Shown here: positions 1 to 64,000 of the stretch, in pieces
How positions within the stretch are numbered: position 1 is the first letter of the stretch
Layout: each line of letters starts with the position of its first letter
Origin: Longimicrobiales bacterium
Lineage (GTDB): Bacteria > Gemmatimonadota > Gemmatimonadetes > Longimicrobiales > Gaopeijiaceae
Assembly (NCBI GenBank): GCA_951813395.1
Contig: OX638356.1
Location: 1,467,340-1,531,339 of the forward strand
Direction: 5' to 3'
DNA: 64,000 nucleotides
Notes under the pieces: generated by a model
What the model saw: only the letters and a program-made list of their open reading frames with translations
What the model was told of the DNA's origin: nothing
Databases searched by the model: none
Made by a program: the position numbers and the translations under genes

Positions 1-1
1 G

Positions 2-373
2 CTGGGAACCGAGGTGAAGTCAATCCGCGCGGGCAAGCTGGCGTTTCAGGACGCGCACGCGCGGACCCAGGCGGGCGAAATGTGGCTGCACAACCTCCAC
101 GTGGCGCCCTACGAGGCCGGGAATCGCTGGAATCACGACGAGACCCGTCCGCGCAAGCTGCTGCTGAATCGCAACGAGATCCGGCGAATCACCGCGCGAG
201 CCGAGGAAAAGGGGCTCTCGATCATCCCCCTGGACGTCTATTTTCGCGGGGGCAGGGTCAAGGTCACGCTGGCGCTGTGCCGCGGCAGGAAGCACCGGGA
301 CCGGCGGGAGGCGTTGCGCCGCAGGACCATGGAGCGCGAGGCGGAGAGAGCGATGAAGGACCGAGGCCGGTGA
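2..373 (+). CDS. smpB: SsrA-binding protein SmpB, C-terminal part (gene starts before the window)
   Basis: SmpB binds tmRNA and delivers it to stalled ribosomes for trans-translation. The reading frame is open from base 2 (L-G-T-E-V-K-S), so the start lies upstream. Family signatures are visible: GTEVKSIRAGK near the left edge, then the EAGN/HDETRPRKLL region and IIPLDVYFRGG, ending in the basic tail (RGRKHRDRRE) that reaches into the decoding site. The stop TGA overlaps the GTG start of pyrD by four bases, so the two are probably translationally coupled. Identification is firm; only the N-terminus is missing. Confidence 0.95.
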   Translation: MGTEVKSIRAGKLAFQDAHARTQAGEMWLHNLHVAPYEAGNRWNHDETRPRKLLLNRNEIRRITARAEEKGLSIIPLDVYFRGGRVKVTLALCRGRKHRDRREALRRRTMEREAERAMKDRGR

Positions 374-1242
374 GCACGGCGCGCGAGGTGTTCGGCACCC
401 GCTTCGCCAACCCGGTGCTCATGGCCGCCGGCACCTGCGGCTTCGGCGAGCCGCTCATCGACGTCATGACCCCCGACGAGGTGGGAGGACTCGTGACCAA
501 GTCGGTCACGCTCGCGCCCCGGTGGGGAAACGCCCCGCCTCGCGTGGCCGAGTACCGGGGTGGAATGCTCAACTCCGTCGGTCTCGCGAATCCCGGATTG
601 AAGGGAGTCCGCGACCGGAAACTGCCCTGGATGCGGCGCCATCTCGGAGGTCTTCCCGTCCTGGTTTCGGTTGCGGGGGCCACGGTGGACGAGTACGACG
701 CGGTTGTCACGGGACTGGAGGAGGAGGACGGACTTGTCGGGTTTGAACTGAACCTCTCCTGCCCGAACGACGCCAATCTGCACGGGACGCCGTTCTGTCT
801 CGACGGCGATGCGATGCGCGAGGTGCTGGATCGCGTGCGGCGGCGGACCTCGCGCCCGCTGCTGGTCAAGCTGGCGCCGAACGATCCCGACATCGGCGCG
901 ACCGCGGCCCTGGCCGTGCGGCACGGCGCCGACGGCATCACGGCCATCAATACGCTCCCGGGACTGCTCAGCGACGCTGCCGGGAAGCCTCGGCTCGGGG
1001 CCGGCCAGGGCGGCGTGAGCGGCCCCGCGCTGCTGCCGGCCGGCCTGGCTGCGGTGCGGAAGGTCGTCGAGGCGGTGGACGTGCCGGTGGTGGGCGTGGG
1101 CGGGATTCTCACGGGCACGGACGCGGAAACCTATCTTGCCGCGGGCGCGTCGCTCGTACAGGTCGGGACCGGATCATTCGCGGATCCGCGTTGCGCCGGC
1201 AGGGTCGCGCGCCAACTCGCCATAAGGAGCTGGAGCTCGTGA
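370..1242 (+). CDS. pyrD: Dihydroorotate dehydrogenase, soluble class 1 type
   Basis: FMN enzyme oxidising dihydroorotate to orotate in pyrimidine synthesis. The frame is open further upstream, but GTG at 370 overlaps the smpB stop and gives a 290-residue protein of normal class 1 length with no membrane-anchoring N-terminus. Visible motifs are NLSCPN around residue 127, LVKLAPN, the NT of AINTLPG, and the FMN-phosphate loops GVGGILTG and VQVGTG. Class 1B enzymes pair with an electron-transfer subunit PyrK; no pyrK is in this window, so the subclass is unsettled. It is coupled to pyrF by a GTGA overlap. Confidence 0.93.
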   Translation: MSTAREVFGTRFANPVLMAAGTCGFGEPLIDVMTPDEVGGLVTKSVTLAPRWGNAPPRVAEYRGGMLNSVGLANPGLKGVRDRKLPWMRRHLGGLPVLVSVAGATVDEYDAVVTGLEEEDGLVGFELNLSCPNDANLHGTPFCLDGDAMREVLDRVRRRTSRPLLVKLAPNDPDIGATAALAVRHGADGITAINTLPGLLSDAAGKPRLGAGQGGVSGPALLPAGLAAVRKVVEAVDVPVVGVGGILTGTDAETYLAAGASLVQVGTGSFADPRCAGRVARQLAIRSWSS

Positions 1243-1934
1243 ACGACCGGGTGATCGTCGCACTGGACGCCTCGAGCGCCCAGCGTGCGCTGCAGCTGGT
1301 CGACCGCATCGGGCCGCGGTGCCGTTTCTACAAGGTGGGGCTCGAGCTCTACACGGCAGCCGGACCTGGGGTGGTGCGTGAACTGCGCGAACGGGGACAC
1401 GAGGTCTTTCTCGACCTCAAGCTGCACGACATCCCGAACCAGGTGGCGGGCGCGACCGCCAGGGCGGCCGAACTCGGGGTGACGTTCCTCACCGTGCATG
1501 CGATGGGGGGACGGGACATGCTGGCGGCCGCGGCCGCGGCGGCGAGGGGGTCGGTCGGGCTCCTGGGGGTGACCGTGCTGACGTCGCTCGAGGAGGAAGG
1601 GCTGGGCGCGGTGTTCGGGCGCAGCGTGCCGGACGTGGGCCGGGAGGCCGATCGCCTGGCGGCCATGGTGGGAGAGGCGGGGTTGGCCGGGGTCGTGTGT
1701 TCGGCGGCCGAGGCGGCGCGGCTGAGAGCCGGGATGGGTCCAGGCGGCGCCATCGTCACTCCGGGGATCCGGCTTGCCGGCGACGCGGTCCACGACCAGC
1801 GGCGCGTGCGGACGGCCGGCCAGGCATTCCAGGGCGGTGCCACCCACATCGTGGTGGGCCGCCCGGTGACCGGTGCTTCCGACCCGGCGGCGGCCTTCGC
1901 GCGCATCGTCGCGGACGCCCGCGACGGACGCTGA
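1239..1934 (+). CDS. pyrF: Orotidine 5'-phosphate decarboxylase
   Basis: Converts OMP to UMP, the last step of de novo UMP synthesis. GTG at 1239 overlaps the pyrD stop and sits behind AAGGAG at 1224-1229, so I prefer it over the longer frame. The 231-residue TIM barrel shows DASS near the N-terminus, the catalytic DLKLHDIPNQV at about residues 61-71 and the phosphate-binding VTPGIR and IVVGRPV near the C-terminus. pyrD-pyrF adjacency fits a small pyrimidine operon downstream of smpB. Confidence 0.95.
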   Translation: MNDRVIVALDASSAQRALQLVDRIGPRCRFYKVGLELYTAAGPGVVRELRERGHEVFLDLKLHDIPNQVAGATARAAELGVTFLTVHAMGGRDMLAAAAAAARGSVGLLGVTVLTSLEEEGLGAVFGRSVPDVGREADRLAAMVGEAGLAGVVCSAAEAARLRAGMGPGGAIVTPGIRLAGDAVHDQRRVRTAGQAFQGGATHIVVGRPVTGASDPAAAFARIVADARDGR

Positions 1935-1956
1935 CACGCGACACGACGCGTGCGCC

Positions 1957-1963
1957 TATATTT
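1957..1963 (+). promoter_or_regulatory. Possible -10 element upstream of cysS
   Basis: TATATTT lies in the 77-base gap after pyrF, about 50 bases before the cysS start. CTGACA at 1931-1936 is the only -35-like hexamer, with an over-long 20-base spacer. Similar TAnnTT boxes recur before several other transcription-unit starts here. Weak sequence-only prediction. Confidence 0.3.
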
Positions 1964-1975
1964 CACCACCCATAG

Positions 1976-2016
1976 CCCGCTGGACGCCGGAATGAACCCG
2001 CTGGACGCCGGATGAA
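1976..2016 (+). repeat. Short tandem duplication containing the cysS start
   Basis: Two copies of an approximately 20-base unit lie head to tail (1976-1996 and 1997-2016), differing by one inserted A. Each carries GCTGGACGCCGG followed by ATGAA. The first copy creates a 7-codon reading frame (M-N-P-L-D-A-G) from 1992 whose TGA overlaps the cysS ATG at 2012, so the duplication gives a minute upstream frame coupled to cysS. Confidence 0.7.
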
Positions 2017-3463
2017 ACTCTACGACTCGCTGCGCCGCGACACCTGCGGCTTCGTGCCGCTGAACCCGGGACGTGTCACCGTCTACGGCTGCGGACCGAC
2101 GGTGTACGACTTCGCTCACATCGGCAACTTCCGCGCCTTCATGGTATACGACCTGCTCCACCGCCACCTGAAGTGGCGTGGCTACGAGGTGGACTTCGTC
2201 GTGAACTTCACCGACGTTGACGACAAGACCATCGCCGGTGCGAGTGCGGCGGGACAGCGGCTTGCGGAGCACACCGCGCCCTTCGTCGAGGCATTTCGAG
2301 AAGATTCGCGGACGCTCGGATTCCTCCCGTTCTCGCGTCATCCGCGCGCGACCGGGTACATACCCGCCATGCTGGACTTTGTCGAGCGGCTCGTGCGGAG
2401 TGGCACCGCCTACCACGCCGCCGACGGTTCCGTCTACTACGACGTGTCGGCCTTCGGCGGCTACGGCCGCCTCTCCGGGAAGGGAACGGAGACCGGCACC
2501 GCGCGCTCGCGCATTGCGGCGGACGAGTACGAGAAGGGCGACTCCCGTGACTTCGCGCTCTGGAAGGCCGTGCAGCCGGGCGACCGGGAGGTGGGGGCGG
2601 TGTGGGATTCTCCCTGGGGGCCGGGCAGGCCGGGGTGGCACCTGGAGTGCTCGGTCATGGCCCGGGCCCTCCTGGGGGACACGATCGACATCCACCTTGG
2701 GGGCGAGGACCTGCTCTTCCCGCATCACGAGAACGAGATCGCGCAGTCGGAGGTGGCGACCGGCCGGCCGCTCGCGCGTTTCTGGATGCACGTGAAGCAC
2801 CTGAAGGTCGACGATCGCAAGATGTCCAAGTCGCTCGGGAACTTCCACACCGTGCGCGAGCTCGTCGACCAGGGCCATGATCCCGCCGCGATCCGCTGGG
2901 TGCTCCTGTCCGCCCACTACCGCAGCGAACTGAACTTCACGAGAGATGGGCTGGAGGACGCGACCAACTCGGTTCAGCGCCTGCTCGACCTCCGGCACCG
3001 CGTCCGGGAAGCGCCGACGGCACCCGGGCCGGGAGGGACACTGGCCGCCGTCGCGCGCGAACATCTCGCGGCGTTCGGCCGGGCGCTGGATCAGGATCTG
3101 AACGCGCCCCGCGCCATGGCCGCGCTGTGGGCGCTCGCGAGGGACGTCAACACGGGCCTCGACGGAGCCGGTGGCGGGATTGCGGGCGAGGACCGTGCCG
3201 AAGTGCTCACCGTGCTCGGCGAGATGGATGCGGTGCTCGGCATCCTGGACCTTGCCGCCGGCAGCCGCGAGGTCGGCGACGAGGCCGAGGAGTGGATCCG
3301 CCGGAGAGTGGAGGCCCGCAACCAGGCCCGCGCGCGGCGCGACTTCGAGACCGCGGACCGCCTCCGCGACGAGCTGGCGGCCGAGGGTGTGCAACTGGAG
3401 GACGGGCCGGAGGGTACGAGGTGGAAGCAGGTGCACGTCGGCACCTCCGCGAAGAGTGGTTGA
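2012..3463 (+). CDS. cysS: Cysteine--tRNA ligase
   Basis: Class I aminoacyl-tRNA synthetase charging tRNA-Cys. The 483-residue product has normal length. The Cys of YGCGPTVYD and Cys/His residues in LECSVM and FPHHENEIAQSE match the zinc and cysteine recognition site. HIGN at about residue 37 is the HIGH motif, and KMSKS at about residue 270 is the adenylate-activation loop. The C-terminal DALR-type helical region ends near ARNQARARRDFETADRLRD. The ATG at 2012 overlaps the stop of a 7-codon frame generated by a local duplication. Confidence 0.97.
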   Translation: MKLYDSLRRDTCGFVPLNPGRVTVYGCGPTVYDFAHIGNFRAFMVYDLLHRHLKWRGYEVDFVVNFTDVDDKTIAGASAAGQRLAEHTAPFVEAFREDSRTLGFLPFSRHPRATGYIPAMLDFVERLVRSGTAYHAADGSVYYDVSAFGGYGRLSGKGTETGTARSRIAADEYEKGDSRDFALWKAVQPGDREVGAVWDSPWGPGRPGWHLECSVMARALLGDTIDIHLGGEDLLFPHHENEIAQSEVATGRPLARFWMHVKHLKVDDRKMSKSLGNFHTVRELVDQGHDPAAIRWVLLSAHYRSELNFTRDGLEDATNSVQRLLDLRHRVREAPTAPGPGGTLAAVAREHLAAFGRALDQDLNAPRAMAALWALARDVNTGLDGAGGGIAGEDRAEVLTVLGEMDAVLGILDLAAGSREVGDEAEEWIRRRVEARNQARARRDFETADRLRDELAAEGVQLEDGPEGTRWKQVHVGTSAKSG

Positions 3464-3550
3464 CCCCGGCCGCGACTCGCCGCCGCAAGGATGGACCGGA
3501 CGGACGGGTCCACTTCCCTGCAGCCGGAATCGGAGGCAACTTTCCGAAGC

Positions 3551-3623
3551 GCTGACGTAGCTCAGTTGGTAGAGCAGCTGATTTGTAATCAGCAGGTCCG
3601 GGGTTCGAGTCCCCGCGTCAGCT
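3551..3623 (+). tRNA. tRNA-Thr (anticodon UGU)
   Basis: Cloverleaf of 73 bases. The acceptor stem GCTGACG pairs with CGTCAGC. The anticodon stem GCTGA/TCAGC encloses TTTGTAA with TGT at 3584-3586. The T loop is GTTCGAGTC. The 3' CCA is not encoded. First of four tRNA genes ahead of tuf. Confidence 0.97.
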
Positions 3624-3745
3624 TGTCCGATGGAAACCGACATTGATGCTCGTCGACCAAACAGTTATCTTTCTTTGCTCGTTTCCATCCGAGCCCGGGG
3701 ACGCCGACAGCCAGCTTGGCGGGCAGGGGTGGGAACGTGTTTTTT
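3624..3745 (+). promoter_or_regulatory. AT-rich spacer with inverted repeat and possible promoter
   Basis: This 122-base spacer between tRNA-Thr and tRNA-Tyr is clearly richer in A and T than its surroundings. GATGGAAAC at 3629-3637 is exactly inverted as GTTTCCATC at 3681-3689. Between the arms sit TTGATG (3643-3648) and TTATCT (3665-3670), 16 bases apart, a plausible -35/-10 pair reading toward tRNA-Tyr and tuf. A TTTTTT run ends at 3745. It could be an internal promoter, a processing structure or both. Confidence 0.35.
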
Positions 3746-3828
3746 GGTGGGGTACCGAAGCGGCCAAACGGGGCAGACTGTAAATCTGCTGGCAGACGCC
3801 TACGTAGGTTCGAATCCTACCCCCACCA
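3746..3828 (+). tRNA. tRNA-Tyr (anticodon GUA)
   Basis: Class II tRNA with a long variable arm, 83 bases. GGTGGGG pairs with CCCCACC. The anticodon loop CTGTAAA carries GTA at 3780-3782 inside the stem GCAGA/TCTGC, and the T loop is GGTTCGAATCC. CCA is not encoded. It lies second in the tRNA-tuf array. Confidence 0.97.
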
Positions 3829-3870
3829 TGGAGGCACCCCGGAGCTGGGCCCGGGGTCCCTCCGATGGCT

Positions 3871-3944
3871 GCGGGAGTAGCTCAGTTGGCTAGAGCATCA
3901 GCCTTCCAAGCTGAGGGTCGCCGGTTCGAATCCGGTCTCCCGCT
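3871..3944 (+). tRNA. tRNA-Gly (anticodon UCC)
   Basis: 74 bases. The acceptor arms GCGGGAG and CTCCCGC pair fully. The anticodon loop CTTCCAA carries TCC at 3905-3907, reading GGA/GGG. The T arm is CCGGTTCGAATCCGG. It is third in the array ahead of tuf. GGG is the favoured glycine codon in most of that tuf gene. Confidence 0.97.
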
Positions 3945-3991
3945 CTCGGTCGGCCCGGGTTGTCCCGGGGCGAACCGGTGCGACACGAGGT

Positions 3992-4063
3992 GCTCTGGTA
4001 GCTCAGTGGTAGAGCGCTTCCTTGGTAAGGAAGAGGTCGCGGGTTCAATCCCCGCCCAGAGCT
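3992..4063 (+). tRNA. tRNA-Thr (anticodon GGU)
   Basis: 72 bases. GCTCTGG pairs with CCAGAGC. The anticodon stem CTTCC/GGAAG encloses TTGGTAA with GGT at 4024-4026. The T arm is CGGGTTCAATCCCCG. It is the second threonine isoacceptor of the array and the last tRNA before tuf. The 110 bases from here to the tuf ATG show no further clear signal. Confidence 0.96.
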
Positions 4064-4173
4064 TGGCGGGACGGGGAGCGAATCCGGGCCGCGGGACGTG
4101 AACGACAACGGCAGGACGACATCGGGCAATCGGGAGTGCCCGCGTCAAGGACCTCAATTCAAACGGGGGTAGA

Positions 4174-5364
4174 ATGGCGAAGGAGACCTTCGAGCGGACG
4201 AAGCCGCACGTGAACGTGGGGACGATTGGGCACGTGGACCACGGGAAGACGACGTTGACGGCGGCGATCACGCTGTCGCAGGCGAAGAAGTTTGGTGGGG
4301 ACGCGATCGCGTTCGACGAGATCGACAAGGCGCCTGAGGAGCGGGAGCGTGGGATCACGATTGCGACGGCACACGTGGAGTACGAGACGGCGAATCGGCA
4401 CTACGCGCACGTGGACTGTCCGGGGCACGCGGACTACGTGAAGAACATGATCACGGGTGCGGCGCAGATGGACGGGGCGATTCTGGTGGTGAGCGCTGCG
4501 GACGGACCGATGCCGCAGACGCGGGAGCACGTGCTGTTGGCGCGGCAGGTGAACGTGCCGCACATCGTGGTGTTCCTGAACAAGGTGGACATGGTGGACG
4601 ACGAGGAGTTGCTGGAGCTGGTGGAGCTGGAGGTACGGGAGCTGCTGAGCGAGCAGGGGTTTCCGGGGGATGATCTGCCGGTGGTGCACGGGAGCGCTCT
4701 GGAGGCGCTGGAGGCGGGGGGCGAGGGGGAAGCGGTGGGGTGCATCGAAGAGCTGATGGACGCGATCGATGCGTACATTCCGGAGCCGGAGCGGGACATC
4801 GACAAGCCGTTCCTGATGCCTGTGGAGGACGTGTTCTCGATCACGGGCCGGGGGACGGTGGCGACGGGCCGGATCGAGCGGGGGTTGATCAAGAAGGGTG
4901 AGCAGGTGGAGATCGTGGGGATGGGAGCGGACCGCAAGACGGTGGTGACGGGGGTGGAGATGTTCCGGAAGCTCCTGGACGAGGGGCAGGCGGGAGACAA
5001 CGCGGGTCTGCTGCTGCGTGGGGTGGGGAAGACGGAGATCAGCCGGGGCCAGGTTCTGGCGATTCCGGGGTCGATCACGCCGCACACGAAGTTCAAGGGC
5101 GAGGTGTACGTGCTGACGAAGGAGGAGGGGGGCCGTCACACGCCGTTCTTCAACGGATACCGGCCGCAGTTCTACTTCCGTACGACGGACGTGACGGGCT
5201 CGGCGATGCTGCCCGATGGGGTGGAGATGGTGATGCCGGGGGACAACGTGCAGATGGAAGTGGAACTGATCACGCCGATCGCGATGGACGAAGAGCTTCG
5301 TTTCGCGATCCGCGAGGGCGGCCGCACCGTCGGTGCCGGCGTCGTTACCTCCATCATCGAGTAG
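4174..5364 (+). CDS. tuf: Elongation factor Tu
   Basis: GTPase that delivers aminoacyl-tRNA to the ribosome. The 396-residue product is full length: G1 GHVDHGKT at residues 19-26, G2 RGITI, G3 DCPGHADY, G4 NKVDMVD, then beta-barrel domains 2 and 3 ending in VTSIIE. GGGGG lies just before the ATG. The codon choice is odd: most of the gene prefers GGG, ACG, GCG and CGG, while about the last 25 codons (from roughly 5290) switch to the GGC/ACC/GTC style of its neighbours. It follows the four-tRNA array and precedes secE by six bases. Confidence 0.99.
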
Positions 5365-5370
5365 AGCATC

Positions 5371-5577
5371 ATGCCGAGCATCGCCAACGCCAGGAATTTC
5401 GTTCAGGAATGCATCGCCGAGATGGAGAAGGTCACGTGGCCCGACCGTGACCAGCTCCGCAACGCGACCTGGGTGGTCGTTCTCTTCACAATCCTGATAT
5501 CGCTGGTCATCTGGATTATGGACACCATCTCCAGGCTGGTCATCGTCGACTTCATCATGGGGGTCTTCCGGTCTTGA
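5371..5577 (+). CDS. secE: Preprotein translocase subunit SecE
   Basis: Small essential subunit of the SecYEG translocon in the inner membrane. The 68 residues comprise the conserved amphipathic segment (FVQECIAEMEKVTWPDRDQL) followed by one membrane span (VVVLFTILISLVIWIMDTI), the single-helix form of the family. It sits six bases after tuf. The rpmG and tRNA-Trp genes that many bacteria carry at this junction are absent. Its TGA overlaps the TTG start of nusG. Confidence 0.96.
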   Translation: MPSIANARNFVQECIAEMEKVTWPDRDQLRNATWVVVLFTILISLVIWIMDTISRLVIVDFIMGVFRS

Positions 5578-6110
5578 GCGGCGACGAGCGCTGGTACGCG
5601 GTCCAGACGCAGGCCCGGCACGAGAACCGGGTCTGTCGCATGATCCAGCAGGAGATCGACAAGGACACCGATCCCGAACGGGGGATACGGGAGGTCCTGG
5701 TACCGACCCATGAGGTCGTCGAGATCCGGCGCGGCAAGCGCGTGCCCGTGGTCAAGCCGCTCTATCCCGGCTATGTGCTGGTCCGGATGATCCTCAACCA
5801 GCAGACCGAGCACGCGATCAGTGCGATGAAGGGCGTGAGGTTCGTGGGGCAGGGTGGCGGTCCTCAGCCGCTCCGCGAGGAGGACATCAACCGAATCATG
5901 GGGGTCGAGGTCGAGGAGGAAGTGGACGGCCGCGAGGAGATCCCCTTCCGGGCGGGTCAGGTCGTCGAGGTGATCCAGGGGCCCTTCACGGATTTCTCCG
6001 GAACGGTCCAGGAGGTATACCCCGAAAAGGGCAAGGTCAAGGTCGAAGTGTCGCTCTTCGGCCGCCCGACATCGGTCGAGTTGGACTTCACCCAGTTGCG
6101 CGGCTTCTAG
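5574..6110 (+). CDS. nusG: Transcription termination/antitermination factor NusG
   Basis: NusG binds the RNA polymerase clamp and links it to Rho or the ribosome. The 178-residue protein has the NGN domain at the N-terminus (ERWYAVQTQARHENRV; LYPGYVLVRM) and a C-terminal KOW domain from about residue 124 (FRAGQVVEVIQGPF ... GRPTSVELDFTQL). The start is TTG at 5574 overlapping the secE stop in a TTGA; no better start exists before the conserved WYAVQT. secE-nusG-rplK order is the usual bacterial arrangement. Confidence 0.96.
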   Translation: MSGDERWYAVQTQARHENRVCRMIQQEIDKDTDPERGIREVLVPTHEVVEIRRGKRVPVVKPLYPGYVLVRMILNQQTEHAISAMKGVRFVGQGGGPQPLREEDINRIMGVEVEEEVDGREEIPFRAGQVVEVIQGPFTDFSGTVQEVYPEKGKVKVEVSLFGRPTSVELDFTQLRGF

Positions 6111-6131
6111 AGGTCCGCGGGAGTCTTCAAG

Positions 6132-6569
6132 ATGGCAAAGAGAGTTCTGGGCTTCATCAAGCTGCAGATCAGCGGAGGGCAGGCGAATCCGGCGCCGCCG
6201 GTCGGCCCGGCCCTCGGGCAGCATGGCGTGAACATCATGGACTTCTGCAAGCAGTTCAACGCCAGGACGAAACAGCAGGCGGGGACCCTGATTCCCGTCG
6301 AGATCACGGTCTACGCCGATCGCTCGTTCTCGTTCGTCACCAAGACGCCGCCGGCCTCCTTCCTGATCATGCGCGCCGCCGGACTCGAGAAGGCGTCCTC
6401 CGAGCCGCACATGGAAAAGGTCGCGGCGCTGTCGGTGGCCCAGGTCAGGGAGATTGCGGAAGCGAAGATGCAGGACCTGAACACCGACGACATCGTCTCG
6501 GCCATGAGAATGATCAAGGGCACCGCTCGCTCGATGGGAATCGAGGTGGACGGTGAGCTCACCGCCTGA
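6132..6569 (+). CDS. rplK: 50S ribosomal protein L11
   Basis: L11 forms the GTPase-associated stalk base with 23S rRNA. The 145-residue product has the N-terminal [20 protein letters not shown] segment (with the prolines of the thiostrepton-binding cleft) and the C-terminal rRNA-binding domain ending in [10 protein letters not shown]. Only 21 bases separate it from nusG, so there is no room for a separate L1-binding leader. It is the first of the L11-L1-L10-L7/L12 run. Confidence 0.98.
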
Positions 6570-6580
6570 CGGAGGAACGC

Positions 6581-7279
6581 GTGCCAAAGCGTGGCAGGAA
6601 ATACACCGGCGCCCGGCAGACCTATGACCGGCAGACCCGGCACTCGCCCGACGAGGCGCTGGGCAGGGTCAAGGAGGTCGCCTTCGCCGGCTTTGACGAG
6701 AGCATCGACGTCGCAACCCACCTGGGGGTCGACCCCAGGAAGGCCGACCAGGTCGTGCGTGGCACCGTGGTGCTGCCGCACGGGACCGGCAAGGCCCCGC
6801 GGGTGCTTGCGATTTGCCAGGGTGACAACGAGGACGAGGCGAGGGAAGCCGGTGCCGATTTCATCGGGGTCGAATACGTCGAGAAGATCAAGGAAGGGTG
6901 GCTGGATTTCGATGTCTGCGTGGCCACGCCCGACCTCATGCGCATGGTTGGCCCGCTCGGCCGCATACTCGGGCCCCGTGGGCTGATGCCGACTCCGAAG
7001 GCCGGAACGGTCACGCCCGACGTCGGGCGTGCGATCCGCGAGATCAAGGCGGGCAAGATCGAATACCGCGTGGACAAGACGGGCAACCTGCACGCGCCCA
7101 TAGGACGGGTTTCGTTCGACGTGGCGCTCCTCTCGGAGAATCTGAGAGCGTTCATGGCCTCGGTCCTGCGCGCAAAGCCCGCGGCATCAAAGGGCACGTA
7201 CGTCAAGAGCGTGACGGTGTCGAGCACAATGGGACCGGGCGTCCCTGTAGATCCCAACAGCTTTACGCGGAGCGCCTGA
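6581..7279 (+). CDS. rplA: 50S ribosomal protein L1
   Basis: L1 binds the mobile stalk of 23S rRNA and in many bacteria represses its own operon. The 232-residue product carries the hallmark [20 protein letters not shown] and [14 protein letters not shown]. The start is GTG at 6581 with GGAGGA at 6571-6576 just upstream. It follows rplK by 11 bases and precedes rplJ by four. Confidence 0.98.
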
Positions 7280-7283
7280 GACG

Positions 7284-7820
7284 ATGACCAGAGAACAGAA
7301 GGAGAGCTTCGTCGCGGAGTTCCGGGAGCGCCTCGACCGTGCCGAGGCGATCTTTCTCACGGACTTCACGGGACTCGACGTCAAGGCGATGACCAGCCTC
7401 CGCAGCAAGCTGAAGAAGTCGGGCGGGGAATACCTGGTGGTCAAGAACCGGCTGGTGCGGCGCGCGCTGGCCGACACGCGGATCCCGGACATTTCCGGGT
7501 TCCTCACGGGGCCCACCGGCGTGGTCTTCGGGGACGGCGATATTGTCGATGCCGCCAGGACCGTTACCGACTTCGCAAAGGAAAACGGGGACAGGCCGGT
7601 CTTCAAGGTCGGCGTCCTGGAAACCGATATTCTCGACCCGGCGCAAATCGAACGCGTCGCCGGTCTGCCCCCCAGAGAGGTCCTCCTGGCTCAGGTCGCT
7701 GGAGTGCTGGAAGGACCGATGTCCGCTCTGGTGGGTGCCCTGGAGGGCAAGATTCAGGAGATGGCGGGACTGTTCGAGGCACTTCGCGAGCAACGGGAAT
7801 CGAAAGCAAGCGACGGCTGA
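7284..7820 (+). CDS. rplJ: 50S ribosomal protein L10
   Basis: L10 anchors the L7/L12 dimers of the ribosomal stalk. The 178-residue product has an N-terminal globular domain ([32 protein letters not shown]) and a C-terminal helix ([20 protein letters not shown]) that binds L7/L12. Only four bases separate it from rplA, so the long L10 leader found in many rplJL operons cannot be present here. Confidence 0.97.
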
Positions 7821-7866
7821 CCACTACGCCCGGCTGGCCGGGTGAATCCAGGAAAGAGAGCATACT

Positions 7867-8247
7867 ATGGCTGCGAACCAACAGGAACTTCTCGAAACCT
7901 TTGGCAAGATGACCGTGATCGAACTCTCGGAGTTCGTCGAGGCCTTCAAGGATCGGTTCAACGTGACCGCCGCGGTCGCTCCCGTCATGACGGGGCCGGC
8001 AGAAGCGACGAACGGCCAGGGCGAACCCGCGGAGCAGGACGAATTCGAGGTGGTGCTCGAGTCGTTCGGCGCCAAGAAGATCCAGGTCATCAAGGTGATC
8101 CGACAGATCACCAGCCTGGGGCTGAAGGAAGCCAAGGAGCTGGTCGACAAGGCTCCCAGCACGGTCAGGGAAGCGGTCAGCAAGGACGACGCCGCGGACA
8201 TCAAGGAAAAGCTCGAGGCGGCTGGCGCCAGCGTTGTAGTCAAGTAG
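7867..8247 (+). CDS. rplL: 50S ribosomal protein L7/L12
   Basis: The multicopy stalk protein that recruits translation factors. The 126 residues comprise an N-terminal dimerisation helix region ([20 protein letters not shown]), an Ala/Pro/Gly-rich hinge, and the C-terminal factor-binding domain ([44 protein letters not shown]). GGAAAGAGAG precedes the ATG. The 46-base gap from rplJ is larger than at the other junctions, which would suit the higher expression L7/L12 needs. Confidence 0.98.
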
Positions 8248-8416
8248 GTGCGCCTATCCGAGTTCCCCGCCGGGGCGCCTTCGTTGGCAACAGCCGACCG
8301 GAGCCGGCGGGATGGTCGTCCAATCGTACGGCTTGCGGGTGGATTGCGTCCGCGTGCCGCATCCCGGCGCGCACCATTCGCCGTGACGTCCGCCAATTAC
8401 GACAGGGAGTTGTCTG
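8248..8416 (+). other. rplL-rpoB intergenic region
   Basis: 169 non-coding bases. In many bacteria this gap holds a partial terminator or processing site that sets rpoB below rplL. I see GC-rich partial dyads (for example CCCCGCCGGGG near 8266) but no hairpin followed by a U-run and no convincing promoter. AGGGAG at 8402-8407 serves as the rpoB Shine-Dalgarno. Confidence 0.4.
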
Positions 8417-11400
8417 TTGCCTAGCATGAATGGTTCACAAGAGGGTGCCCGTCCGGTCGTGAGCTTCGCCAAGCTCGAATCGGGGATGCCCATGCCCAAC
8501 CTCCTTGATGTCCAGATCCACTCTTTCGCCAAGCTCGTGGATACGGAGGTGGACCAGGAGGAGATGTGGGACTTCGGACTCGATTCCGTTTTCCGCGACA
8601 TCTTTCCGGTCGCCGATGTGAACGGGAAGCTGACGCTCGAGTACGTCAAATCGTCGCTGGGCGTGCCCAAGTACTCCGTCGAAGAGTGCATCGAGCGCGA
8701 CATGACCTACGCCGCGCCGCTGAAGGCGACGCTTCGGCTCGTGGTCTGGGAAAAGGTGGGCAAGCAGGATCCCCGTCCCGGAACGATCGTCGAGAAGGAG
8801 GTCTATCTGGGTGACCTGCCGCTTCTCACCGACCTGGGGACGTTCATCATCAATGGCGCCGAGCGTGTCGTGGTCAGCCAGCTCCACCGGTCGCCCGGCG
8901 TCGTCTTCGAAGAGGACGTGCACCCGAACGGCACAAAGCTCAACAAGGCGAGGATCATTCCCTTCCGGGGGTCGTGGGTCGAGTTCACGATCGATATCAA
9001 CGATATCTGCTATGTGCACATCGACAAGAAGAAGAAGTTCCCCGCCACCGCGCTGCTTCGGGCCTTCGGCTATGGCACCGACGGCGACATCTACCGGCTC
9101 TTCTTCGAGACCCGCACAGCCGACGTGCCGGTGGAGGACGAGGACGTCCGGGACCTCGTCGGGGCGGTGATCGCGGAAGAGATCGTGGAACGCGAGACCG
9201 GCGAAGTGCTGCTGGAAGACGGCACGGAGCTCACCGAGGACGCGATCAGGCTTCTGCAGCGCGGAGGCTACGGCGACATCATGGTGTACCGCTCCGTGAG
9301 CGAGGGCCGGGGTGGACGCCCGGGCGAGAGTCCGATCGTCAAGAACACGCTGAAGAAGGATCCGACGAACGGCGAGGAGGAGGCCCTCAACGCCATCTAC
9401 TCACTCCTGCGGCCCGGCGAGGCTCCGAACATCGCGACCGCGCGGGCCGCACTGGACCGCGTTTTCTTCGATCCGAAGCGCTACGACCTGGGACGCGTGG
9501 GCCGGTACAAGATCAACCAGCGGCTGGGACTCGACATCGGCTACAGCGAGACGGTGCTCACACGAGAGGATTTCGTCTCGATTCTGCGCTACCTGATCGA
9601 ACTCAGCGAGGGCCGCGGCAGGATCGACGACATCGATCACCTCGGCAACCGTCGTGTCCGCACGGTGGGCGAACTCATCGCGAATCAGTTCTCGGTGGGC
9701 CTGTCGCGCATGGCAAGGCTGGTGAAGGAGCGGATGTCGATCAATACGGATCCCACCAAGATCAACATCGACGACCTGGTCAACGCCAGGACGGTGTCCG
9801 CGGTGATCCAGGCGTTTTTCGGCTCGTCTCAGCTGAGCCAGTTCATGGACCAGACGAATCCGCTGGCCGAACTGACCCACAAGCGCAGGCTGTCGGCGCT
9901 CGGCCCGGGAGGACTCACTCGCGAGCGCGCGGGCTTCGAGGTTCGCGACGTGCACTATTCGCACTACGGGAGAATGTGTCCCATCGAGACGCCCGAGGGG
10001 CCGAACATCGGGCTGATCACCTCGCTGACCACGTACTCCCGCATCAACGACCTCGGATTCGTGGAAACCCCCTATCGAGAGGTCGAGGGGGGCAGGGTCA
10101 CGGGACGCATCGAGTGGCTGTCCGCGAACGAGGAACAGGAAGCCACGATCGCGCAGGCCAACGCTCCGCTGAAGTCCGACGGGAGCTTCCGCAACGAAAC
10201 CGTGCTCTGCCGCAGGCGGGGGGACTTCCCCCTCGTGAGGCCGGCGGATATCGACTATATCGACGTGGCGCCGGACCAGCTGGTCTCGGTCGCTGCCGCG
10301 ATGATTCCGTTCCTGGAGCACGACGACGCCAACCGGGCGCTGATGGGCTCGAACATGCAGCGCCAGGCTGTGCCGCTCCTGTACACCGACGCCCCCCTTG
10401 TGGGCACCGGGCTCGAAGCCAAGGTGGCCCAGGATTCCGGAGCCGTGATCACGGCGCGCAGGGAAGGGCGGATCGTGCACGTGACCGCGGACGAGATCGT
10501 GGTGGACACGGGGGAGGAAAAGGCGGAGGAGTCGAATCGCCCGCTCGCCAAGCTCAGCCAGTTCGACCGCTACCGGCTCAAGAAGTTCTGGAGGACGAAC
10601 CAGGACACCGCCATCAACCAGCGTCCGCTGGTGAACTCGGAACAGCTGGTTCAGGAGGGCGACGTCATAGCCGACGGTCCCTCGACCAACCACGGCGAAC
10701 TCGCGCTGGGACGCAACGTCAGAGTCGCGTTCATGCCGTGGTACGGGTACAACTTCGAGGACGCGATCGTGATCTCGGAGCGACTGGTTCGGGACGACCT
10801 GTTCACGTCGATCCATATCCAGGAACTCGAGTTGCACGTGCGCGACACCAAGCGGGGCATGGAGGAGATCACCCGGGAAATCCCCAACGTCGCCGACGAG
10901 AGCCTCGTTGACCTGGACGAGCGAGGCATCGTGCGCGTCGGCGCGCGCGTCAAGAGCGGAGACATTCTGTGCGGGAAGATCACGCCCAAGGGCGAGACCG
11001 AACTGTCGCCGGAAGAGAAGCTCCTGACCGCGATCTTCGGCGAGAAGGCCAAGGACGTCAAGGATTCCTCGTTGCGGATGTCTCCGGGCATGGCGGGGAC
11101 GGTGATCGACGTCAAGATCTTCTCTCGCCGCATCGACGATCCGCTTCTGGAGCGCGAACACGGCGCGCGCATCGGTGAACTGAGGCAGCGCGAGCGCGAG
11201 GAGATTCTGCGCATTACCGACGCCCGGGACGAGGAGCTTCTCGCCCGCCTCCATTTGCAGACGATCGCCCTGTGCCTGAAGAAGGGCACGGTCCAGCCCT
11301 ACTTCGAGGAGGGCCGGAAGCTCAAGAAGAAGGATCTGGAGCAACTGAGGCTGGCGGAGGTCGATCTCACGACGCTCAAGGTCCAGAACCAGGAGGTAAG

Positions 11401-12640
11401 CGGGGAGATCAAGCTGCTGATCGACGAGGCAAAGCGGCGGATCGAGGCTGTTCGGGAGCGTACGGAGGAGCAGATCGACAAGGTCTTCCAGCCCGACGAA
11501 CTGCCGCCGGGTGTGGTCCAGCTCGTCAAGGTCTACATCGCCGAGAAGCGAAAGGTATCGGTCGGGGACAAGATGGCCGGCCGTCACGGCAACAAGGGGA
11601 TCATCGCCCGGATCGCTCCGGAAGAGGATATGCCCTATCTGCCGGACGGGTCCGCGGTGGACATCGTCCTCAATCCGCTGGGTGTGCCTTCGCGCATGAA
11701 CGTCGGGCAGATCCTGGAGACCCACCTGGGATGGGCGGCCGACAACCTTGGCTTCGAGGCGAAGACCCCGGTCTTCCAGGGCGCCTCGGAGGACGAGATC
11801 GCCATGCTGCTCAAGCTGGCGGGCGTGAAATGGGCGTCCGAGTCGCTGAGGGCGCGCGTGCCGTGGCCACTGGGCCCGGAGCAGTACTACGACCTCCTCG
11901 ATCTGGTGAAGGTGCATCCGGAAACGGGCAGGATTCGGGTTGCGGCCACCGGCGATTCCAACGGTGCGGGCCCATCTCGCGCCGCGGGCATCGGCAAGAG
12001 CCTCGACGAGTATGCCGGACTGGCCGACAAGGCCGGAGCGGACGATGCGCTGCAGGAGTTTCGCGACTTCCTGGTCTCCGTGGGGATGCGGCTTGCGGCC
12101 AGGCGTTACAAGGTGCTCGCGCACGCCTTCCCCGCGATTGCCGCCATTGCCGGGAGCGCCACGCCCGGACCCGGTCTCGAGGCTGCGGTGCAGGAGCTGC
12201 TCAACGAGGCCGAAGTCCTCGGAAACGGCAAGGCGTGGCTGAGGGACGGTCGCAGCGGTGAGAAGTTCGATTTCCCGGTGACGGTCGGCGCCATCTACAT
12301 GCTGAAGCTCTCGCACCTCGTCGACGACAAGATCCACGCGCGGAGCATCGGGCCCTATTCGCTGGTCACCCAGCAGCCACTGGCCGGCAAGGCCCAGTTC
12401 GGCGGACAGCGTTTCGGCGAGATGGAGGTATGGGCGCTGGAGGCCTACGGGGCGGCCCACACGCTTCAGGAAATCCTTACCGTGAAGTCCGACGACGTAA
12501 CCGGCCGCTCGAAGGTGTACGAATCGGTCGTGAAGGGAGAAAACCTCCCCAAACCGGGTGTTCCCGAGTCGTTCAATGTCCTCGTGAAGGAGCTCCAGGC
12601 CCTCGGGCTGACGGTCGAGCTCGGTGAAGACGAGGGGTGA
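8417..12640 (+). CDS. rpoB: DNA-directed RNA polymerase subunit beta
   Basis: Catalytic beta subunit, 1407 residues. The rifampicin pocket ([20 protein letters not shown], about residues 470-490, then [10 protein letters not shown]) keeps the Asp, His and Ser most often mutated in resistance. The C-terminal region ([20 protein letters not shown]) is intact. Between [18 protein letters not shown] (about residue 1120) and [17 protein letters not shown] (about 1275) lie roughly 125-145 extra residues compared with E. coli. The TTG at 8417 lies about 9 bases after AGGGAG; ATG at 8426 is the alternative start. Confidence 0.98.
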
Positions 12641-12655
12641 TGAAGATACCGGTGC

Positions 12656-12671
12656 GCGGTCCACGGACCGC
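12656..12671 (+). terminator. Hairpin between rpoB and rpoC
   Basis: GCGGTC and GACCGC (12656-12661 and 12666-12671) form a perfect 6-bp stem with a 4-base loop shortly after the rpoB stop. There is no U-run, so it may be a partial terminator or RNA-processing signal. Confidence 0.35.
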
Positions 12672-12700
12672 TGACAGCGCGTTTCCGGGGCATCGGCAAG

Positions 12701-12727
12701 TTGCTTCCGGGCAGAACAACCTACATT
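12701..12727 (+). promoter_or_regulatory. Possible rpoC promoter
   Basis: TTGCTT (12701-12706) and TACATT (12722-12727), 15 bases apart, lie 41 bases before the rpoC ATG in the unusually long rpoB-rpoC gap. This would let rpoC be topped up separately from rpoB. Weak sequence-only prediction. Confidence 0.25.
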
Positions 12728-12767
12728 CCGCCGCCGAGCGGGGTGTTCAAGAAACGGTGGTCAGAAC

Positions 12768-17082
<4,315 letters not shown>

Positions 17083-17084
<2 letters not shown>

Positions 17085-17146
17085 TGTCGTGTCCCGGAGG
17101 TTCGCGAGCTCCTCGAACAGCCGCGATGCTTCCGGGACACGACTGG
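17083..17146 (+). repeat. IS630-end-like palindrome / possible terminator after rpoC
   Basis: GTCGTGTCCCGGA at 17086-17098 is exactly inverted at 17131-17143, a 13-bp stem. A smaller imperfect dyad (GTTCG ... CGAAC) lies in the 32-base loop. The left edge reads TAGTGTCGTGTCCCG, matching the terminal repeats of the IS630-type element at 43.3 kb (TAGTGTAGTGTCCC) at all but one position. Its first TA is part of the rpoC stop codon. It could be a decayed miniature element now serving as the rpoBC terminator. No U-run follows. Confidence 0.55.
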
Positions 17147-17231
17147 CAACGCATGGGCTGCCAGGGGAGTCCCGGTCGCGTCCGCCCTCGTAACGGGGGG
17201 CGGGCGTGTCGCGAGAAGAGAGGAGGCCACA

Positions 17232-18320
17232 ATCGATCCGAGCCTGGCGGAACGCCTAGCGGAGACGGAGCAGCGGTTCCGGACCGTGGAACGGGAGCTC
17301 TCGGATCCGGGGATCGTACGCGACCTCGATCGGTTGAGGGAACTGGGCCGCGAGCGGGCGCGGCTGGCTGGAGCCGTCCGGGCGGGCCAGGTGGTTGCCG
17401 AGCTGGAACAGGAACTCGTGGACGCTCGGGACCTGGCGACCGAATCGGCCGACCCGGAACTGCGCCAGTTGGCCGGCGAGGAGATCGCGAAGCTCGAGAG
17501 TCGCCTCGTCGGGGCCGCGGCACGGCTGCGGGAGGCCCTGGTGCCCCGCGATCCCATGGAAGACCGGCCGGCCGTGGTCGAGATCCGCGCGGGCACGGGG
17601 GGAGACGAGGCGGGACTGTTCTGTGCCGACCTGGTGAGGATGTACCGGCGGCTCGCTGAACGGAGCGGGTGGACGGTGGAGCTGCTCAACGTGTCCGAGG
17701 GCATTCGCGGCGCGGTCAAGGAGGCGATCTTCACTGTGCGGGGGAAGGGCGCCTACGGCCGGCTGCGCTACGAGTCGGGGGTTCATCGGGTCCAGAGGGT
17801 GCCGGAGACCGAGAGCCAGGGACGTATCCATACGTCGGCGGCCTCGGTTGCCGTGTTGCCCGAGGCGGAGGAGGTGGACATCGCGATCGATCCGTCGGAT
17901 CTGCGCATCGACGTCTTTCGGTCGTCCGGTCCGGGCGGACAGTCGGTGAACACGACCGATTCCGCCGTTCGCATCACTCACCTGCCGACCGATCTGGTGG
18001 TCACCTGCCAGGATGAGAAGTCACAGCACAAGAACAAGGCCAAGGCGATGAAGGTGCTCCGGTCGCGCCTGCTGGATCGGGAGATCGCGGCCCGTGAGGC
18101 GGAGCGCGCGGCCGAGAGGAGATCGCAGATCGGCAGCGGAGACCGCTCCGCGAAGGTCAGAACCTACAACTTCCCGCAAAACCGGGTCACCGACCACCGG
18201 ATCGGATTGAGCCTCTACCGCCTGGCCGAGATCCTGGACGGAGATCTCGACGAGATCGTTTCCGCGCTTCGCATCGCGCGGGAGCGGGAAACTCTGGCCA
18301 CGGGATCGCCGGGCTCGTGA
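17232..18320 (+). CDS. prfA: Peptide chain release factor 1
   Basis: RF1 recognises UAA/UAG and triggers peptide release. GGQ lies in [20 protein letters not shown], the PxT-type recognition segment is [14 protein letters not shown], and the C-terminus has [12 protein letters not shown]-type sequence ([18 protein letters not shown]). No ATG, GTG or TTG lies in frame before 17286. Yet [16 protein letters not shown] continues the frame upstream and aligns with the normal RF1 N-terminus, and AGGAGG (17221-17226) sits five bases before ATC at 17232. I therefore choose ATC as start (362 residues); GTG at 17286 is the conventional fallback. The stop overlaps the prmC start. Confidence 0.9.
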
Positions 18321-19282
18321 ACGGATCGGCTCCCGGCACCGCCCGACGCACCTGGACGGTCATGGAAGTGATCCGTCTGAGCGGAGACTATCTGGCGGGA
18401 AAGGGCGTTGACGACGGGCGGCTCAATGCCGAACAGCTCCTCGCGCACGTGTTGCGGACGGAGCGACTGCAGCTCTACCTGCATTTCGATCGTCCGCTCG
18501 GCGAAGGGGAATTGGCGGATTTCAAGCGCCTGCTCAAACGGCGAGCCGCGCGTGAACCGCTCCAGTACGTGCTCGGAACGGCCCAGTTCAGAACGCTGGA
18601 ATTGCGAGTCGATCCTCGCGTCGCGATTCCTCGTCCGGAGACCGAATACATGATCGACGTGCTGTTGCGTGCGGCCGGCGGCCGTGGCCCGTTCGATGCG
18701 GCTCTGGATGTCGGGACCGGGTCGGGTGCGATCGCGCTTGCCCTGGCCGCCGAGGGCATTGCGCGCTCCGTGGTCGCCACGGACGTGTCCGCGGCTGCGC
18801 TGGAGTTGGCCCGGCGGAACGCCGGGGCCGCCGGCGTGGACGGAGTGGAGTTTCGAGCCGGTGATTTGCTCGGGCCGGTGAAGGGTGGGACATTCGACCT
18901 GGTGTTATCGAATCCCCCGTACCTCGCGGAGGCCGACTGGCTTGCGACGGAGCCCGAGATACGCGAGTGGGAGCCACGTGTGGCGATGGTGGCGAAGGAG
19001 TCGGGACTCGGAGTCATCCGTCGTCTGATCGGTGGGCTCGATGGGCTGCTCCGGGCAGGTGGATGGATCGGGTTCGAAGTCGGCAGTGAACAGGCGGCCA
19101 CGGTCGCCGCGATGATCGAGGCCTGTCCGGGGTTCGAACGGGTGCAGGTGCATGACGACTTGGCGGGTCGTCGGCGCTATGTTTTTGCACGGCAGTTGGC
19201 GGGGGTGGGGAACGGAAACGGGGACGGGGAGGCAGCGCGGTCCGGTCGAAGAAGACGCGCTTCGCGGAACAGGAGTCGATGA
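18317..19282 (+). CDS. prmC: Peptide chain release factor N5-glutamine methyltransferase
   Basis: Methylates the glutamine of the GGQ motif in RF1 and RF2; prfA-prmC pairing is common. GTG at 18317 overlaps the prfA stop (GTGA). The protein has an N-terminal helical domain ([20 protein letters not shown]), the SAM loop [13 protein letters not shown] and the catalytic NPPY at about residues 199-202. The last 30 or so residues are a basic, low-complexity extension ([17 protein letters not shown]) not expected in the family; the methyltransferase fold ends near RRYVFARQL. Confidence 0.95.
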
Positions 19283-19642
19283 ATGTCCGAGATAGAGGGA
19301 GTGGCCGGATCGCTGGGTCGGGCGCTGGGACGCACACCCGAATACCGCACGTTGGCGCGCGCCCTCGAAAACGCGGACGCCGACCGCGAAATCGTGGCGC
19401 TGCGCAACGAGGTGGGTGAACTCGAGAGGCGGCTGCAGGAGGCGATTGCCGGAGGCAGGGAGCCGGACAAGGAAACGATGGAGCAGTTCGAGGCCGCCGT
19501 TGGGCGGCTACAGGCCTCGTCGGTCTACCAGAGTGTGGTAGCCGCCCAGACGAATTTCGACAAGATCATGCGCCGGGTCGATGCGGAGATCCAGAACGGG
19601 ATGCGCGAAGGAGCGGCTTCCCGGATCATCCTGACGACCTGA
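19283..19642 (+). CDS. YlbF/YmcA-family protein
   Basis: 119 residues, helical and charged, resembling the YlbF/YmcA (Com_YlbF) family. In Bacillus these proteins join a complex that affects RNase Y and mRNA processing; that role is family knowledge, not shown here. Visible are LGRTPEYRTLARALENADAD, a heptad-like middle (LRNEVGELERRLQEAI) and SSVYQSVVAAQTNFDKIM near the C-terminus. AGGAG at 19271-19275 precedes the ATG, which follows the prmC stop directly. Confidence 0.75.
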   Translation: MSEIEGVAGSLGRALGRTPEYRTLARALENADADREIVALRNEVGELERRLQEAIAGGREPDKETMEQFEAAVGRLQASSVYQSVVAAQTNFDKIMRRVDAEIQNGMREGAASRIILTT

Positions 19643-19648
19643 CCGCCG

Positions 19649-20329
19649 ATGTCCACTGGTCAGAATCAGGAAAGGGAGAAGGGCCTGAAGGCCTTTCGAT
19701 ACCCGGTCTACGCCATCATCGAACCCGTTGCCCGATGGCTGGTGCGGCGTGGTGTCCACCCGAACGCAATCTCGATCATGGGGTTCGTCGTAACGCTTGG
19801 GGCGGCGTGGCTGTACTCTCAGGATCACGTCCGCACGGCCGGGTCTTTCGTGCTGCTGGGGGGACTGCTCGATATCTTCGACGGTCGTGTGGCGCGGCTC
19901 TCCGGCCTGGCTTCCAAGTTCGGGAGTTTCTTCGACTCCACCCTCGACCGCATTTCCGAGATCGCGATGTACATCGGCCTCATCACCCTTTACAACGGGT
20001 ATATCCTGGATGCGGCCGACATCTGGATGATCTACGTCATCGCCCTGGCGCTCGGCGGTTCGCTGATGGTGAGCTACACGCGGGCCAAGGCCGAGGCGCT
20101 GGGCTTCGATTGCACGGTCGGCCTGATGCAGCGGGCCGAGCGGATTGTGCTGCTCGGACTGGGCTCGGTGATCTTCGGTCTCGCGTGGGGCGGCATTGTT
20201 CTGAGCGCGATCATCATCCTGGTGGCCGTGCTGAGCAACTTCACCGCGGTTCACCGGATCGTGTGGGTGTACAGGCACGGCAAGGGCATTCCTCTCGACG
20301 GCGGCGAAGACGCGGCCGGAAAGGTCTAG
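19649..20329 (+). CDS. CDP-alcohol phosphatidyltransferase, probably inositol-phosphate type
   Basis: Integral membrane enzyme joining CDP-diacylglycerol to an alcohol. The family signature D-xx-DG-xx-AR-x8-G-xxx-D-xxx-D is complete, starting with DIFDGRVARLSG at about residue 74 and closing in FFDSTLD. Several hydrophobic spans follow (VIFGLAWGGIVLSAIIIL). The very next gene makes inositol 3-phosphate, so the likely product is phosphatidylinositol phosphate, as for actinobacterial and Bacteroidetes PIP synthases. Phosphatidylglycerophosphate synthase is the main alternative. Confidence 0.8.
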   Translation: MSTGQNQEREKGLKAFRYPVYAIIEPVARWLVRRGVHPNAISIMGFVVTLGAAWLYSQDHVRTAGSFVLLGGLLDIFDGRVARLSGLASKFGSFFDSTLDRISEIAMYIGLITLYNGYILDAADIWMIYVIALALGGSLMVSYTRAKAEALGFDCTVGLMQRAERIVLLGLGSVIFGLAWGGIVLSAIIILVAVLSNFTAVHRIVWVYRHGKGIPLDGGEDAAGKV

Positions 20330-20335
20330 GGATTC

Positions 20336-21652
20336 GTGGAGAAAGCTCCAGGCATCACCTCCCCCGACGGACGCGTCGGCGTTCTGCTGCCAGGGCTCGG
20401 CGCCGTGGCCACCACGGTAGTTGCCGGCGTCGAGGCGGTGCGGCAGGGGCTCGCGGAGCCCATCGGCAGCCTGACGCAGATGAATACCGTACGGCTTGGG
20501 AAACGAACCGATGCCCGTGCCCCCCTGATCCGTGATTTCATCGGGCTCGCGGATCTCGAACAGCTCGTGTTCGGCGCGTGGGACCCGATCCCGGATGATG
20601 CCTATGCGAGCGCCGTGAACGCGGGCGTTCTGGACCCGACGCGGCACCTGGAACCGATTCGTGACTTCCTCGCTTCCGTCGTGCCGATGTCCGCCGTTTT
20701 CGATACCGCGTACGTAAAGCGCCTGGACGGGCCGAACCGCAAATCCGGCGCCAACAAGATGGAACTGGCGGAAGCGCTTCGTGACGACATCCGCCGCTTC
20801 CGTGCCGACAACGCGTGTGCGAGGGCGGTGATGATCTGGTGTGGCTCGACCGAAGTCTTCCAGCGCCCCGGCCCCGCCCACGCCACGGTCGAGTCGTTCG
20901 AGCGGGCGATGCTCGACGACGACCCCGCGATCGCGCCCAGCATGATCTACGCGTATGCGGCGATCATGGAGGGCGTGCCCTACGCCAACGGGGCACCGAA
21001 CCTGTCCGCGGATGTCCCGGCCCTCGAGGACCTGGCCCGCGAGCGTGCCGTGCCCATCGCCGGCAAGGACTTCAAGACGGGCCAGACCCTCATGAAGACG
21101 ATCCTTGCACCGGGACTGAAGGCCCGGATGCTGGGGGTCAACGGCTGGTTCAGCACGAACATCCTGGGCAACAGGGACGGGGCGGTGCTGGACGATCCGG
21201 CGTCGTTCAAGACCAAGGAGGAGTCCAAGCTCGGGGTCCTCGACTACATCCTCCAGCCCGACATGTACCCCCAGCTGTACGGGGACATCTACCACAAGGT
21301 CCGGATCAACTACTACCCCCCGCGCGGTGACGACAAGGAAGGATGGGACAACCTCGACATCTTCGGCTGGCTCGGATATCCCATGCAGATCAAGGTGGAT
21401 TTCCTGTGCAGGGATTCCATCCTGGCGGCGCCGATCGTCCTCGACCTCGCGCTCTTCCTGGATCTGGCGGGCCGTGCCGGCCTCGGCGGCATCCAGGAGT
21501 GGCTTTCCTTCTACTTCAAGAGCCCCCAAACGCCCGTGGGACTATACCCGGAGCACGACCTGTTCATACAGCACTGGAAACTGAAGAACACGCTGCGGTG
21601 GCTTGCCGGAGAGGACCAGATTACCCACCTGGGCCGTGAGTACTACGGCTAG
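20336..21652 (+). CDS. ino1: Inositol-3-phosphate synthase
   Basis: NAD-dependent enzyme turning glucose 6-phosphate into 1D-myo-inositol 3-phosphate. The 438 residues show the Rossmann loop GLGAVATTVVAG near the N-terminus, and family segments NKMELAEALRDDIRRF, GKDFKTGQTLMKT, VNGWFSTNILGNRDG and DIFGWLGYPMQIK. The start is GTG at 20336, six bases after the phosphatidyltransferase stop. Together the two genes suggest inositol-containing phospholipids. A dephosphorylating phosphatase is not visible next to them. Confidence 0.93.
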   Translation: MEKAPGITSPDGRVGVLLPGLGAVATTVVAGVEAVRQGLAEPIGSLTQMNTVRLGKRTDARAPLIRDFIGLADLEQLVFGAWDPIPDDAYASAVNAGVLDPTRHLEPIRDFLASVVPMSAVFDTAYVKRLDGPNRKSGANKMELAEALRDDIRRFRADNACARAVMIWCGSTEVFQRPGPAHATVESFERAMLDDDPAIAPSMIYAYAAIMEGVPYANGAPNLSADVPALEDLARERAVPIAGKDFKTGQTLMKTILAPGLKARMLGVNGWFSTNILGNRDGAVLDDPASFKTKEESKLGVLDYILQPDMYPQLYGDIYHKVRINYYPPRGDDKEGWDNLDIFGWLGYPMQIKVDFLCRDSILAAPIVLDLALFLDLAGRAGLGGIQEWLSFYFKSPQTPVGLYPEHDLFIQHWKLKNTLRWLAGEDQITHLGREYYG

Positions 21653-21653
21653 C

Positions 21654-21669
21654 GGTCCGTGGACGGACC
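21654..21669 (+). terminator. Hairpin after ino1
   Basis: GGTCCG-TGGA-CGGACC forms a perfect 6-bp stem with a 4-base loop right after the ino1 stop, resembling the hairpin between rpoB and rpoC. No U-run follows. It may be a weak terminator before tmk. Confidence 0.35.
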
Positions 21670-21717
21670 TGCACGGGCACCGGGACCGGCGAGGGGCGGG
21701 CGGAGAAGACGATTGAG

Positions 21718-22416
21718 ATGAGCCGGGGACGCTTCATCGTCGTGGAAGGCGCGGAAGGGGTGGGGAAGTCCACGCAGGCTGCGCGGCTGGCGGCGTTCCT
21801 GCGTTCCCATGGGATCACCGCCGAGCTTGCCCGCGAGCCCGGGGGGACGGCGGTCGGCGAGGGAATCCGCGAACTCGTATTGGCCAGCGGAGAGACCATT
21901 CCGCGGGAGACCGAGCTGCTTCTGATCGTGGCCGCCCGGGCCGCGTTCGTCCGGCAGCGGGTTGAACCTGCGCTATCCGGGGGAACCTGGGTGGTGTCGG
22001 ACCGCTACGACCTGAGCACATTTGCCTACCAGGGGCACGGACGCGGCATAGACCTGGACTGGATCGAACGTGTCAACAGTTACGCTACGGCGGGTCTGAC
22101 TCCGGATCTCTATCTCGTGCTGGATTTGCCCGTCCGGGATGGCATGACCCGTCTCGAACGCAAGGACAGGCCCCTGGATCGCATCGAATCGGAGTCACGC
22201 GGCTTTCTCCGCAGAGTGCGCCGGGGATATGTTGAACTGGCCGGTTCCCTGGAGTGCGCCGAGCTGGTATCGGCCAGCGGGAGGCCGGACCAGGTCGAAG
22301 CCAGGATCCACGACGTACTCGCCGGGTATTTCCCCGGTACATTCCCGCATCGCGGAAGTGGTGGGGCGGGGGGGCGGAATGGGGAATCGGAGCGTGGCGC
22401 AAAGGAGGTGCGATGA
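21718..22416 (+). CDS. tmk: Thymidylate kinase
   Basis: Phosphorylates dTMP to dTDP. The 232-residue product has the P-loop GAEGVGKST at residues 11-19, the DRYDLSTFAYQG substrate segment and an RLERKDRPLDRIE lid-type region. The last 25 residues (GSGGAGGRNGESERGAKE) are a low-complexity tail beyond the fold. It contains a perfect Shine-Dalgarno (AAAGGAGGTG, 22401-22410) used by the next gene, whose ATG overlaps the tmk stop. Confidence 0.94.
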   Translation: MSRGRFIVVEGAEGVGKSTQAARLAAFLRSHGITAELAREPGGTAVGEGIRELVLASGETIPRETELLLIVAARAAFVRQRVEPALSGGTWVVSDRYDLSTFAYQGHGRGIDLDWIERVNSYATAGLTPDLYLVLDLPVRDGMTRLERKDRPLDRIESESRGFLRRVRRGYVELAGSLECAELVSASGRPDQVEARIHDVLAGYFPGTFPHRGSGGAGGRNGESERGAKEVR

Positions 22417-24074
22417 AAGTCCCGAAGACCACCATCGTTCCCGCGATGCTTGTCGTCCTTGCGGTGACCAGCGGCGGCTGGCTGCTGCAAAGGGACGTCG
22501 GCATGGACGCGAACGTCTACTTCCAGACCCGGCTCCTGGAAGAGGTGGTCTCTCGTATCGACCGCTACTTCGTGGCCGAAGTCGAGGTGGACGACCTGTA
22601 CCGGGCGGCGCTGCGGGGCGTGGTCGAGCAGCTCGGGGATCGAAACTCGCAGTTCCTGGAAGCGTCGGCCTGGGAGGATGTGCGGATTCGTACCCAGGGG
22701 GAATACGGGGGCGTCGGCCTCGAGGTCGATGACCGCGACGGGCATCTCACCATCGTCGCCCCGATTCCCGGAACGCCGGGAGCCAGAGCGGGACTGCGCC
22801 CTGGTGACCGCATCGTGCAGGTGGACGGGATTTCCGTGGAAGGGTGGCTGATCGACCAGGCCGTCGATCTGCTTCGCGGCGAACCGGGAACCACGGTGAC
22901 GATGGGTGTCCGGCGTCCGGGCATGGACCCCGTCATGTCGTTCGATGTTACCCGCGAGGTCATCCACTTCCCGTCGGTCCCGTTCGCCAGGATGCTGGAC
23001 CGCGGCGTGGGCTATGTGCCGCTTCGCATCTTCAACGGGACCACGACTGCCGAAGTCCGAAGCGCGATCGATTCGCTGGTGGCCGAGGGCATGACGTCGC
23101 TCGTTCTCGACCTTCGCAACAACCGGGGCGGTCTGCTGACGGAGGGAGTGGGGCTGGCGGATCTGTTCCTGGACGAGGGGACGGACATCGTTGAAATCCG
23201 TGGCAGGAACACGGCACCCGAGATCTATCGGGCCCGCGGCGCACAGGAATATCCCGGTCTCCCCATCGTGGTATTGATCGGCCACGGGAGCGCTTCCGCC
23301 GCCGAGATCGTTGCGGGGGCGCTCCAGGATCAGGACCGCGCGCTCCTTGTCGGGGCGACCTCGTTCGGCAAGGGCTCGGTCCAGTCGCTCTTTCAGCTCT
23401 CCGGCGGCAATGTCCTCAAGCTCACGACGGCGCGCTGGTACACGCCATCGGGTCGCTCGATCCAGAAGGAACGCGCCGACCAGCTCGCTCGGGCGGAGAG
23501 TGGTGTAGTGACCCTGCCGGGAGACGCGGCCGAGCGCCCGAACCTCGCCGACAAGCCGGAATTCACGTCGGCAGGGGGTCGGCTGCTGCACGGCGGCGGT
23601 GGAATCGTGCCCGACATGTGGGTCCTGCAGGACACCTTGACGACTGAAGAGTACGCCGCTGTTCGCAAGATCTTCGAGTCGGGGTCGGGTTTCTTTGTCG
23701 CCTTGCAGAACTGGGCGGTCCACCACCTCCAGGCTCATCCGGGGCTGAAACCGGGATTCCGGATCACCGATGCCGATCTGGCGAGCTTCCACGCCGCGCT
23801 TCTCGAGCGTGGAGAAGAGGTGAGCTTCGATGATCTTGTCCGCGCCCGCCGCTATGTGGATTTCCACCTTGGAGCCGAGGTCGCGCTGCAGGCATGGGAA
23901 GATCGGGGACGTTTCGATCGGACGGCTGCGGACGACCTGCAGTTGCGCCGGGCGATCGAGCTGCTCCATGCGGCGAATGACCGGATTGAGCTGTTCGAGC
24001 TGGCTGGAAACCCGCTCGATTCCGGCCGCGCCGGGGGCGCTGGATCGGCCGGGGGGGATGCTCCGCTCCGCTGA
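22413..24074 (+). CDS. S41-family C-terminal processing peptidase with PDZ domain
   Basis: Periplasmic or secreted serine protease of the CtpA/Prc family, 553 residues. ATG at 22413 overlaps the tmk stop behind AAAGGAGGTG, so I reject the longer upstream frame. An N-terminal hydrophobic segment (IVPAMLVVLAVTSGGWLL) acts as signal or anchor. The PDZ domain runs around residues 85-165 (GGVGLEVDD; LRPGDRIVQVDG). The catalytic Ser is in GHGSASAAEI (about 292) and Lys in SFGKGSVQ (about 317). A C-terminal extension of roughly 150 residues follows the core. Confidence 0.92.
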   Translation: MKVPKTTIVPAMLVVLAVTSGGWLLQRDVGMDANVYFQTRLLEEVVSRIDRYFVAEVEVDDLYRAALRGVVEQLGDRNSQFLEASAWEDVRIRTQGEYGGVGLEVDDRDGHLTIVAPIPGTPGARAGLRPGDRIVQVDGISVEGWLIDQAVDLLRGEPGTTVTMGVRRPGMDPVMSFDVTREVIHFPSVPFARMLDRGVGYVPLRIFNGTTTAEVRSAIDSLVAEGMTSLVLDLRNNRGGLLTEGVGLADLFLDEGTDIVEIRGRNTAPEIYRARGAQEYPGLPIVVLIGHGSASAAEIVAGALQDQDRALLVGATSFGKGSVQSLFQLSGGNVLKLTTARWYTPSGRSIQKERADQLARAESGVVTLPGDAAERPNLADKPEFTSAGGRLLHGGGGIVPDMWVLQDTLTTEEYAAVRKIFESGSGFFVALQNWAVHHLQAHPGLKPGFRITDADLASFHAALLERGEEVSFDDLVRARRYVDFHLGAEVALQAWEDRGRFDRTAADDLQLRRAIELLHAANDRIELFELAGNPLDSGRAGGAGSAGGDAPLR

Positions 24075-24126
24075 TCCGGAGCATCCGGGTACGATTGGCT
24101 CATCCAGCTATGGAGGTGGCCCGTTC

Positions 24127-25140
24127 ATGAAGCCAGCTTCTGCGGGCACGACCGTATCCCTTGAGGTTCTGGTTGCCCGCGGACCTGTTGTGGAATCCAG
24201 GCACCGGGTGCACGGGGTCGTCGTGAACCATTCGGGAACGACGCTGAGCTGGGGTGACCCGAACCTGCGCGTCTGGCTGCGCTCGGCGGCGAAGCCCTTT
24301 CAGGCCGTGCCCCTGATCGAAGACGGGGCTGCGGACCAATTCGGTCTGTCGGAGGAGGAAATCGCCGTTTGCTGTGGCTCACACAACTCGGAGGAGGCGC
24401 ACATCGCGGCCGTCCGGTCCATTCTCGACAAGGCGGGTGTCCCGGAACGACTGATCGGTTGCGGGCCCCATCCCCCACTTCTGGCAGCGCGCCGCGAGGC
24501 AATGGCGGAGGACGGGACGCGACCCACGCCCGTCATGAGCAACTGCTCCGGCAAGCACGCCGGCATGCTCGCCTTGGCGGCCTTTCACGGCTGGCCGCTG
24601 AACTCGTACATGCGGCCCGGTCATCCCGTGCAGCGGCGCATGCGCCGGGAGGTGGCGCGTTGGACGGGTGTGGATTCGGCCGGCATGCCGAGCGAGGCCG
24701 ACGGCTGTGGCGTGCCGACGTTCTCGACAACCCTGCGGGACCTCGCGGAGGGCTCGGCTCGCCTTTCCGCGGCGTGCGCCTCGCCGGGGCCGGCCCAGCG
24801 GGTCCTGGGTGCAATGACGCGCGTGCCGTTCATGGTGGCGGGCAGCGAGCGCCTGTGTACGCGCCTCATGGAGGTGGAGCGCGGTGCGGTCTTCGCCAAG
24901 GTGGGAGCCGAAGCGATCTACATGGCGGGACACCTGGAGAGCGGCACGGGTGTGGCGCTGAAGGTGGAAGACGGTGCCTGGCGGGCGGCGCCCCCGGCAC
25001 TGTTGGCGATGCTGGATCGCGCAGGCGTTCTTGCTCCCGGCACGATCGACGCCCTGGCCGATTTCGCGGAGCCCGTCATCAGGAACACTCTGGGCGACGT
25101 GGTCGGCCGCATGAGGATCAGGGAGGTCCCGTGTTCATAG
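24127..25140 (+). CDS. L-asparaginase II-family protein (Rhizobium etli type)
   Basis: 337 residues, matching the asparaginase II family unrelated to the E. coli-type enzymes; members hydrolyse L-asparagine to aspartate and ammonia. Diagnostic segments are RSAAKPFQAVPL, CCGSHNSEEAH and SNCSGKHAGML, which carry the Ser-Lys and Cys residues of the reported active site, and EADGCGVPTFSTTL. ATG at 24127 fits the domain; the longer open frame upstream overlaps the protease gene. It is coupled to obg by a 10-base overlap. Substrate is by family only. Confidence 0.87.
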   Translation: MKPASAGTTVSLEVLVARGPVVESRHRVHGVVVNHSGTTLSWGDPNLRVWLRSAAKPFQAVPLIEDGAADQFGLSEEEIAVCCGSHNSEEAHIAAVRSILDKAGVPERLIGCGPHPPLLAARREAMAEDGTRPTPVMSNCSGKHAGMLALAAFHGWPLNSYMRPGHPVQRRMRREVARWTGVDSAGMPSEADGCGVPTFSTTLRDLAEGSARLSAACASPGPAQRVLGAMTRVPFMVAGSERLCTRLMEVERGAVFAKVGAEAIYMAGHLESGTGVALKVEDGAWRAAPPALLAMLDRAGVLAPGTIDALADFAEPVIRNTLGDVVGRMRIREVPCS

Positions 25141-26144
25141 ACTCCGTCACGATCGAAGCCGAGGGGGGCCGGGGCGGTTCCGGAGCCGAGGCGTTCCGGC
25201 GCGAAAAAGGTGTGCCGCGCGGGGGCCCGTCCGGTGGCGACGGAGGCAGGGGAGGCGACGTGGCGGTTGTGGCCGATACCGGCCTGACCACGCTGAGCGA
25301 CTATCGCTACAGGCGGCACCATAGAGCACAACGGGGCAGGCACGGGGAGGGATTCAACCGGACGGGCAGAAGTGGCCAGGGTCTGGAATTGCGGGTGCCG
25401 CCCGGTACCATCGTATACGACGCCGAGAGCGGGGAGATGGTGGGAGAGCTGCTGTCGGGCGGCGAGCGACTGGTGATCGCCCGCGGAGGGCGGGGCGGCA
25501 GGGGCAACGCGCGCTTCGCGTCCGCCACCCGGCAGGCGCCCCGTCGCTGGGAACCCGGTGCGGAGGGCGAACGTCGCCTGATCCGTTTCGAACTGAAGCT
25601 TTTGGCCGACGTGGGGCTTGTGGGGGAGCCCAACGCGGGAAAATCGACGCTGCTGGCGCGGATCAGTCAGGCACGGCCGAAGGTCGCCGACTACCCGTTC
25701 ACCACGCTGACCCCGAACCTTGGTGTCGCCGAGTTGTCCGACTTTCGTTCCTTTGTCGTTGCCGACATCCCGGGGATCATCGAGGGCGCGCACGACGGCA
25801 AGGGGCTCGGTCACCGTTTTCTCCGCCACATCGAGCGTACCCGCTGTCTGGCGTTGCTCATTCCCATGGACTGCGAGGATCCCGGGAGGATGCTCGCGGG
25901 CCTGCGCACCGAGCTGGAGAAGTACTCCGCCCGCCTCGCCGAGCTTCCCTACGCGGTCGTCTTCTCCAAGATGGACCTCGTTTCGCCGGGGTCGAAGGAG
26001 CCCGTCGTGGACGCGCCGGACGCGTGGGGCATCTACCACGTGAGCGCGGTGACCGGGCGCGGCGTGAACCGGTTGCTGGATGGTTGCTGGCAGCAGCTGG
26101 AGGCCGTCCGGGGCGCCGAGGAAGCCGGGAGTGGCGAGTGGTAG
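25131..26144 (+). CDS. obgE: Obg-family GTPase
   Basis: Ribosome-associated GTPase for 50S assembly. GTG at 25131, behind GGGAGG at 25121-25126, begins V-F-I-D-S-V and matches the Obg start; the longer open frame is a shadow. The glycine-rich N-terminal domain is clear (GGPSGGDGGRGGDVAVV; RGGRGGRGNARFAS). The G domain starts with GEPNAGKST at about residue 165, followed by DYPFTTLTPNLG and DIPGIIEGAHDGKGLG. At 337 residues it has no C-terminal OCT domain, like many short Obg proteins. Confidence 0.96.
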   Translation: MFIDSVTIEAEGGRGGSGAEAFRREKGVPRGGPSGGDGGRGGDVAVVADTGLTTLSDYRYRRHHRAQRGRHGEGFNRTGRSGQGLELRVPPGTIVYDAESGEMVGELLSGGERLVIARGGRGGRGNARFASATRQAPRRWEPGAEGERRLIRFELKLLADVGLVGEPNAGKSTLLARISQARPKVADYPFTTLTPNLGVAELSDFRSFVVADIPGIIEGAHDGKGLGHRFLRHIERTRCLALLIPMDCEDPGRMLAGLRTELEKYSARLAELPYAVVFSKMDLVSPGSKEPVVDAPDAWGIYHVSAVTGRGVNRLLDGCWQQLEAVRGAEEAGSGEW

Positions 26145-27289
26145 CTCCGGCAGGCTCCATCACCGCGCCCGAGGCAGGGGGCACGCCGCCGCCGCTGATT
26201 CCCGCGGCGGCAAGGGCGGCGGTGACCATGCAGGCGCTGCCGGGATTGGGTCCGGTTCGCTTCCGCCGTCTGGTCGATCACTTCGGGAGTCCGGGCGCCG
26301 CGCTCGAGGCGGACGCCGCCGGGTTTGCCGAGTTGGCCGGGAAGCGCGCGGCGGCGGCACGCCGCGGGGCCGTGCTCGCGGCCCGCACCGACGAGATGAT
26401 TGCGCAATGCAGAGCTGCCGGGATCGGCCTCCTGGTGTACGGGACGCCCGGCTACCCGTCCTCTCTGGAGGTGTTGCGCGGTCCGCCCTCCGTGCTCTTC
26501 TTCGTGGGCAGGCCCGAGTTGTTGCACGGGCGTTGCGTCGGCGTGGTGGGTTCCCGAAGAGCCACCACCTACGGCCGCCGGATCGCCCGCCGCCTGGGCG
26601 CTCACCTGGCGGGCACGGGCCACTGCGTGGTCTCGGGGATGGCAATGGGCATCGACGCCGAAGCGCATCGGGGCGCCCTGCCCGGTCCCACGGCGGCCGT
26701 GCTGGGATCGGGAGTGGACGTCGTCTCGCCACCCCGCAACGCCGCCCTCTATCGGCGCATCCTGGAGAGCGGGGTAATCGTGTCGGAATACGCCCCGGGA
26801 GTGAGGGCCGAACCCCACCACTTTCCGGCGCGCAATCGAATCATCGCCGCGCTGGCCAACGATGTCGTCATCGTGGAGGCTTCCAGGCGAAGCGGGGCGC
26901 TGATCACCGCCGACATCGCGCTCGACCTGGGCCGTGAAGTCCATGCCGTGCCCGGCCCGATCGACCGCCCAACGAGCGCGGGGACGAACCGGCTCATCAG
27001 GGACGGAGCGGGCGTGATCGTGGACACGGGCGCTGCGGAAGCCTTTCCCTGCGAGGAGGCGCTCCCGGCGGAACAGGACTTGCGCACATTGCTCCTGGCG
27101 GTGCCTCCGGCGCCCGCAACCCTCGAGGAGCTGGCAAAGGCCACCAAGGTCCCGGTGGAGGAGGTGGCCACAGCCGTTACCGTGCTGGAGATTCGGGGCT
27201 ACCTCACACCGACCCGGGACGGCCGGGTGATGCGGACGCCGGGGCGTGGCGGCGCTGCTCGGCGCGAGGTGGCGGGGAACGGGCGGTGA
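26138..27289 (+). CDS. dprA: DNA-processing protein DprA/Smf
   Basis: Loads RecA on incoming single-stranded DNA during transformation. GTG at 26138 overlaps the obg stop by seven bases; GTG at 26222 is an alternative. N-terminal helix-hairpin-helix-like region (ALPGLGPVRFRRLVDHFGS). The Rossmann-like core has GVVGSRRATTYGRRIA, VSGMAMGIDAEAH, GSGVDVVSPPRNAAL, PHHFPARNRIIAAL and SGALITADIAL. A winged-helix C-terminus follows (LEELAKATKVPVEEVATAV). 383 residues, normal length. Its stop overlaps the hemW GTG start. Confidence 0.94.
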   Translation: MVAPAGSITAPEAGGTPPPLIPAAARAAVTMQALPGLGPVRFRRLVDHFGSPGAALEADAAGFAELAGKRAAAARRGAVLAARTDEMIAQCRAAGIGLLVYGTPGYPSSLEVLRGPPSVLFFVGRPELLHGRCVGVVGSRRATTYGRRIARRLGAHLAGTGHCVVSGMAMGIDAEAHRGALPGPTAAVLGSGVDVVSPPRNAALYRRILESGVIVSEYAPGVRAEPHHFPARNRIIAALANDVVIVEASRRSGALITADIALDLGREVHAVPGPIDRPTSAGTNRLIRDGAGVIVDTGAAEAFPCEEALPAEQDLRTLLLAVPPAPATLEELAKATKVPVEEVATAVTVLEIRGYLTPTRDGRVMRTPGRGGAARREVAGNGR

Positions 27290-28428
27290 CCGCCGGGATC
27301 ACCAACGTGTACGTCCACGCGCCCTTTTGTGCGCGGCGCTGTTGCTATTGCGACTTCGCAGTTCAGGTCGACCGCAGTCCCGACGGTCGGCGATGGCTCG
27401 ACGTGATCCGAAGGGAGTTCGAGTCCATGCGGGATTCGGGGGAGGCACCGCTGGCCGAGGTGCTCGACACGCTGTACGTCGGTGGAGGTACGCCGTCGCT
27501 TCTTGACGCCCGGCACATCGCCGCGCTGGCCGATCTGATCGGACGCGGGCGGATGCGGAGTCCCGGTTTCGAGTGGACGGTTGAAGCGAATCCCGAGTCC
27601 TTTACCGGCGAGGTGGCCCGACAGTGGAAGGCCGGCGGCGCCAACCGGGTTTCGTTGGGGTTGCAGAGCTTCGATCCACGTGCACTCCGATGGATGGGTC
27701 GGCTCCACTCGCCCGGGCAGGCGAGGTCTGCGGTACAAGAGGCACGCGCCGCGGGCCTCGCGAACGTGTCGGTCGATCTCATCTTCGGGTTGCCGGACGG
27801 CGTATCCCGCTCGTGGAGGGAAGATATCGAAAGGGCGCTCGATCTGGGCGTGCCGCACATCTCGCTCTATGGCCTCACCGTGGAGAAGGGCACCAACCTC
27901 TGCCGTGCGGTGTCGCAGGGCCGTGCGCGCATGCCCGCGGACCGCCGCTACCGGGAGGAGTACCTCTTCGCGGCCGAAGCACTCGCCGACGCCGGGTACG
28001 ATCACTACGAAGTGTCGAACTTCGCCCTCCCCGGGTTCGCGTCCCGGCACAACCGCGCCTGCTGGACGGGAGCGTCCTACCTCGGGCTCGGAAACGGCGC
28101 CCACAGCTATCACGCGGGGCGGCGCTGGTGGAACGAAAGGGATTGGGGCACGTATGCTGAAAGAGTGGAGCGCTCCGGGAACGCTCGCGGTGGTACCGAG
28201 GCGTTGACGCCGGAACAATCGTGTCTCGAGCGCGTTTGGCTGGCCCTGCGCACCGCGGATGGCATCGATGCTGCGGACCTGGGACCCGGCGTGAGTCCCG
28301 TGGTCCACGATTGGATGTCGAGGGGCCTGGCCCGCCAGACCGGGGTGCGAACCCGCCTGACCCCGGCCGGTTGGCTGTTGCTCGACGACCTGACACTGGA
28401 ACTTGAGGCGGTGCTTGACCGTCGATAA
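27286..28428 (+). CDS. hemW: Radical SAM heme chaperone HemW (coproporphyrinogen III oxidase-like)
   Basis: 380 residues. The radical SAM cluster motif is FCARRCCYCDF, with C15, C19 and C22. Also seen are TLYVGGGTPSLL, RVSLGLQSFDP and SVDLIFGLPDG. The C-terminal region has FALPGFASRHNRACW and YLGLGNGAHSY, typical of HemW. HemW is thought to deliver heme to respiratory enzymes and is often misnamed HemN, which has a different N-terminus. The start GTG overlaps the dprA stop (GTGA). Confidence 0.92.
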   Translation: MTAGITNVYVHAPFCARRCCYCDFAVQVDRSPDGRRWLDVIRREFESMRDSGEAPLAEVLDTLYVGGGTPSLLDARHIAALADLIGRGRMRSPGFEWTVEANPESFTGEVARQWKAGGANRVSLGLQSFDPRALRWMGRLHSPGQARSAVQEARAAGLANVSVDLIFGLPDGVSRSWREDIERALDLGVPHISLYGLTVEKGTNLCRAVSQGRARMPADRRYREEYLFAAEALADAGYDHYEVSNFALPGFASRHNRACWTGASYLGLGNGAHSYHAGRRWWNERDWGTYAERVERSGNARGGTEALTPEQSCLERVWLALRTADGIDAADLGPGVSPVVHDWMSRGLARQTGVRTRLTPAGWLLLDDLTLELEAVLDRR

Positions 28429-28431
28429 CAA

Positions 28432-28466
28432 TTGACGGCGTCCCATGCCGGGGGATTATGTAGATT
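28432..28466 (+). promoter_or_regulatory. Possible hrcA promoter
   Basis: TTGACG (28432-28437) is followed at 18-19 bases by TTATGT/TATGTA, and TAGATT sits at 28461-28466, 29 bases before the hrcA ATG. I find no CIRCE inverted repeat (TTAGCACTC-N9-GAGTGCTAA) here, so HrcA self-control by the usual operator is not supported by sequence. Confidence 0.35.
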
Positions 28467-28494
28467 CCCGGAGCAAACGGACTGGAACCGGATC

Positions 28495-29553
28495 ATGGCA
28501 TCGCGACCACACAAGGACGATAGTGCGCTTTCACCGCGTGAGAGCAGTGTGCTGGAAGCCGTCGTGCGCACCTACGTCGAGACCGCCGAGCCCGCGGGCA
28601 GCCGCACCCTTGCGCGGCGATACGATTTCGGCGTGTCTCCCGCCACGATTCGCAACACCATGGCGGACCTGCAGGAGGAGGGCTACCTGACGCATCCGCA
28701 TACGTCGGCCGGACGGGTCCCGACCGAAATGGCATATCGCTTGTTCGTGGACAGGATGGTACGGCCGGAGCCCCTGTCCGAGTCCGAAAAGGCCTCGATC
28801 GAAAGCGAACTGTGGTCGGGCGAGTCGACCCTGGAGCGAGTTCTCCGCAACGCCGTCCGCGCGCTCGGCATTCTGGTCAATGAACTGGGGGTCGGGTCAG
28901 TTCCGCAACTGGACACGGCGCGCATGGAGAAGATCGACCTGATCCGGGTTTCCTCGGTCAAGGTTCTCATGGTCGTCACGGTTCAGAGCGGCATGGTGAG
29001 GACCGTGTACGTCGATCTGCCCGGCGATGTTCCCGCGGACGTTCTCGACGGGTTGCAGCGCGTGCTGAACGAGCGACTGGGTGGCCTCACCTTCGTCGAG
29101 ATCCGCCGGTCCTTCGGAGAACGCCTGCGGGACGCAATGGAGGACCCGGTCGCGCGGGACATCCTCAATATTTTCGTCGAATCGAGCGAGGAGTTTTTTG
29201 CGGCCACTCCGGGTCCGCAGGATCAGATCGTCCTTGGACAGACCTCGGCCATCGCCACTCAGCCGGAGTTCGCCACCAACGAGCGGCTGATGGACCTGAT
29301 CGCCCTGACCGAGCAGAAAGAGCTTCTGGCGAAGGTCCTGGGGACGCGAGTTGTCAGAGGAGGACCTCAGGTAACGATCGGTGGCGAACACGCTCCGGAG
29401 CTCGCCGGATTCACACTGGTGACGTCGGGGTATCAGCTCGGGGGACTGAGGGGTGTGGTGGGGGTCATCGGTCCGACTCGCATGCCATACGAGAAGGTGA
29501 TCGCCATTGTCGACTATACTTCATCTCTTGTAACGCGCATGCTGCAGCCCTAG
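28495..29553 (+). CDS. hrcA: Heat-inducible transcription repressor HrcA
   Basis: Represses chaperone genes through CIRCE operators, with GroE as thermosensor in known systems. ATG at 28495 places the winged-helix domain (LSPRESSVLEAVVRTYVETA; VSPATIRNTMADLQEEGYL; HPHTSAGRVPTEMAYR) at the very N-terminus; the frame is open upstream but carries nothing conserved. The C-terminal domain ends with GPTRMPYEKVIAIVDY. 352 residues. It lies next to dnaJ, but grpE and dnaK are not between them, unlike the classical hrcA-grpE-dnaK-dnaJ order. Confidence 0.95.
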   Translation: MASRPHKDDSALSPRESSVLEAVVRTYVETAEPAGSRTLARRYDFGVSPATIRNTMADLQEEGYLTHPHTSAGRVPTEMAYRLFVDRMVRPEPLSESEKASIESELWSGESTLERVLRNAVRALGILVNELGVGSVPQLDTARMEKIDLIRVSSVKVLMVVTVQSGMVRTVYVDLPGDVPADVLDGLQRVLNERLGGLTFVEIRRSFGERLRDAMEDPVARDILNIFVESSEEFFAATPGPQDQIVLGQTSAIATQPEFATNERLMDLIALTEQKELLAKVLGTRVVRGGPQVTIGGEHAPELAGFTLVTSGYQLGGLRGVVGVIGPTRMPYEKVIAIVDYTSSLVTRMLQP

Positions 29554-29568
29554 ACGACTCGGGAATCG

Positions 29569-30708
29569 ATGTCCGACTACTACACCCTGCTTCGTGTTTC
29601 GCGGAGCGCGAGCCAGGAAGAGATAAAGAAGGCGTACCGCAAGGTCGCACTGAAGTATCATCCTGACCGGAACGCTGGCTCCAAGGAAGCCGAGGAGCGC
29701 TTCAAGGATGTCACCGAGGCCTACGAGGTCCTCCGCGATCCGGAGCGGAGGGCCAGGTACGACCGGTACGGGAAGGAAGGCCTGCGGGGTCAGCGTGGCT
29801 TCGGCGGTGGCCTGGATTTCTCGGATGCACTCGAAGTCTTCATGCGGGACTTCGGAGGATTCGGGGGCTTCGAGAGCCTCTTCGGCGGGCGGCGTGCCGG
29901 GAATCGTCCCGTGCGGGGCAAGTCGTTGCGTCTCAAGTTGCCGCTCACCCTCAAGGACGTGCGCAGCGGTGTCAGGAAGCGGGTGCGTGTCGCTGTTCTC
30001 GACCACTGCCTTTCGTGCAGGGGCAACGGCGCCAGGGACGGCGCGATGCCGGTTCGTTGTTCGGTGTGCGAGGGGACGGGAGAGGAGCGGCGTGTCGAAC
30101 GCTCGGTCTTCGGGCAGTTCGTGAGCGTTGCGCCCTGCCGCAAGTGTCGTGGCGAGGGCGCGGTCATCACAGACCGGTGCCCGGACTGCCATGGCGAAGG
30201 CCGCACCAGGGTCAATCGCGAGATCGAGGTGAAGGTGCCGCCGGGAGTTTCCTCGGAGAACTACATCACGTTGCGGGAAGAGGGCAACGTCGGGCCGCGA
30301 AACGGTCCGCGGGGGGACATCGTGGTGCTCATGGACGTGACCGAGGACCAGCGCTTCACCCGCGACGGGAACGATCTGATTGCGGAGGTGCCGATCAACT
30401 TCAGCCTTGCGGCGCTCGGAGGCCGCGTCACCGTCCAGACCGTGGACGACGAGGCACGCGTCGAGGTTCCCGCAGGAGTCCAGAGCGGCCACATCGTCCG
30501 TGTACGGGGAGAGGGTCTGCCCGACCTCGACGGGCGGAGCTACGGCGATCTCCTGGTTCGTCTTGTCGTGTGGGTACCGCAACGCCTCAATTCGGAGCAG
30601 GAGCGCATCATCCGCAAGCTTCGCTCGTCGGAAAACCCCCCGCCGGAAAGGGTCGATCCGGCGGAGAACCGGGGATTCTGGTCCAGGGTCAGGGAAGCGC
30701 TGGGCTAG
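29569..30708 (+). CDS. dnaJ: Chaperone protein DnaJ
   Basis: Co-chaperone stimulating DnaK ATPase. The J domain has [20 protein letters not shown] and HPD at residues 31-33. A Gly/Phe-rich linker follows ([12 protein letters not shown]). Four zinc repeats run from about residue 147: [32 protein letters not shown]. Then come the client-binding domains. 379 residues, type I DnaJ. The TAG stop shares the palindrome CTAG with the stop of the convergent minus-strand gene. Confidence 0.96.
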
Positions 30709-31238
30709 TGTCGTATATTCGACGGACTGCCAGGGCCTTCGATCGCACACAGCTTCCTCGCGTTCTCCGCCATGATGACCCAGCGGCAAACGTCAACACG
30801 GGACCCGGGGTCGATCCCCTGTGCGAGTGCGGCCAGTGCGGCCCATAGTGACTGGGCCAGACGGGAGTAGTCTGGAGCGTCCCTGGAGTCCATCAGCATC
30901 ACCCAGCCCTCCAGCACGCGAGGCATGCCTTCGGCATCGCAGGGGTCCAAAAGCACTTCGAGAAGCAATAGCCTTCCGTCCGACCGGGCCGACAACCGTC
31001 GAAGCACGTCCCGGCTGAGTTCGATCGGTGGCCGCTGCCTTCGGAGCTCCTGTTTCAGCCGGCTGACGGGCAGGACACCGGGTCCGGTTCGCCGCAGGAT
31101 TTCGATCACGCGTTCCGTCGTTCGAAACATCTGTCGTGTGCCTCGCTTTCGGACGGCGTTGCATCCCGGGCCTTTCCTGCGGACGAAGCGGAGCTTTGCC
31201 AGGCGCCCGTACAGTACCCGTTGTTCCGGGAGCATCAT
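30705..31238 (-). CDS. Hypothetical protein
   Basis: I do not recognise this protein. The minus-strand frame (177 codons from the ATG at 31238) is flanked by genes in the other orientation and fills an otherwise empty 640 bases, so it is probably real. The first 35 residues are very basic; an internal ATG (start at 31130) would begin [16 protein letters not shown] and leave 141 residues. The region after it looks like a small helix-turn-helix or winged-helix fold ([24 protein letters not shown]), then hydrophobic [12 protein letters not shown] and [11 protein letters not shown]. It converges on dnaJ with a 3-base overlap. Confidence 0.55.
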
Positions 31239-31349
31239 ATAGCTGAATGGGACTAATGTACGGCGGGCTGTTCGGGAGCCTGGGATCTTTCGTCATATTG
31301 ATGGGACGAATCAGCCGGGATGTGACCAATCGGAGGGAGCGCCTCAACC

Positions 31350-31781
31350 ATGCTTATCGAGACCTTGCGGGCGGACCTTGCCACCGCCCGCCGTTCCAGG
31401 GACAGGGTTCGCACGCTCGTGCTTTCCACCACCCTGGCCGATGTACGAAACCGCGAGATCGAGTTGGGCACTGCTCTGGACGACGAGGGGGTTCAGGGGG
31501 TCATAGCCAGGGCAATCAAGCAGCGCCGTGACGCCGCGACTCAGATGACCGCAGGTGGAAGACCGGAACTCGCCGAGAACGAGCTGACGCAGGCGGGCGT
31601 TCTCCAGGACTACCTCCCCCCGGAGTTGACTCCCGCGGAGGTGCGCGACCTGGTCAGGGAGATCGTTGCCGAGAGCGGTCCCCACATGGGGGCGGTCATG
31701 TCGCGGCTGATGCCGCGCATTCGCGGCCGCTTCGATGGAAAGGCAGCCTCGGCGATCGTGCGCGAGGAGTTGAGCGGGTGA
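31350..31781 (+). CDS. GatB/YqeY domain protein
   Basis: 143 residues matching the YqeY family, related to the tRNA-binding tail of GatB; its cellular role is not settled. The N-terminus (LIETLRADLATARRSRDRVR) and the C-terminal GPHMGAVMSRLMPRIRGRFD and ASAIVREEL are typical. GGAGGGAG (31332-31339) lies about ten bases before the ATG. The 111-base gap upstream is shared with the divergent minus-strand gene. The stop overlaps the start of mutS2. Confidence 0.9.
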   Translation: MLIETLRADLATARRSRDRVRTLVLSTTLADVRNREIELGTALDDEGVQGVIARAIKQRRDAATQMTAGGRPELAENELTQAGVLQDYLPPELTPAEVRDLVREIVAESGPHMGAVMSRLMPRIRGRFDGKAASAIVREELSG

Positions 31782-34291
31782 TGACCGGCGCGCCGCCGGG
31801 ATCGTGTCCTCTCGCCCAATGGCGACGCGGGTGCTCGCCGGACGGGTGTTCGCCCTTTGGGTGCGCGTCGCGTTGCGCGGGCCCGGGGACGCCGCGGCGC
31901 CGGCAGACTGCAGTGTCTGCCCGCGCTCTTCAGGTCCTCGAGTTCGCGGAAGTGCTGGAGTATGTCGCGGGCTTTGCCTGCAGCGACGCCGGACGGCAAG
32001 CGGTCCTCGCGCTCGAGCCGTCCGTCGATCCGGAGACGGTTCAGACGCGATTGGCCGCGGTCGAAGAGGCCAGGCGCTTCCTCGCGCTGCGGGAGGCCTG
32101 GACGCTGCCCGGCTTTCCGGACGCCGGGCATGCGATCGGAAGACTCGCGGTGGAAGGCTCGGTGCTGTCGCCGCAGGAACTCCATGCGCTGGGGGAGCTG
32201 CTCACGGCCGGTCGCGTTTTGCTCGGGTCGCTGAACGAGAACGCGGCGAATCTTCCCACGCTGGCCGCGCTGGCGTCCCGGCTTCTCGAGGCGAAGGAGA
32301 TCGAAACAACGGTGGTAAGGACGGTTGACGCCGAAGGCGCCGTGCTGGACACCGCCAGCAGGGAGCTGAGGCGCATTCGCATGCGACTGAGCGGTGCCCA
32401 CAATCGCGTCGTGGCCCACCTGGAGCGGTTCCTCGATGGACTTGGCGAGCGCTATCGGGTTCCCGGTGCATCGGTCACGATCCGCGAGGGGCGCTACGTC
32501 ATCCCGGTGCGCCGCGAGGGCAAGCGGTCGGTCGGGGGATACGTGCACGATGAATCGGCGTCCGGAGCCACGGTGTTCATCGAACCATCGTCCGCGATCG
32601 AGATCATGAACGGTGTCCGGGAGCTGGAAAGGGCCGAGACCCGCGAGGTCGAGCGCATTCTGCGCCAACTCACCGACCGCTGCCGCCCTCTCGCCGTGGA
32701 ATTGGCCCGGTCGCTGGCCGCGCTTGCCGAAATGGACCGGCGAGTGGCCCTGGCACGCGCTGCGGAGCGGTGGAAGGGATCGGTCCCGGCAGTGGGCGAG
32801 GGCCCCGTGCGCATCCGTGGCGGCCGTCATCCCCTGCTGGTTGCGGCCGGGGTCGACGCTGTTCCCTTCGACCTCGACCTCGATCGCGACGAGAGCGTCG
32901 TCCTGGTCACCGGCCCCAACACAGGGGGCAAGACGGTTTTTCTGAAGTCGGTGGGATTGATCGCGAGCCTCGCGCAGGCAGGAGTCATACCACCCGTCGG
33001 GCCGGGCACCCGCCTGCCCGTCTTCCGTGGCATCTTCGCCGATGTCGGGGACGAGCAGTCCATTTCCGACAGCCTGTCCACGTTTTCCGCCCATCTCCGC
33101 AACCTGCAGGAGATCCTGCGGGATGCGGACGCGAACTCTCTGGTGCTGATCGACGAGCCCGGAACGGGAACCGACCCCAAGGAGGGTGAAGCGCTGGCCC
33201 GGGCGATCATCGAGACCCTGGCGGAACGCCGATGCGCGGCAGTGGTGACATCGCATCTGGGCGGCCTGAAGCGCCTCGCGGCGCCGGGCAACCGTATTGT
33301 AAACGCTTCGCTCCATTTCGATGGCGAGCGTCTGGCCCCCAGCTACCGTTTCTCGAAGGGACGGCCGGGGCGCAGCTACGGGCTCTCGATCGCGCGAGGA
33401 CTGGGGTTTCCACATGAGGTGCTGGATCGGGCCGAGCGATACCGCGACCGCGCCGACGCTCGCCTGGACGACCTGCTCGAGAGCCTCGAGGAAAAGGAGC
33501 GCCGCGTGGCCCGGGTGCTCGCCGAACTCGACGGGGAGCGGAAGCGGCTCACGAAGCTGGACGCGAAGCTCGACGCGCGCGTCGAGGACCTGCGACGGGT
33601 CGAGCGCCAGCAAGCCGCACGCGCGCGAACCGAGGCCCGCCGCCTGCTCCTGGATGCCCGCAAGGAGGTCGAGTCGGTCATAACCGGCCTGCGGGAGCGG
33701 GCGGTCGCCGGAGACTCGTTGAGAGAGGCCTCGAGAGCCGCGCGCCGCACCGTTGAGGAAGCGGCGCTGTCACTGCGGGATCCCATCCCGGAGACGACCG
33801 CGCCACCGGTCGGCGAGGTCGTGCTGGCCGAAGGAGCGAGGGTCCGCGTCGGGGCCGCCGGCGCGCTGGGAGAGGTCGTGGCGGTCGAGACGGATCGAGT
33901 CGTCGTCAACGTGGGCGGCGTAAGGATGAGAGTGGCCCCCCGGCGGCTGGTGCCGGCCGAGGCGGCGCGCGGCGAGGCGGACACGCGATCGGACGGGCGG
34001 ACATCCGGACCCGGCGGGGCGGGATCGTGGACCGCGCCCGACATCGAGCCGGTCACGGAGCTTGATGTGCGTGGCCTGCGGGCCGACGAGGCCGAGATGT
34101 CGCTCGCACGCGCACTGGATGCGGCCGCTGTGGCCGACCTTCAGGAACTTCGCGTGATACACGGCAAGGGAACCGGGGCGCTCCGTGCCCGAGTGGCGCT
34201 TGTGCTGGAACGTGATCCTCGGGTCGAGGGCTTCGAGTCGGCCAGGCCGGCGGACGGAGGCTACGGGGTCACCGTGGCGAGGATGCGGTAG
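31778..34291 (+). CDS. mutS2: Endonuclease MutS2
   Basis: MutS-like ATPase with an Smr nuclease domain; proposed roles are suppressing recombination and rescuing collided ribosomes. Walker A is GPNTGGKTVF (about residue 378), the signature is DSLSTFSAHL (about 430), Walker B LVLIDEPGTGTDP (about 455). A long coiled coil follows, and the Smr domain closes the protein (LDVRGLRADEAEMS; IHGKGTGALR). GTG 31778 or ATG 31781 follows GAGGAG and overlaps the yqeY stop, but yields about 45 Cys/Pro/Arg-rich residues before the usual ALQVLEF start. GTG at 31913 is the alternative. Confidence 0.93.
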   Translation: MMTGAPPGSCPLAQWRRGCSPDGCSPFGCASRCAGPGTPRRRQTAVSARALQVLEFAEVLEYVAGFACSDAGRQAVLALEPSVDPETVQTRLAAVEEARRFLALREAWTLPGFPDAGHAIGRLAVEGSVLSPQELHALGELLTAGRVLLGSLNENAANLPTLAALASRLLEAKEIETTVVRTVDAEGAVLDTASRELRRIRMRLSGAHNRVVAHLERFLDGLGERYRVPGASVTIREGRYVIPVRREGKRSVGGYVHDESASGATVFIEPSSAIEIMNGVRELERAETREVERILRQLTDRCRPLAVELARSLAALAEMDRRVALARAAERWKGSVPAVGEGPVRIRGGRHPLLVAAGVDAVPFDLDLDRDESVVLVTGPNTGGKTVFLKSVGLIASLAQAGVIPPVGPGTRLPVFRGIFADVGDEQSISDSLSTFSAHLRNLQEILRDADANSLVLIDEPGTGTDPKEGEALARAIIETLAERRCAAVVTSHLGGLKRLAAPGNRIVNASLHFDGERLAPSYRFSKGRPGRSYGLSIARGLGFPHEVLDRAERYRDRADARLDDLLESLEEKERRVARVLAELDGERKRLTKLDAKLDARVEDLRRVERQQAARARTEARRLLLDARKEVESVITGLRERAVAGDSLREASRAARRTVEEAALSLRDPIPETTAPPVGEVVLAEGARVRVGAAGALGEVVAVETDRVVVNVGGVRMRVAPRRLVPAEAARGEADTRSDGRTSGPGGAGSWTAPDIEPVTELDVRGLRADEAEMSLARALDAAAVADLQELRVIHGKGTGALRARVALVLERDPRVEGFESARPADGGYGVTVARMR

Positions 34292-34293
34292 CC

Positions 34294-36120
34294 ATGATCC
34301 CCGACGACGTGGTAGCGGAAGTCAAGGCGCGCGCCGACATCGTGGGCGTGATCGGCGAGTTCGTTCAACTCAGGAAGGCGGGCAGGGAGTTCCGCGGACT
34401 CAGTCCGTTCAAGAAGGAAAAGACGCCCTCCTTCTACGTGAACCCGGCCAAGGCGTTTTTTCACGACTTTTCTTCCGGTGAATCGGGGGACGTATTCTCG
34501 TTCCTGATGAAGCACCAGGGGATGAGCTTCGTCGACGCAGTCAAGTACGTCGGAGCTCGCAGCGGCGTCGAAGTGCGGGAAATCAGGCGAGGGCAGGGAC
34601 GCGAGGACCCGTGGCGCCCCTACTACGAGGCGTCCGCCTACGCGAACACGTTCTTCCAGGAACGCCTCTGGGAGTGGGAGGGCGGTCAGCGCGCACGCGC
34701 ATACCTCGAGGAACGGGGCATCGGCCGCGAGTCGGGTGAAGACTTCGGCCTCGGATACGCCCCCGACGATTGGAGGGCCTTTCGCGAGGCGGCGGCGGTG
34801 CACGGCCTGGACGAGAGAATCCTGCTGGACGTCGGGCTACTCAAGAAGAGCGAGAAGAGCGACGATCCGTACGACGCGTTCAGGAACCGCATCATCTTCC
34901 CGATCGAGTCCGAATCGGGACGCGTGCTGGCGTTCGGCGGGAGACTGCTGGGTCGCACCGGCAAGGGGGCGCCCAAGTACCTCAATTCGCCCGAGAGCCC
35001 GATCTTCCAGAAAGGCGAGATCCTGTACGGGCTGCGCAAGGCTCGCAACCACATCCGTCGCAACGGGTCCGTCATGGTGGTGGAAGGCTTTACGGACGTC
35101 GTGTCCCTGGCAAGTGTCGAGGTGCGCAACGTAGTCGCGCCCCTGGGGACGGCGATGACCGAAGCGCACGCCGGACTCCTGCGACGATACACGAAGCAGG
35201 TGCGGCTTCTGTTCGACAGCGATCCGGCGGGACAACGCGCGACCTTCCGTGCCGCCGACATCCTTCTCGGCCAGGGGCTCCATGCTTCGGTGGTGACGCT
35301 GCCCGACGGCGAGGACCCCGATTCGGTGGCACGTTCGGGAGGCGCGGAGGCCATCCGGGAGTTCGTCTCCCAGGCGGTGGACGTCCTCGACCGCAAGATC
35401 GCGATGCTGGAGGAGCGGGACTACTTCGGCTCGATAGAAAAGACGCGGCGGGCTCTGGACCGGCTCCTGCCGACCGTGCGGTCCGTGACCGATCCCCGGC
35501 TCCGCGACATCTACATCGCCAGGGTGGCCGAGCGGACCGGCGTGCGTCCCGAGACTCTGGCGAAGGAAATCGGGCAGCGGGCCGCAACGCCGGCCACTGC
35601 GACGCGTCGGGATTACCGTCGGCGTGGCCGCGTCCCTCCGAGCCCGACCGGCATGGGGCCGGAACAGGAGCTGCTGCGGCTGATGCTCCACCACCGCGGC
35701 TGGGTCGGGAAGGTGGCCGAAAGCGTGGGGCCCTCCGATTTGGCGGATGGCGCGGATCGTGTGATCTTCGAAGGGTTGATCGCCGATCCCGACCTGGTCG
35801 CATTGCCGGAAGGGGCATCGCCGGAGGCCGTGCGTCGTTTTGAGCAACTGGAAGCGGATCCGGGGATGGCACATGAGTTGGAACAGGTCTTCGCGGACGT
35901 GCTGGCCAGGATCCTGACCAAGGTCATCAATCGGCGAATGGACGTTGTGCGGGCCCGATTGCATTCCGCAGCGGACCACCAGGAGAAGGTCCAGCTGACC
36001 AGTGACCTGGAGGAACTTCGCAGAGAGAAGGCGGCTCTGCCCGGGGCCGATTGGAGCGGGTCCGCAAGAGCGTTGGTGAACATCGGAAAGACTCAAAGGA
36101 AGAGAGAAGGCACACAGTGA
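34294..36120 (+). CDS. dnaG: DNA primase DnaG with degenerate zinc-binding domain
   Basis: Makes RNA primers for replication. The N-terminal domain aligns well with DnaG (KAGREFRGLSPFKKEKTPSF, then HDFSSGESGDVFSFLM), but the four zinc ligands of E. coli (C40, H43, C61, C64) are S37, K40, D58 and S61 here. The TOPRIM core is intact: VVEGFTDVVSLAS, LFDSDPAGQRATFRA, LPDGEDPDSVAR. A C-terminal helicase-interaction region follows (PEQELLRLMLHHRGW). 608 residues, near normal length. It sits three bases after mutS2, and its stop overlaps the next GTG start. Confidence 0.94.
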   Translation: MIPDDVVAEVKARADIVGVIGEFVQLRKAGREFRGLSPFKKEKTPSFYVNPAKAFFHDFSSGESGDVFSFLMKHQGMSFVDAVKYVGARSGVEVREIRRGQGREDPWRPYYEASAYANTFFQERLWEWEGGQRARAYLEERGIGRESGEDFGLGYAPDDWRAFREAAAVHGLDERILLDVGLLKKSEKSDDPYDAFRNRIIFPIESESGRVLAFGGRLLGRTGKGAPKYLNSPESPIFQKGEILYGLRKARNHIRRNGSVMVVEGFTDVVSLASVEVRNVVAPLGTAMTEAHAGLLRRYTKQVRLLFDSDPAGQRATFRAADILLGQGLHASVVTLPDGEDPDSVARSGGAEAIREFVSQAVDVLDRKIAMLEERDYFGSIEKTRRALDRLLPTVRSVTDPRLRDIYIARVAERTGVRPETLAKEIGQRAATPATATRRDYRRRGRVPPSPTGMGPEQELLRLMLHHRGWVGKVAESVGPSDLADGADRVIFEGLIADPDLVALPEGASPEAVRRFEQLEADPGMAHELEQVFADVLARILTKVINRRMDVVRARLHSAADHQEKVQLTSDLEELRREKAALPGADWSGSARALVNIGKTQRKREGTQ

Positions 36121-36866
36121 CCGTCAACAACGGGCCGATCTCCAGTCGCATGCTGGAGCTGCAAACCCTCGACCAGAACATCCGCCGGACCCGGGACCGC
36201 ATCGATTCCTTCGGGCCGTTGCTGGAAGAGGTCGAGGAACCGGCCGTCCGATTGGCCGGCGAGGCCGAGGTGGCCGCGACCAAGGTGAGAGAACTCGAGC
36301 TGGAAGAGCGCCGGTTGCGCCTGGCGGCGGAGGAGAAGCGGGTACGCGTGCACCGTCTGGAGGATCGCCTGAATCTGGTCAGGACCGTGCAACAGGAGGC
36401 GGCGGTGCAGGCCGAACTCGGGCTGGTGCGGCGGGCCCTGGACCAGGAGGAGCAGGAGGTAATCAACCTCCTGGACCAGATCGCGAGATTCCAGGGCCGC
36501 CTGGAGGAGTTGCAGGCGGCCATGGACGACGCCCGCCTGGCGGTCGAGCCGCGCAGGAACGAGATCCTGGCGGAGCAGGAGGCCGCCGAGGCACAGGTGG
36601 CCTCGATGCAGGTGCAACGCGACAGCTTTGCCGAGGGAATCGATCCCCGCTACCGGCGCGTGTACGACAATCTGATCAGAGGCGGCCGCCGCGTTGCGGT
36701 CGCGCCGATGACAGCGGACGGAGCCTGCGGCTGCTGCTACTCCGTCATACCCCTGCAGGTTCAGAACGAGATCCGGGCTCACGCGCCGCTGGTGCTCTGC
36801 GAAGGCTGCGGCGTGATCGTGACGGGCCCGACGGCTGACGCCGAGACCGAGAGCGTAAGCGGGTAG
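36117..36866 (+). CDS. Coiled-coil zinc-ribbon protein (zf-RING_7 / CT398-like family)
   Basis: 249 residues. GTG at 36117 overlaps the dnaG stop. Most of the protein is a long charged coiled coil (ELQTLDQNIRRTRDRIDSF; LEEVEEPAVRLAGEAE; DQEEQEVINLLDQI). The C-terminus is a zinc ribbon with CGCCYS and CEGCG. Proteins of this build are common next to housekeeping genes in many phyla; their function is unclear, with a Chlamydia member reported to bind sigma-54 and secretion proteins. No more specific role can be read here. Confidence 0.8.
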   Translation: MTVNNGPISSRMLELQTLDQNIRRTRDRIDSFGPLLEEVEEPAVRLAGEAEVAATKVRELELEERRLRLAAEEKRVRVHRLEDRLNLVRTVQQEAAVQAELGLVRRALDQEEQEVINLLDQIARFQGRLEELQAAMDDARLAVEPRRNEILAEQEAAEAQVASMQVQRDSFAEGIDPRYRRVYDNLIRGGRRVAVAPMTADGACGCCYSVIPLQVQNEIRAHAPLVLCEGCGVIVTGPTADAETESVSG

Positions 36867-36906
36867 GCGGCTGCCGAACCGGCGGACCCGTGCGTCCCGA
36901 CCGCGG

Positions 36907-38658
36907 ATGAGCGCCCGGAGGGCCGGGGTCGGGTTCGTATCGTCGTATCCACGCCCTCAATGGACCCTTCGCCCGCAACCGCCAGGACGGGTCGTCCGTG
37001 CCCTCGAGCGGGACCTGCAGCTTCCTCGGGCCTTGTGCCGGCTGCTGGCTGTCAGGGAACGCACGACACCCGATGCCGCAAAGTCGTTTCTGCGTCCCCG
37101 CCTGGAGGATTTGCACGACCCCGCTCTGCTCCTGGACTCGGACAGGGCGGCGGACCGCCTGGCCGCGGCTGTGGAAAACGGGGAGACGGTGGTGGTCCAC
37201 GGCGACTACGATGCCGACGGCATTGCGGGTGCGGCGCTGCTCGGCGGCTGGATTCGTGCGGCAGGCGGGAGGGCCGAGGCGATCGTGCCCGACCGGACCC
37301 GGGACGGCTACGATCTTTCGAATGCGGGCGTGGACCGGTCAATCGCGCTTGGCGCCGGGGTGATCGTCACGGTCGACTGCGGAATCGCGGCGCTTGATCC
37401 GGTTCGGCGGGCTGCCGCGGCCGGGGTGGACGTCATCGTCACCGACCACCACATCCCGGGACCGCGACTTCCCGATGCCTTCGCCATCCTCAATCCGAAC
37501 CGTCCTGGCTGCGCCTACCCCGACAAGCGGCTGTGCGGCGCGGGTGTGGCGTTCAAGCTGGGACAGCTGTTGTCCCGGCGCCTGGGCCGGTCCCGCGACG
37601 AGGCGTGGGACTACCTCGATCTGGTGGCACTGGCGACCATCGCCGACCAGGTGGAGCTGGATGGCGAGAACCGCATACTCGGGAGGTACGGGCTGCGGGC
37701 GCTCGCACGCACAACGCGCCCCGGTCTGAATGCACTGATGACCGGCGCGAAGATGGCTCCCGGGAACGCGGTCACCTCGGAGGCCGTGGCCTTCCGGCTG
37801 GCCCCCCGCATCAACGCCGCGGGCCGGGTGGGCGACGCGTCGAAGGCGCTGCGACTTCTCCTCACAGCGGATTCCGGCGAGGCACGGTCGCTGGCCGAGG
37901 TGCTGGAACGGAACAACAGCGACCGGCGCGAAATTGAGCGCCGCACCACCGAGGAGGCGTTGGCCAGGCTGGAGGGCGCATACGACGCAGCCACCGACCG
38001 GGGGGTCGTCGTGGCGGGCGAGGGGTGGCATCCAGGGGTGATAGGGATCGTCGCGTCCCGCGTTGCCGAGCGCCTCTTTCGCCCGTCGGTGGTGATCGCG
38101 CTGGACGGAGACGAGGGCCGTGGAAGCGCGCGTTCGATCCCGGGCTTCGATCTCCACGCGGCGATCGCGCAGTGCGGCACCCACCTCGAACGCTTCGGCG
38201 GACACCACCAGGCGGCGGGCATGGACATTCACCGCGATCGCGTGCCCGCGTTCCGTGACGCATTTCAGGACGTTGCCGGCCGCCGTCTCGGCAGCGTGGA
38301 GCTGCGGCCTGTCCTCCATGTGGATCTGGAAGTCGCGCTGGGGGAGGTCGACTTCGATCTCCACCGCTACGCCACCTACCTGGGTCCCCATGGCCGGGGC
38401 AATCCCGAGCCGCTCTACGTCGCTCGCGCGGTTCGCGTGGCTGGAGGCCCCCGGGTGCTGACAGGAGGACACGTCAAATTCGAGATGGTCGACGGCGGTT
38501 CCCGGCTGCCCGCGATCGGCTTTGGCCTCGCGGACCGGCTGGTCCCCGAGTTGACGGGCAACGGGCCGGTGGACGTGGCGTTCAATCTGATCGAGAATAC
38601 CTTCAGAGGCAGGACCACGATCCAGGCCAGGGTCGTGGATGTCCGTCCGGCCGCGTGA
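36907..38658 (+). CDS. recJ: Single-stranded-DNA-specific exonuclease RecJ
   Basis: 5'-3' exonuclease of recombination and repair. DHH-superfamily motifs are clear: VHGDYDADGIAGAALL at about residue 100, VTVDCGIAA, VTDHHIPG at about 180, and the DHHA1 part GWHPGVIGIVASRVAERL with RSIPGFDLHAAI and FGGHHQAAGM. The C-terminal OB domain includes PHGRGNPEPLY. 583 residues, normal length. The ATG at 36907 lies 41 bases after the zinc-ribbon gene. Confidence 0.95.
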   Translation: MSARRAGVGFVSSYPRPQWTLRPQPPGRVVRALERDLQLPRALCRLLAVRERTTPDAAKSFLRPRLEDLHDPALLLDSDRAADRLAAAVENGETVVVHGDYDADGIAGAALLGGWIRAAGGRAEAIVPDRTRDGYDLSNAGVDRSIALGAGVIVTVDCGIAALDPVRRAAAAGVDVIVTDHHIPGPRLPDAFAILNPNRPGCAYPDKRLCGAGVAFKLGQLLSRRLGRSRDEAWDYLDLVALATIADQVELDGENRILGRYGLRALARTTRPGLNALMTGAKMAPGNAVTSEAVAFRLAPRINAAGRVGDASKALRLLLTADSGEARSLAEVLERNNSDRREIERRTTEEALARLEGAYDAATDRGVVVAGEGWHPGVIGIVASRVAERLFRPSVVIALDGDEGRGSARSIPGFDLHAAIAQCGTHLERFGGHHQAAGMDIHRDRVPAFRDAFQDVAGRRLGSVELRPVLHVDLEVALGEVDFDLHRYATYLGPHGRGNPEPLYVARAVRVAGGPRVLTGGHVKFEMVDGGSRLPAIGFGLADRLVPELTGNGPVDVAFNLIENTFRGRTTIQARVVDVRPAA

Positions 38659-38694
38659 GTTGCCGGATTTGCTTTCCGCCCGGGAGGCGAACGC

Positions 38695-39279
38695 GTGCGC
38701 ATCATTGCCGGGAAGTGGAAGAGCCGGAAGCTCCTTGCGGTTCGGGGACGGGGTGTCAGGCCGACCGCCGACCGCATCCGTGAGGCCTGGATGTCGATTG
38801 TCGCCGACCGTATCGGTGGTGCCGAGGTGGCGGACCTGTTCGCGGGTTCCGGCGCACTCGGCCTCGAAGCGCTGAGCCGGGGCGCGGCACATGTCACGTT
38901 CGTCGAGAGGAGCCGCGGCGCGATCCGGGTGCTGGAGCGAAATATCCAGGCGCTGGACGCAGGTGCGGCTGCCACCGTCATCCGCGGCGACGCCATGGCG
39001 CATGTACGGTCGGTGAAGCGGTTCTGCTACGACCTTGCTCTCGCCGACCCTCCCTACGACCGAGGCTGCACGCGTGAACTCCTTGCCCTCTTCGCCCACC
39101 AGCCCTTCGCCCGCGAACTCTGGCTGGAACACGCGACCGGGGACGCGGTTCCCTCCGGCATGTCCCTGCGCCAACGCAGGTATGGGGACACCACCCTCAC
39201 GGGAACCGTACCGCCCGCCGGGCGGCCTCGGCATGGGGCAGGGTTCTCCAACCGACTGAGAGGAGGCGGCACATCATGA
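38695..39279 (+). CDS. rsmD: 16S rRNA (guanine-966-N2)-methyltransferase RsmD
   Basis: Methylates G966 of 16S rRNA. GTG at 38695 lies seven bases after GGGAGG and begins [12 protein letters not shown], the usual RsmD N-terminus. The SAM site is [19 protein letters not shown] and the catalytic motif is DPPYD at about residue 118. 194 residues. It overlaps coaD by an ATGA; rsmD-coaD pairing is very common in bacteria and supports both names. Confidence 0.94.
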
Positions 39280-39788
39280 CGATTGCCCGTCCCATCGTAG
39301 CGGTCTACCCCGGGTCCTTCGACCCCGTGACGCTCGGCCACGAGGATGTGGTGCGCCGCACGCTCCGCTTCTGCGACCGGCTGGTCGTGGGAGTCGCGGA
39401 GTCCGCGAGTCAGTCCAAGCGACCGCTCTTCGAGGTATCGGAGCGGCTCGAGATCATGAAGGAGGTCTTCGCCGGCGATGACCGGGTGGAGTGTGTCACC
39501 TTCTCGGGTCTGCTGGTGGAGTTTGCGCGAGGCGTCGGCGCGCGCTTCATCATCCGCGGTCTGCGGGCCGTCTCGGACTTCGACTACGAGTTCCAGATGG
39601 CCCAGATGAACCGGGAGCTCCGGCACGATGTGGAGACCCTTTTCCTGACCCCGGACGTCCACTACTCCTTTCTGTCCGCGTCCCTGGTACGGGAGGTCGC
39701 GTCGCTCGGCGGCGATGTGAGCGCATTCGTGTCGCCGGCCGTGTTGGAACGGATGCGGCACCGGTTCTCGAATCGCCCCTCAGGGTGA
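39276..39788 (+). CDS. coaD: Phosphopantetheine adenylyltransferase
   Basis: Penultimate step of coenzyme A synthesis. The nucleotidyltransferase motif is [12 protein letters not shown] (residues 11-22, H22 catalytic). The ATP-binding [16 protein letters not shown] follows at about 127-142. 170 residues. GAGAGGAGG lies just upstream of the ATG, inside the end of rsmD. Confidence 0.97.
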
Positions 39789-39801
39789 GCCCCGCCGCTC
39801 G

Positions 39802-40731
39802 ATGGCCAGGCCATGGGCCCACAGCGCCTTCACGCGGGAACTGGAGACAAGGGCCCGGAAGCTTGTCCGCACGGTCGCTTTCCCCGAGGCGGACGACCCC
39901 CGGGTGGTCGAGGCCGCGGTTCACCTGGCCCGGCGCGGGGCCGTCATGCCGGTGCTGGTCGGGCCGCGGAAAGGGGTGGCGCGGGAGCTGGACGGGGGCC
40001 GGGCCCCGGATCGGATCGATTGGGTCGCGACCTCGTCCGATTCGCTCGATCGCGCGTTGGCTCTGCTCTCGGAGGGAGCGGTGGACGGCGTGGTCGCCGG
40101 GGCCGTCCGCACGTCGGCGGAGGTCATCCGGGCGGGTTTGAGGCAGGTGGGACTCCGCGCGGGGGTCCGCCTCCTGTCGTCGTGCTTCTTCATGGAGGTG
40201 GACGACTTCCGCGGCAGGGGAACCGAGGTCCTCACCTTCACGGACGCCGGTGTCGTGCCGGATCCCGGTGCCGGCGCCCTCGCCGAGATCGCCCGTGAGG
40301 CCGTTCGCGTGCGCAGGCTCGTGGTGGGTGACGAGCCGCGCGTGGCCTTTCTGTCGTACTCCACACTGGGCAGTGCGCGCGGGCGGTCCGTCGAACGCGT
40401 GCGCGGGGCCCTCGACCGATTCCGCAAGGCCTGTCCCGGGGTGCCCTCCGGCGGGGAGTTGCAGGCCGATGCCGCCCTGGTTCCGGGCGTCGCTCTCGTC
40501 AAGGCGCGCGGAGATGCCGTCGCGGGCAACGCCAACGTCCTCGTCTTTCCGAGCCTCGACGCGGCCAACATCGCGTACAAGCTGGTCCAGCGACTCGCGG
40601 GCGCACGTGCGCTGGGCCCCGTGCTGCAGGGTCTCAGGGCTCCGCTGAACGACTTGTCCCGGGGAGCCTCGGCCGAAGACATCGTCCACATGGCGGCCGT
40701 CACCGCGCTCATGGCGGGGGAGGCCGGCTGA
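39802..40731 (+). CDS. pta: Phosphate acetyl/butyryltransferase-family protein
   Basis: 309 residues of the PTA_PTB family, which interconverts acyl-CoA and acyl phosphate. Signatures include VAFPEADDPRVVEAAVHLAR near the start, GAVRTSAEVIRAGL, SSCFFMEV, VAFLSYSTLGSARGR, GELQADAAL, GNANVLVFPSLDAANIAYKL and GPVLQGLRAPLNDLSRGAS. There is no N-terminal DRTGG or AAA region, so it is the short single-domain form. No acetate kinase lies nearby. Acetyl versus butyryl preference cannot be read from sequence; the later thiolase and dehydrogenase genes make either possible. Confidence 0.85.
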   Translation: MARPWAHSAFTRELETRARKLVRTVAFPEADDPRVVEAAVHLARRGAVMPVLVGPRKGVARELDGGRAPDRIDWVATSSDSLDRALALLSEGAVDGVVAGAVRTSAEVIRAGLRQVGLRAGVRLLSSCFFMEVDDFRGRGTEVLTFTDAGVVPDPGAGALAEIAREAVRVRRLVVGDEPRVAFLSYSTLGSARGRSVERVRGALDRFRKACPGVPSGGELQADAALVPGVALVKARGDAVAGNANVLVFPSLDAANIAYKLVQRLAGARALGPVLQGLRAPLNDLSRGASAEDIVHMAAVTALMAGEAG

Positions 40732-40784
40732 CGGATCGCGGATCGAGCCGGTCGCCCGTGTTTTCCGGCGGTGTGCGCCGTCAC

Positions 40785-40792
40785 TATCTTTG
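40785..40792 (+). promoter_or_regulatory. Possible -10 element before the STAS gene
   Basis: TATCTTTG matches TAnnTTTG, the -7 box known from Bacteroidetes promoters. It lies 106 bases before the chosen STAS start in the 166-base gap after pta. I see no clear upstream box. Sequence-only prediction. Confidence 0.3.
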
Positions 40793-40897
40793 CTGCACAT
40801 CCGAGTCAATTCCGCAGGGATCGATCCGCGGCGGGCCGCCGGCAGGCGGGCGGCCAGCGCCATGGACCATTCCGACAACCCGGGCCGCGAGGGGACG

Positions 40898-41227
40898 ATG
40901 ACATTCAATGTTCGCAAGGTGGGGGGCGCCACCGTGATTTCGGTCGACGGCCAGCTCATCGTCGGCAACCGGCAGGAGTTGAAGCAGAAGGTCCTGGCGG
41001 AACTGGAGCGGGGGGCCCGGCGTTTCGTCATCGACTTCACGCGGACCGGCTACATCGACTCATCCGGGCTGGGCATCCTGGTTTCGCTTTCCAGGAGCAT
41101 CAGGCAGGAAAGGGGCGACCTCCGCCTGGCTTCGCTGAACGATGATCTCCGGACCCTCTTCGAGCTGACCAAGCTCGACACCCTCTTCGAGATTCATGCC
41201 ACTCTGCGGGACGCGCTGGCGGACTAG
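40898..41227 (+). CDS. STAS-domain anti-sigma factor antagonist
   Basis: 109 residues, the whole of it one STAS domain of the SpoIIAA/RsbV type: VISVDGQLIVGNRQELKQKV, then YIDSSGLGILVSL with the phosphorylatable Ser at about residue 55. The frame is open back to 40790; I choose ATG at 40898 because it begins directly at the fold and follows GAGGGG, with ATG at 40862 as alternative. It heads a three-gene partner-switching cassette (antagonist, kinase, phosphatase). The target sigma factor is not in the window. Confidence 0.87.
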   Translation: MTFNVRKVGGATVISVDGQLIVGNRQELKQKVLAELERGARRFVIDFTRTGYIDSSGLGILVSLSRSIRQERGDLRLASLNDDLRTLFELTKLDTLFEIHATLRDALAD

Positions 41228-41287
41228 TGCCGTGGTGATTCCGCGAGAGCCCGGGCGGTGGTTCGTCGGGACTGCCGGGAGGTGACG

Positions 41288-41713
41288 GTGACCCCACGCG
41301 CCGCCGTGCTCGAATTGCCCGCCGACATCTCGGTCATCGAGAACGCTGTGGAGCGTGCGGTGCACTGCTGTGCCTCCGCCCGCCTGGCGCGCAACCGTCT
41401 CATGTTCAACTTCCGTGTCGGCCTTACCGAAGCCCTTTCGAACGCGATCCTGTACGGGAACGGCGGCGATCCGCAAAAGCGGGTACGCGTCGAGCTGCGG
41501 GTCCGGTCGGGCGAGGTGCGCGCGCGCGTGACCGACGAAGGGCACGGGTTCGATCCGGATACCGTGCCCGACCCCCGATTGCCGGAGAACATTCCGAGGC
41601 CGGATGGGCGCGGGATCTTCCTGATGCGGGCGCTGATGGACGAAGTGCACTACAACGAGCTGGGCAATTCGGTCACGCTTGTCCTTCGGGAAGGGACCCG
41701 CCCCGCGCCATGA
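41288..41713 (+). CDS. Anti-sigma regulatory factor, RsbW/SpoIIAB-like serine kinase
   Basis: 141 residues of GHKL ATPase fold: N box EALSNAILYGN, G1 box DEGHGFDPD and G2 region GRGIFLMRALMDEV. Such proteins bind a sigma factor or another partner and phosphorylate the STAS antagonist. GTG at 41288 lies five bases after GGGAGG (41277-41282); GTG at 41258 and 41282 are longer options. The stop overlaps the phosphatase start (ATGA). The chemistry is inferred from family. Confidence 0.87.
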   Translation: MTPRAAVLELPADISVIENAVERAVHCCASARLARNRLMFNFRVGLTEALSNAILYGNGGDPQKRVRVELRVRSGEVRARVTDEGHGFDPDTVPDPRLPENIPRPDGRGIFLMRALMDEVHYNELGNSVTLVLREGTRPAP

Positions 41714-43278
41714 TCCCCCAGGCCGCGTCCCGATCGTCGCTGCCGGAGAGCGTCGGGGGGATGCTGGAGGACTTCCGCTCGGGGTTCGGGCTGGAGATCC
41801 GCGCATGGCATGTGGTCGGCGGCGACCTGGTCCCCGTCTTCCCCCCGGGCGCAAGCGGACCGCCCGCGCCCAACGGACAGCGCTTTCGCGTCAGTCCGGC
41901 CACTGGACCGCCGCTGGAGGTGCAGGTCGAGGCGCGCGAGCCCGTGGCCGCGGCTTCGGAAGTGCTCCGGGCAGCGCTCGAACGCACCTGCGACCTGGCC
42001 GGGGGAATCGCGGCCCGCGAGGCGCAGCTGTCCGAGCGCCGGGACGAGATCGGGCTCCTTTTCTCCATATCGGAGACGCTGGCGTCGGTCCTCGACCTGC
42101 AGGAAGCGGCACAACGCATACTCGAAGAGGGCGTGAGGGTGCTGGGGGCGGAGAAGGGGTCGCTCTGGGTGTACAGCGCGGACGACGACCTGTTGCGCCT
42201 CGCCGCCTCCGTGGGCGGTGACGACACGCGCGCCTGGATTCCCGCCGGGGACGACGCCTCGGTCACGGCGCGGACGTTCCGGTCGGCCAGGCCCGTAACG
42301 GCCGGAGTTCGCCCGCGGCCCGGAGGGCAAGGCGACGGCGGACGAACCCGCACAAGGGAGACGCGCGTCTCGGTCCCGATTCGATATGCGCCCGCCTCCG
42401 GGCCCGCGCGCACGATAGGGGTGCTCAACCTGATCGGTAACCGGAACCACTCGCGGTCCGCTCCGGGGGACCGCCGGGTCGTGGTCGCGGTCGCCAACCA
42501 GATAGGGGCTGCTCTGGAGATGCATCGCCTGCTTCACGAAAACATGGCCCGCGAGCGCGTCGCCCGTGAGATGGAGCTTGCCCACGATCTTCAGATGAAG
42601 CTGCTCCCGTCGGTGCCGAGCCTTCCGGGCATCGAGGCTGCCGCACGGGTCTTTCCCACCGAGTCCGTCGCGGGCGATTTCTACCAGATCGTCCCGCTGT
42701 CGGAGGGGCGCATCGGCGTGATGATCGGCGACGTATCGGGACACGGCTTCCCGGCGGCGCTGATCATGGCTCTGGTGATGAGCGCCGCGGCGATCTATGC
42801 CGAGCAGGGAGCGGCTCCGGCCAAGATGCTCGAGTACGTGGATCGTGCGATCGGCCACGAGCTGGAATCCACCGAGATGTATCTGTCGCTGTGCTACTGT
42901 GTCCTTTCGCCGCGCGAGGCCACGATCACCTATTCGAACGCGGGTCATCCCCACGCCTTTGTGGTGAGTCCGGGCGGCAGAAACCAGCGCCTGTTCGCCA
43001 CCGACCCCCCCATGGGCACCGGCAGCCCGCCATACGGGGAGGCGACGGTGAACTGGTCCCGCGGAGAGGACCTGCTGCTCCTTTTCACCGACGGGCTGTC
43101 GGATACACTCGCGCGGCTGCGCCGCCAGAGCGGCGAAGACCTCGTGCTCGCGACCGTTGCGAAACACGCGGCGCGGCCCGCGGCGGATATCCTCAGGCAC
43201 CTTTTCGAGATGTCGGCACAGGCGATCCCGAGCATGCCGGCCGACGACCGCACGGCGGTCATTCTTCGCACCGTGTAG
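41710..43278 (+). CDS. PP2C-type serine phosphatase with GAF domain (RsbU/SpoIIE family)
   Basis: 522 residues. A divergent N-terminal region comes first, then a GAF-like sensor domain about residues 115-275 (LASVLDLQEAAQRILEEGVR; GAEKGSLWVY). A short helix (ARERVAREMELAHDLQMKLL) leads into the SpoIIE/PP2C catalytic domain with ESVAGDFYQI, IGDVSGHGFPAAL, YSNAGHPHAF and LLLFTDGL, which hold the metal-binding acidic residues. It would dephosphorylate the STAS antagonist in response to a GAF-bound signal. It ends the cassette and is followed by a terminator-like hairpin and the IS element. Confidence 0.88.
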   Translation: MIPQAASRSSLPESVGGMLEDFRSGFGLEIRAWHVVGGDLVPVFPPGASGPPAPNGQRFRVSPATGPPLEVQVEAREPVAAASEVLRAALERTCDLAGGIAAREAQLSERRDEIGLLFSISETLASVLDLQEAAQRILEEGVRVLGAEKGSLWVYSADDDLLRLAASVGGDDTRAWIPAGDDASVTARTFRSARPVTAGVRPRPGGQGDGGRTRTRETRVSVPIRYAPASGPARTIGVLNLIGNRNHSRSAPGDRRVVVAVANQIGAALEMHRLLHENMARERVAREMELAHDLQMKLLPSVPSLPGIEAAARVFPTESVAGDFYQIVPLSEGRIGVMIGDVSGHGFPAALIMALVMSAAAIYAEQGAAPAKMLEYVDRAIGHELESTEMYLSLCYCVLSPREATITYSNAGHPHAFVVSPGGRNQRLFATDPPMGTGSPPYGEATVNWSRGEDLLLLFTDGLSDTLARLRRQSGEDLVLATVAKHAARPAADILRHLFEMSAQAIPSMPADDRTAVILRTV

Positions 43279-43279
43279 C

Positions 43280-43315
43280 CCGTGGACAAAATCCCCCCGG
43301 CATTCTTGTCCACGG
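43280..43315 (+). terminator. Stem-loop terminator after the PP2C gene
   Basis: CCGTGGACAA at 43280-43289 is exactly inverted as TTGTCCACGG at 43306-43315, a 10-bp stem around a 16-base loop, starting two bases after the stop codon. No U-run follows, but the position suits a terminator for the partner-switching operon. The IS element begins within six bases of it. Confidence 0.6.
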
Positions 43316-43320
43316 CCTGC

Positions 43321-44494
43321 TAGTGTAGTGTCCCGTAAGTATCTTGCCATAATAGAGAAGATCGGGTATCATTCCTCTCATCCACCCGAACGAGGAAGAT
43401 ATCATGCCCAGGGGACGTCCGTTGAAAGCGCTCGAAGTCAGCCGGGGCGCCCGTGAGGAACTCGAGTCGCTGGTGCGTTCGCGCAGCCTGCCCGCCGGGC
43501 TCGTCCGCCGTGCCGAGATCGTGCTTCTGTGCGCCGATGGGTTGGACAACCAGGCGGTCGCCGAGAGGGTCCGCACCAGCCGCCAGACGGTCGGCAAGTG
43601 GCGCGAGCGCTTCCGAACCCAGGGCCTCATGGGCCTGTACGACGAACGCAGGCCGGGAAAGCCTCGTTCCATCGAAGACGACGAGGTCATGGTGCTGCTG
43701 AGGAAGACGCTCGACACCCGGCCTCCCGATGGCAGCACGCACTGGAGCTGCCGCTCCATGGCCGAGGCGGCGGGGCTGTCGAAGTCCACGGTCCACCGCG
43801 TGTGGACGGCGTTCAACCTCCAGCCCCACCGGCAGAAGCACTTCAAGCTCTCCACCGACCCGTTCTTCGCCGAAAAGGTCCGCGACATCGTCGGCCTCTA
43901 CCTCAACCCGCCGGAGGGCGCGATGGTGCTCTGCGTGGACGAGAAGAGCCAGACCCAGGCGCTGGAGCGAACCCAGCCTCTGCTGCCCCTCGGGCTCGGA
44001 TACGTCGAGGGCGTCACACACGGCTACATCCGTCACGGCACGACCACCCTCTTCGCCGCCCTGGACGTCGCCACCGGCCAGGTTCTCGCCCAGTGCAAGG
44101 CGCGGCATCGCCACCAGGAGTTCCTGAGCTTCCTCCGGCACATCGACGCCAACGTGCCCCCAGACCTGGATGTCCACCTCGTCGTCGACAACTACGGCAC
44201 CCACAAGCACGCCAAGGTCAAGCGCTGGCTCGCCACCCGGCCACGCTACCACATCCACTTCACCCCCACCTACTCCTCCTGGATCAACCAGGTCGAGATC
44301 TGGTTCAACATCATCACCCAGAAGGCCATCCGCCGCGGCTCCTTCTCCTCGGTCACCCAGCTCAAGGAGAAGATCCTCCGCTTCACCGACCAGTACAACC
44401 CCGGTGCCCAGCCGTTCATGTGGACCGCCACCGCAGACTCCATCCTCCAGAAGATCCAGAGACTATGTACAGCTATCTCTGGGACACAACACTA
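43321..44494 (+). mobile_element. IS630-type insertion sequence, apparently intact
   Basis: The ends are TAGTGTAGTGTCCC (43321-43334) and its inverted partner GGGACACAACACTA (44481-44494), matching at 13 of 14 positions. The outermost TA on each side fits the TA target duplication typical of the IS630/Tc1 group, giving an element of 1170 bases between the TAs. It carries one uninterrupted transposase gene. Inserted between the PP2C gene and rsmA, it ends four bases before the rsmA ATG. Near-identical ends and an intact gene suggest a recent arrival. Confidence 0.9.
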
Positions 44495-44495
44495 G
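43404..44495 (+). CDS. IS630-family transposase
   Basis: 363 residues. The N-terminal helix-turn-helix region includes LDNQAVAERVRTSRQTVGKW and a second one near SCRSMAEAAGLSKSTVHRVW. The DDE catalytic core has CVDEKSQ (Asp about 179), LVVDNYGTHK (Asp about 262) and PTYSSWINQVEIWF (Glu about 298), a D-x35-E spacing normal for the group. No frameshift or internal stop. The stop TAG is made from the outermost base of the right terminal repeat region and the flanking TA plus G. Likely functional. Confidence 0.95.
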   Translation: MPRGRPLKALEVSRGAREELESLVRSRSLPAGLVRRAEIVLLCADGLDNQAVAERVRTSRQTVGKWRERFRTQGLMGLYDERRPGKPRSIEDDEVMVLLRKTLDTRPPDGSTHWSCRSMAEAAGLSKSTVHRVWTAFNLQPHRQKHFKLSTDPFFAEKVRDIVGLYLNPPEGAMVLCVDEKSQTQALERTQPLLPLGLGYVEGVTHGYIRHGTTTLFAALDVATGQVLAQCKARHRHQEFLSFLRHIDANVPPDLDVHLVVDNYGTHKHAKVKRWLATRPRYHIHFTPTYSSWINQVEIWFNIITQKAIRRGSFSSVTQLKEKILRFTDQYNPGAQPFMWTATADSILQKIQRLCTAISGTQH

Positions 44496-44498
44496 GCG

Positions 44499-45302
44499 AT
44501 GGGCTCCCGACGTCCGAAGCGCTCCCTGGGCCAGAACTTCCTGGTCGACCCCAATCTCCAGCGCAAGATCGTCGCCGCCGTCGGCGCGGGCGAGGACGAA
44601 CCGGTCCTGGAGATCGGTCCGGGAAGGGGCGCCCTTACGGAGCACCTCGCGGGGCGCATGGTCCGCCTGACGGCCGTCGAACTCGACGACGAACTCGCAG
44701 CGGCCCTGGCACGACGCTACGAAGACAACTCCCGCGTGGACGTGGTGCACGGGGACATCCTGTCGCTGGACCTTGCCGCGCTCTGCCCGGGGTGGGCGCG
44801 CACCGTGGTGGTGGGCAACATACCGTACAACATCACCACGCCGATCGTCTTCAGGCTGCTTCGCCTGCCCTATCCTTCCGACATCGTGCTGACGGTACAG
44901 GCGGAGGTTGCGGCTCGGATGCTCGCGGGTCCGGGGAGCCGAATCTACGGCGCGCTCTCCGTGGGCGTGGGCATCCATGCGAACCCGTCCCGCGTCTGCA
45001 AAGTCCCGCGAACCGCCTTTCGTCCGGTGCCGAGGGTCGACAGCGCCGTGGTGCGGTTGACACCCCGTTCGCCACCGCGCCTCACCGCCCCGGAGGCGGC
45101 CCGGGTCCGCGTGCTCACTCGCGCGGCCTTCTCGTGGCGCCGCAAGCAACTCGGGACGATTCTGTCGCGACACCCCGACCTTCGCATTCCGCGCACGACC
45201 GTCCACGACCTGCTGGGAGCGCGCGGACTGTCGCCCACGGTTCGCCCGGAGCAACTCTCACCCGAGGAATTCGTGGAGCTGGGCCTGGCCCTGTCCGCTT
45301 GA
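44499..45302 (+). CDS. rsmA: 16S rRNA (adenine-1518/1519-N6)-dimethyltransferase RsmA (KsgA)
   Basis: Dimethylates two adenines near the 3' end of 16S rRNA, a late 30S assembly checkpoint. The N-terminus KRSLGQNFLVDPNL, the SAM site LEIGPGRGALTEHL and the catalytic NIPYNITTPI are all present; 267 residues, full length. The ATG lies four bases after the IS630 end, and no Shine-Dalgarno precedes it (GACACAACACTAGGCG), so its original leader was probably displaced. It may now rely on transposase transcription and translational re-initiation. Confidence 0.95.
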   Translation: MGSRRPKRSLGQNFLVDPNLQRKIVAAVGAGEDEPVLEIGPGRGALTEHLAGRMVRLTAVELDDELAAALARRYEDNSRVDVVHGDILSLDLAALCPGWARTVVVGNIPYNITTPIVFRLLRLPYPSDIVLTVQAEVAARMLAGPGSRIYGALSVGVGIHANPSRVCKVPRTAFRPVPRVDSAVVRLTPRSPPRLTAPEAARVRVLTRAAFSWRRKQLGTILSRHPDLRIPRTTVHDLLGARGLSPTVRPEQLSPEEFVELGLALSA

Positions 45303-45304
45303 CA
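45299..45304 (+). promoter_or_regulatory. Consensus -35 hexamer ahead of rex
   Basis: TTGACA spans the rsmA stop codon and lies 29 bases before the Rex operator. A matching -10 is not obvious at the usual spacing (AGGTTC at 45322-45327 is the nearest), so the promoter is only half supported. Confidence 0.3.
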
Positions 45305-45330
45305 GGCCGTGCATCCTTGTCAGGTTCAGC

Positions 45331-45348
45331 TTGTGAACGATTTCACAA
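45331..45348 (+). promoter_or_regulatory. rex: Rex operator over the rex start codon
   Basis: TTGTGAA-CGAT-TTCACAA is an exact 18-base match to the Rex consensus (TTGTGAA-n4-TTCACAA): seven-base arms perfectly inverted around four bases. It overlaps the GTG start of rex at 45333, so Rex bound here at low NADH/NAD+ ratio should block its own expression. Autoregulation of rex is known in several bacteria; placement on the start codon is unusual. No second copy was seen in the window. Confidence 0.9.
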
Positions 45349-45971
45349 AGAGGATTCCGGACGCGACGGTTCGACGCCTGTCCCTTTACCTCCGCTTCCT
45401 GGAGGATTTCGGGCGCTCGGGCGTCACCAGCGTTGCAAGCGGGGCGTTGGCGGAGCGCGGCGGGGCTACCGCTGCGCAGGTGCGCAAGGACCTCTCCTAC
45501 CTCGGGTCCTTCGGGAAACGCGGACTCGGCTACTCGGTCGCGGAGCTCACCGGAGTGCTTCGCGGAGTCCTGGGGCTCGACTCGGTCTGGCGTGTCGCCC
45601 TGCTCGGCGCCGGACGCATCGGGACGGCCCTGTTCGAATACGAGCCGTTTCGTGCGCGCGGCTTCAATATCACGACCGTGATCGACAACGATCCCCGCAA
45701 GGTAGGGTCGATCCTTGGCGACATCCGGATCAGGGGCGAGGACGAACTCGAGTGCGTGTTGCGTGACGAGGCGATCGACCTGGTGATCGTGGCGGTTCCG
45801 GCCCACGTCGCACAGGCTCTCGTGGACCGTGTGGTCGCGGCGGGGATCAAGGCCATCCTCAACTACGCGCCGACCCAGCTGCGCCTCCCCGACGATGTGG
45901 CGCTCCGCAACGTGAGCATGCTCGTCGAGCTGGAGAGCCTGTCGCACGCGCTGGTCCGCGGGACGGGATGA
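45333..45971 (+). CDS. rex: Redox-sensing transcriptional repressor Rex
   Basis: NADH/NAD+ sensing repressor of fermentation and respiration genes. GTG at 45333 gives M-N-D-F-T-K-R-I-P-D-A-T, the usual start of Rex; GTG at 45309 would add eight residues. The winged helix covers VRRLSLYLRFLEDF to QVRKDLSYLGSFGKRG, and the Rossmann domain has LLGAGRIGTALFEY, VIDNDPRKVG and the C-terminal swapped helix LRNVSMLVELE. 212 residues. A perfect Rex operator overlaps the start. The stop overlaps the next ATG. Confidence 0.95.
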   Translation: MNDFTKRIPDATVRRLSLYLRFLEDFGRSGVTSVASGALAERGGATAAQVRKDLSYLGSFGKRGLGYSVAELTGVLRGVLGLDSVWRVALLGAGRIGTALFEYEPFRARGFNITTVIDNDPRKVGSILGDIRIRGEDELECVLRDEAIDLVIVAVPAHVAQALVDRVVAAGIKAILNYAPTQLRLPDDVALRNVSMLVELESLSHALVRGTG

Positions 45972-46855
45972 CCCCCGCGCCCCGATCCCGCACGCTGCTG
46001 CAGAGCGCCTGGGCGGAGTTGCGGGGAGGACCCTTGCCCACCGCCGCACTGGCTCGCAGCGTCCTGGGCCTGGACGGCCATCCCGGCGCCGCATCCGCCG
46101 CCGTGTTTGCGCTTCTGGGGGCCGACGAGCGCTTCGTGGTCGACCGCGAGGGCGTCTGGAGCCTTCGCGCGGGGGCGCGCCGCCCGGGCTCGCCCCTGTC
46201 GCGGCTGTGCTACGCGGTCGTGGACGTGGAGACGACGGGCGGCCGCCACGAGGCCGGTCACCGCATTACGGAGGTGGCCATCATCGAGGTGAGGAGCGGG
46301 GGGGTGGTCGACGAATTCCGGACCCTCGTGAATCCGGGACGCTCCATGCCGCGCCATACGGTCGCTCTCACCGGGATCACCGACCGGATGCTCGCCACGG
46401 CGCCCACCTTCGACGAGATCGCGGACCAGGTATTCCGGCGCGTTGCAGGGCGCGTTTTCGTGGCCCACAACGCCGGGTTCGACTGGGGATGGCTGCGCGC
46501 GCAACTGGGCGACGCGCTCGGCGACGTTCCCGAGGTCGACCGCCTTTGCACGATCAGCCTGGCACGCCGCCTGGTTCCGGAACTGCGTCGTCGCAACCTC
46601 GACGCCCTGACGGACTTCTTCGACGTCCCCATACACCAGCGCCACCGCGCGCACGGCGACGCGCTCGCGACGGCGCGCGTCCTGCTGCGACTCCTGGACC
46701 GCGCGGAGCAGCTGGGCATCGGCGACCTCCGGTCCCTCAAGCGCTACCGTCCGCCACGAGGCGCCCGCACCCAGGGCGATCTGTTTGCGCACCCGCCCCG
46801 ACAGCGGCGAAAAACGGCGCGAACGGGTGCTTCGGGACGCCGGGTCCTGCTATAA
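45968..46855 (+). CDS. DEDDh-type 3'-5' exonuclease (DnaQ/PolC epsilon-like)
   Basis: 295 residues. The exonuclease fold has VVDVETTGGRHEAGHRITEV (Asp-x-Glu of motif I), VAHNAGFDWGWLRAQL (motif II Asp) and HRAHGDALATARVLLRLL (motif III His and Asp). An N-terminal extension of about 75 residues looks like a small winged-helix domain (PTAALARSVLGLDGHPGAAS). It is not fused to a polymerase or to a UvrC-like nuclease, so the substrate is unclear: proofreading epsilon, or repair. ATG at 45968 overlaps the rex stop. Its last codons overlap the promoter of the next gene. Confidence 0.85.
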   Translation: MTPAPRSRTLLQSAWAELRGGPLPTAALARSVLGLDGHPGAASAAVFALLGADERFVVDREGVWSLRAGARRPGSPLSRLCYAVVDVETTGGRHEAGHRITEVAIIEVRSGGVVDEFRTLVNPGRSMPRHTVALTGITDRMLATAPTFDEIADQVFRRVAGRVFVAHNAGFDWGWLRAQLGDALGDVPEVDRLCTISLARRLVPELRRRNLDALTDFFDVPIHQRHRAHGDALATARVLLRLLDRAEQLGIGDLRSLKRYRPPRGARTQGDLFAHPPRQRRKTARTGASGRRVLL

Positions 46856-46856
46856 T
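46848..46856 (+). promoter_or_regulatory. Extended -10 promoter for the thiolase operon
   Basis: TGC-TATAAT is a perfect extended -10 box, overlapping the stop codon of the exonuclease gene and about 120 bases before the thiolase start. The -35 region (TGCTTC at 46828-46833) is poor, as tolerated by extended -10 promoters. It probably opens the run of acyl-CoA genes that follows. Confidence 0.6.
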
Positions 46857-46881
46857 TCAGGGTCCGGAAGCCGTCCCTGAA
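46856..46881 (+). promoter_or_regulatory. Inverted repeat at the thiolase transcription start
   Basis: TTCAGGG (46856-46862) is inverted as CCCTGAA (46875-46881) with 12 bases between. It directly abuts the TATAAT box, where a repressor site is expected, and may be an operator; it could also be a hairpin in the 5' leader. The cognate regulator is not identifiable. Confidence 0.4.
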
Positions 46882-46973
46882 CCTGCGAGAGGGATCTTCC
46901 GGGGCGGTTTGCGCAACGACTTCGGGCCGGGCGCCGGTCCGCACCGCTCACCCCACGACCGAGGCATCCGGAT

Positions 46974-48185
46974 TTGGCCCACGCGGCCCATACACCCGTC
47001 ATTCTCGATGGCGTCCGTACGCCCATCGGGCGGTTTCTCGGAAGCTTGAGTCCGCTCACCGGGCCTGAACTCGGTGCCGTTGCCGTGCGCGAGGCCGCCG
47101 TGCGGGCGGGGGTCGACAAGGCGGAGGTCGACGAGGTGATCCTGGGCAACGTCGTAAGCGCGGGCTCGGGGCAGGCGCCGGCCCGGCAGGCGGCCGTGCA
47201 CGGCGGCATTCCCGCGACCGTGCCGGCGGTGACCGTGAACAAGGTGTGCGGATCCGGACTCAAGGCCGTCATGCTGGCCGCACAGGCCATCAAGGCCGGC
47301 GATGCGCGGCTGATCGTGGCCGGGGGGTTCGAGTCGATGTCCAACGTGCCGTACTACCTCCGCGGAATGCGCGGCGGGGTCAAGTTCGGCGACCGCACCG
47401 TACAGGACGGGCTCGTGTACGACGGGCTGTGGTGTGCCTTCGACAAGTGCCACATGGGCGGTCACGCCGAGTACACGGCCGCGAAGGCGGGCGTCAGCCG
47501 CGGTGAAGCCGACGCCTTTTCGGTCGCTTCGCACAGGAAGGCGGTTGCCGCGATCGACGACGGGGGGTTCCGGTCGGAGATCGTTCCGGTGCCGGTGGAG
47601 ACGCGCCGGGGAACGACCGTGGTGGACACCGACGAGAGTCCGCGCCGGAACACCTCCCTGGAGGCCCTCGGCCGCCTGCGCCCCGCGTTCCGCTCCGACG
47701 CTCCCGAGGGATTGAACGAGCTTGTCGTCACGGCGGGCAACGCACCGGGGCTGAACGACGGCGCCTCGGCCCTGGTGGTGGCCAGCCAGGAATACGCGGA
47801 CGCCCACGGGCTGCGCTACCGGGCCGTCATCACCGGGTACGCGGCGGGTGGAACGGAGCCGCGGGACCTCTTCTTTGCGCCGGTCACGGCGGTGCGGAAG
47901 CTGATGCGGCTGGACCGCGCCGAAATAGGGGACTACGGCCTCGTCGAGATGAACGAAGCCTTCGCGGTGCAGGCCATCGCGGACATGCGGGAGCTGGCGA
48001 TCGAACCCGAACGGTTGAACGTCCGCGGCGGAGCCGTGGCGCTGGGTCATCCGATCGGCGCGTCGGGCGCGCGCATCCTGGTGACGCTGTTGGCGAACAT
48101 GGCCGACCGTGATATTGAGACCGGGATCGCCACGCTGTGCCTGGGCGGCGGCAACGCCGTCGCGATGTCGATAAGAGCGAACTGA
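46974..48185 (+). CDS. Acetyl-CoA C-acetyltransferase (thiolase)
   Basis: Condenses two acetyl-CoA or cleaves 3-ketoacyl-CoA. 403 residues: NKVCGSGLKAVM with nucleophile C92, NEAFAVQAIADM, GHPIGASGARILVTL with the catalytic His, and the second Cys in CLGGGNAVAMS. The start is TTG at 46974, directly before HAAHTPVILDGVRTPIGRF; no ATG or GTG lies nearby. With the hydroxyacyl-CoA and acyl-CoA dehydrogenases downstream it suggests short-chain acyl-CoA metabolism or beta-oxidation; direction cannot be told. Confidence 0.93.
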   Translation: MAHAAHTPVILDGVRTPIGRFLGSLSPLTGPELGAVAVREAAVRAGVDKAEVDEVILGNVVSAGSGQAPARQAAVHGGIPATVPAVTVNKVCGSGLKAVMLAAQAIKAGDARLIVAGGFESMSNVPYYLRGMRGGVKFGDRTVQDGLVYDGLWCAFDKCHMGGHAEYTAAKAGVSRGEADAFSVASHRKAVAAIDDGGFRSEIVPVPVETRRGTTVVDTDESPRRNTSLEALGRLRPAFRSDAPEGLNELVVTAGNAPGLNDGASALVVASQEYADAHGLRYRAVITGYAAGGTEPRDLFFAPVTAVRKLMRLDRAEIGDYGLVEMNEAFAVQAIADMRELAIEPERLNVRGGAVALGHPIGASGARILVTLLANMADRDIETGIATLCLGGGNAVAMSIRAN

Positions 48186-48226
48186 GCCAAACGGACCTGC
48201 AGGAGCCAGGAGAAGAGGAACGCCGC

Positions 48227-48841
48227 ATGATCCAATCCGAAGCGACAAGCAGCCCTGTGATCGCGGAAGCCAGTCCGCGCGGTGCCGCGGTGTTCGCAGC
48301 CGTTCGCTCCTGGCCTCGTCCCGTCACGGTGCCGTTCGCGGTTCTCCTCTTCGCGCTGCTCACGGCGCTCAGCGCGCGCCTGTCCGTGCCGCTCGGCGTC
48401 ACCCCGGTGCCGATGACGCTGCAGACACTGGTCGTCCTGCTTGCCGGAGCCCTCCTTGGGCCCGTTGCGGGGGCCGCTTCGCAGCTCACCTATCTTGCCC
48501 TGGGAATCGCCGGCGTCCCGGTGTTCGCGTTCGGTGGGGCCGGGCTCCCCTGGATCTTCGGGGCGACCGGGGGCTATCTGATGGCCTTCCCGATGGCCGC
48601 GACCCTGACGGGATGGATCGCCGGAAGGGGGCGCGGGACGGTGAGGACGCTGAGCGGGCTGGCGGCGGGCACGGCGATCATCTTCGCGATGGGCTCCGCA
48701 TGGCTCGCGGTCGTCACGAGCATGGATCCCCGGGCCGTCTTCATGGCCGGTGTCCAGCCGTTTCTTCCCGGAGCCGTGATCAAGATCGCGATTGCCTTCG
48801 TCGTCGTACGGCAGGCGATGACCCGGGGTCTGTTGCGCTGA
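48227..48841 (+). CDS. bioY: Biotin transporter BioY
   Basis: Substrate-binding S component of an ECF-type biotin transporter, 204 residues. I choose ATG at 48227 after AGAAGAGGAA; the frame is open upstream into the thiolase gene. The core has about six hydrophobic spans, and LGVTPVPMTLQTLVVLLAGA, GAASQLTYLALGIAGVPVFA and GGTGGYLMAFP-like sequence (ATGGYLMAFPMAATL) are BioY signatures. No bioM/bioN energising subunits are next to it, so it may work alone or use a shared ECF module. Confidence 0.92.
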   Translation: MIQSEATSSPVIAEASPRGAAVFAAVRSWPRPVTVPFAVLLFALLTALSARLSVPLGVTPVPMTLQTLVVLLAGALLGPVAGAASQLTYLALGIAGVPVFAFGGAGLPWIFGATGGYLMAFPMAATLTGWIAGRGRGTVRTLSGLAAGTAIIFAMGSAWLAVVTSMDPRAVFMAGVQPFLPGAVIKIAIAFVVVRQAMTRGLLR

Positions 48842-48846
48842 AGCCG

Positions 48847-49782
48847 ATGCCTCGTCTCCTGCCGGCAAGGAGTGAGGTCCTGCCCATCCTGATCCGGCTG
48901 ACCGGCTTCGCGGGCGTGTTCTTCGCCCTGCTGGTCGTTTTCGCGGCACTCATCGGGGAAGGGAGCGGGAGCCTCGCCGTGGAGGGGACCGCGATGTTCG
49001 TCGTTGCCCTGGCTGCAACGATGATCGTGCTGCGCTTCGACGGACGGCGGAGTCTCGAAGTCATCGGGTTGCCGTGGTCCGGCGTTGCGCGCGACCTCGG
49101 CCGGGGACTCCTTCTGGGAGTCGCCTTCGTGGCGCCCGCGGTCATGATCGCCGTGGGTGTCGGCGGGTTGCGCTACGGTGCGGACGCCGGAACGTGGATC
49201 GAGTACGGTGGAACCGGGCTCTGGACCGCGCTGATCCTGCTCGTCGCGGCCACCGGAGAGGAGATTCTGGTGCGGGGCTATCCGCTGCGCGTGCTGGCGG
49301 ACCGATGGGGCCGCGGCGTGGCCCTGGCGCTGACCTCGGTGGTGTTTGCCGCCCTCCACGGAGCGAATCCCGACGTCGGGGCGCTGGCGCTGGCGAACAT
49401 CCTGTTGGCCGGGCTCCTGCTGGGACTGATCTGCCTCAAGACGGGGAGCCTCTGGTTGGCGAGCGGTGTGCACATGGGCTGGAACCTCGCAACGGGGTTC
49501 CTTGCCGATTTGCCCGTCAGCGGGCTGCAGATCGTGGACGCACCGATGATCGAGGTGACCCGGACCGGCAATCCCCTCGTCACGGGCGGCGATTTCGGGG
49601 TTGAAGCGGGTCTGGCCGCGACCGTCGCGATGGTCATCGCCATCCTGGTGGTCGTGCGGACGGAGGTCCCCCCTTCGCGCTGGTCGCGCTACCTCGCCCT
49701 CTCGTCCGGTGCGGCGCGTTCGCGCCCGGCGGCCGCGCAGTCCGCTCCCGAGGTCCCCGAACACTCGGCACAAGCCACATGA
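48847..49782 (+). CDS. CPBP-family intramembrane metalloprotease
   Basis: Multi-span membrane protein, 311 residues from ATG at 48847, the first start that does not overlap bioY. The CPBP/Abi signature is present: ATGEEILVRGYPLRVL (EExxxR, about residue 138), SVVFAALHGANP and SGVHMGWNLATGF with the putative metal-binding Glu and His residues. Family members process prenylated proteins or resist bacteriocins; the role here is unknown. A Pro/Ala-rich tail ends it. The stop overlaps the next ATG. Confidence 0.85.
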   Translation: MPRLLPARSEVLPILIRLTGFAGVFFALLVVFAALIGEGSGSLAVEGTAMFVVALAATMIVLRFDGRRSLEVIGLPWSGVARDLGRGLLLGVAFVAPAVMIAVGVGGLRYGADAGTWIEYGGTGLWTALILLVAATGEEILVRGYPLRVLADRWGRGVALALTSVVFAALHGANPDVGALALANILLAGLLLGLICLKTGSLWLASGVHMGWNLATGFLADLPVSGLQIVDAPMIEVTRTGNPLVTGGDFGVEAGLAATVAMVIAILVVVRTEVPPSRWSRYLALSSGAARSRPAAAQSAPEVPEHSAQAT

Positions 49783-50645
49783 GCCACATGAACATGCGTC
49801 GGGTCGCCGTCATTGGCGCGGGCACGATGGGCAACGGCATCGCCCATGTTTGCGGGCTCGCGGGGCTGGACGTCACGCTCGTGGACTCCGATGCGGGAGC
49901 CCTTGACCGCGCGCTCGCCACCATGGGCGGCAACCTCGTGCGCCAGGTGGCGAAGGGAAGAATCACCGAGTCCCAGCGCACCGAAGCCCTGGCTCGCGTC
50001 AGGCCCGGACAACTCGAAGACGTGGCGCGGGCCGACCTGGTGATCGAGGCGGTTCCGGAAATCGCCCCGCTCAAGTACGAGATCTTCGCCGAAGTGGACC
50101 GGCTGGCGCCGGAGGGCGCGATCCTGGCCTCGAACACCTCGTCGATCTCGATCACGGCCATCGCGGCCTGCACGGAACGCCCCGCGAAGGTCGTCGGGAT
50201 GCATTTCATGAATCCGGTCCCGATCATGCAGCTGGTCGAGGTCATCCGTGGCCTGAGGACCGCCGACGCGACCACGAAGTCGGTGATGGACCTGTCCCGG
50301 GCGCTCGGAAAGACACCGGTCGAAGTCAGGGACTTCCCCGGCTTCGTCTCCAACCGCATCCTCGCTCCGATGATCAACGAGGCGGTCTTCGCGCTCATGG
50401 AAGGGGTCGCCGAGGCGGAGGCGATCGATGCCGTGATGAAGCTGGGCATGAACCATCCCATGGGCCCCCTCGCGCTGGCAGACCTGATCGGCCTCGACAC
50501 GTGCCTGCACATCCTGGAGGTCCTTCACCGCGAGCTGGGCGACGATCGCTACCGCCCCTGTCCGCTGCTGCGGCAGTACGTCGCCGCGGGGTGGCTGGGC
50601 CGAAAGACCGGCAGGGGCTTCCACCGCTACGAAGGGAACGCCTGA
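49779..50645 (+). CDS. hbd: 3-hydroxyacyl-CoA (3-hydroxybutyryl-CoA) dehydrogenase
   Basis: NAD(P)-dependent oxidation of 3-hydroxyacyl-CoA. 288 residues: Rossmann loop VIGAGTMGNGIAHVCG near the start, LASNTSSISITAIA, GMHFMNPVPIMQLVEVIRG carrying the catalytic His, and the C-terminal domain (FPGFVSNRILAPMINEAVF; LGMNHPMGPLALADLIGLD). The short form without hydratase domain, typical of butyryl-CoA pathway enzymes. ATG at 49779 overlaps the CPBP stop; ATG at 49788 is an alternative. The acyl-CoA dehydrogenase follows directly. Confidence 0.93.
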   Translation: MSHMNMRRVAVIGAGTMGNGIAHVCGLAGLDVTLVDSDAGALDRALATMGGNLVRQVAKGRITESQRTEALARVRPGQLEDVARADLVIEAVPEIAPLKYEIFAEVDRLAPEGAILASNTSSISITAIAACTERPAKVVGMHFMNPVPIMQLVEVIRGLRTADATTKSVMDLSRALGKTPVEVRDFPGFVSNRILAPMINEAVFALMEGVAEAEAIDAVMKLGMNHPMGPLALADLIGLDTCLHILEVLHRELGDDRYRPCPLLRQYVAAGWLGRKTGRGFHRYEGNA

Positions 50646-51836
50646 GTGCTGACCGCCGAGCAGCGGGAGATCCGGGGACTTGCCCGCGATTTCGCGGAGG
50701 GTGAGATCATTCCGCACGCACCCGCGTGGGATCGCCGGGGCGCCTTCGACCGGGAGGTCCTCGACAAGCTGGCCGAACTGGGGTTTCTGGGGATGCTGGT
50801 GCCACCCGAGTACGGTGGGCTGGGATTCGATGTCGCCACCTACCTGGTCGCGCTCGAAGAGATCGCGCGGGGCGATGCGGCGCTGGCGCTCACGGTGGCC
50901 ATCCAGAACGGCCCCGTGCCTCACATCCTGCTGACACACGGCACCGAAGAGCAGAAGTCCCGCTGGCTCCCGGCGCTTGCCGCGGGCGAGAAGATCGCCG
51001 GCTTCGCGCTCTCGGAGGAGGGCGCCGGGAGCGATCCGGCCGCGATGGCGACCCGTGCCCGGCAGCATGAGGGCGGCTGGACGCTGACGGGCACCAAGAG
51101 ATGGGTGACCAACGGGTCCCGTGCGGATCTGGTCGTCGCCTTTGCGCGTACGGGTCCGGACGCCGGGTCGAAGACGCCCATCGGCGCCTTTCTGCTGGAC
51201 ACCGCCACGGACGGCTACCGGATCGGGAAGCGGGAAACCACCATGGGACTGCGTGCATCCGAGACGGTGTGGGTTGAGCTCGACGGTGTCCGGGTGACGG
51301 ATCGACGACTCGTTGGCGATCGCGGCAGCGGGCTCGGGTACGCCCTCGGCGCGCTCGATCTGGGTCGCCTGGGAATCGCCGCACAAGCGGTCGGGATTGC
51401 GCGGGCATCCCTCGAGCACGCCACCCGGTACGCTGCGGAGCGGCGGCAGTTCGGCCGTCCCATCGCGAGCTTCGGCGCGATTCGCAGCAAGCTGGCGGTG
51501 ATGGCGACCCGGATCGCCGCGTCCCGGGCCCTGTTCATGGAGAGCGCGGCCGCCTGGGAGGAACGCGGCCGGCTCGCCGACGGCGGCCTCCCCGTGACCG
51601 CGCGTTCGGCGATGGCCAAGCTGTTTGCCAGCGAAACCGCGGGTTGGGTCACCGAGGAGGCGGTGCGTATCTTCGGGGGCTACGGCTTCATGCGGGAGTT
51701 TCCAGTCGAAAAACTCATGAGGGATGCCAAGGGCACCGAGATCTACGAAGGCACGAGCGAGATCCTCCGCTTCGTGATCGGCCGCTCTCTCACGGGTCCG
51801 GAACAGGGAAAGGCGCGAGCGGATGGAACACCTTGA
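50646..51836 (+). CDS. Acyl-CoA dehydrogenase
   Basis: FAD enzyme introducing the 2,3 double bond in acyl-CoA. 396 residues starting at GTG right after the hbd stop. Signatures: [28 protein letters not shown], the flavin segment [18 protein letters not shown], and [19 protein letters not shown] followed by [17 protein letters not shown] with the catalytic-base Glu. The short/medium-chain type is most likely by neighbours. It overlaps glyA by 14 bases. Confidence 0.93.
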
Positions 51837-53076
51837 CCGGACGGATCCCGCCGTCCACCGCGCGGTGCTGGCGGAAGAGGCGCGGCAGAAGGCGCAACTG
51901 GAAATGATCGCGAGCGAGAACTTCGTTTCGCCGGCGGTCCGCGAAGCGCTCGGCACCGTCTTCACCCACAAGTACGCGGAAGGCTTGCCGGGCAGGCGGT
52001 ACTACGGCGGTTGCGAGTTCGCCGACCAGGTCGAGGAACTGGCCCGCTCCCGGGCAAGGCAACTGTTCCACGCCGACCACGCGAACGTGCAGCCCCACTC
52101 GGGAGCGCAGGCCAACATGGCCGCCTACTTCGCGTTCCTGAAGCCGGGCGACCGCATCCTCGGCATGAACCTCAGCCATGGCGGGCACCTCACCCACGGA
52201 TCCCCCGTCAATTTCAGCGGCCGGCTGTTCAAGGTGTCGGCCTATGGCGTCCGCCCGTCGGACGGTCGCATCGACTACGACCAGGTACGCGACACCGCGC
52301 TCAGGGAGCGCCCGAGACTGATCGTGACCGGTGCATCGGCGTACCCGCGCACGATCGACTTCGAGAAGTTCGGTGAAATTGCCAGGGAGGTCGGGGCCTT
52401 TCACCTCGCGGACCTCGCGCACATCGCGGGTCTCGTGGCGGGAGGACACCATCCGAGTCCCATCCCACACGCGGATGTCGTTTCCACAACGACCCACAAG
52501 ACGCTGCGCGGCCCGCGCGGCGGACTCCTGCTCTGCCGCGAGGAACACGCGGCCACCATCGACCGGATGGTCTTCCCGTTCATTCAGGGCGGCCCGCTCA
52601 TGCATGTGATCGCGTCGAAGGCCGTGGCGCTCGGGGAAGCGCTTTCTCCCTCTTTCGGGGACTACGGGCAACGCGTCGTGGAGAATGCGCGCGCACTTGC
52701 CGACCAGGTCATGTCGCGGGGCGTGCGACTGGTCTCCGGCGGCACGGACAACCACCTCCTCCTGGTGGACCTGCGGGACCGCGAGCTCACGGGAAAGGAC
52801 GCCGAACAGGCATTGGAGCGCGCCGGAATCACGGTCAACAAGAACACCGTGCCGGGCGAGCAGCGGTCGCCGTTCGTCACTTCGGGCCTGCGTATCGGCA
52901 CGCCGGCGCTCACGACCCGGGGCATGGGACCGGCGGAGATGAAGACGATCGCCGACTGGATTGCGGACATCCTCGAGCGCCCCGCTGATGAAACGCTGAT
53001 CGGCCGGATACGGAACGGCGCAGGCGACCTTTGCGCCGCCTTTCCGCTCTACCGGGATCTGGCGGGACCCGCGTGA
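51823..53076 (+). CDS. glyA: Serine hydroxymethyltransferase
   Basis: PLP enzyme interconverting serine and glycine with tetrahydrofolate. 417 residues: [68 protein letters not shown] and the PLP lysine in [15 protein letters not shown] (K226). C-terminal [16 protein letters not shown]. The ATG lies inside the end of the acyl-CoA dehydrogenase gene, so expression is tied to that operon. Confidence 0.97.
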
Positions 53077-53097
53077 GCGTGTGAAATTGCAGTTGTC

Positions 53098-53475
53098 ATG
53101 AACGCTTGCGACTTTGTTATGGTTCTGGATCGGCTCCAGGAGCGCAATCCGCGCTATCATCGGATCGCGTATGATTTCCTGCTCGATGCGCTCCGAACGG
53201 TGATCGCGGGGCTCGGCGAGCGGCGACACATCTCCGGCCAGGAGCTGGCCGACGGTGCCCGGCGCCTCGCAATCGAGCGTTTCGGGCCACTCGCGCGAAC
53301 GGTTCTGGAGTATTGGGGCATCCACTCGACCGATGATCTCGGGGAGATGGTGTTTGCCCTCGTCGAGGCCGGGGTGCTGACCAAGCAGGAGGAAGATCGG
53401 CCGGAGGATTTCGAGGATCTCTTCGATTTCGAGGAAGTGTTCGACCACAACTACCCCTGGACGGTAGCGCTATAG
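53098..53475 (+). CDS. Minf_1886 family protein
   Basis: 125 residues of a conserved family of unknown function seen in Verrucomicrobia, Planctomycetes, Gemmatimonadota and relatives. Characteristic text: RNPRYHRIAYDFLLDALR, SGQELADGARRLAIERFGPL and ARTVLEYWGIHSTDDLGEMV, closing with an acidic stretch (EDFEDLFDFEEVFDHNY). ATG at 53098 is the first start; ATG at 53119 (MVLDRLQERN) fits the family equally well. No enzymatic motif is seen. Confidence 0.8.
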   Translation: MNACDFVMVLDRLQERNPRYHRIAYDFLLDALRTVIAGLGERRHISGQELADGARRLAIERFGPLARTVLEYWGIHSTDDLGEMVFALVEAGVLTKQEEDRPEDFEDLFDFEEVFDHNYPWTVAL

Positions 53476-53591
53476 ATTAGCAGACAACCGTGCGGCGCCG
53501 GACCGGGTCCGGACAGGCCGACGGTTCCGCACATCACCCGAGAAGAGGTGCAAGCGTTTTCGCCTTTTCCCACCTGATCTCCGAGGGACTG

Positions 53592-53795
53592 ATGAACACG
53601 GTCGATGATGGCGGCTTTACCGCCTGCAAAAAGTGTGGCGACGGGGTATTGCTCCCCATGTCCGACTACGGACGCGACGGAGCGCCGATCCGCTACAAGG
53701 CCTGGGTGTGTTCGAATCCGGATTGCGGGTTCAATATCCGGATAGACAACGGCGAGATCACCTTCGGCCGGTCGATCGGACAGAGCTACAAGTAG
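53592..53795 (+). CDS. Small zinc-ribbon protein
   Basis: 67 residues with two Cys pairs, CKKCGD and CSNPDCG, forming a zinc ribbon, and a C-terminal FNIRIDNGEITFGR strand region. The ATG at 53592 follows CCGAGGGACTG; the frame extends upstream without conserved sequence. Function unknown; it resembles small zinc-ribbon proteins encoded beside housekeeping genes. The 116-base gap before it contains a TATAGATT box at 53471-53478 that may be its -10. Confidence 0.7.
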   Translation: MNTVDDGGFTACKKCGDGVLLPMSDYGRDGAPIRYKAWVCSNPDCGFNIRIDNGEITFGRSIGQSYK

Positions 53796-53797
53796 CC

Positions 53798-55402
53798 GTG
53801 GACCCGGACAGCCTGCCGAGGCGGTTCGGGAATGCGGTTGTGCGTGCGCCCACCGCGGCGCAGGCCGCTCGTTACGACCGGATCTCCATTGACGAGCATG
53901 GAGTCCCCGAGGCCGCGCTCATGGAGAACGCGGGCCGACAGGCTGCCCTGATCATCGACCGGTTGTTCCCCGAGGGCCCCGTCGTTGCCCTGGTCGGGTC
54001 CGGGAACAACGGTGGAGACGCGCTCGTATGCCTGCGTGCCCTGGCGGCCTGGGGCCGGCGCGTCTCGGCGGTGCTGGTCGGGAATCGTCCCGAGGCGGAC
54101 CCCGTATTGCATGGTTGGGATCTGTCCGCGTCCGTTTTCGATCCGGAGCAACCGGATGCCGGAGGGGTGCTGGGCCGGCGGCTGGAAGGGGCGGCGGTAC
54201 TGGTGGACGGGCTGTTGGGCACGGGGATCCGGGGGGCGCCCCGGCCAATGCAGGCCGGCGCCATACGCGCAGCCAACCGGGCAGCGCCCCGAGCCGTCGT
54301 CGCCCTGGACGCCCCGTCAGGGGTCGACGGGACCAGCGGCGGCGTACCGGGCGCGGCGATCCGGGCCGACGTCACGATCGCGTTCGGATGGCCGAAGCTG
54401 GGCACGCTTCTGTACCCGGGGCGCCAGCACTGCGGTCGGATCGTGGCGGTCGAGATCGGGTTCCCGCCGGGGGATGACGAGACGTGGGCGCAGTTGATCA
54501 CGCCCGGCTGGGCGAGAGAGGTGCTCCCGCGCCGTCCGCCGGTCACGCACAAGAACGCGGTGGGCGCAATCGCGATCCTGGCGGGGTCGGCGATGCCGGG
54601 AGCCGCCGTACTGGCGGCGCGGACGGCGTTCCGCTGTGGGGCCGGACTGGTACGCGTCTGCGCCGCGCTCCCGGCGCGCGAGGTCGTGGCAGAGGTGCCC
54701 GAAGCCATCTTCGTGGACGCCCGTGACCGGGATGCGCTCGGCGCTGCCATCGAGCAGTCCCATGCGCTCGCGCTGGGTCCCGGCATCGGCACGGACGGGG
54801 AGGCCGCGGCCCAGCTGGAGACGGTCCTGGGGGCCCGGGCGGACCGCCCCGCGGTCATCGACGCGGACGCGCTCACGCTGCTCGCGCGCGGGGCGGGCGG
54901 CGGTCCCGGCGGGGCGGACGATGGTCCCGGCATGGCGGGCGCGGGCGGGATCGTGGTCACCCCCCATCCCGGCGAGATGGCCCGCCTCGTCACGGCGACG
55001 ACAACGGACGTGCAGGAGGATCGCGTGGGCACGGCGAGGCGTTTCGCCGCCTCGCACGGGGTGGCGACGTTGCTGAAGGGTGCGCCGTCGCTCGTCGCGG
55101 AGCCGGGAGGCGGCCTCCTCGTGAGCACGCACGAGACCCCGTCCGCGCTGGCGGTCGCGGGGATGGGCGACGTGCTTACCGGGGCGATCGGCGCCTACCT
55201 CGCCCAGGGACTGGATCCCTTTGCGGCCGCCGGCCTGGCGCTCCACGTGACCGGTGCCGCGGCGTCGCGGGACGGCCGGGGCGCGTCCCTGATGCCCTCG
55301 GACGTGATCGAGGCCATTCCCGCCGCCCTGTCGCCCACGGGCTGCGGGCGCACGGCCCTGCCGTTCCCGTTCGTAACCTTCGACCAGCGTCAGCCGGCGT
55401 AG
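53798..55402 (+). CDS. nnr: Bifunctional NAD(P)H-hydrate epimerase / ADP-dependent dehydratase
   Basis: Repairs hydrated NAD(P)H. 534 residues. The N-terminal epimerase (YjeF_N) domain has RISIDEHGVPEAALMENAGR and VGSGNNGGDALVCLRALA. The C-terminal ribokinase-like dehydratase has AIAILAGSAMPGAAVLAAR, LALGPGIGTD, VVTPHPGEMARL and AVAGMGDVLTGAIGAYLAQG with the catalytic Asp. GTG at 53798, two bases after the zinc-ribbon stop, is my start; the family text begins about 14 residues later. A Gly-rich loop (GGGPGGADDGPG) is inserted near residue 370. Confidence 0.93.
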   Translation: MDPDSLPRRFGNAVVRAPTAAQAARYDRISIDEHGVPEAALMENAGRQAALIIDRLFPEGPVVALVGSGNNGGDALVCLRALAAWGRRVSAVLVGNRPEADPVLHGWDLSASVFDPEQPDAGGVLGRRLEGAAVLVDGLLGTGIRGAPRPMQAGAIRAANRAAPRAVVALDAPSGVDGTSGGVPGAAIRADVTIAFGWPKLGTLLYPGRQHCGRIVAVEIGFPPGDDETWAQLITPGWAREVLPRRPPVTHKNAVGAIAILAGSAMPGAAVLAARTAFRCGAGLVRVCAALPAREVVAEVPEAIFVDARDRDALGAAIEQSHALALGPGIGTDGEAAAQLETVLGARADRPAVIDADALTLLARGAGGGPGGADDGPGMAGAGGIVVTPHPGEMARLVTATTTDVQEDRVGTARRFAASHGVATLLKGAPSLVAEPGGGLLVSTHETPSALAVAGMGDVLTGAIGAYLAQGLDPFAAAGLALHVTGAAASRDGRGASLMPSDVIEAIPAALSPTGCGRTALPFPFVTFDQRQPA

Positions 55403-55408
55403 CATCCC

Positions 55409-56364
55409 GTGATCACGGAGCGCGAGCTCGTCGAACGGCTGGCCGCCATGGGATGGAAGGGCAGTCGGGCGGTGCTCCTTGGACCGGGCGACGACGCGGC
55501 CGTACTTCGCGGCGGCTTCACCATATCGACCGACATTGCCGTCGAGGGCGTCCACTTTCGCTTCGACTGGGTCTCCGCCGAAGAGGCTGGCTTCCGGGCC
55601 GGCGCGGCAGCGCTGAGCGATCTGGCGGCGATGGGCGCGGTGCCGCTGGCGCTGCTGGTCTCGATGGCCGTTCCGGGAGACGGAGACCACTCGGTCGCGC
55701 ACGATCTGCAGCGGGGCGTGCGGCGCTCCGGAGACAGGGTGGGGGTCGCGATCATAGGCGGCGATGTCAGCCGTTCCCCGGGGCCCGTCGTGCTGGACGT
55801 GGTCGTGGTCGGCAAGGCTGTCGGCTTCGTGTCGAGAGGCGGAGCCGAGCCGGATCACCACCTGTGGGTTTCCGGGTCGTTGGGTGGGGCCGGTGCCGCG
55901 GTCAGCGCGTGGTCCGTGGGGAAGTCGCCCGATCCGGCGGCCAGGATCCGGTTCGCCGCCCCTCCCAACCGGATTCCGCTGGGCAGAGCGCTGGCTGGAC
56001 GCGGAATCGCCCGTTCCATGATCGATCTTTCGGACGGTCTCATTCCGGACGCCGGGCGCATTGCGGCAATGTCCGGTGCCAGAATCTGCATACAAACGCA
56101 CCGGGTGCCGGCGGACCCGTGCGCCGGCGGGGACTTGAACCTCGCCCTCGTTGGGGGCGAAGATTATGAACTGATGTTTACGGCCAACCCGGGCATGGAA
56201 TCCCGCATTCTGGCCCTGGGAGAGGAGTTGTCGGTGCCTCTGATCCGGATTGGGATGGTTGAAGCCGGGACCGGCGTGGTTCTCGAAGATGAACGGGGAC
56301 GGCGCACGGATGCCGGAGACGCCGGCTTCGACCACTTCGCAACGCCGTGGCCGGATGGGCCGCG

Positions 56365-56368
<4 letters not shown>
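55409..56368 (+). CDS. thiL: Thiamine-monophosphate kinase
   Basis: Makes thiamine diphosphate from thiamine monophosphate and ATP. 319 residues of PurM-like fold: LGPGDDAAVLRGG near residue 26, STDIAVEGVHFRFDWVSAEE, ALSDLAAMGAVPLALLVS, GDVSRSPGPVVLDVVVVG, MIDLSDGLIPDAGRIA and LVGGEDYELMFTA. GTG start at 55409, six bases after nnr. No other thiamine genes are near. The stop overlaps the plsC GTG. Confidence 0.94.
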
Positions 56369-58737
<2,369 letters not shown>

Positions 58738-58740
<3 letters not shown>

Positions 58741-58747
58741 CGCGCTA
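58738..58747 (+). other. Palindrome made of two convergent stop codons
   Basis: TAGCGCGCTA is a perfect 10-base palindrome: its first three bases are the ftsB stop and its last three the slipin stop on the other strand. There is no room for separate terminators between the two genes. Confidence 0.8.
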
Positions 58748-59740
58748 CTCCTCCACCGCCTCCGCGGGCATCAGGGCTCCGGCTGTCTCAACGGAATCGT
58801 CCGCCGGCGAATCGTCTCCCATCCCGAGCGCCTGCCTGGCTCCTTCCAGGAACCGCTGCGCGTCTCCCGCCTCGAGGGCGTCCAGCACATCGGAGGGGTC
58901 GGCGCCCAGCCCCTCGACCGCGGCCGCCGCCAGCGCCTTTGCGTCGTCGGTGGTGAGCTGTCTCGGGAAGCCTCCACCGGGAACGCCGGTCGCCTTCTCC
59001 ATGAAGGGCGCGAACAGGTCGATGGGGATCGGGAACAGCGTCGTCGAGTTGTTCTCGGCGGCGACTTCGACGACCGTCTGCAGGAAGCGTAGCTGGAGTG
59101 CCACGGGATGACGTGAGATGACCTTGGCCGCCTCCGACAGCTTCCGGGACGCCTGGAATTCGCCCTCGGCCGCGATCACCTTCCCGCGGCGCTCGCGCTC
59201 GGCCTCGGCCTGCTTCGCCATCGCCCGCTTCATTTCCCTGGGAAGATCGATGTCCTTGACCTCGACGGCGGTCACCTCGATCCCCCACGGATCCGTTTCG
59301 AGGTCGATGATGCGGCGCACGATCTCGTTGATCCGTTCCCGCTGAGCGAGCAGTTCGTCGAGCTCGGACTGTCCCACCACGCTGCGAAGCGTGGTCTGCG
59401 CGATCTGGCTGGTCGCGAAGTAGTAGTCCTCGACCTCGACCACGGCCTTGGACGGGTCCACGACCCGGAAGTACACCACGGCGTTGACCGTGCAGCTCAC
59501 GTTGTCCTTCGTGATCGTATCCTGCGGGGCGATATCCAGGGCGATGATGCGCAGATCCATCTTGCGCATTCGTTCGATTCCGTATGGCACCAGAAAGACG
59601 ATTCCGGGTCCCTTGGCCCGGGTGAGCTTGCCGAGCCGGAACACGACACCCCGCTCATACTCCCAGAGGATGCGCAGCGAACTCAGCAGGCCAACGAGGC
59701 CCAGCGTTGCGAGCGGTATGAGCAGGAATCCAAGGTCCAT
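58745..59740 (-). CDS. SPFH/Band 7 protein, slipin (stomatin-like)
   Basis: 331 residues. ATG at 59740 follows GGAGGA nine bases earlier (minus strand) and begins with the membrane hairpin ([20 protein letters not shown]); the longer frame is rejected. The Band 7 domain is typical of bacterial slipins: [72 protein letters not shown] and [22 protein letters not shown]-terminal acidic extension follows. Slipins organise membrane microdomains and often pair with an NfeD protease; no nfeD is in view. Confidence 0.92.
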
Positions 59741-59872
59741 CGGACACGTCCTCCGGTTGGTTGCGGCGGTTGCCGCAGCCGGGTGCGAACGGCACCTGCA
59801 TACCGTGGGAGGCCGCTCGAGGCCGGCGTGCGACGCGGGGCAGGGGACTAATAGGAGTCGCGGCAACCCTGC

Positions 59873-59901
59873 TTGACAACCCCTCCCGGCTCGCTGAGCT
59901 T
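59873..59901 (+). promoter_or_regulatory. Possible tRNA-Met promoter
   Basis: TTGACA (59873-59878) is a perfect -35 box 34 bases before the tRNA. At 17 bases the -10 would be GAGCTT (59896-59901), which is poor. On the other strand, TATTAG (59848-59853) may be the slipin -10. The divergent region 59741-59911 holds nothing else I can support. Confidence 0.35.
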
Positions 59902-59911
59902 TCTTGCCGTC

Positions 59912-59985
59912 GCCGGAGTAGCTCAGTTGGTCAGAGCAGCGGAATCATAATCCGCGTGTCGGGGGTTCAAGTCCCTCCTCCGGCA
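59912..59985 (+). tRNA. tRNA-Met, elongator (anticodon CAU)
   Basis: 74 bases. GCCGGAG pairs with CTCCGGC. The anticodon stem GCGGA/TCCGC encloses ATCATAA with CAT at 59946-59948. The T arm is GGGGGTTCAAGTCCCTC. It lacks the initiator features (first-pair mismatch, three G:C pairs next to the anticodon), so it is elongator Met; tRNA-Ile(CAU), whose C is modified to lysidine, cannot be fully excluded. CCA is not encoded. Confidence 0.93.
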
Positions 59986-60057
59986 TTCGCGGTCCACTTC
60001 CGGCATTCGTTCGCGGCTGGCGGTGGCGCCGTCCGCGCCCGGTGCCCGGCACCAAGC

Positions 60058-61851
60058 ATGCCGATGAACAACCCGTCTTCCAGTTCGTCCCTCCACCGCC
60101 GGGTCGCCGTTGACACTCCGGAGCACGTGCGCCTGGACTATGCGCTCGCGGATCTCGGGTCCCGCGTGGCGGCGCTTGCGCTCGACTTCGCCATCATTGC
60201 GGGCCTGCTGCTCGCGCTCGGCCTGGTCATGCGCTTCGGTGGCGTGCCCGGCGACGTCCTGGGGTCCCTGAGCTTGTCGGTTCTCATCTTCGCGCTGTTC
60301 TTCGCGCAGTGGGGGTATTTCCTGCTGTTCGAGGCGCTGAGCGGCGGGCGTACGCCGGGCAAACGGGCGGTCGGCCTAAGGGTGATTCACGTTGGCGGCG
60401 AGCCCCTGACCTTCCAGGGATCGGTTCTCAGAAACCTGATCCGGTTCGTGGATCTGCAGCCCTTCCCATCCGGAGTGGTCGGGGCGGTCAGCATCCTGGT
60501 CAACCGGCGTGCACAGCGGCTGGGCGACCTCGTGGCCGGGACCATCGTGGTGCGGGACGGCGGTGGCGGCGAGCTGCTCGGAACCGATGCGCTGCCGCCG
60601 GGCCGTGTCGGCCGTCCCCTGCTGTCCGTCGACCAGTTCGAGCTTCTGGCGGGGTTTGTGGCGCGGCGGGAGGGGCTCGAGCGCCAGGTGCGGGACCGGG
60701 TGGCGGGTTCGCTGGCCAAGGCGCTCGGCTTCGCCTTCCACGACGACCCGGACCGTATCGCGCGCACGGCAGAGGACAACCTGGTGCGGCTCCACGAGGC
60801 GGAGGCGCCGCGGCACGCGGCCAGGCGCGGCGGTGCGAGCCTGCAGGCGGCGACGATGGCACGGGAGCGGCGCGAGGACTGGACCGCGTATGCCGAACTG
60901 GTGGAGAAGGGCCGTCGGCGGGGACTGGGCAGCCTGACCGAGGACGAGGTGCGCTCGTTCGGGCAGTTGTACCGGGGCATGACCGCCGATCTTGCCCGCG
61001 CACGCACCTACGGCGCGTCTCCCGGACTGCTCGGCACCGTGCAGCGCTGGGCGGGGGCCGGGCACAACCTGCTGTACCGCAGCCGTGGCCGCGTCGCCGT
61101 CTCGCTGGGCCACTGGGTCGCGGTGGAGTTCCCCCGCGCGGTCCGCCGCTTCCACCGTCCCATCCTGCTGGCGACGCTTCTCCTGTACGGTCCGATGCTG
61201 GCCACATACGCGGCCGTTCGCGGCGACCCGTTGCTCGGACGCAGGCTGGCGGGGCCGGGAAGCGTCACCCAGGCGGAGAACACCGAGAAGGGCAACATCG
61301 ACGAACTGTACCTTGGCGACGAGTTCGAGGCGACGATCATGCCGGTCTTTTCCTCGCGGGTCATGACCAACAACATCGGCGTGACCTTCGTTGCATTCGC
61401 GGGCGGCCTGCTGGCCGGCCTGGGCACCCTATACGTGTTGCTCCTGAACGCGGTCTCCATCGGTGCGGTTCTCGGGGCCTACGCCAACGAGGGCGTGCTG
61501 GGCGTGATCCTTGCCTTCGTCTTCCCCCACGGTTTCCTGGAGTTGACCGCGATCTGCATCGGAGCCGGCGCGGGCTTCGGGCTGGGATCGGCGCTGCTCG
61601 TGCCCGGCCGGCGCACGCGCGCGGAAGCGCTGACGGAGCGTGGCCGCGCGTTCCTTTCGCTCCTGGCCGGCGCCGTGCTGATGCTGGTGGTTGCCGGGGT
61701 GGTGGAGGGCTTCTATTCACCGTCCAGCCTCCCCGCCGTCGCCAAGTTCGGCTTCGGTGGCGCCACGGCGGTTCTGCTGGCCGTCTACTTCGGGTTTGCA
61801 GGCCGGTTGCCGCGCGAGAGCGGGACGGCTACAGCAACCCGCGTTCCTTGA
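60058..61851 (+). CDS. RDD-domain / SpoIIM (DUF95) fusion membrane protein
   Basis: 597 residues from ATG at 60058; the frame is open upstream through the tRNA gene, so earlier starts are rejected. Residues about 20-180 form an RDD domain: LGSRVAALALDFAIIAGLLL, GGRTPGKRAVGLRVI and LVNRRAQRLGDLVAGTIVV. About 185-597 is a SpoIIM-like region: helical soluble part (LTEDEVRSFGQLYRGMTADL), then several spans (FVAFAGGLLAGLGTLYVLLL; FVFPHGFLELTAICIGAGAG). RDD and SpoIIM are usually separate neighbours of DUF58 and MoxR genes; here they are one protein. Function unknown. It overlaps DUF58 tail to tail by 23 bases. Confidence 0.85.
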   Translation: MPMNNPSSSSSLHRRVAVDTPEHVRLDYALADLGSRVAALALDFAIIAGLLLALGLVMRFGGVPGDVLGSLSLSVLIFALFFAQWGYFLLFEALSGGRTPGKRAVGLRVIHVGGEPLTFQGSVLRNLIRFVDLQPFPSGVVGAVSILVNRRAQRLGDLVAGTIVVRDGGGGELLGTDALPPGRVGRPLLSVDQFELLAGFVARREGLERQVRDRVAGSLAKALGFAFHDDPDRIARTAEDNLVRLHEAEAPRHAARRGGASLQAATMARERREDWTAYAELVEKGRRRGLGSLTEDEVRSFGQLYRGMTADLARARTYGASPGLLGTVQRWAGAGHNLLYRSRGRVAVSLGHWVAVEFPRAVRRFHRPILLATLLLYGPMLATYAAVRGDPLLGRRLAGPGSVTQAENTEKGNIDELYLGDEFEATIMPVFSSRVMTNNIGVTFVAFAGGLLAGLGTLYVLLLNAVSIGAVLGAYANEGVLGVILAFVFPHGFLELTAICIGAGAGFGLGSALLVPGRRTRAEALTERGRAFLSLLAGAVLMLVVAGVVEGFYSPSSLPAVAKFGFGGATAVLLAVYFGFAGRLPRESGTATATRVP

Positions 61852-63196
61852 TCTCCACGTACTTGTCCAGTGTCCGCACCAGTGTGTCGCCCGGAGGGGT
61901 GTCCACGACCATGATGCCGGACTGCCGCATCACCTGAAGCGCCGTCGCGCGCGCCTGCACCATCTCTTCCGCCGCAGCCCGGTGGAACGCCTCCTCCGTC
62001 CCGGCCACGTCTCGTACCGCGGCGGCCTCCAGCTCGGGGTTGCGGATGGCGATCGCCAGCGGCAGGTGCGCCCGCCCGATCCTGGCGAGCGACCTCACCA
62101 GTGCCCTGGACACGGATCCGTCGATCACGTCGCAGAACAGCACGACCAGGGAACGTCGGCGGAAGGTGCGGCCCAGCGTGGCAAAGGCCAGGGGGTAGTT
62201 CGGTTCGACCAGCCGCGTCTCGACCCCGGCCAGTACCCTGGCGAGCGCGGGAGGGTCCGCCCGGCGCGGCGGCGACACATGGCGGATGCGATCGTCGAAG
62301 ACCACGACACCGACGCGATCGCCGAAGTTCTGAGCGCGGCTGGCCAGCATCATGCAGGCCCCCAGCGCGTAGTCCATGCGCTCGCGCACCGCGGACAGCC
62401 GCTCGCGCATGTGCCGCCCTGCGTCGATCGCCAGCACGACGTTCTGGCTGCGTTCGGCCTCGTAGTTGCGAACGACGAACTTGCGCCGCTTCGCGGACGC
62501 CTTCCAGTCGATGGTGCGCGGGTCGTCTCCTTCGGCATAGTCGCGCAGGCTTTCGAATTCGCGTCCCTCGCCCCACTGGCGGGTTCGTCTCGGTCCGGGA
62601 GTGCGAAGCCGTCGCCGGATGGCATGGCCGCTTCGGGCGCGCAGCAGATCGCGTACCCCGGGCTGTACCTGGATCGTGTCCGACGCCTCGCATGTGGAAC
62701 GCCGCCACGCGAGCCCCCAGGGCGACAGCGTCCGAAGGTGAATGCTCCCGAGCCGGAGAAACCCGCGCGTCCTCGGCGTGACCCGATACACGCGCCGCGC
62801 CGCCGTCCGTGCCGGTATCTCGATTGCGACGCCGGTTTCCCATTCGTCGTTGTCGCCGGAGCCGGGCACGCGCCGAAGGCAGGGGTCGAGATCGTCCGTA
62901 ACCCTTGCCTTCACGGTGCGGCGGTCCGGGTTGACCACGGTGAGCGTGACGTCCGTGACCGCGGCCAGGGCCGAAATGCGCGGGACCTCGCGCGTCGCCG
63001 TGGGTGCCCGGGTGCGGCGGCCATCGATGAAGGCGAGCAGGACGACGACGCCGTCCAGGACGAGCGCCGCCGACGTGCTCAGCAGGAACAGGAGCGACGT
63101 CAGCCCCAGGACGGTGAGCGTGCGTCCGCTGGGTATGAGCGTGAACGTCGGGTCGGACGAAGCCGGTGCGGGCCCGGAGTCGGCGTGCTCGCGCAT
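61829..63196 (-). CDS. DUF58 domain-containing protein
   Basis: 455 residues. Two hydrophobic segments near the start (LTVLGLTSLLFLLSTSAALV and the following VVVLLAFID), an Ig-like or beta-rich part, then the DUF58/VWA-like domain with the typical EGREFESLRDYAEGDDPRTI and DWKASAKRRKFVVRNYEAER, and VVLAIDAGRHM as the degenerate metal-site strand. It follows the MoxR gene by 18 bases on the same strand, the standard MoxR-DUF58 operon, thought to act in metal-dependent assembly of surface or enzyme complexes. Confidence 0.9.
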   Translation of the reverse strand: MREHADSGPAPASSDPTFTLIPSGRTLTVLGLTSLLFLLSTSAALVLDGVVVLLAFIDGRRTRAPTATREVPRISALAAVTDVTLTVVNPDRRTVKARVTDDLDPCLRRVPGSGDNDEWETGVAIEIPARTAARRVYRVTPRTRGFLRLGSIHLRTLSPWGLAWRRSTCEASDTIQVQPGVRDLLRARSGHAIRRRLRTPGPRRTRQWGEGREFESLRDYAEGDDPRTIDWKASAKRRKFVVRNYEAERSQNVVLAIDAGRHMRERLSAVRERMDYALGACMMLASRAQNFGDRVGVVVFDDRIRHVSPPRRADPPALARVLAGVETRLVEPNYPLAFATLGRTFRRRSLVVLFCDVIDGSVSRALVRSLARIGRAHLPLAIAIRNPELEAAAVRDVAGTEEAFHRAAAEEMVQARATALQVMRQSGIMVVDTPPGDTLVRTLDKYVEIKERGLL

Positions 63197-63214
63197 CTGC
63201 CCGGCTTCGACGTC

Positions 63215-64000
63215 CTACCGGGGAGCCTGGAGCGTTGCGAGCAGCGACCGGAGCTCGTCATCGGCCGAGCGCCCCTCGACCTCGGCCTCGGCGGTCAACA
63301 CCACGCGGTGGCGAAGGACCGGAAACGACAGCGATTTCACGTCGTCGGGCGTCGCGAAGTCCCGCCCCTGAAGATAGGCCTCGGCCCGGGCGGCCTGAAA
63401 CAGGGCCACCCCGGCCCTCGGACTCGCCCCCAACAGGAACGCGGCGTCGTCCCGGGTCGCACGGACGATATCGGTCACGTAACGCCGCACACGCTCGTCC
63501 ATGTGGACGCCGTTGACGGCATCCCTCGTCTCCAGGAGTTCCGCGCGGGTCATGGGCTCCCGCATGGGATAGGTGTTCTCGTCGTCGGCCCTGAAGCCGC
63601 CCTCGTGACGGTCCAGGATGGCCCTCTCCGCAGTCTCGGGCGGATAGTCAACGACGATCTTCATGAGGAACCGGTCCACCTGCGCCTCCGGAAGGGGGTA
63701 GGTTCCCTCGTATTCGACCGGGTTCTGGGTGGCGAAGACCGTGAACGGGGCGGGGAGGGGCCTCGTATCGCCATCGACGGTCACCTGGCGCTCCTCCATG
63801 GCCTCCAGGAGCGCCGCCTGCGTCTTCGGCGGTGCCCGGTTGATCTCGTCGGCGAGGAGCAGATCGGCGAATACGGGGCCCGCCCTGTAGGTGAATCCGC
63901 CATCTCCCAGGACATTCACGCCAACCAGGTCGGTGGGCATCAGGTCGGGCGTGAACTGCACCCGCCCGAAGTCGAGACCGAGTCCCCTGGCCAGGGCGCG
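63215..64000 (-). CDS. MoxR-family AAA+ ATPase, C-terminal part (continues past the window)
   Basis: The frame runs open to base 64000, so the N-terminus with Walker A lies outside. Visible are [20 protein letters not shown] at the edge, Walker B in [30 protein letters not shown], the sensor [20 protein letters not shown] and the lid with [20 protein letters not shown] and [15 protein letters not shown]. MoxR ATPases are chaperone-like partners of VWA/DUF58 proteins. The DUF58 and RDD-SpoIIM genes beside it complete the usual module. Confidence 0.93.

Follow-up and report, generated by a model that had tools for sequence, protein, structure and literature searches.

A DnaG primase clade in Longimicrobiales with serine, lysine, aspartate and serine at the four zinc-ligand positions

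Results

The dnaG locus and identification of the protein

The window analysed here, a 64,000-nucleotide stretch of the genome of a Longimicrobiales bacterium, contains an open reading frame at 34294-36120 on the forward strand that encodes a DnaG-type DNA primase of 608 residues. The gene follows mutS2 (31778-34291). The next gene, at 36051-36866, encodes a coiled-coil protein that carries a C4 zinc ribbon, and recJ comes after it. A DDE_3-type transposase gene lies at 43404-44495 of the window, amid otherwise housekeeping genes.

The protein scores 406.7 bits against the NCBIfam dnaG model TIGR01391 (cut-off 283.6), which covers residues 1-414, and the Pfam matches follow the canonical domain order. 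The N-terminal zinc-ribbon-type domain (Zn_ribbon_DnaG, PF01807 over residues 3-95; domain taken as residues 1-95, 34294-34578, forward strand, as are all features of this gene) is followed by the N-terminal part of the RNA polymerase domain (DNAG_N, residues 120-251, 34651-35046), the TOPRIM domain (residues 262-345, 35077-35328) and a DnaB-binding region (PF10410, residues 380-419, 35431-35550), the last being a partial match of 26.9 bits, with the final ~180 residues matching no model. The initial annotation described the TOPRIM domain as normal, and this is borne out by its acidic catalytic residues Glu264, Asp268, Asp308 and Asp310, which are invariant across all 26 clade and 52 relative sequences described below. 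By profile matches and genome search this is the single DnaG of the genome. We assign it as the housekeeping primase of a Longimicrobiales clade that has not been cultured, with primer synthesis as its predicted role.

All four zinc-ligand columns are changed

The initial annotation had noted that all four zinc ligands of DnaG are replaced in the segment 34384-34500, corresponding to residues 31-69. Alignment and structural modelling confirm this: Ser37 (AGT, 34402-34404), Lys40 (AAG, 34411-34413), Asp58 (GAC, 34465-34467) and Ser61 (TCC, 34474-34476) occupy the columns of zinc ligands 1 to 4, which are identified as Cys40, His43, Cys61 and Cys64 because the structural model pairs residues 1-98 with residues 4-101 of the B. 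stearothermophilus zinc-binding domain (1d0q). Nor do neighbouring residues appear to take over the site. The entire protein contains no cysteine, and the nearest histidine, His57 (CAC, 34462-34464), lies beside rather than at the site and is a lysine in one clade member, so that no substitute Cys/His site is present. Tested as a CHC2 zinc finger, the domain has S-K-D-S in every clade member where Cys-His-Cys-Cys is expected, and we class the protein as a DnaG, on the basis of its ancestry and domain composition, and not as a zinc finger.

The change is clade-wide and arose once

When related genomes were aligned at the four columns, S-K-D-S was found in every one of the 26 clade genomes, which belong to an uncultured group of Longimicrobiales (Gemmatimonadota) comprising four genera: 23 genomes from the genus of the window and one from each of three neighbouring genera (G053, G054 and G075). 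The occurrence of the identical four residues in 26 of 26 genomes excludes chance or an assembly error. The habitats of the clade are presumably mostly sponge and marine, as sample names suggest. Elsewhere in the order, 52 distinct DnaGs were read and each carries C-H-C-C; no intermediate between the two states was seen among the DnaGs read. About 60 further members of the order were matched by domain search with the four columns unread; their domain identity to the query is at most 67%, compared with at least 79% inside the clade, which is consistent with the zinc type. Further losses had been suspected in other families of the Gemmatimonadota from low Pfam scores, and the 20 DnaGs read from those families all have Cys-His-Cys-Cys.

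In a tree of dnaG built without the zinc domain, a single change suffices to account for the distribution, with a support of 99 for the clade branch. Across residues 1-430, the fixed differences between the 26 clade and the 52 relative sequences are at residues 37, 40, 58, 60 and 61, with a weaker site at 346. Residue 60 is thus fixed along with the ligand columns: Ser60 (TCT, 34471-34473) is present in 26 of 26 clade members, and the zinc-type relatives have glycine (44), valine (5) or threonine (3). We therefore read the substitutions C37S, H40K, C58D and C61S, with G60S, as the replacement of the zinc site as a unit in the clade ancestor, followed by fixation.

The domain itself has since been strongly conserved. 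When the polymerase domains are equally diverged, identity in the N-terminal domain is 0.82 within the clade and 0.70 among zinc-type DnaGs. By simple counting, with synonymous sites partly saturated and with the zinc-type set the more diverged, dN/dS within the clade comes to 0.071 in the zinc domain, compared with 0.167 in the polymerase domain. No part of the clade DnaG evolves more slowly than the zinc-ribbon-type domain, which is under strong purifying selection. This conservation, the dN/dS values and the invariance of the replacement residues show no decay after the change, and the domain and its new residues therefore appear to be needed.

The ribbon fold is predicted to persist

An AlphaFold2 model of the domain, computed from 96 aligned domains including zinc-type relatives, gives a ribbon with a mean pLDDT of 89. 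It matches 1d0q with an rmsd of 0.9-1.3 Å (Z 16.1), and 2au3, the Aquifex primase, is matched as well. A model from the 25 zinc-less rows alone has residues 26-64 below pLDDT 50. Retention of the ribbon fold by the zinc-less domain is therefore likely, but homology-based, because the alignment behind the confident model contains zinc-type DnaGs. Of the earlier proposal that the fold is kept without metal, the first half is thus supported by prediction; the zinc-free state is the reading that we favour.

No other replicative primase was found in the clade

The initial annotation reported no second primase gene in the window, and the same holds for the whole genome, a single contig of 4.09 Mb, in which profile searches return one Zn_ribbon_DnaG and one DNAG_N match and no match to the PrimPol family PF09250. 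Each clade genome, complete ones included, has one DnaG. A PF01896 match (G000:C1:2172971-2173330, L290) corresponds to the polymerase domain of LigD, a repair ligase; this domain is patchily distributed and missing from 15 of the 22 further clade genomes searched, which argues against LigD as a replacement primase. There is no general loss of zinc sites in the clade, since LigA, RecR and RpoC keep their zinc cysteine sets. A loss of the LigA zinc finger, hinted at by a short PF03119 model, was discarded, as four cysteines are present in every LigA sequence read. With all four ligands replaced, the only DNA-priming enzyme found in the clade very probably works without a zinc ion.

Similar losses occur in Methylobacterium and in phages

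Losses of the zinc site were first seen among viral DnaGs and then confirmed in named records. The Methylobacterium bullatum dnaG, in the YqeY-dnaG-rpoD locus usual for this gene (L270:2162-4120), has S-N-C-S, and the copy on the megaplasmid of M. extorquens AM1 has S-Q-C-S. Among phages, the Caulobacter phage Sansa primase (L275) has S-T-C-S, the Flavobacterium phages laban6-1 and 1H (L276, L284) have S-V-D-S and S-T-D-S, and Cellulophaga phage Ingeline (L277) has S-V-C-S; the whole phage-borne set, which includes some IMG/VR contigs, has one of these combinations or S-S-C-S or S-Q-D-S. Those of these other zinc-less DnaGs that were checked against the curated dnaG model all pass it. Every zinc-less case has serine in ligand columns 1 and 4 as well as at residue 60, and the other two columns vary; these independent losses share the pattern SPFx...[D/C]FSS. 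The Pfam label on the Methylobacterium and phage domains remains CHC2 zinc finger.

Discussion

The metal in zinc-type DnaGs ties together a pair of loops where the ribbon ends, and the DnaG-type zinc site has been described as needed for template reading and for domain stability. We propose, with a probability of about 0.78, that in the clade DnaG this site has been replaced as a unit by side chains that hold a metal-free ribbon, and that the domain continues to serve priming. The ribbon fold would be kept without metal, and the two loops formerly tied by zinc would probably be joined by an ion pair of Lys40 with Asp58, facing each other where the histidine and cysteine met the zinc, and by hydrogen bonds from Ser37, Ser60 and Ser61; both kinds of contact are guessed from the side chains that pointed towards the metal. 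The domain would then present the template to the polymerase domain as elsewhere, and primers would therefore be made as in other DnaGs. Lys40 is absent from the other zinc-less lineages, which have Asn, Gln, Thr, Ser or Val at this column, and Asp58 is found in only some of them, so the proposed Lys-Asp pair would be peculiar to this clade and not a general requirement. Counting against our proposal, zinc-motif mutants of the T7 primase lose template recognition, as far as the work of Mendelman (1994) is summarised in PMC6163395.

Apart from the ligands, the window enzyme resembles the canonical DnaGs of B. stearothermophilus (1D0Q), A. aeolicus (2AU3) and E. coli in domain order, TOPRIM residues, predicted ribbon and single copy, and differs from them in having S, K, D and S for the four zinc ligands. 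The housekeeping DnaG of M. bullatum is an independent loss that shares C37S, G60S and C61S, yet it retains the third cysteine and has asparagine where the window has lysine. The phage-borne DnaGs have the same pattern at the zinc site, but are phage genes rather than the cell's own primase and have other residues at column 2 and, in part, at column 3. Many chromosomal DnaGs of Flavobacteriia and Hyphomicrobiales probably also carry SPFx...[D/C]FSS. It is conceivable, and we put it forward tentatively, that zinc-free DnaGs form a recurrent class of functional primases, found in Longimicrobiales, Hyphomicrobiales and Bacteroidota-associated genomes, which have converged on this pattern and follow a template rule of their own.

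A possible but less favoured alternative is that the job of the domain has changed, so that initiation has a relaxed or new specificity, with another template trinucleotide or none. In known DnaGs it is this domain that reads the template (PMC6163395), and residue 57, a candidate specificity residue adjoining ligand column 3, is histidine in 25 of 26 clade members and lysine in 38 of 52 zinc-type relatives; in the alignment to 2au3 it falls opposite a lysine of the Aquifex primase. The position is suggestive because, in the C. difficile primase, a Lys-to-His change at the corresponding residue moves the preference from CCC towards CTA (PMC5204125). The link is loose, however, since one clade member keeps Lys57. 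Also counting against this alternative, the other candidate DNA-contacting basic residues (Lys28, Lys/Arg31, Lys43 and Lys53) are unchanged. The preferred start trinucleotide may have shifted.

It is improbable that the domain instead binds another metal, or zinc in a different manner, through Asp58, His57, Glu63 or Asp66. Asp58, Glu63 and Asp66 are indeed invariant in the clade, but Glu63 and Asp66 are common in zinc-type relatives too, His57 varies within the clade, a ligand position is taken by Lys40, and there is no cysteine anywhere in the protein to contribute.

Acquisition of a zinc-less domain from an alphaproteobacterium or a phage, by horizontal transfer or gene conversion, we regard as very unlikely. 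The core motif GLSPF..EKTPSF...FSSG is similar to the Methylobacterium motif, but once the changed columns are set aside the domain shares 65-74% identity with those of zinc-type Longimicrobiales and only 45-53% with any other zinc-less DnaG found, and the tree of the remaining gene places the clade within the order. Among viral sequences, no close relative of the domain was found. Horizontal transfer is largely refuted by the comparison of domain identities; gene conversion of a very short tract of ~25 codons is conceivable. Because the domain is nearest to the zinc-type domains of its own order outside the ligand columns, convergence in place, and not transfer, is indicated.

Least probable of all is a decaying N-terminal domain that is bypassed in priming, as in animal Twinkle, which sets a precedent for loss of the zinc motif (three of four zinc cysteines missing and priming lost; PMC7231222) and is the third fold match of our model, since in the clade DnaG this domain evolves slowest within the enzyme, the replacement and catalytic residues are invariant, and neither another replicative primase nor a consistently present LigD polymerase domain was found to take over.

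In the open-access literature searched we found no description of a zinc-less cellular DnaG; such sequences have long been present in databases. Animal Twinkle comes closest among the cases described: its primase-type N-terminal domain likewise lacks zinc cysteines (PMC7231222), but its primase activity is lost, whereas the catalytic residues of the window DnaG and the selection acting on it are intact. Our preferred reading, a metal-free ribbon in a working primase, concerns a natural, single-copy cellular DnaG whose family also includes zinc-type sisters, and such a protein offers a way to separate the role of the metal in the fold from the role of the domain in choosing the start site. It also cautions against scoring primases as inactive from the absence of motif I cysteines and against directing inhibitors at the zinc site, since both will fail in some lineages.

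Two genomes with additional DnaG-type sequences were encountered among those surveyed. G142, a Longimicrobiales metagenome-assembled genome, has two differing full-length DnaG-type genes (L096 and L097) with zinc ligands intact, reflecting either duplication or contamination, and G130 has, besides its main dnaG, three partial DnaG zinc-domain matches within 3.7 kb of contig C10 (bases 5-3657), perhaps part of a mobile element.
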